DNA from: Hellea sp.
GTDB taxonomy: Bacteria > Pseudomonadota > Alphaproteobacteria > Caulobacterales > Maricaulaceae
Length of the DNA: 64,000 nucleotides
Assembly: GCA_014238285.1 (NCBI GenBank)
Contig: JABABK010000006.1
Coordinates: 41,666-105,665 of the forward strand
Reading direction: 5' to 3'
The translations under genes and the position numbers were made by a program. The notes below the pieces were generated by a model. That model saw only the letters and a program-made list of their open reading frames with translations. It did no database searches and was not told the DNA's origin. Positions 1 to 64,000 of this stretch are shown here, piece by piece; position 1 is the stretch's first letter; every line of letters begins with the position of its first letter.

Positions 1-478
1 AAGTCTCGCCCATATCTGTGAAAAGCTTGATCGCGTCATTGCGGCCCCAAACTTCACGGGTAAATTTATTATTGCGCTCAACGATGAAACGCATTTTCTT
101 TTCAATAGCGGCGAAATCTTCGTCCGAAAACGGCTCATCCCGATGGAAGTCATAGTAAAATCCATTTTCGATAACAGGGCCAATTGTGACCTGAGTACCG
201 GGGAATAGTTCCTGCACAGCTTCGGCCAATACATGGGCGGCATCATGGCGGATAAGCTCAAGCCCTTCAGGGTCGCTAGCTGTCACAAGTTCGATTTTAG
301 CATCGCCTTCGATCTCGCGTGAGGCATCCCGAAGCTCGCCATTTATCTTGGCAGCGAGGACTTTCTTGGCAAGTCCCTTTGAAATTGACTTAGCCACAGC
401 CATAGCCGTGATGCCGTCATCGTAATCGCGGGTGGCTCCATCTGGAAATGTCAAAGTGACCATGTCTTTATCCGTCAT
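1..478 (-). CDS. thrS: Threonyl-tRNA synthetase, N-terminal part (runs off the window edge)
   Basis: Reverse-strand translation [39 protein letters not shown]...[37 protein letters not shown], typical ThrS TGS/editing region; start ATG at 478. Confidence 0.93.
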
Positions 479-779
479 TCTTTATACGCCAGACCCCATA
501 TCGCCATGGAGCCCAGAAAGGAGGTTTAGTAATACTTTCCGGCACATTATCAACCCCATGTGTCGCGCCAAGCCACTTTATAGGATGACACCGTAAAAGC
601 CTTGCTAACGTCATCCAGCCCCCCGGCCACGGTCCATGTTTTTCTATGGCTTCAATCGCATAGGACGAACAGCTCGGCGTGTGGCGACATTTAACGCCAA
701 AAGCGGAAAGGGTGGGGCTAAGGATTAGTTTGTAACCCTTGATCAGGCCTGTCATGAGATATGTGAATACGGATTTCAT
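468..779 (-). CDS. yidD: Membrane protein insertion efficiency factor YidD
   Basis: [49 protein letters not shown], YidD signature; internal ATG at 779 preferred over the longer ORF to 815. Confidence 0.93.
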
Positions 780-784
780 ATACT

Positions 785-865
785 CGTCATTACCGCCCTT
801 GTAGCGGTAATCCAATCACAGATTTCAGCGGTAGCTGGATTACCGCTACAAGGGCGGTAATGACG
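785..865. repeat. Perfect 30-bp inverted repeat with 21-nt loop (MITE/REP-like hairpin)
   Basis: cgtcattaccgcccttgtagcggtaatcca (785-814) is the exact reverse complement of tggattaccgctacaagggcggtaatgacg (836-865). Confidence 0.9.
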
Positions 866-868
866 AAG

Positions 869-1300
869 TTAGTTTATTGTATTTGTCGCCATTTCAACCG
901 CCTCAACCGCAGCATCAAAAGCCAACATAGTCGACGTATGACGTGCCGGATATTCCCGAACACCCGCTAACAATGCTAGTTTTTCAAATCGGCCGTTAGG
1001 TGGATCTGCACCGTCTTTAAGAATAACGTAAAGCCCATCACGCGCTGCGCGAATATCATCGAGATTAGCGCCTATGATCTTTTCTTTTAAAATAGCCGCG
1101 CTCGCCTGCCCAAGCGCGCAAGCCTGAACGCGAAGCGCACAATCCGTCACAACGCCGCCGTCAACTATCACATCAATTTCAAGCCAAGACCCACAAAGCT
1201 TGGAAACTTTCCGAGATGTCCCGTCAGGTGTTTCCAGCCCCTCGTTTCGAAGCGTGGCAGATAGCGCTAATATGTCTGTGTTATAGAGGTCGGTGAACAT
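869..1300 (-). CDS. Iron-sulfur cluster assembly scaffold protein (IscU/NifU N-terminal-like)
   Basis: LCGSWLEIDVIVDGGVVTDCALRVQACALGQASAAIL and GRFEKLALLAGVREYPARHTSTMLAFDA, conserved Cys pattern. Confidence 0.8.
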   Translation of the reverse strand: MFTDLYNTDILALSATLRNEGLETPDGTSRKVSKLCGSWLEIDVIVDGGVVTDCALRVQACALGQASAAILKEKIIGANLDDIRAARDGLYVILKDGADPPNGRFEKLALLAGVREYPARHTSTMLAFDAAVEAVEMATNTIN

Positions 1301-1497
1301 AACTGTTTAAGAATCCATCTTTTAAATAATTCAAATAATACATGGGGATGATTTTGTGAATTAAAAATACAAATTTACAAACACTTGAATTCATTAGATA
1401 AAAAATCATTGCATGATGCAATTATGCATCTTATGGTAAGTTGTGAGGCAATATAAAATCAACTTCCTTCACATTGTTCAGACAAAGGGAGAAATTA

Positions 1498-2072
1498 TGA
1501 ACACCGTAAAAACCATCTCAATATTAATGATAGCGATATCGTTACTATCCACGCAAGCTTTTGCACAAAACAATAAAATGAAGGCTAATGTAAGCAATGA
1601 TATGATTGAACGTGAAATCGCAAATTTTCACGCCCCCGTAAAATCCCAAATGGATTTACGTAATTTCATGGCATCCAATCGAACGACTGCCCTTGATGCG
1701 TTGTCACAAAATAGCAAAAGAGACTTCATAGGTAGTTTAAAATTTACCAAGAAAGGGCTTTCTAGCTTTAACTATAACGTACTGGAAGCCGAGCTAACGC
1801 CTACCGAAATCTATGGAATTCTCTCAATGTTTGGATTGCAGCGCGGAACAGGTCAATTTGATAATGCTCGACCGCAAACATCTTTAGACCAAGCTATTTT
1901 AAATCTATATGGCGAAAACAACCGAAGCATACAAGCTAACTCTGGTTTTGAATCTCAATTCCATGGCGGAAGTTGGGGAAAAATTGCTGATGAGTTCCTT
2001 GAAGGCTATCGATGTCTAAGTCAGGGTACATGTGTCCAAGCTGATGGTCATGCGTGTACATCTAATTGTTAA
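1498..2072 (+). CDS. Secreted hypothetical protein with Cys-rich C-terminal tail
   Basis: Signal peptide MNTVKTISILMIAISLLSTQAFAQ; C-terminus CLSQGTCVQADGHACTSNC; SD gggag upstream of 1498. Confidence 0.7.
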
Positions 2073-2078
2073 AAATCT

Positions 2079-2098
2079 CGGGGGTGTTTTCACCCCCG
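2079..2098 (+). terminator. Hairpin between two co-directional genes (terminator/attenuator)
   Basis: cgggggtg-tttt-cacccccg perfect 8-bp stem followed by catttttg. Confidence 0.7.
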
Positions 2099-2116
2099 CA
2101 TTTTTGAGTCCATAAT

Positions 2117-2734
2117 ATGATTAACCGATTATTCAAAACTTTATTAACCTTTTTCGTACTGGTATTCCTGTGTGAAATAAGCGCCAGTGCAAAAATTGTC
2201 CCGTCAACTGTCGTCGATAATCAAAAACCCGACTTAAACCCGAAAAACACTCTGCAAGTTTTACATGTTGAAAATCGTCAAATCGCGATCCCGTCAGATA
2301 ACCCCAATGCCTTTGAGATAAGATCGCTTGATTTCACCAAATATACAGGATTGATTGTTGTAACACACCCGCAATGTCATTTTTTCAAAACCTTTTTAGT
2401 CGATATCGCACATGATGTAGAACTGAGGGGCAAAATGGTAAATAGCTCCATTTGGATATCAAATTCTTCGAAGGCTTACACAAACCCGGCGTTCAAAAAT
2501 TGGAACAAATCAATTCCTGACATCCCAATATCTATTGTTTATGACACAGATCAGTGGCCTGAAATTAATTCTTGGGGGTCGCCCACGTTTTACTTTTTCA
2601 AAGATTCAAAGTTACAAAAGAAGGTCGTTGGATGGCCAAAAGACTCTGCCAAAGAAAAGAAGAAATTGCTACGTGAAGGTTTTGAATTAATTGAAATAGA
2701 ACGCAATAGCCGGCTCAATCCTCTTCGGCGCTAG
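2117..2734 (+). CDS. Exported thioredoxin-like protein (single-Cys)
   Basis: N-terminal hydrophobic signal; VTHPQCHFFKTF in the CxxC position; WGSPTFYFFKDSKLQKKVVGWP resembles the cis-Pro/beta-hairpin of the Trx fold. Confidence 0.55.
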   Translation: MINRLFKTLLTFFVLVFLCEISASAKIVPSTVVDNQKPDLNPKNTLQVLHVENRQIAIPSDNPNAFEIRSLDFTKYTGLIVVTHPQCHFFKTFLVDIAHDVELRGKMVNSSIWISNSSKAYTNPAFKNWNKSIPDIPISIVYDTDQWPEINSWGSPTFYFFKDSKLQKKVVGWPKDSAKEKKKLLREGFELIEIERNSRLNPLRR

Positions 2735-3287
2735 TGTCGTCAAATTCTGGCGGCAGGTCTTCACTCGGGGCTGTCTCGTCGGCTTCAATCACATCAATGA
2801 TCACGCGGCTGCCAGCTATATCCACACGCGGCACAGCGAGTTTCGTAAATGGATGATACCAATCCTTTTCGCCCTGCGTTTTAATCTCTAAAATATCGCC
2901 GCCGCCAAAATCATGAACGGCTTTGACTTTACCACGAGACGTTCCGTCGAGCAGTTCCACTGACAATCCAATGAGATCCGAATAGTAAAACTCATCCTCA
3001 CCCGGTTTAGGCAGCGCGCTTCGCGGCACATAAAGTTTGGTCGATTTCATCGCTTCGGCCTGTTCGCGGGTTTTGACTTCTTTGCAAACCACGGCCAGCA
3101 TTTTCTTTACGGAACGTGAGCGAATGGGCGTTAAAATTACATTTCCGGCCTGATCTGTGAGCGGGCCAAGCGTGAGGCACGTCTTAGCATCCATGGTAAA
3201 GGGCTTGATTTTCACCTCGCCTTTAATGCCAAATGCGCCTGCGATTGCGGCTATGCAAATCATCTGTGTTGTTCTGTTGTCGTTCAT
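2715..3287 (-). CDS. rimM: 16S rRNA processing protein RimM
   Basis: IAAIAGAFGIKGEVKIKPFT...DEFYYSDLIGLSVELLDGTSRGKVKAVHDFGGGDILEIK...HPFTKLAVPRVDIAGSRVIID. Confidence 0.93.
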   Translation of the reverse strand: MNDNRTTQMICIAAIAGAFGIKGEVKIKPFTMDAKTCLTLGPLTDQAGNVILTPIRSRSVKKMLAVVCKEVKTREQAEAMKSTKLYVPRSALPKPGEDEFYYSDLIGLSVELLDGTSRGKVKAVHDFGGGDILEIKTQGEKDWYHPFTKLAVPRVDIAGSRVIIDVIEADETAPSEDLPPEFDDTSAEED

Positions 3288-3335
3288 ACCGGGCCCTGTA
3301 TATTAAAACTCGTAAAATCATAAGGGTTTTTTATT

Positions 3336-3794
3336 ATGCGTCTTCTTTCTTCTTCCATGATTACTTTGGCTCTCTTGGCTATGCCTGCTTTTGCAAGCGC
3401 GCACGAGGTCAAAGAAAAACCAAAACCAGAGATTTCCATATCTGACCTAAAACTTCCAACTGAAGCCGAGATTGAAGACATCATCGACCAAATGCCGGAT
3501 TTAAACGCTTTAATGGGCGGTATGCTGAATGTAGTACAAGACGAAGATATTCAGGACTCGCTTAAAGAGGCGGGTAAGGCTCTTTCCCAAAGCGTCGAAA
3601 AATCAGGTATTATGGATATGGATATCGATATTAAAAATGGTGAACTGCCGGATTTGAACAACCTCATGGCAACCATACTTCGTATGACAGGCGATGAAGA
3701 CGTCATGGGCGAAATGCTCGGCGTCGTGACAGAGCTACAAAAATCCGTCGAAGAAAACTTCGACGAAGACATGCTTAAGCCCAAAAAAGACTAA
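3336..3794 (+). CDS. Secreted acidic hypothetical protein
   Basis: Signal peptide MRLLSSSMITLALLAMPAFASAHE; Asp/Glu-rich mature part. Confidence 0.7.
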   Translation: MRLLSSSMITLALLAMPAFASAHEVKEKPKPEISISDLKLPTEAEIEDIIDQMPDLNALMGGMLNVVQDEDIQDSLKEAGKALSQSVEKSGIMDMDIDIKNGELPDLNNLMATILRMTGDEDVMGEMLGVVTELQKSVEENFDEDMLKPKKD

Positions 3795-3818
3795 GTTTCA
3801 TTTTCAATATTGAAGTGA

Positions 3819-3841
3819 ATTGCCGGAATAAATCCGGCAAT
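3819..3841. terminator. Short palindrome between convergent genes
   Basis: attgccgga-ataaa-tccggcaat, 9-bp perfect stem. Confidence 0.6.
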
Positions 3842-3854
3842 GACGGCTGGGGAA

Positions 3855-5054
3855 CTAACCCAAAGCCGCCTTTAGTTCATCCACTAAATCAGTGCGTTCC
3901 CACGTAAACCCGCCTTCATTATCGGGCTTACGGCCAAAGTGGCCATAGGCTGATGTCCGGGCGTAAATCGGATTATTCAGATTCAAATGCTGGCGAATAC
4001 CGCGCGGGGTTAGGTTCATGGATTTCCGGATAGCGTTTTCGATAGCTTCGCCAGAGACGGCGTTTCCATCAGGAACATTAACGTAAATCGAGGTCGGCTG
4101 AGCCACGCCAATGGCGTAGGATAGCTGTATATCGACCCAAGGCGCAAAACCAGCCGCTACGATATTCTTAGCGAGGTAGCGCGTCGCGTAGGCCGCTGAG
4201 CGGTCAACCTTCGTCGGATCTTTACCAGAAAATGCACCGCCGCCATGCGGGGCCATGCCGCCATAAGTATCAACGATAATTTTGCGTCCGGTTAGGCCAG
4301 TATCTCCATCAGGGCCGCCAATGACGAATTTGCCTGTTGGATTAATGTGCCAAGCCGTATCGTCCGTAATCCAGCCTTCGGGCATAACTTCAATAATATA
4401 CGGCTTAACGAGTTCCGCAACATCAGCAGATGTCATAGAGGCGTCGAGATGCTGGGTCGACAAAACGATTGCGTTGGCGCGCACGGGTTTGCCATTTTCA
4501 TATTGAATGGTAACCTGAGATTTACTGTCAGGGCCAAGCTGGCTAATGCCTTCATGCTTACGGGCACGCGCCAGACGTTCAAGAATTTTGTGGGACAGAT
4601 GAACGGGCGCCGGCATGAGATCATAATTATCCGTACAAGCATAACCAAACATAATGCCTTGGTCCCCTGCGCCTTCCTCGGTGTGAAGACCGTCGCCTTG
4701 GTCAACGCCCTGCGCGATATCAACTGACTGGGCGTGTAAAAGCACATCTACATCAGCCGTTTCCCAATGGAAGCCATCTTGCTCATAGCCGATATCTTTG
4801 ACCGCTTCACGGGCGATCGCTTCGATCATGTCTTTGGTGATCTTGTCGCTACCGCGGGTTTCGCCCGCGATTACGATTTTATTGGTTGTCGTCAGTGTTT
4901 CAGCCGCCACGCGTACATCCCATGGGGACATACCGTCTTTGATCGACTCTCGAAAGAACAGATCAACAATCTCGTCACTGATACGATCAGAGACTTTATC
5001 CGGATGGCCCTCTGAAACTGATTCAGAGGTAAATTCGTATGACTTGCGGCTCAT
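3855..5054 (-). CDS. metK: S-adenosylmethionine synthetase
   Basis: [55 protein letters not shown]. Confidence 0.97.
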
Positions 5055-5119
5055 GGCACTTCTCCAAGGTTTTAAGGCTCTACGCTTTTTATTGTTATAG
5101 GAGTCTTGGTGGGGTTAAA

Positions 5120-6529
5120 CTAGTATCTGTAATGCTCTGGCTTATACGGACCAGATTTAGCAACACCAATATAATCAGCTTGCTCTTGGGTCATTTCTGT
5201 TAGCTTCACACCGATTTTTTCTAGGTGCAAACGTGCTACTTTTTCGTCGAGATGCTTAGGCAGCATATAAACTTTGTTCTCATATTTTTTGGATTTAGCG
5301 TGAGCATCTTCCCAAAGTTCTATTTGTGCCAAAACCTGGTTTGTAAACGATGCTGACATCACAAAGGATGGATGCCCTGTGGCATTGCCAAGGTTGAGCA
5401 AACGGCCTTGCGAGAGCAAAATCATGCGATTGCCTGTTGGGAAAGTTACCATATCGACCTGATCTTTAATATTGGTCCATTTATGGTTCTTAAGCGCAGC
5501 CACTTGGATTTCATTATCAAAGTGGCCGATGTTACCCACAATCGCCATGTCTTTCATTTCGCGCATATGCTCGAGACGGATCACGTCTTTATTGCCGGTT
5601 GTAGTTACAAAGATATCCGCGTCTTTGACGGTATCTTCGAGGGTTGTGACCTCAAAACCGTCCATAGCCGCTTGAAGGGCGCAGATCGGGTCAACTTCTG
5701 TGACTTTCACGCGAGCGCCGGCGCCGCGAAGTGAAGCTGCAGAGCCTTTACCCACGTCCCCGTAACCCAGAACAACGGCGGTTTTACCGGCCATCATTGT
5801 GTCCGTCGCGCGGCGAATACCGTCTACGAGGGATTCTTTACAGCCATATTTATTATCAAATTTAGATTTTGTGACTGAGTCGTTGACGTTAATGGCAGGG
5901 AAAGGAAGCTGGCCGCTTTCCATTAATTCATAAAGACGGTGAACACCTGTTGTGGTTTCTTCTGAAACACCAACAATCTGATCACGCATTTTTGTAAACC
6001 AACCTGGGCTTGCCGCCATGCGCTTTTTGATCTGCGCAAAAATAGCAGCCTCTTCTTCAGAGCCGGGTTCGCCTTCAATCAGATTTGTTTCGCCAGCTTC
6101 AACACGCGCTCCAAGGAGAATGTAAAGCGTTGCATCACCGCCATCATCCAGAATGATGTTCGGGCCTTCATCAAAAAGGAATGATTTATCTAGGTAATCC
6201 CAATGCTCTTCAAGGGTTTGTCCTTTAACCGCGAAAACCGGGATATCAGCCGCTGCAATTGCCGCCGCTGCATGATCTTGCGTTGAATAAATATTGCATG
6301 ACGCCCAGCGAACATCCGCGCCAAGGGCCACAAGTGTTTCAATCAACACGCCCGTTTGAATTGTCATATGAAGCGACCCGACGATACGAGCCCCTGCTAA
6401 AGGCTTAGACTCGCCGAACTCTTCGCGGCATGACATAAGTCCCGGCATTTCAGTTTCAGCGATAACGAGTTCTTTACGGCCAAATTCAGCCAGTGATATG
6501 TCTTTTACGATATAGTCTTGAGCGCTCAT
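5120..6529 (-). CDS. ahcY: Adenosylhomocysteinase
   Basis: [28 protein letters not shown]...[23 protein letters not shown]...YKPEHYRY. Confidence 0.97.
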
Positions 6530-6760
6530 GATAATTCCAGTCGATAATTGGGGTTACGGCCTTAGCCGCATTATAACATTTGAGCGGCTCATAACGGGAA
6601 TATGCCAAGCGGTCAATCCATATAAAGTATTTGTTATATGTTTATATTAACCCGCAAGCCGCTCATCCCGACGAAAGTCGGGAACGAGTTTGCCAAGAAA
6701 TTCAGTTTTCGGAAAAGTAACTAGCCAGCCACCTCAGGTCCCTCCGCGATACCGGCTTTA

Positions 6761-7318
6761 CTACTTTGACAAAATATCCCGAACTTCCATCAGTGCAAAA
6801 CCCAAAAGGTTCTCACCTTTCCATTTTCGTGGGTTTTCAACACGGTCATCTTCTACGGCTAACCCTATTCCCCAGATTTCATCTAAAGGACTAGCCTCTA
6901 CAATCACCCGTTTTCCCGTTCCAATTAGAAACTCTGTTAGTTTTAAGTTTTGCCCGAATTTATAGCGATTTCCTTCGACTACAATCTCATACTTTTCAGC
7001 GTCCCAGATATTTGCATCAAAGCCACTTACTTGACGTCCCAACGCCTTCGCTGCACCGGGTGATCCAGCCGAAAATACCTTTTCATAAATTTCCATATCA
7101 CCAAATAGGCGAGCTTTTTCTGCCATCATCCAATGTTCAGACGTTGGATATCGCCGCCCGTCAACTGAAAAAGACGCCGAATACCATTGGCTAAAACAAA
7201 CCTTGGTTACCTGTTCCGGCTTTTCACGATGGCCCCAGAAAAATACGTATTTTTGCTTCTGTCCAGATTCAGCTCGTTTCAGCAACCATGCACGATTATA
7301 TGTGTATTCATAGTTCAC
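6761..7318 (-). CDS. NADAR (YbiA/RibX-like) family protein
   Basis: VCFSQWYSASFSVDGRRYPTSEHWMMAEKARLFGD...AKALGRQVSGFDANIWDAEKYEIVVEGNRYKFGQN; 4-nt overlap with gcvPB stop. Confidence 0.85.
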   Translation of the reverse strand: MNYEYTYNRAWLLKRAESGQKQKYVFFWGHREKPEQVTKVCFSQWYSASFSVDGRRYPTSEHWMMAEKARLFGDMEIYEKVFSAGSPGAAKALGRQVSGFDANIWDAEKYEIVVEGNRYKFGQNLKLTEFLIGTGKRVIVEASPLDEIWGIGLAVEDDRVENPRKWKGENLLGFALMEVRDILSK

Positions 7319-8886
7319 TCCGCCGCGTCAACAACCTCAGGCCTCCACCGCAATACCGGCTTCCTTGCCGCCTGAGTTTCATCCAGTCTCCGCATTGGCG
7401 CGTGGACAGGAGCCGCTTGGAAGAACTCGACTTCTTTCGCTTTCGCCTTGATCGCAAGGCCGCGCATGGAAGCGATGAAACGATCGAGCTCCCCTTTACT
7501 CTCAGACTCTGTTGGCTCGATCAACATGGCGCCATGAACAACCAGAGGGAAATACATCGTCATCGGGTGATAGCCCTCATCGATCATGGCTTTGGCGAAA
7601 TCGAGTGTTGTGACACCCGTATCATCCAAAAAGTGATCGTCAAACAAGGCTTCATGCATGCAGACACCGCCAAAGGCCGGGCTCATGACATCGGATAATG
7701 ACGCCTGAATATAATTGGCGTTGAGGACCGCGTCCTCTGTGGCTTGACGCAAACCGTCAGAGCCGTGGCTCATCATGTAAGTCAGCGCGCGCGAGAACAT
7801 GCCCATCTGTCCGTGGAAGGCACACATACGGCCAAAGGTGGCTGCGCCGTCGCCCGTATTGTCTTCAACCAAGCGGTACTTATCGCCTTCTTTGACGACA
7901 AATGGCAGAGGTGCATACTCTTTTAGCGCGTCAGATAGTACGGTTGGGCCTGCACCCGGGCCGCCGCCGCCATGAGGCGTTGAGAATGTTTTGTGTAAAT
8001 TTAAGTGCATGGCATCAATGCCAAGATCGCCTGGGCGGACTCGCCCGACCAGCGCATTAAAGTTCGCGCCGTCACAATAGAAATAACCGCCAACAGAGTG
8101 GATCAAATCCGCGATCTCGATGATATCCCGTTCAAACAATCCGCATGTATTAGGATTGGTCAGCATGATACCAGCCACGTCGTCGCCGAGCTTCTCTTTC
8201 AGCGCCGCGAGATTAACGCGGCCATCGCCACTGGCTGGGATTTCATCAACTGTGAAGCCACATTGCACTGCCGAAGCCGGGTTAGTGCCGTGGGCACTTT
8301 CCGGCACGAGCACGCGGCGTTTATGGGTATGACCATCAGCATCAAGACGAGCGCGAATAGCAGCCATGCCTGCCCACTCACCGTGAGCGCCAGCTTTTGG
8401 CGTCATAGCGACAGCCGGCATGCCTGTCAGCGTGCATATCCAGTGGGATAATTCATGCATAAGCTCAAGCGCGCCCTGCACTGTGCTTTCCGGCTGAAGC
8501 GGGTGTACATCGCCAAAACCCGGCATACGCGCGACTTTTTCATTCAGCCGCGGATTATGTTTCATTGTGCAAGAGCCCAGCGGATAAACGCCAAGATCAA
8601 TCGCGTAGTTTTTTTGTGAAAGCCTTACATAATGGCGCATGGCTTGCGGTTCGGTCAAACCGGGCAGGCCAATCTCTGATGTCCTTGCATTATTGCCAAG
8701 ACGAGACTTAACGGCTTTGGCTTCCGCAAAGTCAACGCCCGTTCGGCGAGGCGTCCCAATTTCAAAGATAAGGCTTTCTGCCTGCATAAGGCCTTTATTG
8801 CCTGATATTGTTGTCACATCATTCGCGGCTGCATTTGTCATTGTGTCTGAGGGGGCCGTTGGCCGCCCTTGATTATTCATGCTCAT
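7315..8886 (-). CDS. gcvPB: Glycine dehydrogenase (decarboxylating) subunit 2
   Basis: YPLGSCTMKHNPRLNEKVARMPGF...LNLHKTFSTPHGGGGPGAGP PLP-lysine motif. Confidence 0.96.
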   Translation of the reverse strand: MSMNNQGRPTAPSDTMTNAAANDVTTISGNKGLMQAESLIFEIGTPRRTGVDFAEAKAVKSRLGNNARTSEIGLPGLTEPQAMRHYVRLSQKNYAIDLGVYPLGSCTMKHNPRLNEKVARMPGFGDVHPLQPESTVQGALELMHELSHWICTLTGMPAVAMTPKAGAHGEWAGMAAIRARLDADGHTHKRRVLVPESAHGTNPASAVQCGFTVDEIPASGDGRVNLAALKEKLGDDVAGIMLTNPNTCGLFERDIIEIADLIHSVGGYFYCDGANFNALVGRVRPGDLGIDAMHLNLHKTFSTPHGGGGPGAGPTVLSDALKEYAPLPFVVKEGDKYRLVEDNTGDGAATFGRMCAFHGQMGMFSRALTYMMSHGSDGLRQATEDAVLNANYIQASLSDVMSPAFGGVCMHEALFDDHFLDDTGVTTLDFAKAMIDEGYHPMTMYFPLVVHGAMLIEPTESESKGELDRFIASMRGLAIKAKAKEVEFFQAAPVHAPMRRLDETQAARKPVLRWRPEVVDAAE

Positions 8887-9236
8887 GAGCTTGGCTCCTG
8901 CTTCGAGAAGAAAACGATGACCGATAGGTCTTCAGTAATATCGTGAAATTTGTGTACGATATGAGCGGCAACAAAAATATTGTCTCCGGCTTTAATATCC
9001 CGAGTAACGCCATCAGCTGTGAATTTAGACTGCCCAGATATGATGTAATAGACTTCGTCCCAATCATGAGGTTGTTGAGGGTCTATATGACCGACCGGAT
9101 ATTCTAAATACTCAACCAGCATTGTCTCATTATCTAGGAATGTATGATATTGATGACCATCTTGGCCGATCAGCGGCTTGAGGTCATCAACGTTCCAGAC
9201 ACCCTGTTCTTTGGTATTGAGGTTTTTGGTGTTCAT
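8883..9236 (-). CDS. Small cupin-domain protein
   Basis: [52 protein letters not shown], cupin motifs 1 and 2. Confidence 0.85.
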
Positions 9237-10576
9237 GACATCACCTCTTTCAAGGCGACTTCATAGGCCGAGATATCTTCATCTGTAGCAACTTCCGTCG
9301 CCGTGACGAGGAGGAGGTCATCTAGATCCCCGGTTAAGCGAGAGACAGGTACGCCGCCAAGTACACCTTTATCAGCTAATGCTTCAACGACATCTGCAGC
9401 GGGCTTTGTTAGTCGAAGCGTAAACTCATTGAAGAAAGTCTCAGTCACCAGTTCAACACCATCAATCGCCGAAAGACGGTCAGCGAGATCACAGGCATTG
9501 GCATGATTGACTTCAGCCATCTGGCGAAGACCGGCTTCGCCAAGGAGTGTCATATGTATCGTAAAAGCGAGGCAGCAAAGACCGGAATTGGTACAGATAT
9601 TTGACGTGGCCTTTTCCCGGCGAATATGCTGTTCGCGCGTTGAAAGCGTCAGAACGAAACCCCGGTCGCCATTGGCATCCACCGTTTCGCCGCAAACCCG
9701 GCCCGGCATTTGCCGCACAAGTTTCTGACGGCAAGCAAACAGGCCAACATGGGGACCGCCAAAGTTAAGGCCCACGCCAATGCCCTGACCTTCGCCGACA
9801 ACGATATCTGCCCCTTGTTCCCCGGGGCTCTTAATCGCGCCGAGGGCGACTGGCTCATTAAAGACAGCAATTAGGAGCGCGCCCGCGGCATGAGCGGCTT
9901 CGGCATAGGGTTCCAGATCAATAATTTCGCCAAATACATTAGGAGATTGGACGACGATACAGGCTGTTTGATCATCGATCTGATCGATGGTGGCAGAGTC
10001 ATTGCCAGGAACGCTGGCATTAGCCACGAGTTCAATGTTCAAATACTGCGCCACTGTCTGGGTCGCCGCCGCGTAATGCGGGTGAAGGCCGGAAGCCAAT
10101 ACGGCTTTTCTTTTCTTACCGCGCGCGACGCGGGTCGCCATAACCACGGCTTCGGCGCAAGCGGTCGAGCCATCATACATAGACGCATTGGCGACATCCA
10201 TGCCGGTTAAGAGCGCGACCTGTGTTTGGAACTCGAACAAAGTCTGAAGCGTGCCTTGAGAAATCTCAGGCTGATAAGGTGTATAAGCTGTCAGAAACTC
10301 CGAGCGCTGAATCAGATGGTCAACCGTTGCCGGAATATGGTGCTTGTAAGCGCCTGCGCCGCAGAAAAACGGAACCGACCCGGCTGAAATAGACTTCCCG
10401 GATAGGCGAGACATATAGCGCTCAACGGCGGCTTCGCTTTGATGCTTCGGTAGATCAATCAAACCGTCAAGAACAGCTGATTTTGGTACATCCGTGAATA
10501 GATCATCCATGGATTTTACGCCGACTTTGGCGAGCATGGCCGCGCGGTCATTATTATTCAGTGGTAGGTAGCGCAT
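9233..10576 (-). CDS. gcvPA: Glycine dehydrogenase (decarboxylating) subunit 1
   Basis: [31 protein letters not shown]...[42 protein letters not shown]. Confidence 0.96.
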
Positions 10577-10579
10577 AGC

Positions 10580-10975
10580 TTATCCCTTATTTTGAAACAT
10601 GATAAAGGCCGTCATGGCCGCCAAAACAAGGCCGATAATATCGACCATAGCAATTTTTCCGAGAGGCCCGGCCATCTGGCCGCGCATGAAGGCAAAGACA
10701 ATGAAAGAGCCCATACTGATAGCGCCGCCAATCAAAGCGGGCCAGCGCAGATGCGGCATGTGAGCTGCCGTCGCCAATGCCAGACCGACAAGCCCCAACA
10801 GCAAAGCTCTGTGCTGCAATAACGTCATCAACTCCATATTTTCTGGCGCAATCCCGTAAAGAGATTGCATTTTTGACGGCATTACCGCCGAGATCACAGG
10901 CACCATATTGATCAGTGCCATAATCCAGAAAAGTATAGGAAGTATTTTATCCACTTGGTCTCTTTTCGGCTTCAT
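10580..10975 (-). CDS. Small integral membrane protein, unknown function
   Basis: About four hydrophobic helices; 3-nt gap to gcvPA, same strand. Confidence 0.7.
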   Translation of the reverse strand: MKPKRDQVDKILPILFWIMALINMVPVISAVMPSKMQSLYGIAPENMELMTLLQHRALLLGLVGLALATAAHMPHLRWPALIGGAISMGSFIVFAFMRGQMAGPLGKIAMVDIIGLVLAAMTAFIMFQNKG

Positions 10976-11087
10976 CCTTCGTCAGGCTCAGGATGAGGGT
11001 TGTTGTTGATCAATTACCATTCCAACCCTGACAAAATGAGGATTAGCGGTTTAGAAAATTCCTCATCCTGAGCCTGACGAAGGACGA
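10972..11087. repeat. Inverted pair of 27-bp palindromic repeat units inside the gcv operon
   Basis: tcatccttcgtcaggctcaggatgagg (10972-10998) versus cctcatcctgagcctgacgaaggacga (11061-11087), one mismatch. Confidence 0.88.
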
Positions 11088-11099
11088 GGAATTATGAGC

Positions 11100-11471
11100 T
11101 TAAAGCCCGTCGCAAAACGTCTTATAAGCAGCTTCATCCATGAGAGCTTCTAGCTGGGACGCGTCTGCAATCTTCATCTTGAAAAACCAGCCCGCATCTT
11201 CGGAACTTGCATTGACTGTTTCAGGCGCATCTTCGAGAGCGCCGTTGTTTTCTGTGACCTCGCCGCCAACAGGGGCGTAAATGTCAGAGGCGGCTTTTAC
11301 GGATTCGACTACGGCCGCATCATCGCCTTTTTCAAAGCTAGTCCCGACATCAGGCAGTTCGACAAACACGATGTCGCCAAGGGCTTTTTGCGCGTAATCT
11401 GAAATACCCACAGTTCCAATATCTCCATCAACTTTGATGTATTCGTGATCTTCTGAATAATATGTCGTCAT
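11100..11471 (-). CDS. gcvH: Glycine cleavage system H protein
   Basis: [43 protein letters not shown]...[19 protein letters not shown] lipoyl site. Confidence 0.96.
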
Positions 11472-11484
11472 GGCGGGGGTCCTC

Positions 11485-12639
11485 CTATCCGCGTTTATAA
11501 TTATGGGGCGCAAATGGCATTTTCACGACCTTGGCAGGCCGGGCCTTACCCCGAACAATAAGATTAAGCGGTGTGCCCGCTTTGAAGTTTTTACGGGTGA
11601 CATAACCCATAGCGATTGGGCCGCCGACGGTTGGGCCAAAACCACCTGATGTAATTTCGCCGATCTTATTTCCGTCCATGTCCTGAATTTCAGTATGCTC
11701 GCGTGCTGGCGCTCTACCCTCGGGCAAAATACCGACCAATCGCTTGCTTTGCTTATTGGCAAGATCGGCTTCTATTCGGGCCGCGCCTATATAGTCACAG
11801 CCGCTGCGGCGGTGTTTTTGAACAGACCAGATCAGTCCGGCTTCAATCGGCGACACAGTGGTATCAATATCATGGCCGTAAAGACAAAGCCCGGCTTCCA
11901 TACGAAGACTATCGCGGGCGCCAAGACCGATAAGCTCCACATCGGGATGCTCTAAAAGCTTATCAACAAGCCATTCTGCGTCAGGATGTTTGACAGCGAT
12001 TTCATAGCCGTCTTCGCCCGTATAGCCAGAGCGCGACACATGACACCAGCAATCGGCCATGGTCTCACCTAAGGGTAAATCCGTATGGGTCATAAAGATC
12101 AAATCTTTGACCTTAGCGTTCAAACTTCCTAAAACTTCGGCCGCTTTTGGGCCTTGAAGCGCAATCAAGGACATACTGTCATCCAAAATATCTAATTTGA
12201 CATTATCAGGTATATGCTTTTGCAAATGTGCATAATCTTGATCTTTACAGCCCGCATTCACAACCAAATAGATTTTATGGGTATGGCCTGCAAATCCAAG
12301 GCGGGAGATCATCAGATCATCAAGAATACCGCCTTCTTCATTGAGGAATTGGGAATAGCGCTGCTGACCAGGCTCTAAGCTTTGAATATCAGCGGGGACG
12401 AGTTTCTCTAGCGCCTTGGCTGCCGTTGCAAAATCGCCGTCTTCAGGAATGAGGAAACACTGTCCCATATGAGAGACGTCAAACAATCCACATTTTTCGC
12501 GGGTGTGTTCATGCTCTTTCATAATACCAAGCGGATATTGCACGGGCATATCATAGCCGGCAAAGGGCACCATTTTTGCGCCCGCAGCCACGTGTATAGC
12601 GTGGAGCGTTGTTTTGATTAAGTCTTGTGTATCAGTCAT
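11485..12639 (-). CDS. gcvT: Glycine cleavage system T protein (aminomethyltransferase)
   Basis: [38 protein letters not shown]...[22 protein letters not shown]. Confidence 0.96.
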
Positions 12640-12675
12640 GCAGCACCTTTCAGCGATTGATTCGCTTAGTGCCAC

Positions 12676-12840
12676 CTGCTGTCCTCTTAGGCCTGAGAGA
12701 TTTACTCCGTCGGCGGGGCCTCACACCTATAGGGCCCTCTTTCCAGCATCTATATATCCGATCGGTCCGTATGCCTGAGCGTTTCCGGTAGCGGTTGCGT
12801 CTTCGGCGGCCGTTTTATTATTGCGACTCTCTCCCGATGG
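12676..12840 (-). ncRNA. Glycine riboswitch, tandem-aptamer type, upstream of gcvT
   Basis: Minus strand reads cgggagagagtcgc...gccgccgaagacgcaaccgc...ccggaaacgctcaggcatacggaccgatcgg...gctggaaagagggcc...ggccccgccgacggagtaaatctctcaggcc...ggacagcag, matching both aptamer cores; location directly upstream of gcvT. Confidence 0.92.
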
Positions 12841-13076
12841 ATGCGGACTTATAATCGGACACCATGACAGAGGCAAGGGTTTTTAATAGATGACATAAGC
12901 GCTATAAATACTTTGTTAGTAAGTTGATTTTTCAACCAAGCTCTAAAAAAACAAGGATAACTAGACCAAGTTCGGTCTTTTAGTAAATTGTTAACCACAA
13001 ATATTACGCCTTATTAAAACCCTTACGCCTCACACAACTTATAGGATGTGGAATCATGCGTTGGAGGCGCAAGAAC

Positions 13077-13937
13077 ATGGCAACAAAAGACATAAAATTC
13101 GGACAGGTGCCTGTCCTAATCATTGATTACAACGAGATGAACAGCACAGTGCTGAATATGCAGCTCAAACCAACGGGTTTACGACCGATTTTCGCGCCCA
13201 GTGCCGAAAAAGGTCTCTCTATCTTAAAGCTTGCCAAGGAATGTGACATTCCCATCCCGATTGTTATTTGCGATTATCAAATGGCCAGTCTGAATGGATT
13301 AGAATTTGTCAAAGCCATTCGGCGTGACCCACTCATCAAAAACACACAGGTCATATTGCTCACATCTGAAAACATCGGCCAAGCGAAACAACATTTCATG
13401 GACCTTGATGTCCATCAATTCTTACCGCGCCCTTGCTCCGTCGACACACTCATAAAATCAATCGCGAAATATGTTCCGCCTTTGGAAACGCCTGTTCAGG
13501 TGGCCAGCTCGAAAGAGGGCATTCGCATTTTGGCAGCAGATGATGATCCGGTGAACCTTGTCGTCATCAAAGGTTTTTTGAATTTGGCGGGCTATACGGT
13601 CGACACGGTGAAAGACGGTGTTGAAGCCGTGAAAGCCTTTCAGAACATCAATTATGACCTGATCCTCATGGATATCTGCATGCCAATAATGGACGGTGTT
13701 TTTGCCACTATTCAAATAAGAGAGATCGAGTCTAAACAAAACAAACGACCAGTCCCGATTGTTGCCGTAACCGCCCACTTCACACCTACTCAACGCACTC
13801 GCTATCTTGAAGTTGGTATGAATGATGTTATCGCCAAACCCATTAGAAAAGTCACGATTGATAACTGTCTTGAAAAATGGTGTCCGCGCTATCCAGTGGC
13901 CAATCAGGCCAATCCACAGCGACTTGCTAGCGGTTAG
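13077..13937 (+). CDS. Response regulator with two tandem receiver domains, no output domain
   Basis: REC1: VLIIDYNE/VICDYQMA/LLTSE/LPRPCS; REC2: ILAADDDPVN/LILMDICMPIMDG/VAVTAH/IAKPI; SD ggaggcgc before ATG at 13077. Confidence 0.88.
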   Translation: MATKDIKFGQVPVLIIDYNEMNSTVLNMQLKPTGLRPIFAPSAEKGLSILKLAKECDIPIPIVICDYQMASLNGLEFVKAIRRDPLIKNTQVILLTSENIGQAKQHFMDLDVHQFLPRPCSVDTLIKSIAKYVPPLETPVQVASSKEGIRILAADDDPVNLVVIKGFLNLAGYTVDTVKDGVEAVKAFQNINYDLILMDICMPIMDGVFATIQIREIESKQNKRPVPIVAVTAHFTPTQRTRYLEVGMNDVIAKPIRKVTIDNCLEKWCPRYPVANQANPQRLASG

Positions 13938-13962
13938 GCAACTGACAAAAATCCCCCACGAA

Positions 13963-13999
13963 GTTTTAGGAAATAGGCGACAAGCCTGTTTCCTAAAAC
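13963..13999. terminator. Bidirectional terminator between convergent genes
   Basis: gttttaggaaataggc-gacaa-gcctgtttcctaaaac, 16-bp stem with one G-U, between the receiver protein and argS. Confidence 0.85.
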
Positions 14000-14005
14000 T
14001 ATTAA

Positions 14006-15796
14006 TTACATGCGTTCAGGAACCTCGATCCCTATAATAGACAGACCTAGCTCTAATTGGCGTAATGTCAGCTCTGCAAAAGATAGCCGAGAGGCTTTGA
14101 TATCATCAGGCACGTCATCCTTTAGCATTGGACATTCCGTATAAAAACGCGAAAAGCTCTGCGCCAAACGATATATATGCTCACACAAAATATGCGGCGC
14201 GCGCTTTGCAGCTGCTTGCTCAAGGGCGCGATCAAATGCATCCAGCGAGAGCAAAAGCTGACTCTCTGCCTTTTCGGTAATCTCAATTGAGCCTGCTGAA
14301 ACGCCTTGTTCATGCGCGCGACGTAATATCGATTTTATCCGAGCCGCGGCATAAAGAAGATAGGGACCTGTCTTGCCTTCAAACGATACAAATCGCTCGA
14401 TATCAAAAACATAATTGGTTGTCCGCTGGTTCTGTAAGTCTGCAAATTTCAAAGCAGCCATTCCGACCTTGTTCGCGACATCCTCGCGCTCTGCGGCATC
14501 AAAATCTTGCATGGATGCATTTTCTTCGAGGCGCTTAGCAGCGGCCGTATGCATCATCTCTGTAAGATCGGCCAAGCGCAACACACCGCCGTCACGGGTC
14601 GTGAACGGCTTACCGTCAGCACCGTTGACAGTCCCAAATCCAAGATGCTCTAGCTGATCACGTTCATACCACCCTGCCCGAACGGCGGCGCGAAAGACTT
14701 GATCAAAATGCATGGCTTGGCGCTGATCAACGACATATAAAATCAGATCAGGATCGATCTCATTTTTCCGGTCAATCAGGGTCGCGAGATCAGTTGTGTG
14801 ATAAAGCACCGCGCCAGTACGAGCCCGCAGCATAACCGGCGGAATACCTTTGCGCTTTTCAGCATCATAATTTTCATCAACCTGAATGATCAGCGCGCCG
14901 TCGCTTTCTTCGGTAATGCCTTGAGCTGTCATTGCTTCGATCATACCGGGTATTAATGGATCAACAGAGGCTTCGCCCTTCCAAAGATCAAACTCTACGC
15001 CTAGCTCGCCATAGCCTGCTTTAAGATATTCAATCGAGATGCGAATGAAGTGATCAAGAAGAGCGCGATATCCAACGCGGCCAGATTGTAGCTCGGCAGT
15101 GGCTTGCTGTGATAACTGTAAACGTTCGGGATCAGCTTTAGATTTGCTACTAGCGGCAGGATATAGATGCGCCATATCGTCCATAGTCACAGGACTCTCT
15201 TCAGGAAACCTATCCGTAATACCGTTATCAAAATAAGGTAGGTCGGGCTGTTCAAATTCCAGTTCAGAAATCAGATGGCCCATTTGCAGCCCCCAATCAC
15301 CAAGATGGACATCACCGATAACGTTGTGACCTCGAAAGCGCATGAGACGTTTAAGGCTTTCGCCAATGACGGCCGACCGTAAATGACCAACATGCATAGG
15401 TTTGGCAACATTTGCCCCGCCATAATCAATGACGATAGTTTTAGTATCGGCCTTAACCGCGCCCGTACGCTCATCATCCAAGAGAATATTTGCGCGGTCC
15501 GCAATAATATTTTCGGACGGAATAATATTGATAAAACCAGGCCCGGCAATTTCCATGCCTGCAATGGCTGGATGGACGCTTAAAGCCTCAACAACTTTGG
15601 CGGCTATTTCGCGAGGATTGGACTTCTCGCCCTTCTTTTTCAGAAAGCCTGCGGCTGCCATGGCGCCATTACATTGAAACGGCGCAAGATCAGGTCGGTC
15701 GGATTCTCGCACAGCACCATATTGCGCCGGAAAACCCATTTCTTCAAAGACAGCCCGAGTCGCGCCGCCTAATATATCCAAGACTGAATTTGACAT
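14006..15796 (-). CDS. argS: Arginyl-tRNA synthetase
   Basis: NVAKPMHVGHLRSAVIGESLKRLMRFRGHNVIGDVHLGDWGLQMG HIGH-type motif and DALR C-terminal region. Confidence 0.95.
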   Translation of the reverse strand: MSNSVLDILGGATRAVFEEMGFPAQYGAVRESDRPDLAPFQCNGAMAAAGFLKKKGEKSNPREIAAKVVEALSVHPAIAGMEIAGPGFINIIPSENIIADRANILLDDERTGAVKADTKTIVIDYGGANVAKPMHVGHLRSAVIGESLKRLMRFRGHNVIGDVHLGDWGLQMGHLISELEFEQPDLPYFDNGITDRFPEESPVTMDDMAHLYPAASSKSKADPERLQLSQQATAELQSGRVGYRALLDHFIRISIEYLKAGYGELGVEFDLWKGEASVDPLIPGMIEAMTAQGITEESDGALIIQVDENYDAEKRKGIPPVMLRARTGAVLYHTTDLATLIDRKNEIDPDLILYVVDQRQAMHFDQVFRAAVRAGWYERDQLEHLGFGTVNGADGKPFTTRDGGVLRLADLTEMMHTAAAKRLEENASMQDFDAAEREDVANKVGMAALKFADLQNQRTTNYVFDIERFVSFEGKTGPYLLYAAARIKSILRRAHEQGVSAGSIEITEKAESQLLLSLDAFDRALEQAAAKRAPHILCEHIYRLAQSFSRFYTECPMLKDDVPDDIKASRLSFAELTLRQLELGLSIIGIEVPERM

Positions 15797-15805
15797 GAAA
15801 GCCTG

Positions 15806-16390
15806 CTAGTTTTGGCCAGCTGAGACGCGGAATCGTTTACCTTCAGCATTAAAGGCGCGCTGTTCTGGCGTCACAACAAATCCGACAGCGATTTCAAAGT
15901 TAATACCTGACGTGTTTTCACCTAATCGCGGAATGGTTATTCTATTGATTTTTTCCGTAATTGACACGCGGTCCTGCCCCGGAGGGAACTTGACCGTAAT
16001 CGGGAAAACTTCTTTGTGAATCACAGCAACATTTTTACGTGTAACCGCGATGAAATATTCATAGGTCGCAACATCGCCGCTCGCCGCAGGTCCGCGGCCA
16101 AAATCCATATCAATTTCCATATCTGCCACAATAGGTTCAAGATCGTAATAACGGCAAAGACTACGGATATTTCCAATTTCTCCCGTAAAGCCTACACTGG
16201 CAAAACTTTCTGGGCCCTTAAGCTCAACAATACGCTGAGCATCATATAGAGAAAAAGCCCGCGGACATGGTCCAGGATTGGATTTGGTAGCAGCATCTCC
16301 AAAGGCGAAAACGTCCTTCGTAGATTGACAACCACTTAGAGCCATTAATGCAACCACGGTCAGAGCGGTTAAAGTTTTTGTATTACCCAT
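15806..16390 (-). CDS. Predicted lipoprotein, unknown function
   Basis: MGNTKTLTALTVVALMALSGCQST lipobox. Confidence 0.75.
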   Translation of the reverse strand: MGNTKTLTALTVVALMALSGCQSTKDVFAFGDAATKSNPGPCPRAFSLYDAQRIVELKGPESFASVGFTGEIGNIRSLCRYYDLEPIVADMEIDMDFGRGPAASGDVATYEYFIAVTRKNVAVIHKEVFPITVKFPPGQDRVSITEKINRITIPRLGENTSGINFEIAVGFVVTPEQRAFNAEGKRFRVSAGQN

Positions 16391-16529
16391 TATTTTGCCT
16401 TAATTCGGGTTGATATCAACTCGGCTATAGCCTGTATATGCGCAGTCTGCTACATCACAGTTCACGCATTGTCTACTATCGGGTTCGGCAATCTGCCGCA
16501 ACGATATATGACCAGATGAGGATAATTTA

Positions 16530-17486
16530 ATGCAGGTCGCAAATGACAGGCTCTCAAAGACGGTTTTACTCGCGGCGCCCAGGGGATTTTGCGCGGGTGT
16601 CGACCGAGCTATCCAGATCGTTGAGCGAACCCTCGAAAAATATGGCGCGCCCGTTTATGTCCGTCACGAAATTGTCCATAACACTCATGTGGTTAGCAAA
16701 CTTGAAGATATGGGCGCGATCTTCGTTGAAGAGCTCGACGATTGCCCGGATGACAGACCTGTTGTCTTTTCGGCCCACGGCGTCCCAAAGTCAGTCCCCA
16801 AAGCGGCTCAGGCGCGGAATATGCATTTTCTTGACGCCACTTGCCCGCTTGTGTCCAAAGTCCACGTCGAGGCCGAAAGACATCAGCGTGAAGGTCGTCA
16901 TATCTTGCTGATCGGTCATGCCGGACATCCGGAAGTTATTGGCACTATGGGTCAACTTCCTGACCGCGCCATGACCCTGATCGAAGATGAAACCGATGCG
17001 GCCAGTTACGACGCAGACGATCCGGACAATTTGGCGTTAGTCACCCAAACGACTTTATCGGTCGATGACACGCAAGGAATCATTAAAGTTTTGCAGCACC
17101 GTTTTCCAACTATCGCCCTGCCCTATAAGGAAGACATTTGCTACGCCACAACTAACCGCCAAGCGGCCGTCAAAGAAATTGCCAAGCAGTGCGATTTATT
17201 TATGGTCATCGGGTCTCAAACCTCTTCCAATTCCAAACGCCTCGTTGAAGTGGCTGTTAAGGCGGGCGCTAATTCAGCTATGCTCATATCAGGCGCAGGC
17301 ACAATAGATTGGGGCCTCATCGAGACCTGCGAAACCATTGGTCTATCAGCCGGCGCTAGCGCGCCGGAATATCTCACCGACGGCGTCATCGCGGCGCTTA
17401 GATCGCGCTACGAAATCACCCTCAATGAAGTGCGTGTCACCGATGAAAACGTCATCTTCCGCCTCCCCAGAGAATTAAGAGCATAA
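16530..17486 (+). CDS. ispH: 4-hydroxy-3-methylbut-2-enyl diphosphate reductase
   Basis: [40 protein letters not shown]...FSAHGVP...[11 protein letters not shown]. Confidence 0.96.
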
Positions 17487-17493
17487 GCCAGAT

Positions 17494-17943
17494 ATGAGCG
17501 GTGAATTAGTTATCTACACAGACGGCGCTTGCTCGGGAAACCCTGGCCCCGGCGGCTGGGGCGTATTAATGAAATTTGGTAGCGCCGAAAAAGAGCTCTT
17601 TGGCGGTGAAGAGGATACAACCAATAACCGCATGGAGCTTATGGCCGCGATCCAAGCCCTGCGCGCTATCAAACCCGGCTTTAGCGGTGAAATCACGCTT
17701 TGGACCGACAGCACTTATGTCCTTAAAGGCATTACAGAATGGATCCATGGCTGGAAAAAACGCGGCTGGAAAAAATCCGACAAAAAACCCGTCGTCAATA
17801 AAGACCTTTGGCAAGAACTCGACGCCGAAAACCAAAAACGCGATATCAACTGGCAATGGGTCAAAGGCCATGCCGGCGAAGAAGGCAATGAACGGGCAGA
17901 TGAGCTCGCAAGACGCGGTATTCCGGGGCGTGAGGAAGACTAG
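17494..17943 (+). CDS. rnhA: Ribonuclease HI
   Basis: [20 protein letters not shown]...[14 protein letters not shown]...[21 protein letters not shown]. Confidence 0.96.
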
Positions 17944-17947
17944 TTAA

Positions 17948-18397
17948 ATGGGCGTTTCGTTTAATGTGTGGCTGCTAATTTTAGGTCCGATGGTTTTCGG
18001 TCTCGCAATTAAATGGCCACGCAAAGACAACGATATTATTTATAGCAGCAAAGTTGGTATAATCCGGAGGTTTAGCGCATTTATTATCGATCTATATATC
18101 GCTGGGATAGGAATACTGCCAATTATTTGCCTTCCTTCACTACTATTAGAATACATGGCGACTGGAGAATGGCAGTGGAGTTTTCAACGAGGTTTTTTTC
18201 GTAAAACCGACATAATCGGGAATATTTTCTTCTTCGTTGGAATTTACGGAATTTACAAATATTTCAACTGGCATTTTAAAAACCATATGCAAACCATTGG
18301 GCAATATTTATTGCGATTTACGCTTATACCGACCCAAAATGATTTGGGTTACAAAGGAAATGCAAGAAAAATCAAAATTCGGCAAAAAGAGGACTAG
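17948..18397 (+). CDS. RDD-like integral membrane protein
   Basis: GIIRRFSAFIIDLYIAGIG and QTIGQYLLRFTLI, RDD-like motif plus hydrophobic segments. Confidence 0.55.
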   Translation: MGVSFNVWLLILGPMVFGLAIKWPRKDNDIIYSSKVGIIRRFSAFIIDLYIAGIGILPIICLPSLLLEYMATGEWQWSFQRGFFRKTDIIGNIFFFVGIYGIYKYFNWHFKNHMQTIGQYLLRFTLIPTQNDLGYKGNARKIKIRQKED

Positions 18398-18487
18398 TTA
18401 ACACTTTCGTGATCGCTACTTGCAAATTCTCGTGCACGACATCACTTAAACACATACCAACAAACAGAGTTCAGTAGGGAGCAAAAT

Positions 18488-18994
18488 ATGTCTAACACAA
18501 CAGAACGAGCCGTCCTCGCCGGTGGATGCTTTTGGGGTATGCAGGATTTGATCCGCAAAAAGCCCGGTGTCCTTAGGACGAATGTTGGCTATACAGGCGG
18601 CGATGTTCCAAACGCGACTTATCGCGACCATGGAACTCACGCCGAAGGTATAGAGATCAACTTTGACCCAAGCATCATAAGCTACCGCGAGATTTTAGAA
18701 CTGTTTTTCCAAATCCACGACCCGACGACAAAAAACCGTCAGGGCGGTGATGTTGGGCTATCTTATAGATCAGAGATTTTCTACACGAGCGACGCTCAAA
18801 AAGAAGAAGCCCTTCGCACTATTAAGGATGTCGACGCATCAGGCCTGTGGCCAGGTCCCGTTGTCACGCCGGTTACGGCCGTTTCCGAATTTTGGCCCGC
18901 CGAGCCCGAGCACCAAGATTATCTTGAAACTCGCCCGAATGGCTATACGTGCCATTTCGCCCGACCCGGGTGGAAGCTGCCTAGCAGCTCATAA
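18488..18994 (+). CDS. msrA: Peptide-methionine (S)-S-oxide reductase
   Basis: [50 protein letters not shown]. Confidence 0.96.
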
Positions 18995-19045
18995 TCCTAT
19001 TTCTGCCGCTTTCTAAGCGGTAGCCTCATTTAATAGGAGAGACAT

Positions 19046-19534
19046 ATGTCTATTGGTATCAACCATCAAAAAGCGCCTGAACTTCGTGTTCCGTATTGGA
19101 TCGACGGTAAAGGCAATAAAACGAAGCCCTTAAGCCTGTCTGATTTAGGCAAAGGATATCAGATCATTTACTGTTTTCAGAGCTGGTGTCCCGGATGTCA
19201 TTCGCGCGGTTTTCCAACGCTGAAAAAGCTTGTCGACAACCTGTCTGATAAAGGTTTTGGGTTTGCCGTCGTGCAAACAGTATTTGAAGGCGCAGATCAA
19301 AACACGCCGGATATGCTCAGAGAAATGCAGATTAAATATGACCTAAATATTCCATTTGGCCATGATCAGAACGACGGCTCTTATCCGAGCGTCATGGAAG
19401 ATTATAGATCAGGCGGGACGCCGTGGTTCATTTTAATCGATCCAAATGGCGGCGTTGTTTTCAACGATTTTGGCCTAGACGCAGACAAACTCATTGACGC
19501 CATATCGAGTGACGATGTTACAATGACGGCCTGA
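19046..19534 (+). CDS. Thioredoxin/TlpA-like redoxin, cytoplasmic
   Basis: IIYCFQSWCPGCHSRGFPTLKKL CxxC motif and GGTPWFILIDPNG cis-Pro; no signal peptide. Confidence 0.85.
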   Translation: MSIGINHQKAPELRVPYWIDGKGNKTKPLSLSDLGKGYQIIYCFQSWCPGCHSRGFPTLKKLVDNLSDKGFGFAVVQTVFEGADQNTPDMLREMQIKYDLNIPFGHDQNDGSYPSVMEDYRSGGTPWFILIDPNGGVVFNDFGLDADKLIDAISSDDVTMTA

Positions 19535-19553
19535 ACCGATAAAGGACTAATCA

Positions 19554-21032
19554 ATGTCTGATCTAAACACACATCTGCACTATCGTGACCTCCCGGCGTT
19601 TTTCTTTTCCGATGTCGAGCCTGTGGCCGTGTCTGATGTTAAAATTGTCGCGCTCAATACGGCGCTGGCAAATTCCCTTTCACTGGACGAAACATGGCTT
19701 CGCTCCGATGAGGGATTATCCATTTTGTCCGGACAATCCGCTATTGGCGGAGTCCCCTCACTGGCAATGGCTTACGGCGGTCATCAATTTGGACATTGGT
19801 CTGGATTATTGGGTGATGGCCGCGCCCGCCTTGTCGGAGACTTGCCCAATAAAGACCGGGCCGGGACCTTATATGAACTCCACCTCACAGGCTCTGGCGC
19901 AACGCCCTATTCCCGGCGTGGTGACGGCAAAGCAACCCTCGGATCAGCCATCAGAGAATATGTTGTCAGCGAAGCCATGGCCGCACTTGGTGTGCCATCA
20001 ACGCGCGCGCTCTCAATTATCACAACGGGCGAAACCGTTATTCGAAATGGCGCGGAACCCGGAGCTATTTTATGCCGGACGGCACGCAGCCATATTCGCG
20101 TCGGGACGTTCCAACTTGCCGCCGCATCTGGCGAAGGCGAAAATGTAAAAGCTTTGGCAGATTTTACCATTGATAGACTCTATCCAGAAGCTCCCAATTC
20201 TGGTCATGATCGCTATCGTCATTTCCTGCGAGCAGTCGTCGCCCGCCAAGCGGATCTGGTCGCTAAATGGATGGGGCTGGGTTTTATTCACGGCGTGATG
20301 AATACGGATAATGCCTGCATCTCTGGTGAAACCATAGACTACGGCCCCTGCGCCTTTATGGACGAATTTCATCCCGGTAAGACCTTTAGCTCTATTGATA
20401 GAAACGGCCGCTATGCTTGGAACAAACAGGCGGAAATGGCCCATTGGAACCTAACCCGCCTCGCCGAGTCTTTATTGCCGTTATTAGGCGATAGCGAAGA
20501 TACCCAAATCAAAGCCGCCGAAGAAGACCTCAATAGCTTTGTCGCCAAGTTTGAAACAGCCTTGAACCAAATCATGGCTACCAAATTAGGCGTGGAACAA
20601 GCCGAGCTTGAAAAAGATGGCTTCCTCAACGAGACCTTTAAAACCATGACCATCGGCAAAGTCGACTTCACTCTGTTTTTCCGAAACTTAACATTGGTCG
20701 CAGCCGGCAAACCGGATTCAAAAATGTTGGAGTTGTTCGCGGATCAAGAGCTTGGCCATGAATGGCTGACGCGCTGGAAAACGGCTGCAAAGCTTGAAAA
20801 TGTTATGGACGCAGTTCGGCTTAAAACTATGCAAGCGTCTAATCCGATTATCATTCCGCGTAACCATAGGGTCGAGCAGGCTATTGCCGACGCCAATCAG
20901 GGTAATTTGAAAACGTTTGAAACACTGATGGACGCCGTGTCACAACCATTTACTGATAGGCCAGAATTTGCTAATTTTGAAACACCGCCCTTAGCAGAGG
21001 AAATCGTGCATCAAACTTTTTGCGGAACGTGA
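19554..21032 (+). CDS. selO: Protein adenylyltransferase SelO (YdiU)
   Basis: MAYGGHQFGHWSGLLGDGRARLVGD...ELHLTGSGATPYSRRGDGKATLGSAIREYVVSEAMAALGVPSTRALSI; lacks the C-terminal CxxU/CxxC in this translation. Confidence 0.93.
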   Translation: MSDLNTHLHYRDLPAFFFSDVEPVAVSDVKIVALNTALANSLSLDETWLRSDEGLSILSGQSAIGGVPSLAMAYGGHQFGHWSGLLGDGRARLVGDLPNKDRAGTLYELHLTGSGATPYSRRGDGKATLGSAIREYVVSEAMAALGVPSTRALSIITTGETVIRNGAEPGAILCRTARSHIRVGTFQLAAASGEGENVKALADFTIDRLYPEAPNSGHDRYRHFLRAVVARQADLVAKWMGLGFIHGVMNTDNACISGETIDYGPCAFMDEFHPGKTFSSIDRNGRYAWNKQAEMAHWNLTRLAESLLPLLGDSEDTQIKAAEEDLNSFVAKFETALNQIMATKLGVEQAELEKDGFLNETFKTMTIGKVDFTLFFRNLTLVAAGKPDSKMLELFADQELGHEWLTRWKTAAKLENVMDAVRLKTMQASNPIIIPRNHRVEQAIADANQGNLKTFETLMDAVSQPFTDRPEFANFETPPLAEEIVHQTFCGT

Positions 21033-21079
21033 CTGAAATTCAAGCTAACCGAATATCTAAGCCGATTGAACATTTTACT

Positions 21080-21619
21080 TTAGTCGCGGGTGAGGTCAGA
21101 GTTTTTATTTATTTCAAACCGGTCCCAAGATTTGATTTCTTTTAGTTCTTTATCGGATAAAGTAACGACGAAAGTAGCGGAACTTTTTAGAAGCACAGGC
21201 GTTTCACCGAGCATTTCACTCAGCCGTAGGCTTAGTTCATTTAATAATTTTTCATTATCAGGCACTGTGATTTTTGGCGCGCTTCCAGACAAATCCTTAT
21301 TTGGAGATTTCCTCCACCGCTCCAATCTTTCATTCGGAGCTTTCATCCGGTCTTCAAGAATGGCTTCGTCCAACTCAGAGTTATAGTCTGATATCAAAGA
21401 TAAAAAATACGATTGCTCATTCGATTGAGAAATATTCGTCTGTTCTTTCATAGAAGACTGATCAGAATTTTTAGGCTTTTCCAGAGATCCTTTTTCAGAC
21501 GCGCTCACACCATTCCCTTTTTCTGACGGTTGAATGGTCGCATTTTTGTCCCCACACCCCATTACGGTGCAGAGTCCTGTAACGACAATTAAAGACTTTA
21601 CTCGGCTAAATATATTCAC
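21080..21619 (-). CDS. Predicted lipoprotein with C-terminal I9-like (subtilisin propeptide-like) segment
   Basis: MNIFSRVKSLIVVTGLCTVMGCGDKN lipobox-like; C-terminus SSATFVVTLSDKELKEIKSWDRFEINKNSDL resembles the I9 inhibitor core; 7 nt downstream of the subtilase. Confidence 0.6.
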   Translation of the reverse strand: MNIFSRVKSLIVVTGLCTVMGCGDKNATIQPSEKGNGVSASEKGSLEKPKNSDQSSMKEQTNISQSNEQSYFLSLISDYNSELDEAILEDRMKAPNERLERWRKSPNKDLSGSAPKITVPDNEKLLNELSLRLSEMLGETPVLLKSSATFVVTLSDKELKEIKSWDRFEINKNSDLTRD

Positions 21620-21626
21620 TCGAATA

Positions 21627-23180
21627 TTAATACCCTAATTCTTTAGCTGCGTCGATAGCGCGGTGCACATCTAATAATCCAAACCCGTAACGCTGATCTT
21701 TCCCCATTTCGCCGTAAGGGCGAACCGTAGCTTCCAAAATATCCCGTAAAAGAAATGCTCTTTGATCACTTGGAATTCCATTCATATCCATTTCAGCCAA
21801 TAAAAGAGCTGCACAACCAGCAACATGCGGGGTCGCCATGGATGTCCCATTATAACTATCGTGGCGCTCATTTGGAACGCAAGAGAATATTCCAACACCG
21901 GGCGCGGAGAGATCAGGTTTTTGGTAAACAAAGTCGCCTTGTTGATGCACTTTCCCGCCGCTAAAACCTGCACAGCGGAATTCTACATCATGGGCTCCAA
22001 CGCCTAGAGTATAAATATCTGCACCAGGTTGTCCGCTGGTATTGAGCCCATTATTTCCGATTGCACCGACGACGAGCGTCCCTTGCATCAAAGCCGCCAT
22101 AAGTTGGCGCCTGTAAGGCGTCAAAAGTTGTGCATCAAACTGCAAATCGCCTAAAGACATATTAATTATGTCGGCTCCATTTTGGATGGCCCAGTCCATT
22201 CCAGCCAGAATTTGAGCGACAGTTCCGCTGCCTCTGTTTAGAACCAACCCCCCCATAATTTCACACTCAGGTGCTACACCAACCCATTGACCGCTACTTT
22301 TTCCGCCAGCTATTGAACCGGCGACATGAGTGCCATGGGTTGCTGAATCATGGGCGCTTGAGCCAGATACAGTATTTCCGTTACGATCAAATTCTGCCCA
22401 AGATGTTACTCGCCCTAGAAGATCAGGATGGGATGCATCTATACCCGTATCAAGAACCGCTACCTTTACCGCTAGGCCTGACGTAATATCTTTTCCCTTT
22501 TGTCCATAGGTCCCCCAAACGGCACTGGCACCACAACTGTGGACGCCCCAGGATTGAGATGAATATCTTGAAGAACCGATGCCCATACTTGGCTTAGCAG
22601 ACTTGGACACCGCGGGTGTCTCAATTTTCTTGTTCTCATAAATTCCGCCAATATCATCACGTTTTTCCGTAACAATTTTGCTCAAATTGTCTCGCGAAAC
22701 TGTAAACAAAACACTATTCGCATTTCGAAGTTTTGACGGTTGCTTCCGTTTGCTTTGAATAACAGATTTGTTGACGACATCAGAACTTAGAAACGCATCT
22801 TGTTTGAATGAAGTATTTTCATCTAAAAATAATTGCCCTTTCTTTCCGACACCAAAAACCTGCGATGCAAAGCTACCTTGGTTTCCACGCGGCGCCCGTG
22901 TTCTGGTTTTTACAATCGATTCTTTCTTTGCAGGGAGAAGTTCTCGAGGATCAACAATGGTTGAACGAAAGCGTTCTATCTGTGATGTTTTCGCCGAAAG
23001 TTCTTCCATGATTTGCTCTTCGACAGGCGACGCTTTCATTTGAACAATGACATCAAGCGTGTCTTTTCCTTCCGATTTATCCATTATTTCTTGGAACTGA
23101 AGCATATTCATTAGAAGTTCTCCTAAAGCGTTTTTTGGGATGATGTTTTGAGTTTTCATCCCTCCTTTGGTCCCAGCCAC
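21627..23180 (-). CDS. S8 family (subtilisin-like) serine peptidase, no signal peptide
   Basis: Catalytic motifs VAVLDTGIDASHPDL (Asp), HGTHVAGSIAG (His), YNGTSMATPHVAG (Ser); N-terminal ~230 aa contains an I9-like stretch; 5' end could be the GTG at 23180 or the ATG at 23159. Confidence 0.92.
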   Translation of the reverse strand: MAGTKGGMKTQNIIPKNALGELLMNMLQFQEIMDKSEGKDTLDVIVQMKASPVEEQIMEELSAKTSQIERFRSTIVDPRELLPAKKESIVKTRTRAPRGNQGSFASQVFGVGKKGQLFLDENTSFKQDAFLSSDVVNKSVIQSKRKQPSKLRNANSVLFTVSRDNLSKIVTEKRDDIGGIYENKKIETPAVSKSAKPSMGIGSSRYSSQSWGVHSCGASAVWGTYGQKGKDITSGLAVKVAVLDTGIDASHPDLLGRVTSWAEFDRNGNTVSGSSAHDSATHGTHVAGSIAGGKSSGQWVGVAPECEIMGGLVLNRGSGTVAQILAGMDWAIQNGADIINMSLGDLQFDAQLLTPYRRQLMAALMQGTLVVGAIGNNGLNTSGQPGADIYTLGVGAHDVEFRCAGFSGGKVHQQGDFVYQKPDLSAPGVGIFSCVPNERHDSYNGTSMATPHVAGCAALLLAEMDMNGIPSDQRAFLLRDILEATVRPYGEMGKDQRYGFGLLDVHRAIDAAKELGY

Positions 23181-23306
23181 TATAACAGAATAAAAAAAAT
23201 GACGCCGTGACGAAAGTCACATCGCTTGAACGAAAAACATGTTAAGTGATCCGAACTACTGGGGGGAAAACAACGGGTAAAGTAGAATATTTGTTGAGGC
23301 ATTTAC

Positions 23307-24200
23307 ATGGGATATGATCAAAATTTCTTAAACGGACATACAATACCTCTGCCTCAACCGAGCCAAAGTACGCTAGAAGCCTCATTCAATGATGGCGAAT
23401 ATGTCGGCCATTCTAGATATTCTCTTCTATTTAATAAAAACCGCGGGTTTGCTTTTTGCTCAGCTCACAATATTGACGGGCAAACACTTCGACCCGCACA
23501 ATTATCCAACCGAAGATTCAGGCCAGACCCCCTAATCAATCCTAGAGAGCTACAGATAGAAAATGATCGCGGGTATAAATTTAACGATTGGGACCGCGGA
23601 CATCTTGCACGGCGAAAAAGTTTGTCCTGGGGCTTAGATGACGATGAAACAATAATAGCCGAACAAGAAAGCGATTTTTATTCTAATATTGTCCCACAAC
23701 ATGAAAACTTACATGATGATGCTTGGGGGGAAATCGAAGATTGGATGCTGGAAAAATCCTTGTCAGGCTCGAAAAGAGCCTGTGTTTTCACTGGCCCTGT
23801 ATTTACAGAAAATGACCCATCACATAAAAATGCAGATGACCAAATTCCTTTTCAAATACCAGCAGGTTTTTGGAAAGTGATTGTTGTCCCAGATGGAAGT
23901 GAAATCAAATCTGCCTCATTTCTTGTCTGGCAAAGGGACTATGATAGCCCCACACCCTTACCTTTTGCACCAATTTTGGAACAAGTTCGCCTCACGACAA
24001 TAGAAGTAATCACAGGATTATCTTTTCACGACCTTAGTCAAAAAGATGTCATATTATTCGCAGCTCAAAGCAGACAAAGAGATGCTATAGCCTCTATAGC
24101 TCGAGCCCAGTCTTTTGGCGGTCGCATAAGGAATGCACTTTCTCGGCCAAAACCATCGAGATCGAACGCAATATTATCGTCAGCTGACATCATTTTTTGA
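23307..24200 (+). CDS. DNA/RNA non-specific endonuclease (NUC1/EndoG-like beta-beta-alpha-Me)
   Basis: YKFNDWDRGHLARRKSLSWG DRGH motif and FYSNIVPQHENLHDDAWGEIEDWM; no signal peptide. Confidence 0.88.
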   Translation: MGYDQNFLNGHTIPLPQPSQSTLEASFNDGEYVGHSRYSLLFNKNRGFAFCSAHNIDGQTLRPAQLSNRRFRPDPLINPRELQIENDRGYKFNDWDRGHLARRKSLSWGLDDDETIIAEQESDFYSNIVPQHENLHDDAWGEIEDWMLEKSLSGSKRACVFTGPVFTENDPSHKNADDQIPFQIPAGFWKVIVVPDGSEIKSASFLVWQRDYDSPTPLPFAPILEQVRLTTIEVITGLSFHDLSQKDVILFAAQSRQRDAIASIARAQSFGGRIRNALSRPKPSRSNAILSSADIIF

Positions 24201-24239
24201 AATATGCGCTTTGGTTCTACCCAAACACGCGCCGCAACC

Positions 24240-25199
24240 TCATGCCTGACCTGCATTCATAAACTTCTTAATATGATCACAGACCATTTTTGGGCTTTCG
24301 ATTTCCAAATGATGTCCCGTATCAGTAATTAATTTTACCTTGGCTTGCGGAACATATTGCCGAAGGCCGTCTCGCGGAGAATCCCAATGCGAAGGATCTG
24401 CATCCCCCCATAAAATTAGCGTAGGTTGAGGCGCTCCGGAAAATTCGCCCTCATGGGACATAAAATAAACCTGCCGCAAAGACGACATGCAATTGCATGC
24501 GCCCTTTGCAAACATATGTTGTGATATCTTGATCAATTCCTCAATTAAGTCCGCGTGACGTTCGGGTTTGTAGATAACATGCGGATAAGTTTTTTCACCG
24601 AATACAGGTTCCGTTCGCGAAGCTATAAGCTGAGCAACATACGGAATTCTAACAATTATTCCGCCAAGTTTCGGGATACCTGTCACTAATCTCACAAATT
24701 TCTCAGCTGTCCGGCCAACCCATTTTCGTTCAGTCTTGATGTCCGTTGCCTGCATAAGAACCAGTTTTGTAATTAAGTCTGGACGTTCACGGGCAGCTCT
24801 CATGGCGCCATAGGTTGCAACGCAGGGTGCTGTCAGCGTGTAGGATTTAAACTCTAAGGCTTCGAGCGTTTCAATTATTGCTTTCGCGTGATCCTTGACA
24901 CCAAAGCCATATCCAGCTTTAGGGAAAGAAAACCCAAAACTTGGTTGTTCAATACAAACAATACTGACGCTATCATCAAATTGCGAAAAAACATCGTCAA
25001 AATGTTCAACCAGATTCGGTGGATCACAAAGGAAAACGACAGCATGCGGGGAACTCCGTTTTACTCGAACACGGATATGTGTGTCCGAGAGTTCCAACAT
25101 TCTCACACCATCTCTTGTGGAGGTAACGTCTTGCCAATTTACCCTTGCATAGCGGCGCATTAAGCGCCAACGGTCATAGGCTGCACCATTCATGGTCAA
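24240..25199 (-). CDS. Alpha/beta hydrolase
   Basis: VVFLCDPPNLVEHFDDVF...TLILWGDADPSHWDSPRDGLRQYVPQAKVKLITDTGHHLEIESP. Confidence 0.78.
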   Translation of the reverse strand: MTMNGAAYDRWRLMRRYARVNWQDVTSTRDGVRMLELSDTHIRVRVKRSSPHAVVFLCDPPNLVEHFDDVFSQFDDSVSIVCIEQPSFGFSFPKAGYGFGVKDHAKAIIETLEALEFKSYTLTAPCVATYGAMRAARERPDLITKLVLMQATDIKTERKWVGRTAEKFVRLVTGIPKLGGIIVRIPYVAQLIASRTEPVFGEKTYPHVIYKPERHADLIEELIKISQHMFAKGACNCMSSLRQVYFMSHEGEFSGAPQPTLILWGDADPSHWDSPRDGLRQYVPQAKVKLITDTGHHLEIESPKMVCDHIKKFMNAGQA

Positions 25200-25229
25200 A
25201 TCCTTAGCGTGTCCTTCCGCTAGGTTTCC

Positions 25230-25946
25230 CTACCCAAACACGCGCCGTAAAATCTCGCTCGTGCGTTTGGCCGGATTGTCCCGTATAGCTTTTTCTTCCA
25301 CCGCAACATATTTGAACAGGCCTTTCAGGCCATAATCGACACCGTGAGAAATCAGATCGTTTTTCGCATCAGCGCCTAGTCTTGGCGCGAAAGGTATACT
25401 TCTAAGTTGACCAGATACATCGTCCACGAGCCGTAATGCTCCGGTTTGCCCCAGCGCATTTTCCATAATTGGCGTGAACAGGCTGGCAAGACTAGAGCCC
25501 GTTGTTTTATGAAGATATTGTGTCGCTGCATCATCGGGTCCGCGCACTATATTGATGGCATCGCTGATCGACAGAGAGCTAATCGCATCGACAAATATGT
25601 TCTTGGCGACCGGGGCGGCTTTTTCAGCGCCGCGGTTAAGCTGCTGATGCAGCTCGTTCATGATCCCGTCCGCTCCGACAACTTTGAGAGCAGATTGTAC
25701 ATCGCGGAGTGTTTTCGGTAGAGGCACTTGAATAGAACCATTTTTCCAAAACCCGTTGAGAATACCAACCGTACCAATGGCGTGACCGACACCATTATTC
25801 AGCGCCGCTTTAATACCGCGTGCCGCGTCCGCTTGAGTTAAGCCAAAACTTGGTAGTCCGCCCGGCAGCGTATCCAAGGTCTCACACGCGCTCAACAGCG
25901 CCGTTGATGATAAGCCTAATAGAATAAATCGACGATCCAGTTCCAT
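25230..25946 (-). CDS. DUF4197-like lipoprotein
   Basis: Lipobox LLSACE; LTQADAARGIKAALNNGVGHAIG...GLKGLFKYVAVEEKAIRDNPAKRTSEILRRVFG. Confidence 0.82.
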   Translation of the reverse strand: MELDRRFILLGLSSTALLSACETLDTLPGGLPSFGLTQADAARGIKAALNNGVGHAIGTVGILNGFWKNGSIQVPLPKTLRDVQSALKVVGADGIMNELHQQLNRGAEKAAPVAKNIFVDAISSLSISDAINIVRGPDDAATQYLHKTTGSSLASLFTPIMENALGQTGALRLVDDVSGQLRSIPFAPRLGADAKNDLISHGVDYGLKGLFKYVAVEEKAIRDNPAKRTSEILRRVFG

Positions 25947-26037
25947 AATGTATTCCTCCTAGTTGGATTATGGCCTGAATTGCCGAGTAATCAAGTTTTT
26001 GCTACAGTCATTGTCAGAAATCAGGTTGAAGATGGTT

Positions 26038-26379
26038 ATGAGTAAAGATGAAATATCAGAAGAAAAGCTCGCGCTTTATCGTGCGCTCATCGCTCCTCAC
26101 CCCGATATCGAGCTTAAAGGCGCGAAAAAATTGTCATACACCTCTATCAATGGCCATATGTTTACAATGATGACCAAAGACGGGCGGCTCGGCATTCGCC
26201 TGTCCAAAAACGACCAGAAGGCCTTTATCGAAAAATTTGACACGATTGGCTTTAAAAACCACGGTTACAACATCAAAGATTACGTTCAAGTACCAGAGGC
26301 TATGATATCGGACCCGGGTGCGTTTGGGTCTTATCTAGAAATGAGTTTGGCCTATACGAAAACCCTAAAACCGAAATAA
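26038..26379 (+). CDS. TfoX N-terminal-like small protein
   Basis: GAKKLSYTSINGHMFTMMTKDGRLGIRLSKNDQKAFIEKF; start at MSKDE. Confidence 0.5.
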   Translation: MSKDEISEEKLALYRALIAPHPDIELKGAKKLSYTSINGHMFTMMTKDGRLGIRLSKNDQKAFIEKFDTIGFKNHGYNIKDYVQVPEAMISDPGAFGSYLEMSLAYTKTLKPK

Positions 26380-27288
26380 TTAGGCGTCACTGACATAAGG
26401 CTTAATCATCCGGTCCAAAGTCATAGACAGCTTCACCACGCCGCCCGTACGCCATTCAAGCCTTTTCATTTTATCACAGTTCATAATGCTAACCGCATTG
26501 CGGTCCGCTGCTTCGGGTAAATCATAAACGCAACCGGTCGCAGCCTTTAGCGGCCCTAAAACATCTCTACGGTCCACGATAAAATCTGCAACGTTAAACG
26601 CGCCGCCGGAAACTCTAATGGGATCAGCCCGCAAAAGGGCGGCAACAGCGCGTGCCGCGTCTTCTCCGTGAATTTCAGAGGCGGCAAATGGCTTGATCGG
26701 TTTTCCGGTTAGATAGGCTTTGAATAATGGCTGCCATTTATGGGGCCGGCCAGGTCCCGCTGGGCCGTAGACATTCGCGAGCCGTAGACTAAATGTCATG
26801 AAGTTTGGCGTGTTCATTTGTTCAAGGACTTTTTCGGCCTCGTATTTTACTTTGCCGTAAAGATTGACCGGCTTGGGCTCATCAGACTCATAAAGGTCAA
26901 TCCCGCCTTCTTGGTCCCCGTAAACTTCTTGAGATGACAAAAATACAAACCGGGAAATACCCGCCTTTTTCGCTTGTTTGAAAAGCGCGACACTGCCGCC
27001 TAAATTTTTAAACGCAAAGGCTTTTGCATCATCGCCCTGGCCGCCAACATAACGTCCCGGCAAGTGATCCAGCGCGGCGTGTACGAAACAATCAGTCCCT
27101 TCTAAAACAGGCTGATAATCAAAATTCAGACCCAGCTCAGCCTGCACGAAACGCACTGGCGAAGAGAAGTAATTAGCTTTGTGGGATGTCCGCCCCAATA
27201 TGGTGACATCATAGCCTTCTGATAAAAGCTCTTCGACAATGAAACGGCCAACATAGCCCGAACCGCCTGATATGACGGCCTTAGGCAT
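26380..27288 (-). CDS. NAD-dependent epimerase/dehydratase (extended SDR)
   Basis: AVISGGSGYVGRFIVEELLSEGYDVTILGR; VFLSSQEVYGDQ...NLYGKVKYEAEKV. Confidence 0.85.
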   Translation of the reverse strand: MPKAVISGGSGYVGRFIVEELLSEGYDVTILGRTSHKANYFSSPVRFVQAELGLNFDYQPVLEGTDCFVHAALDHLPGRYVGGQGDDAKAFAFKNLGGSVALFKQAKKAGISRFVFLSSQEVYGDQEGGIDLYESDEPKPVNLYGKVKYEAEKVLEQMNTPNFMTFSLRLANVYGPAGPGRPHKWQPLFKAYLTGKPIKPFAASEIHGEDAARAVAALLRADPIRVSGGAFNVADFIVDRRDVLGPLKAATGCVYDLPEAADRNAVSIMNCDKMKRLEWRTGGVVKLSMTLDRMIKPYVSDA

Positions 27289-27306
27289 ATGCGCGCCCGA
27301 CTCGGA

Positions 27307-29106
27307 TTAATAAACCCGCTTTTTGGGTTTAATATAATCAATATCATCCGACATGGTATAGTCATGAACCGGGCGGTAATTAATCTTCACCTTGTTCTTA
27401 TCATAGTCATACCAAGCCAAAGTATGCTTCATCCAAGTCTTGTCATTGCGATCCGGATAGTCTTCATGAGCGTGCGCGCCTCGGCTTTCTTTGCGGTTAG
27501 CCGCAGACTGGATTGTCACATTGGCTTGTCCCAAAAGATTATCAAGCTCAAGCGTTTCCATGAGGTCAGTATTCCAGACCAGCGTCTTATCAGATACAGA
27601 AACATCTTTCATCATATCGGCGATGGCGCCAACCTTGGTTACGCCTTCACTCAGGCTATCTTCGGTTCTGAAAACGGCGCAATGATCTTGCATGGCCTTT
27701 TGAAGGGTCAGGCGGATATCGGCTGTTTTGGTTGCGCCATCAGCATTGCGGAATTTTTCTAGGCGGGCGATTGAATTAGCGCCGGCATCTTTTGGCAAAG
27801 CCTTTTGTTTTGCATTTGGTTTTAGAATTTCGCCGCAACGAAGACCTGCTGCGCGTCCAAACACCACCAAGTCAATGAGCGAGTTAGAACCTAAACGATT
27901 AGCGCCGTGTACAGAGACACAGGCCGCCTCGCCAACAGCCATAAGGCCTGGCACAACACTATCTGGGTTCTTACCTTTTTTAGTGACGACTTCACCGTGA
28001 TAATTAGTTTGAATACCGCCCATATTATAATGGCAGGTCGGCAGAACCGGAATAGGCTCTTTATTGACATCAACACCCGCAAATATTTTCGCGCTTTCTG
28101 AAATGCCGGGCAGACGCGCGGCAAGAATGTCAGGATCAAGGTGATCGAGATGCAAATAAATATGATCTTTATTAGGACCAACACCGCGGCCTTCACGAAT
28201 TTCTAGGGTCATGGCGCGAGAAACGACGTCGCGCGAAGCCAAGTCTTTGGCCGACGGTGCATAGCGCTCCATAAAGCGCTCGCCTTCGGAGTTGGTGAGA
28301 TAGCCGCCTTCGCCGCGTGAGCCTTCAGTGATGAGACAACCTGCACCGTAAATGCCTGTTGGGTGGAACTGTACAAATTCCATATCTTGTAGTGGTAAGC
28401 CTGCGCGAAGGACCATGGCGTTGCCATCGCCCGTACAAGTGTGGGCGGAGGTACAAGAGAAGAACGTCCGCCCATAGCCACCCGTTGCGAGGATAACCGT
28501 TTGCGAGCGGAAACGATGAAGCGTGCCATCATCAAGTTTCCAAGCGGTAATACCGCGGCACACGCCGTCTTCCATGATCAGATCAAGGGCGAAATATTCA
28601 ATAAAGAACTCGGCTTTCCGGCGCACGGATTGTCCATAAAGCGTGTGAAGCATGGCATGACCTGTGCGGTCAGCGGCGGCGCATGTGCGCTGCGCTTCCG
28701 GGCCTTCGCCCATATTTTGCATCATGCCGCCAAAGGGACGCTGATAAATTTTGCCTTCATCGGTTCTAGAAAATGGCATGCCCCAATGTTCGAGCTCGTA
28801 AACCGCCTTTGGAGCTTCCTTGCAAAGATACTCGATGGAATCTTGGTCACCGAGCCAGTCTGACCCTTTGACAGTATCGAACATATGCCAGCGCCAATCA
28901 TCGTCGCTCATATTGCCAAGAGAGGCAGCAATACCGCCCTGGGCCGCAACCGTATGTGAACGGGTCGGGAAAACTTTAGTGACACAGGCGGTTTTGAGGC
29001 CTTCCTGCGCTGCGCCCAGAGTTGCGCGCAGGCCAGATCCACCGGCTCCGACGACGACGACGTCGTAAGTATGATCAATCCATTCAGTCTTGTTTGGCTT
29101 AGTCAT
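27307..29106 (-). CDS. sdhA: Succinate dehydrogenase flavoprotein subunit
   Basis: [49 protein letters not shown]. Confidence 0.97.
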
Positions 29107-29107
29107 G

Positions 29108-29446
29108 CTAGGCTCCCAGCCACATCGTCAAAATTACAAATACAGAAATAGCCCAAGCGACAAAACCGACAAGACGGTTAGCCAAGAGGCTGAAAGACTT
29201 CATGCCGCCATCCAGATAATCCAGAATGACTTCGTCAAATTCGAGCTTACTGTACCAAATCATACCCGTTAGAAACAAAAGAGCCGAGATTGCGCCAAAG
29301 GGCGACGTTAGCCATTCCGTAAAACCACTTACGCGTCCGGATAAAGCGCAGACAAATCCAAAAAGGAAAAACGGCAAAGACAAAATCATCAATGTGCCAG
29401 TCCAGCCTTTGAGACGGTGGTGGAATGTTCCTGATCCTTTAGTCAT
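29108..29446 (-). CDS. sdhD: Succinate dehydrogenase membrane anchor subunit
   Basis: Position between sdhC and sdhA and hydrophobic profile. Confidence 0.85.
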
Positions 29447-29447
29447 T

Positions 29448-29834
29448 TTATGCTCCCAGCGCCATATAGGTACAACCGGCCGCGCCTATAACAGATAAAG
29501 CGATCATGACCCAAGACATGGTGTTATTGGCGGCTGGTTCTAAATAATTTCCGCGATCCCATATCAAATGACGAAGCTGCGCAAAAGCCGTGAAGATTAA
29601 CGCGAAGAAACCTACAAAAAATCCAATCCATCCCAAGGGCGAATATAATAGCCCTTCGAGAGGCACATGGCCGGTAGATTTGAAAAACAATAGTCCAAAA
29701 GCGAGCTTGATCATGAAAACATAGGAAATGACGGTCGTAATTCGATGCAAAATCGAAGACAACATAGCGGGGTGCCAGCGCCAAATCTGCAAATGCGGCG
29801 CCATTGGCCGCTTATCATTCCACTCACTCGACAT
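29448..29834 (-). CDS. sdhC: Succinate dehydrogenase cytochrome b556 subunit
   Basis: RPMAPHLQIWRWHPAMLSSILHRITTVISY, SdhC signature; RHLIWD. Confidence 0.93.
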   Translation of the reverse strand: MSSEWNDKRPMAPHLQIWRWHPAMLSSILHRITTVISYVFMIKLAFGLLFFKSTGHVPLEGLLYSPLGWIGFFVGFFALIFTAFAQLRHLIWDRGNYLEPAANNTMSWVMIALSVIGAAGCTYMALGA

Positions 29835-29962
29835 TAAAGGACTCCTTTAGGGGTGCTAAGGCGTAAATTACAGTTGGCATAGCCAGAGTCAATGATTACA
29901 GCAATGCTCTTGGCGTATAGATTGTCGCGCTCTATAAGACTTATTTTTCCGGAGAGGGAAAT

Positions 29963-31813
29963 ATGAAGAATTCTATCATTTACGGGGCTGCTTTTGTGGC
30001 GCTTACATCATTTTCAGCTCAATTTACGGCTCTGGCCGACCCTGCCGGTTTTTGCGGCGATGGTGATATTATTATATTGGACGGTCAGCAGCAATGCCTT
30101 GTCAGAGACGACTTAAGCAAACTTATCCATGATTACGAAACCTATACCCAGCAAAGTAATCCGTACTCGGCCGGACAAGAAGGCGACAAAGAAGCCCTTA
30201 GAAAGCTGCCGGATGTATCGCCTGAAAACACCGAAGAGACCCAGAAGACTATTGAAGGTTTCCAAAACAGGTTAAATGCTATTTCAACCCATGGATTTAC
30301 AGACAGTGACAAACTCAATCATAGTCTGTTGGGTTTTGTGCTGGCTCAAACAAATCGCCGCATGCCCTTTGACGAAGACCGTATCCCTTTCACCAATGAC
30401 TCCGGTTTTTTCAACGAATTAAGTTATATTTCGAGGCAAACTCAATTTGAAAAACCCGGAGACTATGAAGCCTTTGCAGCCCGTCTTTCTGCGCTGCCTC
30501 AATATTTTGGGCAACACAAAGCCAATATGCGACGCGGTATAAAAACAGGTTACACGGCCTCTGTCGAAGTTCTGCCGGGCATTATTGAGGTCATTGAAAC
30601 GCTTTCAAATTCTGACGCCCAAACCCATCCTTATTTTGCGCCGTTTAAATCTTTCCCTGATTCCATAGACGAGACTGAGCGTAAGCGTCTTAAAGCCCTA
30701 GGAGTAGCGGCTTTAGATAATGCCGTATTGCCTGCCTATAAAGACCTTCATGAGTTTATGCAGGACGAGTATTTGCCTAAAGCCCGAACCGTGGTCGGTA
30801 TTGGCACGACGCCTGAGGGCCGCGCTTATTATGCTTCACTTGTAAGATATTTCACCACCCTCGACGTAACCCCTGACGAAGTTCACGAACTGGGCTTAAA
30901 AGAAGTCGCCCGTATTCGCGGCGAAATGGATGAAATTATTAAGAGCGTAGATTTTAAAGGCTCGTTTTCTGAATTCCTCGAATTCCTTCGCACCGATCCA
31001 CAGTTTTACGCCAAAACAGAAGACGAGCTTCTTAAAGAAGCAGCCTGGCTTGCCAAACAAGTTGACGGTAAAATGCCGGAGTATTTCCGCACCTTGCCAA
31101 GGCTCTCTTACGGCGTCATTCCAGTTCCCAAGGAAATCGCGGCTAATTACACGACAGGGCGATATTGGGGCGGCAATCCAGAACACGGTAAAGCCGGCAA
31201 TTATGTTGTAAATACTTACAATCTGACCCAGCGCCCGCTTTATAACCTACCAGCTCTGACCTTGCATGAAGGCGTGCCCGGCCATCATCACCAAATTAGC
31301 TTAGGACAAGAGCTCAAAAACGTCCCTGACTTTCGTAAAAATCTTTATCCAAATGCCTTTGGCGAAGGCTGGGGGCTTTACGCTGAAAAAGTTGGCATGG
31401 AGATGGGCATTTATAAAACGCCCTATGAGAACTTTGGCCGTCTTTCCTATGAAATGTGGCGGGCTTGCCGATTGGTGGTTGATACAGGCATGCACTGGAA
31501 AGGCTGGACTCGTGAACAAGCCGAAGAGTGTTTTTTCGATAACTCTGCACTCGCGGCCCATAACATTAAAACCGAAGTAGAACGTTATATCAGCTGGCCC
31601 GGTCAAGCTCTTGCTTATAAAATTGGAGAACTGAAAATACTGGAACTTCGAAACAAGGCAGAGGCCGCTTTGGGTGACAAATTTTCAATTCGAGATTTTC
31701 ACGATGCCGTCCTTCTTGAAGGTGGATTGCCGCTCAATATTTTGGACGAACGTGTCACCGCTTGGATCGCCAAACAAAAAAAGCCTAAATCCGCCGCTCA
31801 AACCGCACCATAA
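29963..31813 (+). CDS. DUF885-family predicted metallopeptidase, exported
   Basis: Signal peptide; ALTLHEGVPGHHHQISLGQEL zinc-binding-like motif; NAFGEGWGLYAEKVGMEMG. Confidence 0.88.
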   Translation: MKNSIIYGAAFVALTSFSAQFTALADPAGFCGDGDIIILDGQQQCLVRDDLSKLIHDYETYTQQSNPYSAGQEGDKEALRKLPDVSPENTEETQKTIEGFQNRLNAISTHGFTDSDKLNHSLLGFVLAQTNRRMPFDEDRIPFTNDSGFFNELSYISRQTQFEKPGDYEAFAARLSALPQYFGQHKANMRRGIKTGYTASVEVLPGIIEVIETLSNSDAQTHPYFAPFKSFPDSIDETERKRLKALGVAALDNAVLPAYKDLHEFMQDEYLPKARTVVGIGTTPEGRAYYASLVRYFTTLDVTPDEVHELGLKEVARIRGEMDEIIKSVDFKGSFSEFLEFLRTDPQFYAKTEDELLKEAAWLAKQVDGKMPEYFRTLPRLSYGVIPVPKEIAANYTTGRYWGGNPEHGKAGNYVVNTYNLTQRPLYNLPALTLHEGVPGHHHQISLGQELKNVPDFRKNLYPNAFGEGWGLYAEKVGMEMGIYKTPYENFGRLSYEMWRACRLVVDTGMHWKGWTREQAEECFFDNSALAAHNIKTEVERYISWPGQALAYKIGELKILELRNKAEAALGDKFSIRDFHDAVLLEGGLPLNILDERVTAWIAKQKKPKSAAQTAP

Positions 31814-31826
31814 TAAATCCATAAAA

Positions 31827-31851
31827 AAGGCCGCCTAAATTAGGCGGCCTT
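31827..31851 (+). terminator. Rho-independent terminator
   Basis: aaggccgccta-aat-taggcggcctt, A-rich on both sides. Confidence 0.85.
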
Positions 31852-31873
31852 AAAAATAGATTATCTATTATTC

Positions 31874-32737
31874 TTAGAAACGGTAACGACCTCTAAGAGC
31901 CACTGGAACAGTCCAGCTTTGGCTACCATTATTGATGCCGCCAAATGGTGCACCGGAACCCAAATCTGTTGTGTCGGTTTTCATAGTGCCCGTATAACGA
32001 ATACCTGTTTCAAGACCGAGCGTCGCGCGGTTAAAGACAGGCGCTTCAAAACCAACCATGCCCGCAGCTGTTGGAACCCATCCGCTTTCATACAAGCCGA
32101 TTGTACCGTTATTATAACCATTGCCGCCGAGTTGGGCATTGCTGATCGCAATATCATCAATATGGGCTGCACCCGCTTTACCTTCAACATATGGGCGAAT
32201 AGAATTGAAAACAGGGGCTCTCATTGGTTTGAAATATTGACGAAGGCCTAGTTCTACACCGTAGCGTTTATAGTCAGACATATCACCTGTTAGTGCGTTT
32301 CCGTTGATTGAACCCAAATTGACTTCTTCACCGCTAGCTTGAGCGTAAGAACCCATCAGAGTAACCTTACGGTTTGGATTAAGCGCATAAGAACCACCAA
32401 GCTCATACCGCATACCTGGGTCATAAGCATCTTTCATAGAAAGATTATTGGTTGTGATGCTGTTAATGCCTGGGTTTGCAGCGATGACAGCTGCGGCACT
32501 GTTTGTTTTATTGCCTGTCAGAGCGTCTCCGCCGACGAAAAATTCCGGGCCGATCGCGCCTTCAAGGTTCCAACGGCTTAATGTTTTGCCGCCAACGCAG
32601 CATCCGTCGTTTGATTGACCGGCATAATAACCATTATTCTGGTTATAAGACGAGTGTTTAGAATGATGGCTATTTCCTCCAAGCCATGAACATCCCGATA
32701 GTGCGACTGCGGCTGCACCTAAAAGCAAAATACGCAT
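31874..32737 (-). CDS. Lipobox-bearing outer-membrane beta-barrel-like protein (paralog 1)
   Basis: MRILLLGAAAVALSGCSWLGG; C-terminal VALRGRYRF beta-signal-like. Confidence 0.78.
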   Translation of the reverse strand: MRILLLGAAAVALSGCSWLGGNSHHSKHSSYNQNNGYYAGQSNDGCCVGGKTLSRWNLEGAIGPEFFVGGDALTGNKTNSAAAVIAANPGINSITTNNLSMKDAYDPGMRYELGGSYALNPNRKVTLMGSYAQASGEEVNLGSINGNALTGDMSDYKRYGVELGLRQYFKPMRAPVFNSIRPYVEGKAGAAHIDDIAISNAQLGGNGYNNGTIGLYESGWVPTAAGMVGFEAPVFNRATLGLETGIRYTGTMKTDTTDLGSGAPFGGINNGSQSWTVPVALRGRYRF

Positions 32738-32838
32738 AGTTCCATCCTTTTGTCCTGATTTGGCACAATTGCCAGTTTCATCAGATTTCAGGATGGATGT
32801 TGCAAAGATGGGGCCAAGTCTTATTCGGACCATAAAAA

Positions 32839-32860
32839 AAGCCCGGACAAAGCCGGGCTT
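32839..32860 (-). terminator. Rho-independent terminator of the 32886-34244 gene
   Basis: aagcccgg-acaaag-ccgggctt with a T-run on the minus strand. Confidence 0.85.
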
Positions 32861-32885
32861 GAAATAATTGAATTAGGACTGTTCC

Positions 32886-34244
32886 TTAGAAGGACACACG
32901 TCCTCTTAGTTTAACAGGAACACTCAGACGTGGGTCTGAAGCAAAATTGCTATCCAGATCATCTGTCCAGCGAATACCTGTCTCAACCCCTAGAGCGGCG
33001 CGGCCACCGACGGCCCACTCAGCGCCGATGACACCAGAAGCTGTAGGTGCCCATCCGCCATCAACATAGTTTTGTGTATAGATCGCAGGATCTACAAATG
33101 TGTCAGATGATTGTGTCAAAGAAATGTCTTTCGTATGGGCGAAACCAGCCGTGGCTCCCACATAAGGACGTAACCCCGTTGGGGCGCCCATATAATGACG
33201 TATACCACCTTCAACCGTATACTGTTCTAGATCACTAAATTCAGCATACAAATCTTCGGTAACACCGGCGTCTGTAATAGATCCAACAAGAACTTGATTG
33301 CCGCCATCGGCTTTACTGTACCCAACTCGGCCTAGCAAAGTCGTATTCGCATTGACATCGTAAGTCGCCGTTAGGTCCGCTGATTTGGCGTTATCCCAAG
33401 CATCGCTATATTTAATTGATGATAGGTCTGATACTGTACCGGTTCCAGTTCCGCCTGCAAAAGTTTTGGAAACTTCACCAGGGAAGATATCGCCGCCCAG
33501 ATGGAAATCTTGTCCTAATCCGAGTTCTAAGCCGAAAGGTAAACTACCGCCGCCGCCATAATTATAGCCGCCGCCTGAATATCCATAGTTATAACCGCCT
33601 GAATATTGGGAACCACCGCCGGCATATTGAGCGCCGCCACCTGCGGCATAATAGGCTGGATATGGCTGTGCTACATAAATAGGCGCGCCCTGAACTGTCG
33701 TCACGCCTGCGCCGCCTACAGCGCTACCATAAGGGGCTGCGCCGCCTAATGTCGTTACACCGCTGCTATAGGCTGATGAACCTGCGCCGTACATTCCTGT
33801 ACCTGCGCCATACATACCTGAACCTCCGGCTCCAGCACCGTATATACCAGCTCCGCCTACTCCGGCACCGTACATGCCTGAACCACCAGCTCCAGCGCCG
33901 TACATGCCCGAACCACCGGCTCCAGCGCCATACATACCTGCACCTTGAAATCCTCGAAGTCCGCCTGAGCCAGCACCGTAACCGCCGCCGCCTGCGCCGT
34001 AAGCCACATTATAACCAGCGCCCGGGGCGCAACCTTGACCGCCTTGTTGGCCGCCTGAATAACCATAATTCATATTAGAGTATGCTGCGCCCTGCGCGCC
34101 CTGCATACATCCTCCGCCATAAGCGCCATTGCTATAAGCGCCATTACTTTCATAGCCGTAGGAGTCGCCGTAGCTGCCTCCAGATCCGAGCCACGAACAA
34201 CCCGATAATAATACGGCGGATAGTGCACAAGCTGCTAATCGCAT
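32886..34244 (-). CDS. Lipobox-bearing beta-barrel-like protein with Gly/Tyr-rich tandem repeats (paralog 2)
   Basis: MRLAACALSAVLLSGCSWLGSGG; GAGAGGSGMYGAGAGGSGMYGAGVGGAGIYGAG...; C-terminal VKLRGRVSF. Confidence 0.78.
   Translation of the reverse strand: MRLAACALSAVLLSGCSWLGSGGSYGDSYGYESNGAYSNGAYGGGCMQGAQGAAYSNMNYGYSGGQQGGQGCAPGAGYNVAYGAGGGGYGAGSGGLRGFQGAGMYGAGAGGSGMYGAGAGGSGMYGAGVGGAGIYGAGAGGSGMYGAGTGMYGAGSSAYSSGVTTLGGAAPYGSAVGGAGVTTVQGAPIYVAQPYPAYYAAGGGAQYAGGGSQYSGGYNYGYSGGGYNYGGGGSLPFGLELGLGQDFHLGGDIFPGEVSKTFAGGTGTGTVSDLSSIKYSDAWDNAKSADLTATYDVNANTTLLGRVGYSKADGGNQVLVGSITDAGVTEDLYAEFSDLEQYTVEGGIRHYMGAPTGLRPYVGATAGFAHTKDISLTQSSDTFVDPAIYTQNYVDGGWAPTASGVIGAEWAVGGRAALGVETGIRWTDDLDSNFASDPRLSVPVKLRGRVSF
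33781..33944 (-). repeat. Imperfect ~30-bp in-frame tandem repeat
   Basis: Units such as gctccagcgccgtacatgcccgaaccaccg repeated with few substitutions, encoding (M/I)YGAG(A/V)GG(S/A)G. Confidence 0.9.
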
Positions 34245-34356
34245 TTCGGACTCCTTTTCCCTCTAAATTCTTTTATTACTACTCTTGTTAACCATGTGAT
34301 GCTTAAGAAATGGTTTTTAAAAAGAAAACAAAACCTTAAGATGGTCGCTTTTTTAC

Positions 34357-35538
34357 TTAAAAGTTGAAGCTGCCTCGTAATGTGACAGGAACCGACACAT
34401 TATTGTCGCCCTCGTCACCATTAGCGAAGTCACGAGCCTGTTCAAATTTGACACCTGTTTCGAGCGCTAAAGCCCATTTAGGTGTAACTTGCCACTCCAT
34501 CCCAGCCGTCACAGCGCCATTTAAGAGCCAATCAGATTCATAAAGCGTGTTCACACCACCATTGCCTAAAACGTCGTAAAAGTTTGTATTAGCCCCACTA
34601 CTGTCAAACGCTTGTGCTAAGAAAAGTTGATCCTGCTCCGTTGTGTAAGTCACATCATTAACATGTGAGATACCAACCGCCCCTGCAACAAAGGGCGTTA
34701 CAGTGCGGTACCCTTTTTCCTGCATGATAGGCTTAAAATAATGTCTTGCTCCGGCCTCAACATCGAACCGACGTTGATCGTTAAAGTCTAGTATCATATG
34801 GGCAACATTCACATTTGGAATAAACTCTGTGTTTGATAGAGGTGGAAGCGCATCCGTGATATCGTCGGTCGTGGTTGTTTTTAGCAATGTGGACTGCACC
34901 GTGATTCTGGCGTCGTCCGTACCTTCAGCATGAGAATATCCAGCATTTGCAAAAACGGTAAAACGCGGGCTCGCAATATATTCAAAACCGCCTTTTAAGA
35001 TTGTTGGCGTATTATAAACATCATCAAAGGATAAACTTGGCGCCACATATCTTTCAAACTGACTTGTATACAGTGTTGATGTTACAATATCGCCATTTTG
35101 CTCGACAGACCCTTCTTGAAATGGCGTAGGGTCATATGCGAAACCTGGTGCCAGGGCCCCGGAAAAATCAAGCAAAGTACCTGCAACGCTCTTCTCTGTC
35201 CCAAAAGACATAGAACCCCGTAGTTTAGGTTTTTTCAGACGAGGTTGTCCGGATCGTTGAGACGACACATTTCCTGCATTGCTAACATGGCTGCCATAAC
35301 CGCCTGTGGTATAGGCACCACCTGCGCCTGCTTGGCCATATCCGGTGGCCATTGTCACCATGGCAGGATCACACCCTGTCGGGACGGGTTGCGCAGGCGA
35401 ATAGACGACACATTGGTTTTGAGACCCGGCATAAGCACCGCGTTGATCATGATAAGATTGCTGGGAATTGCTATTCCCTCCGAACCAAGAACATCCAGAC
35501 AGCAAAACCGCAGATAAACTTAAAGCTACCAGCCGCAT
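34357..35538 (-). CDS. Lipobox-bearing beta-barrel-like protein (paralog 3)
   Basis: MRLVALSLSAVLLSGCSWFGG; C-terminal VTLRGSFNF. Confidence 0.78.
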   Translation of the reverse strand: MRLVALSLSAVLLSGCSWFGGNSNSQQSYHDQRGAYAGSQNQCVVYSPAQPVPTGCDPAMVTMATGYGQAGAGGAYTTGGYGSHVSNAGNVSSQRSGQPRLKKPKLRGSMSFGTEKSVAGTLLDFSGALAPGFAYDPTPFQEGSVEQNGDIVTSTLYTSQFERYVAPSLSFDDVYNTPTILKGGFEYIASPRFTVFANAGYSHAEGTDDARITVQSTLLKTTTTDDITDALPPLSNTEFIPNVNVAHMILDFNDQRRFDVEAGARHYFKPIMQEKGYRTVTPFVAGAVGISHVNDVTYTTEQDQLFLAQAFDSSGANTNFYDVLGNGGVNTLYESDWLLNGAVTAGMEWQVTPKWALALETGVKFEQARDFANGDEGDNNVSVPVTLRGSFNF

Positions 35539-35651
35539 AAAAACTCCATTTTCCGATGCGCAAATCGCGCTATGGTTAATGAAGTGATGCCCTCTTTTGC
35601 TTAACAAGCCGTTTATAGGTTGAAAAAATGACGTTTTTTTCTAAAAACGGC

Positions 35652-36002
35652 TCAATTACCGAGTAAATCAAGAACATTTTCGGGCGGGCGCCCCAAAATG
35701 GCACGTTGTCCGTTGACGACAATCGGCCGTTCGATCAAGCGAGGGTGCTTCGCCATGGCCTGAATAAGAACTAATTCGTCATTTTCAGATTTAAGTCCTA
35801 ATTCCTTATACTCGGCTTCGCCTTTTCTCATCATCTCTCTCGCCGATGAGAGTCCAAGCTTATGAATGAGTCCTCGAATTTCACTCTCATTCAAAAGCGT
35901 CTCAAGGTAAAGAATGACTTCCGGCATCTCACCGGCATCTTCTATCAATTTCAAAGTTTGGCGAGATTTAGAACATCTGGGGTTATGAAAAATTTTCAGC
36001 AT
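35652..36002 (-). CDS. Arsenate reductase family (ArsC/Spx-like) protein
   Basis: IFHNPRCSKSRQTLKLIEDAG...RLIERPIVVNGQRAILGRPPENVLDLL. Confidence 0.9.
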   Translation of the reverse strand: MLKIFHNPRCSKSRQTLKLIEDAGEMPEVILYLETLLNESEIRGLIHKLGLSSAREMMRKGEAEYKELGLKSENDELVLIQAMAKHPRLIERPIVVNGQRAILGRPPENVLDLLGN

Positions 36003-36741
36003 CGACTTCTTCGCGGTTTTTCTCTTTGTTTAGATGTGTGTGCTCAATATAAGCTCTCAAGACTTCTTCTACAGGGCCTTCCTTGGCAACTTTACCGCCA
36101 TTTAGCCATATAGCGCGATGACAATATTGTTTGACAATGCTGACATTGTGACTCGCTAGAATAAAGCCCCGCGACCCGCCGACCATATCGGCGAGACGTT
36201 CTTGAGCTTTTGTCCTGAACCGTTCATCCCCAGCCCCAATCCACTCATCAATCAACAGGATTTCAGGCTCCAAAGATGTTGCGACGGCAAAACTCAGACG
36301 CATTGCCATACCCCTAGAATAAGTCCTAACAGGCTGATCAAAAACACTACCGAGTTCACTAAACTCGATAATCTCTGGCAGCATTTCCAAAACCTCTTGT
36401 CTTGGCCTTCCGGCAATCATGCCCATAAGGACAGCGTTCTGGCGCCCCGTAAGGTCTTGCTTCATGCCAATACCCATATTGAACAAAGTTTGAATATCGC
36501 CATAAGATGCAACACGACCTGAGTTCGGGGGATAGATTTGGGCCAAAACCCTCAAAAGAGTAGATTTGCCAGAACCATTAGCTCCTATCAGAGCCAGGTT
36601 TTCGCCTTCAAAAAGCTCAAGGCTCACATTATCGAGTGCCAGAGTTTGACCCATAGCTTCTTGCCGGAACAAGCCGAAACTATTGGTCGTGTCTGGATAG
36701 CTGAGCGTAATGTTATCGGCTTTTAAGAGAAGTTTCGACAT
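35983..36741 (-). CDS. ABC transporter ATP-binding protein, polysaccharide export (Wzt/KpsT type)
   Basis: LALIGANGSGKSTLLRVLAQIYPPNSG Walker A; YSRGMAMRLSFAVATSLEPEILLIDEWIGAGDERF. Confidence 0.92.
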   Translation of the reverse strand: MSKLLLKADNITLSYPDTTNSFGLFRQEAMGQTLALDNVSLELFEGENLALIGANGSGKSTLLRVLAQIYPPNSGRVASYGDIQTLFNMGIGMKQDLTGRQNAVLMGMIAGRPRQEVLEMLPEIIEFSELGSVFDQPVRTYSRGMAMRLSFAVATSLEPEILLIDEWIGAGDERFRTKAQERLADMVGGSRGFILASHNVSIVKQYCHRAIWLNGGKVAKEGPVEEVLRAYIEHTHLNKEKNREEVDAENFS

Positions 36742-36745
36742 AACA

Positions 36746-37519
36746 CTAAATCCAGAACGCTATATTTCTGGTTTTATATTTCAATGTATAAATCGCCGCG
36801 AACCACCCAACGATTGTAATACAGATTACAACAGTCCAACTCAGTTGTGGAATAATACCATTAACCACAGGTTCCCGGACAATCGCGAGGTAATGTGTAA
36901 ATGGATTATAATTCAAGACAGCTGCCTTTGGCCCTAATTGTTTTGGAATATAAAGAATGGGTGTCAAGAAAAACATAACATGCATGACGGCCTGTACAAG
37001 ATGCATAACATCCCTATGGCGCGCGCATAAGGCGCCAAGAACTATATGAACCCACATTGAATTTATGATCAAAAACACAAGACCAAGGAGAACTGTAAAA
37101 GTGACGAGCGACTGTTCCCAAGAGTAAAAAAATACGGCAACAATGCAAATGATCGCTACAAAAAACAAACTAATAATGTGACGCATAATGCTTTGGGCAA
37201 CAAATGTCCCAAGGGACATATTAGTCCCCAATATCCACGAGCGAGAGCCGATGAATACATTACAAGCGTCGACGACAGAAGCGTTTATAAAGTTCCAAAC
37301 AGCATACCCAATGACAACCCAAAGCGAATAATAGGTCATATCCATTTGAGAGATTGCGCCAAAAATAAAGATTTTAACACCAACAAACATTAGGAATGAG
37401 ATACTGATCCAAAAAATACCGATCAAACTACGGCGATATATCTGATTCATATCAGCCCAAGCGAGACGCCACCACAAAGGTACATCACCTATACCTTGAA
37501 AAAATGCTCTCAACTCCAT
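36746..37519 (-). CDS. ABC-2 type polysaccharide export permease (Wzm/KpsM type)
   Basis: WRLAWADMNQIYRRSLIGIFWISISFLMFVGVKIF; multi-TM; adjacent to the ATPase. Confidence 0.9.
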   Translation of the reverse strand: MELRAFFQGIGDVPLWWRLAWADMNQIYRRSLIGIFWISISFLMFVGVKIFIFGAISQMDMTYYSLWVVIGYAVWNFINASVVDACNVFIGSRSWILGTNMSLGTFVAQSIMRHIISLFFVAIICIVAVFFYSWEQSLVTFTVLLGLVFLIINSMWVHIVLGALCARHRDVMHLVQAVMHVMFFLTPILYIPKQLGPKAAVLNYNPFTHYLAIVREPVVNGIIPQLSWTVVICITIVGWFAAIYTLKYKTRNIAFWI

Positions 37520-37534
37520 GACAGGCTTTCGGTC

Positions 37535-39991
37535 CTACTTTAATAATTTTTCGAATAATGCTGCTACATTATGATAAGCATAATTATCATTGTGGTAATC
37601 GACTCCACTAACGGAGGCTTTTTCCCACTTATTTGCGTCAGAATAAAGCTCTGCACATAATTTAGCAAATTCTTTAGGCGTACTAGCTTCAAACTTGATA
37701 TTCTTCAATCCTTTATCTGCCATACCCTCAAAAGCAATATCGGTCCCTACACAAGGCACGCCAGCGCCAATACTCGAAGCAACCTTGCCCTTAAGACCCG
37801 CGCCATAAGTTAGCGGCGCAATCGTTAGTTTGATTCCGCTTAAATACTGTTCAAGATCCGGAATGAAACCATCAATAATTACGCTCTCCGAAGCATAGCC
37901 ATAAAATTCTTTTGGCATATGAGAGCCGCAAATACGAAGTTTAGCATCTGGAAGTTTTTTGGATACAACAGGCCAAATTTCCTCAATCAACCATTTAACA
38001 GCCACCACATTCGGAGGATGTCTATACCCCCCGATAAAGGCGATATCTTGACGGCCTTCATACCCGCCAATCCGTTCAGATTCGTCCCTGATAAGCGGAA
38101 TGGTATGAATTTTACGAGAACTCACGCCATATTCTTTAGATAATAATTCACGCTCATGCTGGCTAATGACGATGACTTTTTTGGATTTCGCAATGTAATC
38201 TAGTTCATGAACTTTCATCTTCTCAGCCGCTTTTTTGTCTTCTGCTTTTTTGGAAAGCTCAGCTTCGCGCGTCATTCTAAGGAAGTGTAAATCAACCGTA
38301 TTATAAATGATCTGTGCTGAAGGGCATTTCTTACGAATAGTCGCAAGGTAATGCTCGCATGATTCAGCCCGGGCTAGGACGACATATTTAAATGTATCAC
38401 CGCGCTCCTCTAACAAGGCATTCATGCTGGTATAAAACGGTGCATAAATACATTCAATGCCCATACGTTCTAGGTCATGAGTAGCTTCGCCCCAGTGCGC
38501 AAAATTTGACCCGGGTACAAAATGCACGCGGTAACCCAGCATACTTAATATTTTCATGGAATAAAAAGCATCTACCGAGCCGGAATCTTTGTCAGGCTCT
38601 GGCGTCACAGCATCAATGTAAAGAATATGGCCTTTCGCCGTTCTATCGCTGGCAATTTCAGGCGTTTGAGCATTTGGAAGATGTTTCTTAAGATCATCAG
38701 CCCAAATGCGTTGGAAAATTTCCTTATTCACGGCTTGGTATTTTTTGGCGCCTGAAGTGACATCAGTACCCGAGCTAAGGCCTTCAATATGAATAACCGA
38801 AGAGGCTGGCTGATAGACAACCCGTTTGCCCATAGAGCGAACCTTGAAGCAAATATCAGTATCTTCGTAATAAGCCTTCACAAGCTCCGTATTGAATCCG
38901 CCGATTTCGTCCCACAAGTCTTTTGTGATCATCAAAGACGCGCCAGATATGTAATCGACGTCTCTAACAAAATTATAACGAGGATGATCAGGGTTTTGTT
39001 CACGGCCCCAATTCCAACCAGACGCATCTTCCCAAATAATACCGCCCGCTTCTTGCAGCCTGCCATCAGGAAAAACGAGTTTTGACCCGGCAATACCAAC
39101 ATTATCATGATCAATGAAGGTATTATAGAGAGTCTCAAGCCAGCCGGAATTCACCAAAGTATCGTTATTCAAAAACACGATATAATCACCGCGCGCATGT
39201 TTGGCATTTTCGTTACAGTTATTCAAAAACCCAAGATTTTCGGGATTTCGGTGATATTTTAGCCCCGGTATTTTCTGTAGGATCGTGTAGAAAGGATCAG
39301 GAGAAGCATCGTCAGCGAGAATGACTTCATAGTCGACCCCAATAAACTGCTGACTAATTGTTCTAAGACAGGCAACGGTCTGTGTGATTTCGTTATACAC
39401 AGGCACGATAATAGATATAACAGGATCTTCGGATGCGAAGAACTCAAAATCAATATCGTCGTTCATATTTTGAACAAAATGCAGAACTTCCGAACCTGAT
39501 TTGTAATTCGGGTTATACCCCAAGCGAAGCGCCATTGCTGTCATGCGGCGCGAAATACGAAGCTTCCAGCGTTCAGGCAGTGGCAGCCATCTTCGGGTTG
39601 CCACCAATAATGCCAACATCCAATGTTTAAATATGGCCTGCATCGGGTGACGATAATAATAATCAACGATTTGCGTCAGACGCGTATTCTTAAGCGCTAG
39701 GTCTTTTTCGACCATTGATGCGCGTTTTCGGCTTGCCTGAAGTTTACGTTCATTATTTTCGCGGATTTTTCTAGCTTGAGCAGAATCTCCGCTAGAGGCT
39801 TTAACTTTTTTACGGGTCGCATGGAGCTGCGCGCCCATGGTTTTTAGTTTCGTCTCTTTTTCTGAAACAACCTTTTGGAGCTTTTCTTTTTCTTGAACCA
39901 CCTTCAGCAACTTATTGCTAGCCCGTGTCGCTTTTGATTTGGCCGAGCGCAGTTCTTTGCTCAGTTGATCTTTTGTCATCTTCGTTGACAT
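37535..39991 (-). CDS. Multi-domain glycosyltransferase: coiled coil + GT2 + GT4-like
   Basis: ISIIVPVYNEITQTVACLRTISQQF and DYIVFLNNDTLV (GT2); C-terminal IAFIGGYRHPPNVVAVKWLIEEIWPVV...LTIAPLTYGAGLKGKVASSIGAGVPCVGT (GT4). Confidence 0.9.
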   Translation of the reverse strand: MSTKMTKDQLSKELRSAKSKATRASNKLLKVVQEKEKLQKVVSEKETKLKTMGAQLHATRKKVKASSGDSAQARKIRENNERKLQASRKRASMVEKDLALKNTRLTQIVDYYYRHPMQAIFKHWMLALLVATRRWLPLPERWKLRISRRMTAMALRLGYNPNYKSGSEVLHFVQNMNDDIDFEFFASEDPVISIIVPVYNEITQTVACLRTISQQFIGVDYEVILADDASPDPFYTILQKIPGLKYHRNPENLGFLNNCNENAKHARGDYIVFLNNDTLVNSGWLETLYNTFIDHDNVGIAGSKLVFPDGRLQEAGGIIWEDASGWNWGREQNPDHPRYNFVRDVDYISGASLMITKDLWDEIGGFNTELVKAYYEDTDICFKVRSMGKRVVYQPASSVIHIEGLSSGTDVTSGAKKYQAVNKEIFQRIWADDLKKHLPNAQTPEIASDRTAKGHILYIDAVTPEPDKDSGSVDAFYSMKILSMLGYRVHFVPGSNFAHWGEATHDLERMGIECIYAPFYTSMNALLEERGDTFKYVVLARAESCEHYLATIRKKCPSAQIIYNTVDLHFLRMTREAELSKKAEDKKAAEKMKVHELDYIAKSKKVIVISQHERELLSKEYGVSSRKIHTIPLIRDESERIGGYEGRQDIAFIGGYRHPPNVVAVKWLIEEIWPVVSKKLPDAKLRICGSHMPKEFYGYASESVIIDGFIPDLEQYLSGIKLTIAPLTYGAGLKGKVASSIGAGVPCVGTDIAFEGMADKGLKNIKFEASTPKEFAKLCAELYSDANKWEKASVSGVDYHNDNYAYHNVAALFEKLLK

Positions 39992-40009
39992 GTTGAAGCC
40001 TCTAAAATT

Positions 40010-40774
40010 TTAAGTTTGCGCCCAAAGTTTATTTTTAACAAAATAGTACAATTCCAAATCCACGGAATTCAGTAGCAACAAATTATGATATGCATGCCTG
40101 CCAATTTCTCGTTCAAAAGACTTCAGCTTAGCCTCTATGGCCGCTGAAGGATCGCTTAAAGTATTTGATTTAGCACTGATAGACTTAAACTCCGGGAAAG
40201 CCGGATGTATGAGCTTTTCAAACGCTTCCATAGATTGGTCAAATCGCTCAACCAGCCCAACAAATGGCAGGACCTTTAAAGCATGAAGCGCTCTTGGCCG
40301 AAATAGCTCAACTTGGGTATTGCTAAGAGGCCCTCGAAAGTCTTTGAGGCGCGCCATATGAAAGTTTGAGATTTGCGACATAGCCGGAGATGCAAGTCGC
40401 CAGGCCATATAGTGGTTAAAATCGCCCTCTTTAGCAACCCTAGCCCCAGGGGTATCTTCTTCCTGAACCCGTTCAAAGTCATAGGCGGAGCGGATACGGT
40501 CAATAGGATGGCGATAGAAAAATATCGGGATTATGTTCACGCCTTTGATTTTTGGCAGGGAAATGATCGCCGTATGAGAAGAAATAGCTTTCTTGTCCGG
40601 ATTATTGATGATGAAATCCTTCATCATATTCCGGGTTAGCTTTTTTCTATCTGGCCCCTCAATCTCGGCCCACGCATCCCCAAAGTTATGCTGTAAGATC
40701 GTATCAACAGAGGACCCAGCATTTTTAAACAAATGATAATGTATAATGACGTTCCGGTCCGCCATATCTTCCAC
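40010..40774 (-). CDS. Sulfotransferase-family protein
   Basis: VIIHYHLFKNAGSSVDTILQHNFG 5'-phosphosulfate loop; FFYRHPIDRIRSAYDFER. Confidence 0.75.
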   Translation of the reverse strand: MEDMADRNVIIHYHLFKNAGSSVDTILQHNFGDAWAEIEGPDRKKLTRNMMKDFIINNPDKKAISSHTAIISLPKIKGVNIIPIFFYRHPIDRIRSAYDFERVQEEDTPGARVAKEGDFNHYMAWRLASPAMSQISNFHMARLKDFRGPLSNTQVELFRPRALHALKVLPFVGLVERFDQSMEAFEKLIHPAFPEFKSISAKSNTLSDPSAAIEAKLKSFEREIGRHAYHNLLLLNSVDLELYYFVKNKLWAQT

Positions 40775-40881
40775 TCCTGCGCCCTAAATTTACAAAGGGC
40801 GGAATATAGAAATTCATGATTATGTAAAGCCCTTACACGCATATGATTGTTTTTAAGGCCGCTTGCACCTATGAAGGATTT

Positions 40882-41808
40882 ATGGCTCCTAAAACTCTAG
40901 AACAGCAAATCGCGGCTCTCATTGACGTTCATGGTCCCATCACCGGACGTCAATTGACCGAATTATTACCCGGGGCGAGCCCAATTCGTATATGGAAGAT
41001 CTGTTATCAGTCCAATATTCTAAGCGTCATCAATTTTGCGAGATACTATCTTCGATATGACGTCACGCGGGACGATATGATCAGGCTCAGCCCATCCGTT
41101 TTGCGGGATTTTCTGTCATTCACGCTTATTCATCTATCTGGGCAAGGCAGCGACGCCGTTGACCGCGCCGCTATACTGGCCAATAAACACCGCCTTATCA
41201 GCCTCAAAAAGCTCAAATTTGCCAGACACACGCTTCTCTCACTCTCGCCAGACATTCTCGAAAAACTTCATTACCAAGCCTGTTGTTTCATCGCCGGCGA
41301 TATCGCTTATTTCCTCGCCCATGAAGAACCGCGTATTCACGGCCCAACGGGGGCCAAATTATACGGCTCTGACATCGACATTATAGTTGTCCATGAAAAC
41401 GACATGGATCCAGACCTGATCCAGCGTGCCGAAGAAGAGATTTTGACCTATAAACATCGCTGCATCAAAGACCCGGCCATTGGCCAGGAAATCGACTTCC
41501 TGTTTAAACCCGTCCATAAAATGCTCAGCCAGTTTTCCTATGGCGACATCCACCAAAAAATCGCCTGTAAAATCCTCTATGAAAGCTTCTTTCTCTATGG
41601 TCGGCTTGACCTGTATGAAAAACTAAAGACGGACCTCGACTTCACTGGAACTGTCAAGAAAATCGAAGATGATTTCACCAAAGCCCTTGCCGGCCGTAAA
41701 GAAACCATCCAAAAAATCCTCTCCCTTAAGCCCGACGATCTAGAAAGCATGGACAAGAACACACAGAGCCTGTTTTTCTTCTCTCAGGAAAGACTTGAGT
41801 TTCAATAA
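40882..41808 (+). CDS. Predicted wHTH + nucleotidyltransferase-like fusion protein
   Basis: N-term GPITGRQLTELLPGASPIRIWKICYQSNILSVINFARYYLRYD (AbiEi-like wHTH pattern); GPTGAKLYGSDIDIIVV...QEIDFLFKP (pol-beta NTase DxD plus third acid); SD aagga at start. Confidence 0.55.
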   Translation: MAPKTLEQQIAALIDVHGPITGRQLTELLPGASPIRIWKICYQSNILSVINFARYYLRYDVTRDDMIRLSPSVLRDFLSFTLIHLSGQGSDAVDRAAILANKHRLISLKKLKFARHTLLSLSPDILEKLHYQACCFIAGDIAYFLAHEEPRIHGPTGAKLYGSDIDIIVVHENDMDPDLIQRAEEEILTYKHRCIKDPAIGQEIDFLFKPVHKMLSQFSYGDIHQKIACKILYESFFLYGRLDLYEKLKTDLDFTGTVKKIEDDFTKALAGRKETIQKILSLKPDDLESMDKNTQSLFFFSQERLEFQ

Positions 41809-41818
41809 GCAAACACCC

Positions 41819-41937
41819 GCTCATACTGGCCCCTTCGAGACGCCGCTTTGCGGCTCCTCAGGATGAGGAGGCCAGTATCTCGTGACGACACAACCAATGC
41901 AAAAGATGCTGGATCAAGTCCAGCATGAACGGAGGTT
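41819..41937. repeat. Dispersed palindromic repeat, copy 1 (with nested second palindrome)
   Basis: gctcatactggcc[ccttcgagacgccgctttgcggctcctcaggatgaggag]gccagtatctcgtgacg...ccaatgcaaaagatgctggatcaagtccagcatgaacgg. Confidence 0.85.
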
Positions 41938-41987
41938 ATTGCTGGGAAACAAGGTGCCGATAGTGGCACACGCTCATCGCCGAAAAA

Positions 41988-42062
41988 CGATAAGGAATTT
42001 CACGGTGAAATCCTACGAATTTCTCATAATGCCGCGTGAAATCACTCACTATTTCTCATAAT
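41988..42062. repeat. Dispersed ~75-bp AT-rich repeat, copy 1 (partner at 47832)
   Basis: cgataaggaatttcacggtgaaatcctacgaatttctcataatgccgcgtgaaatcactcactatttctcataata. Confidence 0.85.
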
Positions 42063-42193
42063 ATCGGTTTTTCTGTGTTTTGCGCGCCGCCGCGCTGCGG
42101 TTTTTCCTAATTTTGAGCCGTATGGGATCGAGAATAGACCCATTTCCGCCCATTTTAGACATCTAAAACATGACATTTCACCTATTTTTGTCC

Positions 42194-42278
42194 GTTCATA
42201 CTGGCGCAGGCCAGTATCTCTTGACGTCACAGCCAATGCAAAAAGATGCTGGATCAAGTCCGCATGAGCGGGGAGGTA
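42194..42278. repeat. Dispersed palindromic repeat, copy 2 (compact hairpin)
   Basis: gttcatactggcgcaggccagtatctcttgacgtcacagccaatgcaaaaagatgctggatcaagtccgcatgagcggggaggtaa. Confidence 0.85.
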
Positions 42279-42343
42279 AAGGCCAATTGAAATAAACCAT
42301 CAAGAAATCCGTAAGGTTCTTAGTGAGGGAGGGTTGGGATGGA

Positions 42344-42565
42344 CTAGAGTTTACGATCCTCACTCCACCAAGTTCTTTCAAAACTTAATCGGATATTTTC
42401 GACCCACTCATTTTTATCTGGAAACTCAAACAAAACATCCGAAGATGAAAGGCCTAACTCATGCAAGGTTCCCCATAACAGGTAGTCATATCCGTGCTTC
42501 ACGCCAGCATACGCATCGACATAAACATCTGGTCCGCGCCGGTATCCTGGTTCATACAGTCGCAT
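42344..42565 (-). other. Possible small ORF or gene remnant
   Basis: 73-aa ORF of natural-looking composition (MRLYEPGYRRGPDVYVDAYAGVKHGYDYLL...) in the repeat-rich intergenic region; no SD seen. Confidence 0.25.
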
Positions 42566-42697
42566 CGTGGGACAAACCCCACAAATACACCATACACACC
42601 CACATTTACCCTTTTCAAACCCATTTTTATCCGTTATAGGCGCTCAAATTTCAAATTTGTGGGACATATCCCGCATATTTATCCGAAAAAGGATTAG

Positions 42698-43804
42698 ATG
42701 ATGGAAATAATGGATTTAGTGACCCGGGCGGAGACATTTGCTGCTGATAGTGGTCAGAGCCTCTCGACAGTGTCTCGCAAACTACTAAACGACGGCAAGG
42801 GTCTTGCCCGCCTTAAAGAAGGCGGGCAGTGCACAATCAAGACCCTTGAGAATGCCCTCGCAGCTCTCACCAAGATGGAAACAGAGCACGCGGTTGATAG
42901 CAGCGTGAACCTGACCCACCTTCAGCGCCTAGAAGCAGAATCCATCCACATCATGCGCGAAGTTGCGGCCCAGTGTGAAAATCCGGTTATGCTTTACTCT
43001 GTTGGTAAAGATAGCTCGGTCATGTTGCACCTGGCCGAAAAAGCGTTCTTCCCATCCCGTCCGCCATTTCCGCTTATGCATGTGGATACGACATGGAAGT
43101 TCAAGGAAATGATTGAATTTCGCGATCGCCGCGCCAAAGAAGTTGGCATGGAGCTGATCGTGCACATCAACCAAGACGGTGTCGATGATAATGTAGGGCC
43201 GTTCACTCACGGTTCCGCCGTTCATACCGACGTGATGAAAACCCAAGGCCTGAAGCAAGCCCTTGATAAGTATAAGTTCGACGCAGCCTTTGGCGGCGCG
43301 CGTCGGGACGAAGAAAAGTCTCGCGCCAAAGAGCGTATTTTCTCATTCCGCAATGAGAACCACCGCTGGGACGCCAAGAACCAACGCCCTGAACTTTGGA
43401 ATATTTATAATACCCGCGTCCAAAAAGGTGAAAGCATGCGGGTCTTCCCAATGTCCAACTGGACGGAGCTCGATATCTGGCAGTATATCTATAAAGAAAA
43501 CATCCAGATCCCATCACTTTATCTATCCGCGAAGCGCCCTGTTGTTGAGCGTGACGGCGTACTGATCCTTGTCGATGATGATCGCATCCCGATGAAAGAC
43601 GGCGAAGTGCCCATGGAAAAAATGGTCCGCTTCAGAACCCTTGGCTGTTACCCGCTAACAGGCGCAGTCGAATCCGAAGCCGCCACCCTGCCCGACGTTA
43701 TTCAGGAAATGCTCTTGACCACGACATCCGAACGCCAAGGTCGAGTCATCGACTCTGATGCAGGCGCCTCTATGGAACAGAAAAAAGAAGAAGGGTACTT
43801 CTAA
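42698..43804 (+). CDS. cysD: Sulfate adenylyltransferase subunit 2 with N-terminal HTH-like extension
   Basis: [45 protein letters not shown]...[25 protein letters not shown]; ~60-aa extension [39 protein letters not shown] aaagga before ATG 42698. Confidence 0.95.
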
Positions 43805-45714
43805 TGGCTCACCACGATGATCTCATTGCAGAAGATATTATTGCCTATCTTGATGCACAAGAAAATAAAAGCTTCCTACGCTTTATCACTTGCGGCTCCG
43901 TTGATGACGGTAAGTCTACGCTTATCGGGCGTCTGCTATATGATTCAAAATTGATCTATGAAGATCAGCTCGCCTCTATCGAAAAGGACAGTAAAAAGTC
44001 CGGCACGCAGGGTGATGAAATTGATTTGGCTCTACTGGTTGACGGCCTCGCGGCTGAGCGCGAACAAGGCATCACGATTGATGTGGCTTACCGCTTTTTC
44101 TCAACCGACAAACGTAAGTTCATTGTTGCCGACACGCCCGGCCACGAACAATATACCCGTAATATGGCAACTGGCGCCTCTACCGCTGATGTAGCTATCC
44201 TATTGATTGATTGTCGTTACGGCGTTCAGGTTCAAACCCGCCGTCACGCCTACATCGCATCGCTACTGGGTATTAAACACGTCGTTTGCGCCATCAACAA
44301 AATGGACATCGTCGATTTTGACCAAAAGATTTACAACGATATCGAATATGATTTCCGCGAGTTCTCTAAGGACCTCGGCTTTGCTGACATCACTTGTATT
44401 CCAATGTCTGCCCTTAACGGCGACAATGTAACTCGCGCTTCAGAAAATGCCGATTGGTATCGTGGTCCGCATTTGCTGGAATTCCTAGAAGACCTAGATG
44501 TTGATAGCGCTGATCTTGACCGCCCGTTCCGCTTGCCGGTTCAGTGGGTTAACCGTCCGAACCTCGACTTCCGTGGTTTCTCCGGTACTGTCGCTTCTGG
44601 CGTCATTAATGTCGGCGACGAGATTATGGTCGTACCGTCTGGCAAACGCTCCAAAGTTAAATCTATCGTGACCTATGACGGCGAGCTTGAAAAGGCGCGC
44701 GAAGACATGGCGATCACACTGACACTGACCGACGAGATTGATATTTCTCGCGGTGATATGATCTGTAAGACAGATAGCCCGTGCGAACAGGCCGATCAGT
44801 TTCAAGCGCATGTTCTTTGGATGACGGAAAAGGAACTTTTCCCGGGTCGTCAATACATCATCAAAACAGCCAATAAATCTGTTCCCGCCAGTATCACAAA
44901 CATCAAACACCGCGTTGATGTTAATGATCTGTCCGAGACAGCTGTCAAAACACTTGGCCTCAATGAAATCGGTGTCTGTACGATCCAAACCGGCGCACCT
45001 GTTGCCTTTGATGCTTATCAAGACAACCGTAATACAGGTAACTTCATCATCATCGACCGCGCCACCAACGAAACCGTTGGCGTTGGCATGCTCGACTATG
45101 CGCTTCGCCGCGCCAAGAATGTGCACTGGCAAGATCTGGATGTTTCTAAAACGGTTCGCGCCGCTCAGAAAAACCAGAAGCCTGTCATGCTATGGTTCAC
45201 TGGTCTTTCAGGCTCTGGCAAATCCACTATTGCCAACCTTGTTGAAAAGCGTCTGCTTGATCTAGGCCGTCATACTTATACACTGGACGGGGACAATGTC
45301 CGTCACGGCCTTAATAATGACCTTGGCTTTACCAAAGCGGACCGGATTGAAAATATTCGCCGCATTGCTGAAACGGGTAAACTTATGCTTGATGCTGGCT
45401 TGATCACTTTGACATCCTTCATCTCGCCTTATGCTCAAGAGCGCCGCATGGCCCGTGAGCTTCAAGGTGAAGGTGAGTTCATCGAGATCTTCGTCGATAC
45501 ACCTCTTGAAGTCGCTGAAGCTCGCGATGTCAAAGGCCTCTACGCCAAAGCCCGCGCCGGTAAGATCAAAAACTTCACTGGTATCGACTCTGAATATCAA
45601 GAGCCTGAAACTGCTGAAATTCAGATCAATACAGTGGATATGACCGCTGATGAAGCGGCCGAGCAGATCGTCGCCTATCTATCAGAGCGCGGATACCTGG
45701 AAAGCGAAGACTAA
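43804..45714 (+). CDS. cysNC: Bifunctional sulfate adenylyltransferase subunit 1/adenylylsulfate kinase (CysNC)
   Basis: [23 protein letters not shown] GTPase plus [23 protein letters not shown]...[21 protein letters not shown] kinase. Confidence 0.96.
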
Positions 45715-46661
45715 TGGCGACGTTTGATGTCTTTAACGGCGACGCGGACGGGGTAATTTCCCTCGTCCAGCTTCGCCGGGCTTGCCCGCGCCCTGAAGCC
45801 AAATTGGTGACAGGCCGCAAAAGAGACATCAATCTACTTGACCGCGTTGATGTCCAAAAAGGCGACCATGTCACTGTGCTGGATATTTCCATGCGCTCTA
45901 ACATGGATGACCTAAACCGCATCTTGGACGCTGGCGCTAACGTATTTTACGCCGATCACCATAATGCCGGTGATCAGCCGCAGCATGACAATCTTCACGC
46001 CGTGATCGATACCTCACCGGAAATATGCACGGCTCTATTGGTCGATGATTGCTTGTCCGGCGCATATCGCGCTTGGGCCGTTACAGCGACCTTTGGGGAC
46101 AATTTTCCTAAAATAGCTAGAGCCAAAGCCGCAGGATTTGATCTGCCCGTAGAGCAGCTCGAACGGCTCGGCATGCTGGTCAATTATAATGGTTACGGCG
46201 CAGATGTGTCTGACCTACATTTCCATCCGGCTGACCTTTATAAAGCCCTCGCTAAATTCGACACGCCCATGGAGTTTTTAGCCGGCAATAAGACCGTCAT
46301 TAATAAACTCAATAATGGCTATGAGAGCGATCTCGCCACAGCCCAAAATGCCAAGATACTCGATGAGAGCACAAAAGGACTCGTCATCGAACTTGACGAC
46401 GCGGCCGCCTCCCGCCGTATCTCAGGCGTCTACGGCAATCAGCTTGCCCAGGAATACCCCAACCGCGCCCACGCCGTGCTAACGCGAAACGGCGATAGCT
46501 ATGTGGTTTCCGTCCGCGCGCCACTATCAAACCGCAAAGGGGCGGATGATCTTTGCCTCCAGTTTGAAACAGGCGGAGGCCGCTCTGCCGCTGCCGGGAT
46601 TAATATCCTGCCGGAAGGCGATGTTGACAGATTTATCGATGCCTTTATCGGGGCTTTTTAG
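45714..46661 (+). CDS. DHH/DHHA1-type phosphoesterase
   Basis: FDVFNGDADGVISLVQLRR; VFYADHHNAGD; C-terminal GGGRSAAAGINILPEGDVDRFIDAF; TAATG overlap with cysNC. Confidence 0.82.
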   Translation: MATFDVFNGDADGVISLVQLRRACPRPEAKLVTGRKRDINLLDRVDVQKGDHVTVLDISMRSNMDDLNRILDAGANVFYADHHNAGDQPQHDNLHAVIDTSPEICTALLVDDCLSGAYRAWAVTATFGDNFPKIARAKAAGFDLPVEQLERLGMLVNYNGYGADVSDLHFHPADLYKALAKFDTPMEFLAGNKTVINKLNNGYESDLATAQNAKILDESTKGLVIELDDAAASRRISGVYGNQLAQEYPNRAHAVLTRNGDSYVVSVRAPLSNRKGADDLCLQFETGGGRSAAAGINILPEGDVDRFIDAFIGAF

Positions 46662-46716
46662 GCTGGATAGCCGTAGATTTTCTGATATTCTCGACACCAA
46701 ATAGATGTAGGATATT

Positions 46717-47079
46717 ATGAAACAATTTCTAAAGCTGACAGTAGGGTCGATTGCAATTATTGGGTTTATAAGTTGTGATCCCATGATAATTTATGACGAG
46801 AGCACAATTTCAACAGCGCCGTTAATTAAACCCGACCTAGGCGACAACACTATTCGCGTAAAAATCACCGCAAACAACGAAATACTTTTCAATCAGGATG
46901 AGATTGTATTAGCAGATTTGTCCTTATCAATCGACAACTGGAATGAAGTGCACCCCATATCAGGCGCGCTCTTTATTGTGCATGAAGATTCTCGACATGG
47001 TTTTTTGGTGGAAATAAAAAACCTATTAAACAGTAAAAAAATTCCCACAGACCTTCAAATAATTACTGACTCAAATTGA
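46717..47079 (+). CDS. Small predicted lipoprotein
   Basis: MKQFLKLTVGSIAIIGFISCDP lipobox. Confidence 0.6.
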   Translation: MKQFLKLTVGSIAIIGFISCDPMIIYDESTISTAPLIKPDLGDNTIRVKITANNEILFNQDEIVLADLSLSIDNWNEVHPISGALFIVHEDSRHGFLVEIKNLLNSKKIPTDLQIITDSN

Positions 47080-47196
47080 TTTCTCTACACATTTCAACAA
47101 TCGTGTAGGAACATGAAGTGGACAGATTTATTGATGCCTTTATCGATCTTTTAAAATCATTTAAATTCCAGATGTTTTCTGCTAACTTGGGTACAA

Positions 47197-47784
47197 ATGT
47201 GGAAACCGGGAACCAATACGCAATACATAATTATTAGCCTGATATATTTGGCTGTCGTTATCCCTAGCCTCTTAATCGGATTCAAAGCCTATACCTATTC
47301 TTGGAATATTGACCGAGAACGCTATAGAAAACCGATAGAAACCCAACAAAAAACAGAACATCAAACTCAAGAACACTCTATACATATTCCAGACCGCCCC
47401 CCCTTAGAAACTACTCAAAACAACGACAAATTAAAACATATTCGCGACCGCCCCGCCTTAGACACTACTCAGAACAACGACAGCTTAAAACATGTTCGCG
47501 ACCGCGACCCCATATATGAAACTTTTGTACCCAAACCCAATTTTCAAAATCAGGAAAATTATATTCGCGTATCCATTTCTCCGGACAATAGTTACTTCAT
47601 CGAAGACAAGAATGTTGAAAAAGAAAGTTTTCTTAAAACTATAGCTCAAGCCATTACGGAAAACCCCAATTCCGCGATCTACATTGAAGTCTCGGCCCAT
47701 TCTTCCCACAAAGAGATGCTTTTCATAGATCGCTCTTTTATGGCCCTTAATTACAACTACAAAATCGCCTATGTTGACGAATAA
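47197..47784 (+). CDS. Membrane-anchored ExbD-like protein with 18-aa internal repeat
   Basis: One N-terminal TM; HIPDRPPLETTQNNDKLK/HIRDRPALDTTQNNDSLK/HVRDRDP; C-terminal ExbD-like ISPDNSYFIEDKNVEKESFLKTI. Confidence 0.6.
   Translation: MWKPGTNTQYIIISLIYLAVVIPSLLIGFKAYTYSWNIDRERYRKPIETQQKTEHQTQEHSIHIPDRPPLETTQNNDKLKHIRDRPALDTTQNNDSLKHVRDRDPIYETFVPKPNFQNQENYIRVSISPDNSYFIEDKNVEKESFLKTIAQAITENPNSAIYIEVSAHSSHKEMLFIDRSFMALNYNYKIAYVDE
47383..47508 (+). repeat. 54-bp in-frame tandem repeat (2 full units plus a partial)
   Basis: catattc(c/g)(a/c)gaccgcccc...aacaacgaca..ttaaaa twice. Confidence 0.88.
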
Positions 47785-47831
47785 ACAGGTTGATTCTTCC
47801 ACAAACATGACAGCTCATAATTATCGATAAA

Positions 47832-47905
47832 CGATAATGAATTTCATATGAAATCGTCAAAATTTCTCATAATGTCCCGTGAAATGGCCTATTATTTCTC
47901 ATAAT
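47832..47905. repeat. Dispersed ~75-bp AT-rich repeat, copy 2
   Basis: cgataatgaatttcatatgaaatcgtcaaaatttctcataatgtcccgtgaaatggcctattatttctcataata. Confidence 0.85.
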
Positions 47906-47973
47906 ACTTGATCGTATGTAATATCATTGCATTATATGAGTTATTGTGTTACATTTCTTCTAGGGAGGAAATC

Positions 47974-48375
47974 ATGAGATTACGTAGACGCCATAACAAA
48001 ATTGACGATAGCGGACCGGATATGACGCCCATGCTCGACATTGTTTTTATCATGTTGATATTCTTCATCGTCACGGCAACCTTTCTAGATGAGAGCGGTT
48101 TAAACTTTACGACATATCCAGAAATGTGCGACGGATGTATTGATCATCCGGCTATTCAAATTCATATCGATGCCAAAAACCAGGCGTCCGTCGATCAAAG
48201 ACCAACAGAACTCTCAAATGTAGCCTCTCTCGTCGAAGCAAGGCTTGCAGATAAACCGAACGCCAATATTAGTTTGACCAGTCATTATCAGGCCAGCCTC
48301 GACCCGATTGTTCAAATCAAAGACCAAATGCAAGCGGCAGGACGAAAGACTGTGATCAAGATTGTGAAGGATTGA
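47974..48375 (+). CDS. ExbD/TolR biopolymer transport protein
   Basis: DMTPMLDIVFIMLIFFIVTATFLDESGL; SD agggagg before ATG 47974. Confidence 0.88.
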   Translation: MRLRRRHNKIDDSGPDMTPMLDIVFIMLIFFIVTATFLDESGLNFTTYPEMCDGCIDHPAIQIHIDAKNQASVDQRPTELSNVASLVEARLADKPNANISLTSHYQASLDPIVQIKDQMQAAGRKTVIKIVKD

Positions 48376-48389
48376 ATCTGATTACCAAA

Positions 48390-48470
48390 TTTGTCATCCC
48401 GGCCTCCGAGCCGGGACCTTAAATTTTCCTACAATCATTAAAGGTCCCGCATCAAGTGCGGGATGACAAA
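48390..48470. repeat. REP-like inverted repeat
   Basis: tttgtcatcccggcctccgagccgggacctt ... aaggtcccgcatcaagtgcgggatgacaaa. Confidence 0.85.
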
Positions 48471-48588
48471 CAGTGTTTATTTATCCAAATTTGTCCGTTA
48501 GACAAAAGACCGCTTGATCGTTTTAAAAGTTCAGTTCGCAAAGTTGCAGCTTTTAACTTACTCTATGGGCTGTGTCAGAAGCCCATAT

Positions 48589-48744
48589 TCAATTATCTCG
48601 GCATTCGTCATAGGTATGGACGATAGATGCAAAATGCCCAGCTTCGTGCAGGATATTACCCGCTTGCATGCCGATAGCACTTTTAACTGAATTTGTAGCG
48701 TTGCGACGCTTCTCAGGATGAAAATAGGCGAACCCCAAACACAA
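48589..48744 (-). pseudogene. Remnant of an HExxH metalloprotease (Asp-zincin/M35-like) domain
   Basis: Minus-strand translation LCLGFAYFHPEKRRNATNSVKSAIGMQAGNILHEAGHFASIVHTYDECRDN*, no start codon region, runs into the rpsU terminator. Confidence 0.5.
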
Positions 48745-48745
48745 A

Positions 48746-48770
48746 AAAACCGCCCTAAAAGGACGGTTTT
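48746..48770 (-). terminator. Rho-independent terminator of rpsU
   Basis: Minus strand aaaaccgtcc-ttt-tagggcggttttttt. Confidence 0.85.
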
Positions 48771-48821
48771 GAATTTGATTTAAACGTTTAGAGCAATTTG
48801 CATAAATGCAAAATGTTCGAC

Positions 48822-49067
48822 CTAGCGATTATTAGTGCGAGGCTTGCGTTTTTTCGATGGGATAAGTCCTTCGATTTGAGCGCGCTTACGGGCCAGCTTA
48901 CGAGCGCGGCGAATGGCTTCTGCCTTTTCGCGAACGCGTTTTTCAGATGGTTTTTCGTAATGTTTGCGAGCTTTCATCTCACGCAGGACGCCTTCGTTTT
49001 GAAGCTTCTTTTTCAGAGCCCGAAGAGCCTGGTCAACATTGTTTTGACGGACGTAAATCTCGATCAT
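48822..49067 (-). CDS. rpsU: 30S ribosomal protein S21
   Basis: [48 protein letters not shown]. Confidence 0.97.
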
Positions 49068-49256
49068 TTGAAATCAACTACTTTCTAGTTTGGTTTATAA
49101 AAAAATTAAGGCCCCAATAGAGGAGCCCAATCACTGGGCGGCTTGTAGGCAGAGATTCTCGAAAGGTAAAGGGAAAACGAGAGAAAAATAGTCAAACACC
49201 CGGCTTTTCCCACCTTTTCTACCTAATATCGCCTTAAAATCGCTTCACGTCCATAA

Positions 49257-49862
49257 TTATGGAGATTCCAGCGGCATGTTAGCTGCCGGAAAATATCTAA
49301 AATGGCCCGTTATTTCATAATCGAACAACATGTCATTTTCTTTGGGCCCTGAACCTATATTATGGACAATTAACGGCGTCCCGGACGGAGCTTTTTTATC
49401 AGTGACGATACCGATATGAGGCGTGCCGCCTCGATAGAGCCTCCATGACACAATATCTCCGGGCAAATAATCTTTTGCGTCTTGCGTAATTGCTATGTTG
49501 GCATCTTGGCGTGTCAAAAACCGCTCAAGATTGGGCACACGCCTATGATCGATATTTTTGTCAGCCCCCTTATGGCCCCATATTTTAGGATAGGCCGAAA
49601 AGTTAGCTTTCATGTCTTCATGAACGGCTTTTTGAAAATCAAAATTAAGAGAATTTCTAAAGGTCCGTATAATGACGTCTGTACAAACACCCGTATAGCT
49701 CGGCACATCCCCGCCAGGATATTTCAACCGAACATAACCTGACTGATAAGTTACAAAATGAGCCGTTCTTTCACGCGCAGCGTCAACAACATCATTAGCC
49801 TGGTCTGCATAGGAAAGCGGAGCGATCAATAAGAGGCATAAAATAAGCGAAACATATTTCAT
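49257..49862 (-). CDS. DUF1287-family exported protein
   Basis: Signal peptide; YVRLKYPGGDVPSYTGVCTDVIIRTFRN...PGDIVSWRLYRGGTPHIGIVTD. Confidence 0.87.
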   Translation of the reverse strand: MKYVSLILCLLLIAPLSYADQANDVVDAARERTAHFVTYQSGYVRLKYPGGDVPSYTGVCTDVIIRTFRNSLNFDFQKAVHEDMKANFSAYPKIWGHKGADKNIDHRRVPNLERFLTRQDANIAITQDAKDYLPGDIVSWRLYRGGTPHIGIVTDKKAPSGTPLIVHNIGSGPKENDMLFDYEITGHFRYFPAANMPLESP

Positions 49863-49914
49863 GTCAAAATATTACATTAATTAGGCAGTACTGCCAAGTG
49901 ATTGGCGCATATCA

Positions 49915-51051
49915 TTACAAAACCTCATACAGAGCTTCAATAATACGCAAAGAGCGCGGATCGCCCATCAGAGAGTTATCCTGCCGCGTCATGACATAAG
50001 CTGCGCTGACACCTGCATCCGGATCAGCAAAAACGCAGGAGCCCCCCCAGCCACTATGCCCAACTGTATTTGGGTTAGGACCGTAAAAATAATTCGGATG
50101 ATTGCGCATAATCCCGGCCGCAAAATTGACATCAAATGGCAGGACCTGATCCGGCCCCAATATTCGTGACGCTGTGAGTTTTTCACGCACATCTTCGGAT
50201 AAGTACATCTCGCCATCGATGGAACCATCATTGAACACTTGCATAAGCAGGGCGAGGCCCTCGGCTGTTGCATGACAATTAGAACCCGCTAGCTGCGCAC
50301 TTCTCCACGCCGCTACGCCTCTACGGCCCGGTGATGACCATTTTTCCAAAAAAGCAGCTTTGGTCGCGGCATTAATTTCGCCGAGATCTGCGAGCCGTTT
50401 AGGTTTTTGCATCTCGACACAGCGGCCATGTTCACTCTCAGGCAATCCAATCCAGACATCAATACTGTGAGGTTCGCAAATATCCTGACGTAATATTTCG
50501 CCAAGATGACGGCCAAATTCATCCATCCGGCGCGCAACTTCGCCCGCTAAAAAACCGAAAGTTACTGGAGAATAGCCGCTGGCCGATCCCGGTTCAAAGA
50601 TCGGATTTTGAGACGACAATTCAGCGATGGTTTTCTTCCAATCAAACCAATCTTCAGGCGTCCATTCGGGATTTGTAACCCCGGAAAGACCGGCCTGATG
50701 CGACATCAGCTGCGCAACCGTTAAGTCACATTGCTGAACAGCCCTAAGCTCTGGCCAAAAAGACGATACAGGCTGATCATATCCTAGCAAATCCTGATCC
50801 GCGAGATGCGCTATAATTATTGCCGCGACGGCTTTACCTGAAGAAAAAATTGAAAATAAATGATGATCGGAAATTGCTTCTGTTTTAGCCTTGTTAGCCC
50901 AGCCGCCTTTTAGATCAATAATTTTCTCGCCGTCCTGAAAAACACAAAAGCTCGCGCCATGTTCAATGCCCTCTTCGAAATTATTTCGAAACGCGTCAAC
51001 GACTTCGGCGTATTGGCCGTCGGCCAGAACGGAAAATGGAATATCGCTCAT
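49915..51051 (-). CDS. Serine hydrolase (class C beta-lactamase/esterase family)
   Basis: LFSIFSSGKAVAAIIIAHLAD SxxK; SGYSPVTFGFLAGEV YxN-like; HSGWGGS. Confidence 0.88.
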   Translation of the reverse strand: MSDIPFSVLADGQYAEVVDAFRNNFEEGIEHGASFCVFQDGEKIIDLKGGWANKAKTEAISDHHLFSIFSSGKAVAAIIIAHLADQDLLGYDQPVSSFWPELRAVQQCDLTVAQLMSHQAGLSGVTNPEWTPEDWFDWKKTIAELSSQNPIFEPGSASGYSPVTFGFLAGEVARRMDEFGRHLGEILRQDICEPHSIDVWIGLPESEHGRCVEMQKPKRLADLGEINAATKAAFLEKWSSPGRRGVAAWRSAQLAGSNCHATAEGLALLMQVFNDGSIDGEMYLSEDVREKLTASRILGPDQVLPFDVNFAAGIMRNHPNYFYGPNPNTVGHSGWGGSCVFADPDAGVSAAYVMTRQDNSLMGDPRSLRIIEALYEVL

Positions 51052-51866
51052 TGGATGTCCTGCAATTTAATAATATCTGCATCGTCAAGTAATGACTGAT
51101 ACTTAATCAAAGGAAGTTCCGGAGATTGATCGGCAAAGGCATGTTTCATAATTGCAAAAATAGATGACACAGATTTTTGCATAGCGCGGGATGTCGTCTC
51201 TTCGCTCAAAATGTGGGCTAAAAATGTGCCAGCAAGCGCGTCACCGCCGCCGTGCGGTACAGTTTTAAATATCTCATGCCCAGCAAATGCAAATCCGTCC
51301 GATTCAAACAATAACCCGCCGATTTGATTACTATGAATTGCCGAGGTTACTAAAGTTGTCCGTGCCGATGTACGCAAAGCGCGCTTCAATTCATCCAAAT
51401 CAGACATATCCGTTTTGAGAATGTGACAAAGCTCCCAAACATTTGGCGTTATGATATCGGCCAAGGGCAATAGATTCGCCTCGATGGCTTCTGCGACGTC
51501 TACGGGAACATATAGACGCCCATTATCCCCCATAACTGGATCAACGAGGGTATAACAATCAGGATTAGTTTTCTTAATTTGGGCAATAATTGAAACTGCG
51601 AGTTCAACGTTTTGAGAAGTCCCCATATAGCCCGTCAACACAGCATCAAACTTTAAATCCTGAGCGTCTATACCGCTCCACATATCTGATAGAATTTCAA
51701 AAGGTGTTAGAGCGCCGCCCGGTTGCCCCCAGCCAGGATGGCGCCCAAGTAAAATTGTCGGTAAAACAACGGCTTCAACGCCCAATCGGCGTAAGCAAAA
51801 TGCGCTCGCATTCGCGCCAACAGTACTCGCGGCAACCTGAGAGGATATAACTAAAGCCCGTTTCAT
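51048..51866 (-). CDS. Pyridoxal kinase-like (PdxY/PdxK)
   Basis: RALVISSQVAASTVGANASAFCLRRLGVEAVVLPTILLGRHPGWG...VDPVMGDNGRLYV...GGGDALAGTFLAHIL. Confidence 0.88.
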   Translation of the reverse strand: MKRALVISSQVAASTVGANASAFCLRRLGVEAVVLPTILLGRHPGWGQPGGALTPFEILSDMWSGIDAQDLKFDAVLTGYMGTSQNVELAVSIIAQIKKTNPDCYTLVDPVMGDNGRLYVPVDVAEAIEANLLPLADIITPNVWELCHILKTDMSDLDELKRALRTSARTTLVTSAIHSNQIGGLLFESDGFAFAGHEIFKTVPHGGGDALAGTFLAHILSEETTSRAMQKSVSSIFAIMKHAFADQSPELPLIKYQSLLDDADIIKLQDIQ

Positions 51867-51884
51867 ACCGGCCTTGTAGAGCAA

Positions 51885-52763
51885 TTATGCGTCTGGCTGT
51901 GATATTTTGAACAAATATTCGCCATATCCGCTTTTCTTAAGTGGCGCTGCAAGGGCATGCAATTCTTCACGGCTCACCCAGCCTTGCTGATAGGCATGGG
52001 CTTCTGGACAACAAATACGGCGTCCCTGACGTTCTTCTAAGACACTAACCATCGTCGCGGCTTGTAAAAGCGAACGGTGCGTGCCGGTATCAAGCCATGA
52101 CGTGCCCTCGCCGAGCATGGCGCACTTAAGCTCATCACGATCAAGATAGATCTGATTTAGCGCGGTGATTTCAAGTTCGCCGCGAGCCGAAGGCGTAATT
52201 TTCTTGGCGTATTCAGGGGCGTGCCCGTCATAGAGGTAAAGCCCTGTGACCGCATAATTTGATTTTGGATCTTCAGGCTTCTCTTCAAGAGAAATAACTT
52301 TGCCGTTTTTATCAAACTCAGCAACGCCATATTCTTTAGGGTTTTTAACGTGATAGCCAAATACGGTCGCGCCAGACGTATCGTCCTTGGCCGCCAAGAG
52401 TGTATTATCGAATTCGGACCCAAAGAACAGATTGTCACCAAGAATAAGCGCGCTCGGCGCCCCGTCCAGAAAGTCCTCTGCGATGATTAAAGCTTGTGCC
52501 AGCCCATCAGGACTAGGCTGCATGGCCCACGTTATTTCAATGCCCCACTGTTTTCCGTCACCGAGCAAATTTTGAAAGGCAGCTTGATCTTCCGGCGTGG
52601 TGATTATCATAATCTCACGCATACCCGCGCTCATCAAAACAGACAGCGGATAATAAATCATCGGCTTATCATAAACTGGCATCAGCTGTTTAGAAACTGA
52701 GATCGTGCTGGGATAAAGGCGCGTGCCGCTACCACCTGCGAGAATAATACCTTTACGGTCCAT
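51885..52763 (-). CDS. rfbA: Glucose-1-phosphate thymidylyltransferase
   Basis: KGIILAGGSGTRLYPSTISVSKQLMPVYDKPMIYYPLSVLMSAGMREIMII. Confidence 0.97.
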   Translation of the reverse strand: MDRKGIILAGGSGTRLYPSTISVSKQLMPVYDKPMIYYPLSVLMSAGMREIMIITTPEDQAAFQNLLGDGKQWGIEITWAMQPSPDGLAQALIIAEDFLDGAPSALILGDNLFFGSEFDNTLLAAKDDTSGATVFGYHVKNPKEYGVAEFDKNGKVISLEEKPEDPKSNYAVTGLYLYDGHAPEYAKKITPSARGELEITALNQIYLDRDELKCAMLGEGTSWLDTGTHRSLLQAATMVSVLEERQGRRICCPEAHAYQQGWVSREELHALAAPLKKSGYGEYLFKISQPDA

Positions 52764-52980
52764 AACTAGTCCTCAAAATTACCTGAGCGCTCTTACGGAA
52801 TTTCCATAAAGAAACAAGGGTAGATTTCATATCGGGATATTCCAACGCATAATTGCGACAAGATACGTTCAAATTAAACAATAGAAATAAGATTAAAACT
52901 CTCTATTAAATAGTGACACTGGCATATAAACTGCTAGGTCACAATAAAATTGCAACGACTTTAAAAACTGCGTTACCTAT

Positions 52981-53643
52981 ATGAAGAGCCCTAAAATAAT
53001 TTTAGATCTACAATCCAATCAATGGGTCTTAAGAAATCAAGATGGAGATTGGGAAATTCCATTCTCATCCGATGCCACAAGTTTATCAGGGTTCATTCCG
53101 GTCGAAGTTCTCGAAAAGCCCGCTCCAGATGAAGAGATAGCGATCCAGGGCAAAGCTTATTTATACTCAACAGAGGGACTTATTTGCACGGTCGAACTAT
53201 TAAACCATGATGCGAAAAGAACTCAGATCGAAATAAAATTCCGCCTTAATGACGTCGAAGATAAAGGAAAAATCGACTTTTTTGAAGGATTTCATGATGA
53301 TGGCTGGATTGAAACCGAGACATTTGCAGCCCTTACTAATGTATCTGCGTTGGGACTGCGGTTTTCAATCCCAGCACACGATAGTGCGGGCAGTAAGACG
53401 GTTACGTTTCAAGGTGATGGAGCGTTTCTGCGTGTCTGCGATCTTGATCGAAACGAAATACGAGAAGTCTGGCTAAATTTTGACAAAAATGTTCTGCAAA
53501 ACGAACTTAAAATTAATTCCTCATATGATGAACCTGACCTGCAGGACGAAAGAGCTTTGGGTATTAGCTTAAGAGAAATCAACATTAACCTGACAGATTG
53601 GGTGCCTTATGAGAGCTTCTTTAGTGAGGCGCCTCATGATTAA
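52981..53643 (+). CDS. Hypothetical beta-rich protein, translationally coupled to a sulfotransferase-like gene
   Basis: 220-aa ORF; its stop overlaps the ATG at 53636 (ATGATTAA). Confidence 0.6.
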   Translation: MKSPKIILDLQSNQWVLRNQDGDWEIPFSSDATSLSGFIPVEVLEKPAPDEEIAIQGKAYLYSTEGLICTVELLNHDAKRTQIEIKFRLNDVEDKGKIDFFEGFHDDGWIETETFAALTNVSALGLRFSIPAHDSAGSKTVTFQGDGAFLRVCDLDRNEIREVWLNFDKNVLQNELKINSSYDEPDLQDERALGISLREININLTDWVPYESFFSEAPHD

Positions 53644-54928
53644 ATTTTTAAATTTCATCCTCAGAGTAATCCGGTTTTTTGAACGGAAAACCTTTAACGT
53701 AATCCAATCACGGAGGTTAACAACAGGTGACGAAACTCAATCAAGAGATTTAGTCTTGATCATCGGGGCTCATCGATCAGGTACATCCGTTTTCACGCAA
53801 ATCCTGAGCGTTTTAGGATACGATCTAGGAAAAACCTTGATGCCGCCGTCCTTCGATAATCCTAGAGGTTTTTGGGAAAATCAAAAAATTGTCGGCATCC
53901 ATGAAAAACTAATCAAGCGCTTTCATAAGAACTGGACCACCGCAGGATTTCTACCGTCAGATTGGCTTCTTTCTGACACGGCTGAAGAAACAGTTGAAGA
54001 ATTGGAGCAAGTTTTAGTAGAGGATTTTAATAAAAAAGATCCGATTCTTATCAAAGATCCTCGTTTGTGCATGTTATTGCCAATATGGCAGACGATTGCA
54101 GAACGACAAAAACTTGTCTTGAAACCTCTAATCATTATTCGTTCGCCCGAAGCTGTGGCGACATCTATAAGCCGGCGCAATGATATATCTCTCACCGACG
54201 CCCGTGTCCTTGCTGTCTCTTATTTACAAGCACTCTGCGATTTACCCAAAGACGGGAATACAACGGTTGTAATTTATGAAAGAATCGTCAATTTGAAAGG
54301 TGGAGACATTCTGGATATACTGGGTAAAGAAGACGTCTTACCCGTAAGCTTCCCTTACCAAAACACCGTCAATCAAATAGATCAGATCATTAAGTCCGAT
54401 AAAGTTCTAACAAATAAATTACCGACTCCTGTCTCTGATGCATATCAGCGGCTTATTAATAACATATCGCCCACCATCACATTTGACGAATTACGTAGTT
54501 TTGTTAACGAAATCACATCGCAAGACAAGTTAAAAGAACAACTATTAGTCCGCACAGACGTTCCCTCATTTACGTCGGCTCCTGAAGATATTAAAACTGT
54601 TCCAAAGGAAAAGTATGATGTGATAGTGGCTGAAAATGAGCGATATGTAGAAAAACTAGATGTGCTAACCGCTTCGAAATTTCAATTAACTCATATGATA
54701 TCCGACCTTGTCACTATTATTGGAAAAAAAGAGGCTTCTCTCGCGATGCTAGCACCTACGCCTCCATCGGTAGAGGTTGATCCTGTGCCCGATGCGACAG
54801 AAACATCCCAAGAAATCGAAACACCAATAGCAGAACCTCAAAAGGATGAGGTTCCGACCGATTTGCCAAAAAACCCTGAAACATCTGAAATTGAAACCAA
54901 CTCAAACGCGACCATAGAAAAAATATAA
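53636..54928 (+). CDS. Sulfotransferase-like protein with low-complexity acidic tail
   Basis: LVLIIGAHRSGTSVFTQILSVLGYDLG P-loop-like PAPS motif; DPRLCMLLPIW; IIRSPEAVATSISRRNDIS. Confidence 0.75.
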   Translation: MIKFLNFILRVIRFFERKTFNVIQSRRLTTGDETQSRDLVLIIGAHRSGTSVFTQILSVLGYDLGKTLMPPSFDNPRGFWENQKIVGIHEKLIKRFHKNWTTAGFLPSDWLLSDTAEETVEELEQVLVEDFNKKDPILIKDPRLCMLLPIWQTIAERQKLVLKPLIIIRSPEAVATSISRRNDISLTDARVLAVSYLQALCDLPKDGNTTVVIYERIVNLKGGDILDILGKEDVLPVSFPYQNTVNQIDQIIKSDKVLTNKLPTPVSDAYQRLINNISPTITFDELRSFVNEITSQDKLKEQLLVRTDVPSFTSAPEDIKTVPKEKYDVIVAENERYVEKLDVLTASKFQLTHMISDLVTIIGKKEASLAMLAPTPPSVEVDPVPDATETSQEIETPIAEPQKDEVPTDLPKNPETSEIETNSNATIEKI

Positions 54929-55146
54929 ATTCCGAGGCCGAACTTTCTAATATTAAAACTGATCTATCGAACATCGACGCCGCATCTGCGGACTTGGAAG
55001 TTGTAACAGACCCTGAAATATTAAACACCGAAGTTAACAAGCCAGATTCTAAGTAATTTGAGTCTCCTCAAATTTCAGTAAGAATGGTTGACTCACCTCA
55101 AAGCTTAATTATGAAGGCTGAGAAACTGGGGCTCCTAGGACGAAAC

Positions 55147-55701
55147 ATGCAATTTACACCAACTAAACTCGAAGGCGTTTTCCTCGTAGAACCCAAGCGG
55201 TTTGGCGATGATCGTGGATTTTTTTCCGAAACATTTCGGCAAAACGTCTTTACAGAACAAACGGGTGCTGATGTTCAGTTCATTCAAGATAATTTTTCAT
55301 ACTCCAAACATCGCGGCACGATTAGAGGTCTCCATTATCAAGCACCTCCTTTTGCACAGGGCAAACTTGTTCGATGTACGCGTGGTGAAATCGTTGATGT
55401 TGCTGTTGATGTCCGTCCAGGCTCTCCGACCTTTGGCCAACATGTGCGCGCCGTTTTATCAGCCGAAAACGGCCATCAGCTTTGGGTTCCCGCTGGCTTC
55501 TTACATGGGTTTGCCACGCTAGTTGACGACACCGAAGTCGCCTATAAAGTGACGAATTACTATTCGGGCGCCCATGACGGGAATGTTCTCTGGAATGACC
55601 CTGCCTTTAATATAGATTGGGGCATTACGGACGACGAAGCCGTCCTCTCAGATAAAGATAAAATTGCGCCGCTATTCGCGGACTGGAACAACCCTTTTTA
55701 A
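55147..55701 (+). CDS. rfbC: dTDP-4-dehydrorhamnose 3,5-epimerase
   Basis: LVEPKRFGDDRGFFSETFRQNVF...QDNFSYSKHRGTIRGLHYQAPPFAQGKLVRC. Confidence 0.96.
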   Translation: MQFTPTKLEGVFLVEPKRFGDDRGFFSETFRQNVFTEQTGADVQFIQDNFSYSKHRGTIRGLHYQAPPFAQGKLVRCTRGEIVDVAVDVRPGSPTFGQHVRAVLSAENGHQLWVPAGFLHGFATLVDDTEVAYKVTNYYSGAHDGNVLWNDPAFNIDWGITDDEAVLSDKDKIAPLFADWNNPF

Positions 55702-55711
55702 GGATTAAACA

Positions 55712-56761
55712 ATGAAAATTCTCGTAACAGGCGGCGCTGGCTTTATTGGTTCAGCCGTCGTTAGACAGGCCATCAGTCAAGGCCATGAAGTCGTCAATTT
55801 AGACATACTCACTTACGCGGCCAATTTGGCAAATGTGGCCATGCACGCGAGCAGCCCAAATTACGCTTTCGAACAAGTGGACATTAACGATGCTGCAGCC
55901 GTCAACGCCGTTTTTGACAAACATAAACCCGAAGCCGTGATGCACCTCGCCGCCGAGAGCCATGTTGACCGCTCTATCGACGGACCGGGTGCTTTCATCC
56001 AAACCAACGTCATCGGAACATTTAATATGCTTCAAGCCGCGCGCGGTCTTTGGGACACTCTTGAAGGCGAAGCTAAAGATAATTTCCGCTTTCATCATGT
56101 TTCAACCGATGAAGTTTATGGTGATCTCCACGTTGGTGATCCAGCGTTTGAAGAAACAACGCCTTATGATCCAAGTTCGCCTTACTCGGCGTCCAAAGCC
56201 GCCTCTGACCATTTGGTCCGAGCCTGGGGCCGAACTTATGGCTTCCCGGTTGTCATCACAAACTGCTCAAACAATTACGGACCTTATCAATTCCCAGAAA
56301 AGCTAATCCCTGTCGTCATCCTCAAAGCGCTACATGAACAGGACATTCCGGTTTATGGCACGGGCGAAAACATCCGCGATTGGCTCTATGTTGATGATCA
56401 TGCCGATGCTCTTCTAACGGTTCTGACCAAAGGCAAATTAGGCGAGACCTATAATGTCGGCGGCAATAATGAGCGGACGAACTTAGAACTGGTCAAAACC
56501 ATTTGCACACTGATCGACGCGCGCGGCCTCCACAACACACCGTGTGAAAGCCTGATTACCTATGTGACAGACCGCCCCGGCCATGACTATCGCTACGCCA
56601 TCAACGCGACAAAAATCGAAACTGAACTTGGCTGGAGCCCGGCTATTTCTTGGAATGAAGGTTTTGAGAAAACCATTGACTGGTATCTTGAAAACCAAGA
56701 TTGGTGGAAACCGCTGATCTCGAAAAGAATCTTTGGTGAGCGCCTCGGAACTAAAGCATAA
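55712..56761 (+). CDS. rfbB: dTDP-glucose 4,6-dehydratase
   Basis: [41 protein letters not shown]...[13 protein letters not shown]. Confidence 0.97.
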
Positions 56762-56764
56762 ATT

Positions 56765-57658
56765 ATGAAGAACATCATTGTCATTGGCAAACATGGTCAG
56801 CTCTCCAAAGCCCTAGCCGCAAGAGCGGCTAATCACGGCGTGAAGATCATTGGTGCCTATGACATTGAAGATTGTGACCTAACGGCGCCTGAGAATGTAA
56901 TCCGGGAGTTCGCCAAATCACTCCCAGCGGCTGATGGCCTTGTTATCGCCGCTGCTTATACGGCAGTCGATAATGCCGAGAGCCACATCGATATGGCTCA
57001 TCAAATCAACGCCGTTGCGCCGGGGATATTCGCGAACGAATGTGCCGCCCGCAACATACCCGTTGTTCATATTTCGACAGATTATGTATTTTCCGGCGAG
57101 AATGATCGTCCGTGGTTACCAGACGACGCCACCGACCCAATCAATGTTTACGGAGAAACTAAGCTCGCCGGCGAAGTCACCGTCCGAGCCAGCGGCGCGC
57201 GCTCAGCCATTTTGCGCACATCTTGGGTATTTGACGGCACCGGTAAAAACTTTCTGACCACCATGCTCCGCCTTGCGCAAGAGCGGGACAGTCTCAACAT
57301 CGTATCAGATCAAATCGGACGTCCGACGTACGCTGGTCATCTAGCTGAGGCCAGCCTAGCCTCTATCTACAAACTCATGCATGAACCAAATTTTAATGGC
57401 GGCATGTATCATGTCAGCAATACTGGGCCAGCCATTAGCTGGGCCGACTTTGCCGATGCAATATTTACAACAGCTATCGAGCACATTCCGCACACTATGT
57501 CTGTTGGCCGTATCCCATCATCCGATTACCCCACGCCCGCCAAACGCCCGGCGTATTCCGTCATGGATACGTCAAGTTTTGAAACGGAAATTGGCTATGC
57601 CATTCCGAGCTGGGAAGCGGGTCTGACCGAAGCCTTTTCGGAATGGTCACCCTCATAA
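56765..57658 (+). CDS. rfbD: dTDP-4-dehydrorhamnose reductase
   Basis: IIVIGKHGQLSKALAARA...AAYTAVDNAESHIDMAHQINAVAPG...VHISTDYVFSGE...YGETKLAGE. Confidence 0.95.
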   Translation: MKNIIVIGKHGQLSKALAARAANHGVKIIGAYDIEDCDLTAPENVIREFAKSLPAADGLVIAAAYTAVDNAESHIDMAHQINAVAPGIFANECAARNIPVVHISTDYVFSGENDRPWLPDDATDPINVYGETKLAGEVTVRASGARSAILRTSWVFDGTGKNFLTTMLRLAQERDSLNIVSDQIGRPTYAGHLAEASLASIYKLMHEPNFNGGMYHVSNTGPAISWADFADAIFTTAIEHIPHTMSVGRIPSSDYPTPAKRPAYSVMDTSSFETEIGYAIPSWEAGLTEAFSEWSPS

Positions 57659-58575
57659 AACGACTCATCTACATAGGCGCTTTGATTTTGGCAGCGTTCC
57701 TAGCAGCAGCCCAACCCCCTATTCAATCCTCCGTGCCAACATCAGGCCCCCAATGGGATTTGGTTTGGGCTGACGAATTTGACGGCAACAGGCTCAACAT
57801 GACCAAATGGAGTTATGAAGTTGATTGCTGGGGCGGCGGCAATAATGAGCGCCAATGCTATACGGATAGGCTTCAAAACCTACGCGTTAAAGACGGGATA
57901 TTATCTATCATAGCCCGCCACGAAGATCATGTAGGACAGGCCTACCCGCCGCGCCTTTGGAGAAAACCGGGCGACATTACGGAACGCGCGGCAAAGCCTT
58001 TTACATCCAGCCGTATTCGTACACTTGGCAAAGGCGAATGGCGTTATGGCCGTATCGAAGTTCGCGCTAAACTGCCCGGCGGGCAAGGCGTTTGGCCCGC
58101 CATCTGGATGCTGCCCAGCGATTACACCTCTGAAACCGGCGCGACCGCAGGCGAAATTGACATCATGGAAGCTGCCAATATCGGGACCGAGTGCAAAGAC
58201 TGTGATGACGGCAAGGAAAACCGCATATACGGCACCCTGCACTATAAACGAGATCTACCCAATATTAAGTCATCTGGAACAACCACATCAACATCAAGTC
58301 CAGCTGAAGAATTCCACACCTACGCCATTGAATGGAGTTCAAAAGAAATTTCCTGGTTCATCGACGGCGAGACTTACCTGACGCAAACTCTCAGCCCTTG
58401 GGCCAAAGATCTGCCAGCAAACGCCGTGCCTCTAACACCCTTTGACCAACGCTTTCACCTGATCATGAATGTGGCCATAGGCGGCAGCTTTGCAGAGAAA
58501 CGTAATGATGGCGGCGTGAGCCTAGAAGGCTATCCCAAATCCATGGATATTGATTGGGTACGGGTGTATCAGTAG
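57643..58575 (+). CDS. Secreted glycoside hydrolase family 16 protein (beta-glucanase-like)
   Basis: Signal peptide; WDLVWADEFDGNRLNMTKWSYE; GEIDIMEAAN GH16 catalytic motif. Confidence 0.92.
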   Translation: MVTLIKRLIYIGALILAAFLAAAQPPIQSSVPTSGPQWDLVWADEFDGNRLNMTKWSYEVDCWGGGNNERQCYTDRLQNLRVKDGILSIIARHEDHVGQAYPPRLWRKPGDITERAAKPFTSSRIRTLGKGEWRYGRIEVRAKLPGGQGVWPAIWMLPSDYTSETGATAGEIDIMEAANIGTECKDCDDGKENRIYGTLHYKRDLPNIKSSGTTTSTSSPAEEFHTYAIEWSSKEISWFIDGETYLTQTLSPWAKDLPANAVPLTPFDQRFHLIMNVAIGGSFAEKRNDGGVSLEGYPKSMDIDWVRVYQ

Positions 58576-58722
58576 AGCGCAGAGCTAATGCTAGACTTTG
58601 GCGCGAATTTCCACATCCTCACAGTTAAGTAAATTAGGCGACTATCGTTCGAAACAGCTCTAAAACGACATATGTCGTATAATTAATTTGCTTCACTAGC
58701 TCCCCTATCCTATCTATTCAGG

Positions 58723-59634
58723 ATGTTAAATCGCAGAACAGTCATGACTGGTATAACTGCGGGCGCTCTTTGTAGTTATAGACCATTGGCGCTTACGCAA
58801 TCCACACATTCAAAACTATTATTATTAAAATCCGGTTCGATTATTCCGCCCATCGGTATGGGAACTTGGCTGACCTTTAATCTTACATCGCCGCCCGAAG
58901 CCGTCGCGGAGCGGCAAAAGGTACTCAATGAGTTTTACGCTGCTGGTGGTGGCATGATTGATAGTTCCCCTATGTATGGACAATCCGAAACATTGATTGG
59001 GCAGCTGCGAAACCCGCAGACAGAAAAAGACCGCTTGTTTTCAGCGACAAAAATCTGGACCCCTTTATCGGCTCATGGACGCGCGCAACTCAAATCATCG
59101 CATGATTTATGGAAAGAACCCGTTTTAGATCTGGTTTATGTTCACAACCTTCTGAACTGGGAAAGTCATCTTAAAACACTGCAGGCAGCAAAAGACGCCC
59201 GAAAAGTCCGGTATATCGGTCTGACCACATCCCATGGCCGCCGACACGAGCAAATGGAAAACTTGATTAAAACTCAAAATATCGATGCCGTACAGTTTAG
59301 TTATAACATCCTCGACCGCGCGGCGGAGAACCGATTATTACCTGCTGCAAAAGATAACGGACTATCCGTTATCATCAACCGTCCTTTCATGACAGGCGGC
59401 CTTTTTCGACAGGTCAAGGATCAACTCATTCCAGAATGGGCAAAGCAGGAGCTTAATATAGAAAGCTGGGCCGCGTTTTTCCTAAAATTCGTGACCTCTC
59501 ATCCGGCGGTTACAATTGCGATACCTGCCACAAGTCAACCTGCCCATATGAAAGAAAATATGTTAGCGCTAGCGGGACCGATGCCCACGGCGCGTCAACG
59601 ACAAAAAATGATCAACACATTTGAGCAAATTTGA
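58723..59634 (+). CDS. Aldo/keto reductase with Tat-like N-terminus
   Basis: MLNRRTVMTGITAGALCSYRPLAL; PPIGMGTWLTFNL...MIDSSPMYGQSETLIG...DLVYVHNLLNWE. Confidence 0.85.
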   Translation: MLNRRTVMTGITAGALCSYRPLALTQSTHSKLLLLKSGSIIPPIGMGTWLTFNLTSPPEAVAERQKVLNEFYAAGGGMIDSSPMYGQSETLIGQLRNPQTEKDRLFSATKIWTPLSAHGRAQLKSSHDLWKEPVLDLVYVHNLLNWESHLKTLQAAKDARKVRYIGLTTSHGRRHEQMENLIKTQNIDAVQFSYNILDRAAENRLLPAAKDNGLSVIINRPFMTGGLFRQVKDQLIPEWAKQELNIESWAAFFLKFVTSHPAVTIAIPATSQPAHMKENMLALAGPMPTARQRQKMINTFEQI

Positions 59635-59652
59635 TTGTGATCTAGCTTAGCG

Positions 59653-60306
59653 TTAACGCGTAAACACCAACGATGCCGTCACTGGAACAACCGGCGTAAT
59701 CGTATCTAATCCGGCAAGTTTCTGCAGCTTTACAAGACTCTCTGAAAATCCAAAATCATCTGCATGTAATATCAGCGGTGCTTTATTGACAACTACGACT
59801 TTGTTGGCGCCGAGCCGCGTTGCAAGAACATAAAATTCTGTCTTCATATTATGGCCATGAAGACCAATATTCATATCAAGTAAGAGTGTATGACTCTCAC
59901 CTATGCTTAAGCTTTCAAGCTTCTCCATATCGACTTTGGTTGAGACCTTGGCGAGCGGGAAACTCCCCGTTTCAAACAAGATTGTTTTCATACGCCCATC
60001 GCGGATTTCATTATTCGTATCAACACTTCCGAGCGAAATTGTGAACTCAACCGCGCCGTCCGGCGTGACAGTCCCATCGATTTTGCGAAACGTATTGATC
60101 TCGGCAAGGTCACCATTTTTGACCGTAATATAGGTCATTCCGGACTCTTCAGTGTCGAGCGTCCATGTTGAAGTGTTAGGGGCTAAAACAGCTTCGGCCT
60201 CCGTATTAGAAGCCTCATCCAGCCCAGTATCGGAAGTCGGCGTACACGCCCATAACAAACTCGCCGCCATCAAGCTGCCCATTATGGTTTTCGAAAAAAT
60301 GCCCAT
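59653..60306 (-). CDS. YceI-like exported lipoprotein
   Basis: Lipobox LLWACTP; STWTLDTEESGMTYITVKNGDLAEINTFRKIDGTVTPDGAVEFTISLGSVDTNNEIRDGRM. Confidence 0.8.
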   Translation of the reverse strand: MGIFSKTIMGSLMAASLLWACTPTSDTGLDEASNTEAEAVLAPNTSTWTLDTEESGMTYITVKNGDLAEINTFRKIDGTVTPDGAVEFTISLGSVDTNNEIRDGRMKTILFETGSFPLAKVSTKVDMEKLESLSIGESHTLLLDMNIGLHGHNMKTEFYVLATRLGANKVVVVNKAPLILHADDFGFSESLVKLQKLAGLDTITPVVPVTASLVFTR

Positions 60307-60427
60307 CTATACACCTCATTCTTTTGCCGCGACGATAGTTCATAGATTTTCTAGGCTTAAGTCAAGTTTAATGGCAGGAATGAAAAATTACTGATTTTGG
60401 GCAAAAATCGCAGATATAAAACAACAA

Positions 60428-60449
60428 GAAGAGGCGAAAACGCCTCTTC
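60428..60449 (-). terminator. Rho-independent-like hairpin downstream of the VWA gene
   Basis: gaagaggcg-aaaa-cgcctcttc perfect 9-bp stem. Confidence 0.75.
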
Positions 60450-60463
60450 AAATGATTATTCAT

Positions 60464-61696
60464 TTAACTGCGACATAGTTCTAATGCGAAACATTTGCTC
60501 TTTAGATAATTCGTCGTGACACCGTAACATATTCCGCCAATATTGAGCTTATATTTGCCGTCTTTTGCGCCGCGGCTAGAGATTACAAACTCTCGCGTAA
60601 CGCATGAAGCCTCGCCTTTTTCACAAGATTCAATATCGCCAAAACAAAATGGACCAAGCGGTAAAGCCTGAACCGATGGCGTGCCATCAGGTAAAATAGT
60701 AACTGGCTTGCCATTGGCATCGGAAATCCAAATATATCCGATCTCAAAATTCGTAAACGTCACATTTGAATAACAATTACAGACCGAAATAGATAGAGTT
60801 TCCAGATCGTCTGTCTCCAGATTATCACATTTTCCATCACCCCAACTCACGGATATGCATGGTATAAGATCAGGCATATCAACTTCTTTACATCCCCCAC
60901 AGGCATTGCAGACAATATCTTGTAGTAAGGTCATATATTGAGCCTCATCACCGAGCCCGCCAATTGTTGCCTTACCGCCAGTTTGCTCGGCCAAGTCTGT
61001 GAAATTCTTTATTGTACCGGGGTTGTTATGAAAACCGCCTTGGACCAAATGCGTGAATACAGTCACATTTTGGGACTTACAAACTATAATGGAATTAGCT
61101 GTTGCCGCATCATCGGCACCGCTTTGCGGTTCTCCTTGATCCATCGGTTCATCACTAATATAAAATATTGCTCGGCACGCATTTTCTCGCCAGTCAAAAT
61201 ATTTAGCGATATCAGCCGTAGCATCCGCGCCCTCTTCATTCGTGCCGCGACCTGTCGTATCACTATAAAATACAGGCGCTGGACTTAATCCTAATGAATT
61301 TATATAATTACGATGGGTTTGCGAAAAATTCGATCCCGAAAACGTGCCCTGAATACCAAACCAGGAAATTCTTAAATCCGTTGGGCATTTACTTTGTGCC
61401 GCTTTAATTGCCCTATCCGCAACGCGCGATATAGCGCCGCCTTTAGAACTCATACTTCCACTGGTATCGATCAGCACAACCAAATCAACAACTGGTTTTT
61501 GCCCGCCAACAGGTGTGGAACAGGGACAGCTATCTTTTTCTGTTTTACAAGGATCAAGCGCGAAATGGCGATCTTTCTGTTGCCTATTTAAGTAATCATT
61601 AATGTCTGAATGTATTCTTTCGCAGACATCTTTTGGCTCGCCGCGCTTGCGGCCCAGCCCCGTTATAGTTTTTTCAAAATCAATTTGTTTGGTCAT
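60464..61696 (-). CDS. Cys-rich von Willebrand factor A domain protein, no signal peptide
   Basis: VVDLVVLIDTSGSMSSKGGAI MIDAS DxSxS; C-terminal half with many Cys (CNACGGCKE, CNCYSN, CFGDIESCEKGEASC). Confidence 0.8.
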   Translation of the reverse strand: MTKQIDFEKTITGLGRKRGEPKDVCERIHSDINDYLNRQQKDRHFALDPCKTEKDSCPCSTPVGGQKPVVDLVVLIDTSGSMSSKGGAISRVADRAIKAAQSKCPTDLRISWFGIQGTFSGSNFSQTHRNYINSLGLSPAPVFYSDTTGRGTNEEGADATADIAKYFDWRENACRAIFYISDEPMDQGEPQSGADDAATANSIIVCKSQNVTVFTHLVQGGFHNNPGTIKNFTDLAEQTGGKATIGGLGDEAQYMTLLQDIVCNACGGCKEVDMPDLIPCISVSWGDGKCDNLETDDLETLSISVCNCYSNVTFTNFEIGYIWISDANGKPVTILPDGTPSVQALPLGPFCFGDIESCEKGEASCVTREFVISSRGAKDGKYKLNIGGICYGVTTNYLKSKCFALELCRS

Positions 61697-61903
61697 GTTT
61701 AGCTCCTTTATTTGTTGAAGCTGAATAATGCCCGTTCCCAAAGCCCTTCGCTGTGACAGCCATCACGGCAAACACAAAACTGCATTTCGGGGCTTCTCAC
61801 ACGCCCACTTTCTATTGGACTAACGCGAACAACTCCCGTAAAGGGCGCGCGAATAGACTTTAATTAGGCGCCGCCCCAACATTTGCGTGCGCGAAAGACC
61901 AAG

Positions 61904-63994
61904 ATGACAGACTTTGCTAACATACACCCGGTTCTAGCCGGCGCTATCACCGCACGTGGCTATGAGACTTTAACCCCCGTCCAAACTGAAGTCAGCGACC
62001 CTGCCCATGAAGGCAAAGACATGCTCGTCTCGGCCCAGACGGGTTCAGGCAAAACCGTCGCGTTTGGCCTGGCGCTCGCTACAACTATTCTTGGCGATGA
62101 AGACAAACTTCCAAAGGCAGATTCGCCTCTCGTCGTCGCAATCGCCCCCACAAGAGAGCTGGCCCTACAGGTCAAACGTGAACTAGAGTGGCTTTACCGT
62201 CCGGCTGGCGCGAATTTCGCCACCTGTGTTGGCGGTATGGACATGCGCGACGAGAGACGCGCGCTTGGCCGCGGCGCACACATCGTTGTCGGCACGCCGG
62301 GACGTTTGTGCGACCATATTAAACGCGGCTCTCTTGATATGACAGAAATCCGCGCCATCGTGCTGGATGAAGCAGATGAAATGCTCAAAATGGGTTTCCG
62401 TGAAGAGCTCGACCTTATCCTTGGCGCTGCGCCCGAAGACCACCGCTCGCTTATGTTCTCGGCGACTGTCTCAAAGTCAATCGCTCGGCTGACACAACAG
62501 TTTCAAAAAGATGCCGTACGCATCAATACCGTTTCATCAGCCCCGCAACATGTCGACATTGAATACCGCGCTTTAACCGTTCACAAAAACGACCAAGAAA
62601 ACGCCATCATCAATTTACTACAATATTACGATGCCAAAAACGCTATCGTATTTGGCGATACCCGCGTCGCCGTTAACCGAATGACCCAGCGCTTTAACAA
62701 TCGTGGTTTCTCGGTTGTTACGCTTTCTGGCGAGCTATCTCAAAAAGAACGAAGCCATGCCATACAGGCCATGCGCGATGGTCGTGCCCGTGTGTGTATC
62801 GCAACAGATGTTGCCGCACGCGGACTAGACCTACCTGACCTAGAACTGGTTATTCACGCCTCCATCCCGAAAAACCGTGAAGCCCTTTTGCACCGTTCTG
62901 GCCGAACAGGCCGCGCGGGCCGTAAAGGTGTCAGCGCAATCATAGTCCCGCATAATGGCCGCCGCCGCACAGAACGGCTTTTAAATGATGCCAGCATCAA
63001 AGCAGAATGGGCTGCGCCTCCTTCCGCCGCAGATGTTCTCGCCAAAGATAATGAGCGTCTATTAGAATCTCTGACCCTGACCGAAGAAGTCAGCGAAAGC
63101 GAACGCGATCTCGTCGTTCAGCTTCTCAAGGCCAGCACGCCTGAAACCATCGCCACGCTTTTCCTCAGAAATTACCGCGCTGGCCGCGCGGCCCCCGAGG
63201 AACTTCTCGGCGTCGCAGCTTATGATCCATCCCGTGAAGGCGGCTCCAAGCGCGGCGAAAGAGGCGAGCGTAAACAACGCAGCCGTAATGACTTTGAAGG
63301 CGGCGTCTGGTTCTCCCTTAACCTTGGCCGCAAACAAAAAGCCGAGCCACGCTGGATCCTGCCCATGCTCTGCAAATCAGGTGATCTCAGAAAAGGTGAA
63401 ATCGGCTCTATTAAAATCAGCGAAACCCGCACATTTGTGGAAATCGCGCCCGGCGGCGTTGGCCGCTTTGTCGAAGCCATCGGCCCAGCCGGTAAAATCG
63501 AAAAAGCCATAACGGCCAGCCGCATAGACGGCACGCCGGACTTCTCCAACGCCGACAATCGGCCCGAATATAAACCTCGCGATAAATCTCAATATCCGAA
63601 TAAAAAACGCGACCGCGAAAGAGCTCGTAGCAATCACCCAAAAGGCAAAGACGGCCACGGGCCAAAAGACCGCTCTAGCGTCAAATCAAAATCCTATGAA
63701 GGCCACCAAAACCATGAGGGCAAGAAACCTTATGAAGGCAAAAGAAACGAAACGCCTGGCTATAAAGGCAAGTCGCTCGACAAATATGACAGCGGCGACA
63801 AACCCCTCTCCAAAAAAGACCTAGCCCGCCGCGCCGCAAAGGCCGATGGCGGCAAGACCTATGATGACAAGCCAAGAGAAGCGGGTAAAAAACCCCACAA
63901 AAAGAAACTCGCCGCAGCCGCCAAACGCGCCGCTGGTGAAGGCGGAAAGCCGAAATCAGGCGGAGCGAAGTTAAAGCGTAAGAAGCGAGAGTAG
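61904..63994 (+). CDS. DEAD-box RNA helicase with DbpA-like RNA-binding domain and basic low-complexity tail
   Basis: AQTGSGKTVAFGLAL, VLDEADEMLKMGF, SATVSK, HRSGRTGRAGRKG; VWFSLNLGRKQKAEPRWILPMLCKSGDLRKGEIGSIKI DbpA-type domain; Lys/Gly/Asp tail. Confidence 0.95.
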   Translation: MTDFANIHPVLAGAITARGYETLTPVQTEVSDPAHEGKDMLVSAQTGSGKTVAFGLALATTILGDEDKLPKADSPLVVAIAPTRELALQVKRELEWLYRPAGANFATCVGGMDMRDERRALGRGAHIVVGTPGRLCDHIKRGSLDMTEIRAIVLDEADEMLKMGFREELDLILGAAPEDHRSLMFSATVSKSIARLTQQFQKDAVRINTVSSAPQHVDIEYRALTVHKNDQENAIINLLQYYDAKNAIVFGDTRVAVNRMTQRFNNRGFSVVTLSGELSQKERSHAIQAMRDGRARVCIATDVAARGLDLPDLELVIHASIPKNREALLHRSGRTGRAGRKGVSAIIVPHNGRRRTERLLNDASIKAEWAAPPSAADVLAKDNERLLESLTLTEEVSESERDLVVQLLKASTPETIATLFLRNYRAGRAAPEELLGVAAYDPSREGGSKRGERGERKQRSRNDFEGGVWFSLNLGRKQKAEPRWILPMLCKSGDLRKGEIGSIKISETRTFVEIAPGGVGRFVEAIGPAGKIEKAITASRIDGTPDFSNADNRPEYKPRDKSQYPNKKRDRERARSNHPKGKDGHGPKDRSSVKSKSYEGHQNHEGKKPYEGKRNETPGYKGKSLDKYDSGDKPLSKKDLARRAAKADGGKTYDDKPREAGKKPHKKKLAAAAKRAAGEGGKPKSGGAKLKRKKRE

Positions 63995-64000
63995 AGTTTC

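Follow-up and report, generated by a model that had tools for sequence, protein, structure and literature searches.

The genome of Hellea sp. carries, within the stretch of 64,000 nucleotides analysed here (the window), a leaderless subtilase gene, a small gene directly behind it and a divergently oriented nuclease gene, and the question arises whether these three genes work together. The original prediction had seen in them a protease, an in-trans inhibitor or immunity lipoprotein and a nuclease acting as partner or substrate. The genes belong to a block (21033-25229) between selO and a DUF4197 gene which contains the small partner gene, the S8 subtilase gene, the NUC1 nuclease gene and, convergent with the latter, an alpha/beta-hydrolase gene on the minus strand (24240-25199; PF00561, E 5e-8). 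The block is absent from congener G555 (L132), where selO ends at 11732 and is directly followed by the DUF4197 gene at 11820-12542; the three genes and the hydrolase gene therefore look inserted, the empty site being known from this one congener. In a large part of the block, GC content falls locally to 39-45%. As the interval between rnhA and selO also differs from G555, the site is variable: RDD-like, msrA and redoxin genes (17948-19534) found there in the window are absent in the congener. The arrangement fits the arrival of all four genes as one insertion. A search at E 1e-30 revealed no homologue of the hydrolase in 58 other genomes of the family, and this protein is possibly a passenger or a fourth component. 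Neither a sensor (STAND, CARD or TIR) nor EAD1 was seen in the block.

The subtilase is encoded on the minus strand (21627-23180) and was identified by a match to PF00082 (E 8e-52). All three catalytic motifs that had been claimed are present, namely DTGI at residue 244, HGTH at residue 282 and GTSMA at residue 445, and an alignment of 12 family members with 39-43% identity showed the motifs of the Asp-His-Ser triad to be invariant or nearly so. The listed start, GTG 23180, is not accompanied by a good ribosome binding site, and an ATG at 23111 (residue 24) is preceded by AGGAG 8 nt upstream, which makes it the likelier start codon. If the gene begins at 23111, its distance to the nuclease gene becomes 195 bp instead of the 126 bp that hold for the listed start. 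Within this divergent intergenic region (23112-23306) neither repeats nor promoters stood out above background, with the promoter scan remaining at the level of shuffled sequences, and no convincing shared operator was found.

An N-terminal prodomain of the I9 type is predicted for residues 24-190, approximately, of the listed reading frame (22612-23111, minus strand). It did not match Pfam I9 (PF05922) by sequence alone and is supported by the AF2 model of the protease (pTM 0.84), in which the prodomain elements occur in the order b-a-...-b-a-b (E19-26, H30-52, E134-140, H141-149 and E155-160, numbered from residue 23) and the two halves of the fold are separated by a family-specific insertion. 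The best Foldseek matches of this model were unprocessed pro-subtilisins, aligned over about 400 columns.

A search of plasmids revealed one homologue of the protease over its full length, carried by a plasmid of Piscinibacter (L073; 36% identity over 98%), and a scan of 84,980 genomes with a profile built from two sequences yielded 13 further family members. These are 37-43% identical along their whole length or the greater part of it, except for a truncated member that showed 50% identity over a shorter stretch. Their hosts are Leptolyngbya, Chryseolinea, a Cytophagales MAG, Planctomycetota (three), Sphingomonas (two), Lysobacterales, Burkholderiales, Verrucomicrobiales, Magnetococcales and Prochloraceae, and the family is scattered over the phyla Cyanobacteria, Bacteroidota, Planctomycetota, Verrucomicrobiota and Pseudomonadota. 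Members scored 564-802 bits with the family HMM (414 bits for the truncated one) and the next S8 proteins at most 302 bits, which assigns the window protease, as judged from these scores, to a sharply separated leaderless subfamily. The family was found in only one of 372 genomes of the class, namely that of the window itself, and a search through 399 genomes of the phylum added four loci, a fifth (G679) being a repeat of L089. None of 74 other family genomes related to the Verrucomicrobiales MAG (L087) carried the protease. Viral contigs (best 80) and phage records contained distant S8 proteins only. The distribution is sparse and patchy across phyla. Three more clustered S8 genes occur in the window's own genome (G000:C88:39401-44016) and lie outside the leaderless family.

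The small partner gene (21080-21619, minus strand) begins with GTG 7 nt past the stop codon of the subtilase gene, as had been described. Its conserved part comprises residues 60-179, approximately, and follows a low-complexity linker rich in Ser, Lys and Gln. A homologue was found beside or near the subtilase gene in all 17 family loci with downstream DNA, that is 16 other loci and the window; L079 and L081, in which the contig edge is reached, were left out of this count, as were L020 and L021, two loci with a more distant S8 protein and a small downstream reading frame, because the homology of these frames to the partner was not established (7% and 13% identity). The homologues, usually of about 115-155 aa, were matched by a profile of such partners; they are encoded next to the protease gene except in L088, where the genes are convergent, and in L083, where they are about 1.5 kb apart. 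A leave-one-out HMM of the relatives ranked the window partner first among all reading frames of the window (E 1.4e-7), and so did the same HMM when the two nearest relatives were omitted as well (E 0.0055). Neither some 30 distant S8 genes of the genome scan nor 80 viral S8 genes had a neighbour matching the partner profile, and the viral loci likewise lacked a NUC1 gene. A simple homologue search detected no relatives of the partner in 150 genomes of the order or in plasmids; the relatives came to light only as neighbours of S8 genes. On the Piscinibacter plasmid the partner reading frame (L073:2581-2973) is missing from the gene table distributed with the record, an example of how this small gene can escape annotation.

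What does the partner do? Peptides resembling the end of an I9 propeptide had been noticed in the N-terminal region of the protease and at the end of the partner, and both were located there. This resemblance exceeds chance across the families: when the partner family was aligned profile to profile (hhalign) with the N-terminal regions of the proteases themselves, the match had a probability of 96% and E 3.8e-9 and covered the C-terminal half of the fold. As the partner profile matches the prodomain profile, the partner is probably a paralogue of the prodomain that acts as an inhibitor in trans, and together with its occurrence in 17 of 17 loci this makes inhibition the best reading of the gene, as the original prediction had assumed. 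The link between the S8 protease and its I9-like partner is strong. Pfam, NCBIfam and PADLOC returned no significant match for the window partner; three homologues matched Pfam I9 (PF05922) below threshold (E 0.04-0.08) in the same C-terminal half and the window partner did not, and the family is accordingly called I9-like by profile-profile comparison only, below the Pfam gathering threshold. The AF2 model of the partner (b-a-b-b-a-b) has its elements in the same order as the prodomain of the protease model and was of modest overall confidence, with pLDDT values of mostly 79-91 in the last 50 aa. A fold search with this low-confidence model gave nothing significant, and as the prodomain-like entries 2lu2 (MIC5) and 8gkp appeared only among weak ferredoxin-like matches, it was not used as proof.

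The partner had also been described as a lipoprotein. Translation from GTG 21619 indeed yields a hydrophobic segment (KD 2.26) followed by a TVMGC lipobox with putative cleavage before C22. This start codon has a weak context, and the alternative start M57 (21451), which has no visible ribosome site, would give a 123-aa protein of the size of the homologues. The lipobox pattern was found as described but is not general, as all eight homologues checked lack a lipobox or leader; it appears to be peculiar to the window partner, where the start codon is ambiguous. An exported lipoprotein would be separated from a cytosolic protease, which is a conflict if the leader is real; a mis-assigned start or a secondary relocalisation may each resolve it. 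Alternatively, the lipoprotein may be an immunity factor of the outer membrane, guarding the envelope or neighbouring cells against a protease freed by lysis or by an unrecognised export route. The hydrophobic N-terminus, the lipobox, the linker and the I9-like C-terminus agree with such a compartment-split effector-immunity pair. Yet homologues without this leader, a protease and a nuclease without signals and the alternative start at M57, from which a protein like those of the relatives would be made, all speak against it, and we regard it as improbable.

The nuclease gene on the plus strand (23307-24200) encodes a leaderless NUC1/Endonuclease_NS protein (PF01223, E 1e-31) that stands alone. 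The predicted DRGH motif is located at residues 96-99 and is accompanied by an N/W/E motif in an alignment with the Serratia nuclease (1g8t) and EndoG; the downstream metal-binding Asn/Glu motif is present in the alignment with 1g8t. Relatives sharing the N-terminal motif GY(D/N)PxFL form C- or N-terminal parts of fusions with trypsin-like proteases, and others carry a lamin-tail-like domain or adjoin a caspase gene. In a phylogenetic tree the window nuclease is placed on a long branch (1.96) inside this protease-associated clade and groups weakly with a relative neighboured by a caspase gene; its C-terminal ADIIF resembles, by eye, the tails of trypsin-fused relatives. The clade is usually protease-associated, either by fusion to a trypsin-like domain or by a caspase neighbour. 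On a plasmid of Sinorhizobium mexicanum (L076:3421-7965), a caspase-family gene, a gene for a 525-aa protein without Pfam match and a NUC1-trypsin fusion gene follow each other. In a sub-clade (L009:1486-2751, L060, L061, L068 and L071) a C-terminal extension replaces the protease; it matches the Lamin Tail Domain below threshold in L009 and was recognised by eye in the others.

Proteases of the S8 type and NUC1 nucleases are often secreted and nutritional, so both enzymes of the window might simply be unrelated scavenging enzymes with overlooked signal peptides, as the original prediction had itself cautioned. However, no hydrophobic stretch or signal peptide was found at the N-terminus of either protein, and among the 13 other S8 family members scanned only L088 showed a hydrophobic N-terminal stretch. 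Moreover, the NUC1 homologues either have this GYDPxFL motif at their very beginning or are preceded by a trypsin domain, again with no leader, and the secreted-type relatives form a separate branch of the tree. Secreted scavenging enzymes were rejected on the absence of signal peptides from S8 and NUC1, and we consider this explanation very improbable.

The neighbourhood of an S8-I9 pair and a NUC1 domain recurs independently in one of 18 other loci, the Verrucomicrobiales MAG (L087:2388-7610), where the genes for the protease, its partner and a protein of 943 aa, in which Trypsin_2, Endonuclease_NS and GDSL lipase domains are joined, follow each other on the same strand. The protease of this locus has an unassigned N-terminal extension of roughly 130 aa. 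In the remaining 17 of the 18 loci no NUC1 gene was found within the available flanks, and the nuclease is therefore at most an occasional partner. NUC1 genes occur in roughly 3-7% of genomes; a rough model, which leaves out the window as the discovery case, puts the chance of at least one NUC1 neighbour among 17 other loci at about 0.0006-0.007. Taken together, the claim of a nuclease partner is backed by the recurrence in L087, the protease-associated clade and the single insertion but weakened by the other loci, and we regard the link of NUC1 to the S8-I9 pair as moderate. These counts bear on a further explanation, in which protease and trans-prodomain form a self-contained unit of intracellular proteolysis or conflict and NUC1 is a separate gene of a variable locus. 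It agrees with the pair as the conserved core, with the divergent, not operonic, arrangement of the protease and nuclease genes and with the variable flanks of selO; it does not readily account for a NUC1 domain in the same gene string of L087 despite the low probability of chance, nor for a nuclease clade that is itself associated with proteases. We hold this explanation to be possible but rather doubtful.

Other neighbours were found as well. In L089/G679 (L089:6538-11950; the same locus as L139) a gene for a 1128-aa NACHT NTPase is located directly upstream of the protease and partner genes, and in G664 the reading frame upstream of the pair is similar to the C-terminus of this NACHT protein. 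Such a locus possibly represents a bacterial NLR with a subtilase effector, and the upstream NACHT NTPase fits a conflict setting. The stretch L141:8593-11462 contains a leaderless S8 gene with an I9-like partner, and a truncated upstream reading frame there resembles the C-terminus of the L089 NACHT protein. In L051:2586-10179 a more distant leaderless S8 gene is followed by a small reading frame and, downstream, by conjugation-like genes; TIR and TPR-S genes lie a few kb upstream of it.

We propose, with about even confidence for and against, that the three genes of the window constitute a horizontally acquired intracellular conflict module for suicide or defence, built from a subtilase under a brake and a NUC1 effector that works together with it. 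The cytosolic subtilase would carry an I9-type prodomain of its own from synthesis on, and its active site would in addition be plugged in trans by the separate prodomain paralogue (the product of 21080-21619), as by SUB1-ProM or POIA1. Degradation, titration or displacement of this brake in response to infection or damage may then free the subtilase to cooperate with the NUC1 nuclease of the divergent gene; in the simplest case it would activate or release the nuclease, and the DNA of the cell or of an invader would be destroyed. The protease family, the conserved partner, its homology to the prodomain, the nuclease clade, the one recurrence in L087 and the difference to the congener's site were obtained from sequences; inhibition, trigger, activation or cleavage of the nuclease and a role in defence are what we infer. 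Further points in favour of the module were the NACHT NTPase genes upstream of other pairs, the TIR and TPR-S genes of L051, the patchy distribution over phyla and the proven gating of pro-nucleases of another fold by proteases (see below). Counted against the module were the 17 of 18 loci without NUC1, the empty site in a single congener, the sensorless block, the possibly exported partner, the dispensability of the endonuclease in LypC (see below), the modest partner model and the sub-threshold match to Pfam I9.

A bolder version of the proposed module, which we put forward only tentatively, is a subtilase-gated NUC1 suicide nuclease in which loss of the trans-prodomain brake is itself the signal of infection or damage. 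It would be a bacterial counterpart of the logic of CAD/ICAD or HET-Q2/HET-Q1, and elsewhere the same pair of protease and brake might be joined to other sensors (e.g. the NACHT NTPase) or effectors. If the proposed module is right, subtilases would be a third class of proteases in protease-nuclease immune modules, with a built-in prodomain brake, and it would be explained why these sparse leaderless subtilases of several phyla are always accompanied by a small gene that lacks annotation. How such modules stay silent and what trips them could be approached directly through the brake.

The statement that no described system has this composition was too strong, as a prediction of NucA-peptidase systems, in part with S8 and NucA on one polypeptide, dates from 2020 (PMC7159879). 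'System 3' of Kaur et al. is a predicted conflict system of NucA (Endonuclease NS) and trypsin, found mostly in alphaproteobacteria, for which a proteolytic cascade was proposed (PMC7159879). The window shares with it a nuclease of the same superfamily coupled to a peptidase, and the optional combination of NucA with S8 appears in the window as divergent neighbours and in L087 as a string of genes. In contrast to System 3, the S8 protease of the window has a gene of its own, oriented divergently from the nuclease gene, and a dedicated partner that probably acts as a trans-prodomain; neither EAD1 nor STAND was seen in the block, and the trypsin domain that forms the core of System 3 is absent from the nuclease and the neighbouring gene products scanned, S8 being found instead.

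Two further bacterial comparisons concern proteases paired with nucleases. LypC of the CARD-NLR-like system LypABC of Caulobacter is a trypsin-endonuclease fusion whose endonuclease domain was aligned with NucA (PMC13236601), and thus combines, like the window, a serine protease with a NucA-type endonuclease. Its peptidase is needed for immune-like lysis while the endonuclease is dispensable (PMC13236601). Unlike the proteins of the window, however, LypC carries its trypsin domain in cis, needs LypA and LypB and has no I9 partner; neither a CARD-protease nor an NLR ATPase was found among the gene products of the block that were scanned. For the MBL pro-nucleases of Hachiman/AVAST and canu, activation by the paired protease is proven (PMC12799240). 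These systems resemble the window in their pair of protease and nuclease genes, but their nucleases have the MBL fold, whereas that of the window belongs to PF01223, and their proteases are trypsins or caspases and not S8; no inhibitor gene is reported in the searched text of that paper (PMC12799240).

The nearest described case for the partner is SUB1-ProM of Plasmodium, a stand-alone prodomain-like inhibitor that acts on a subtilase in trans and whose gene adjoins subtilase genes (PMC6993865); MIC5 and POIA1 are also comparable. SUB1-ProM differs in being eukaryotic and in lacking a nuclease, and the window partner adds a putative lipoprotein leader. The gating of a suicide effector by a subtilase is known from HET-Q2/HET-Q1 of Podospora, where the S8 gene is clustered with the gene of the effector that it activates (PMC10989679), although HET-Q1 is a gasdermin and the system serves fungal allorecognition. 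The locus described here belongs to a known kind, the NucA-peptidase conflict systems, to which it adds a new element, a conserved subtilase accompanied by a probable prodomain in trans.
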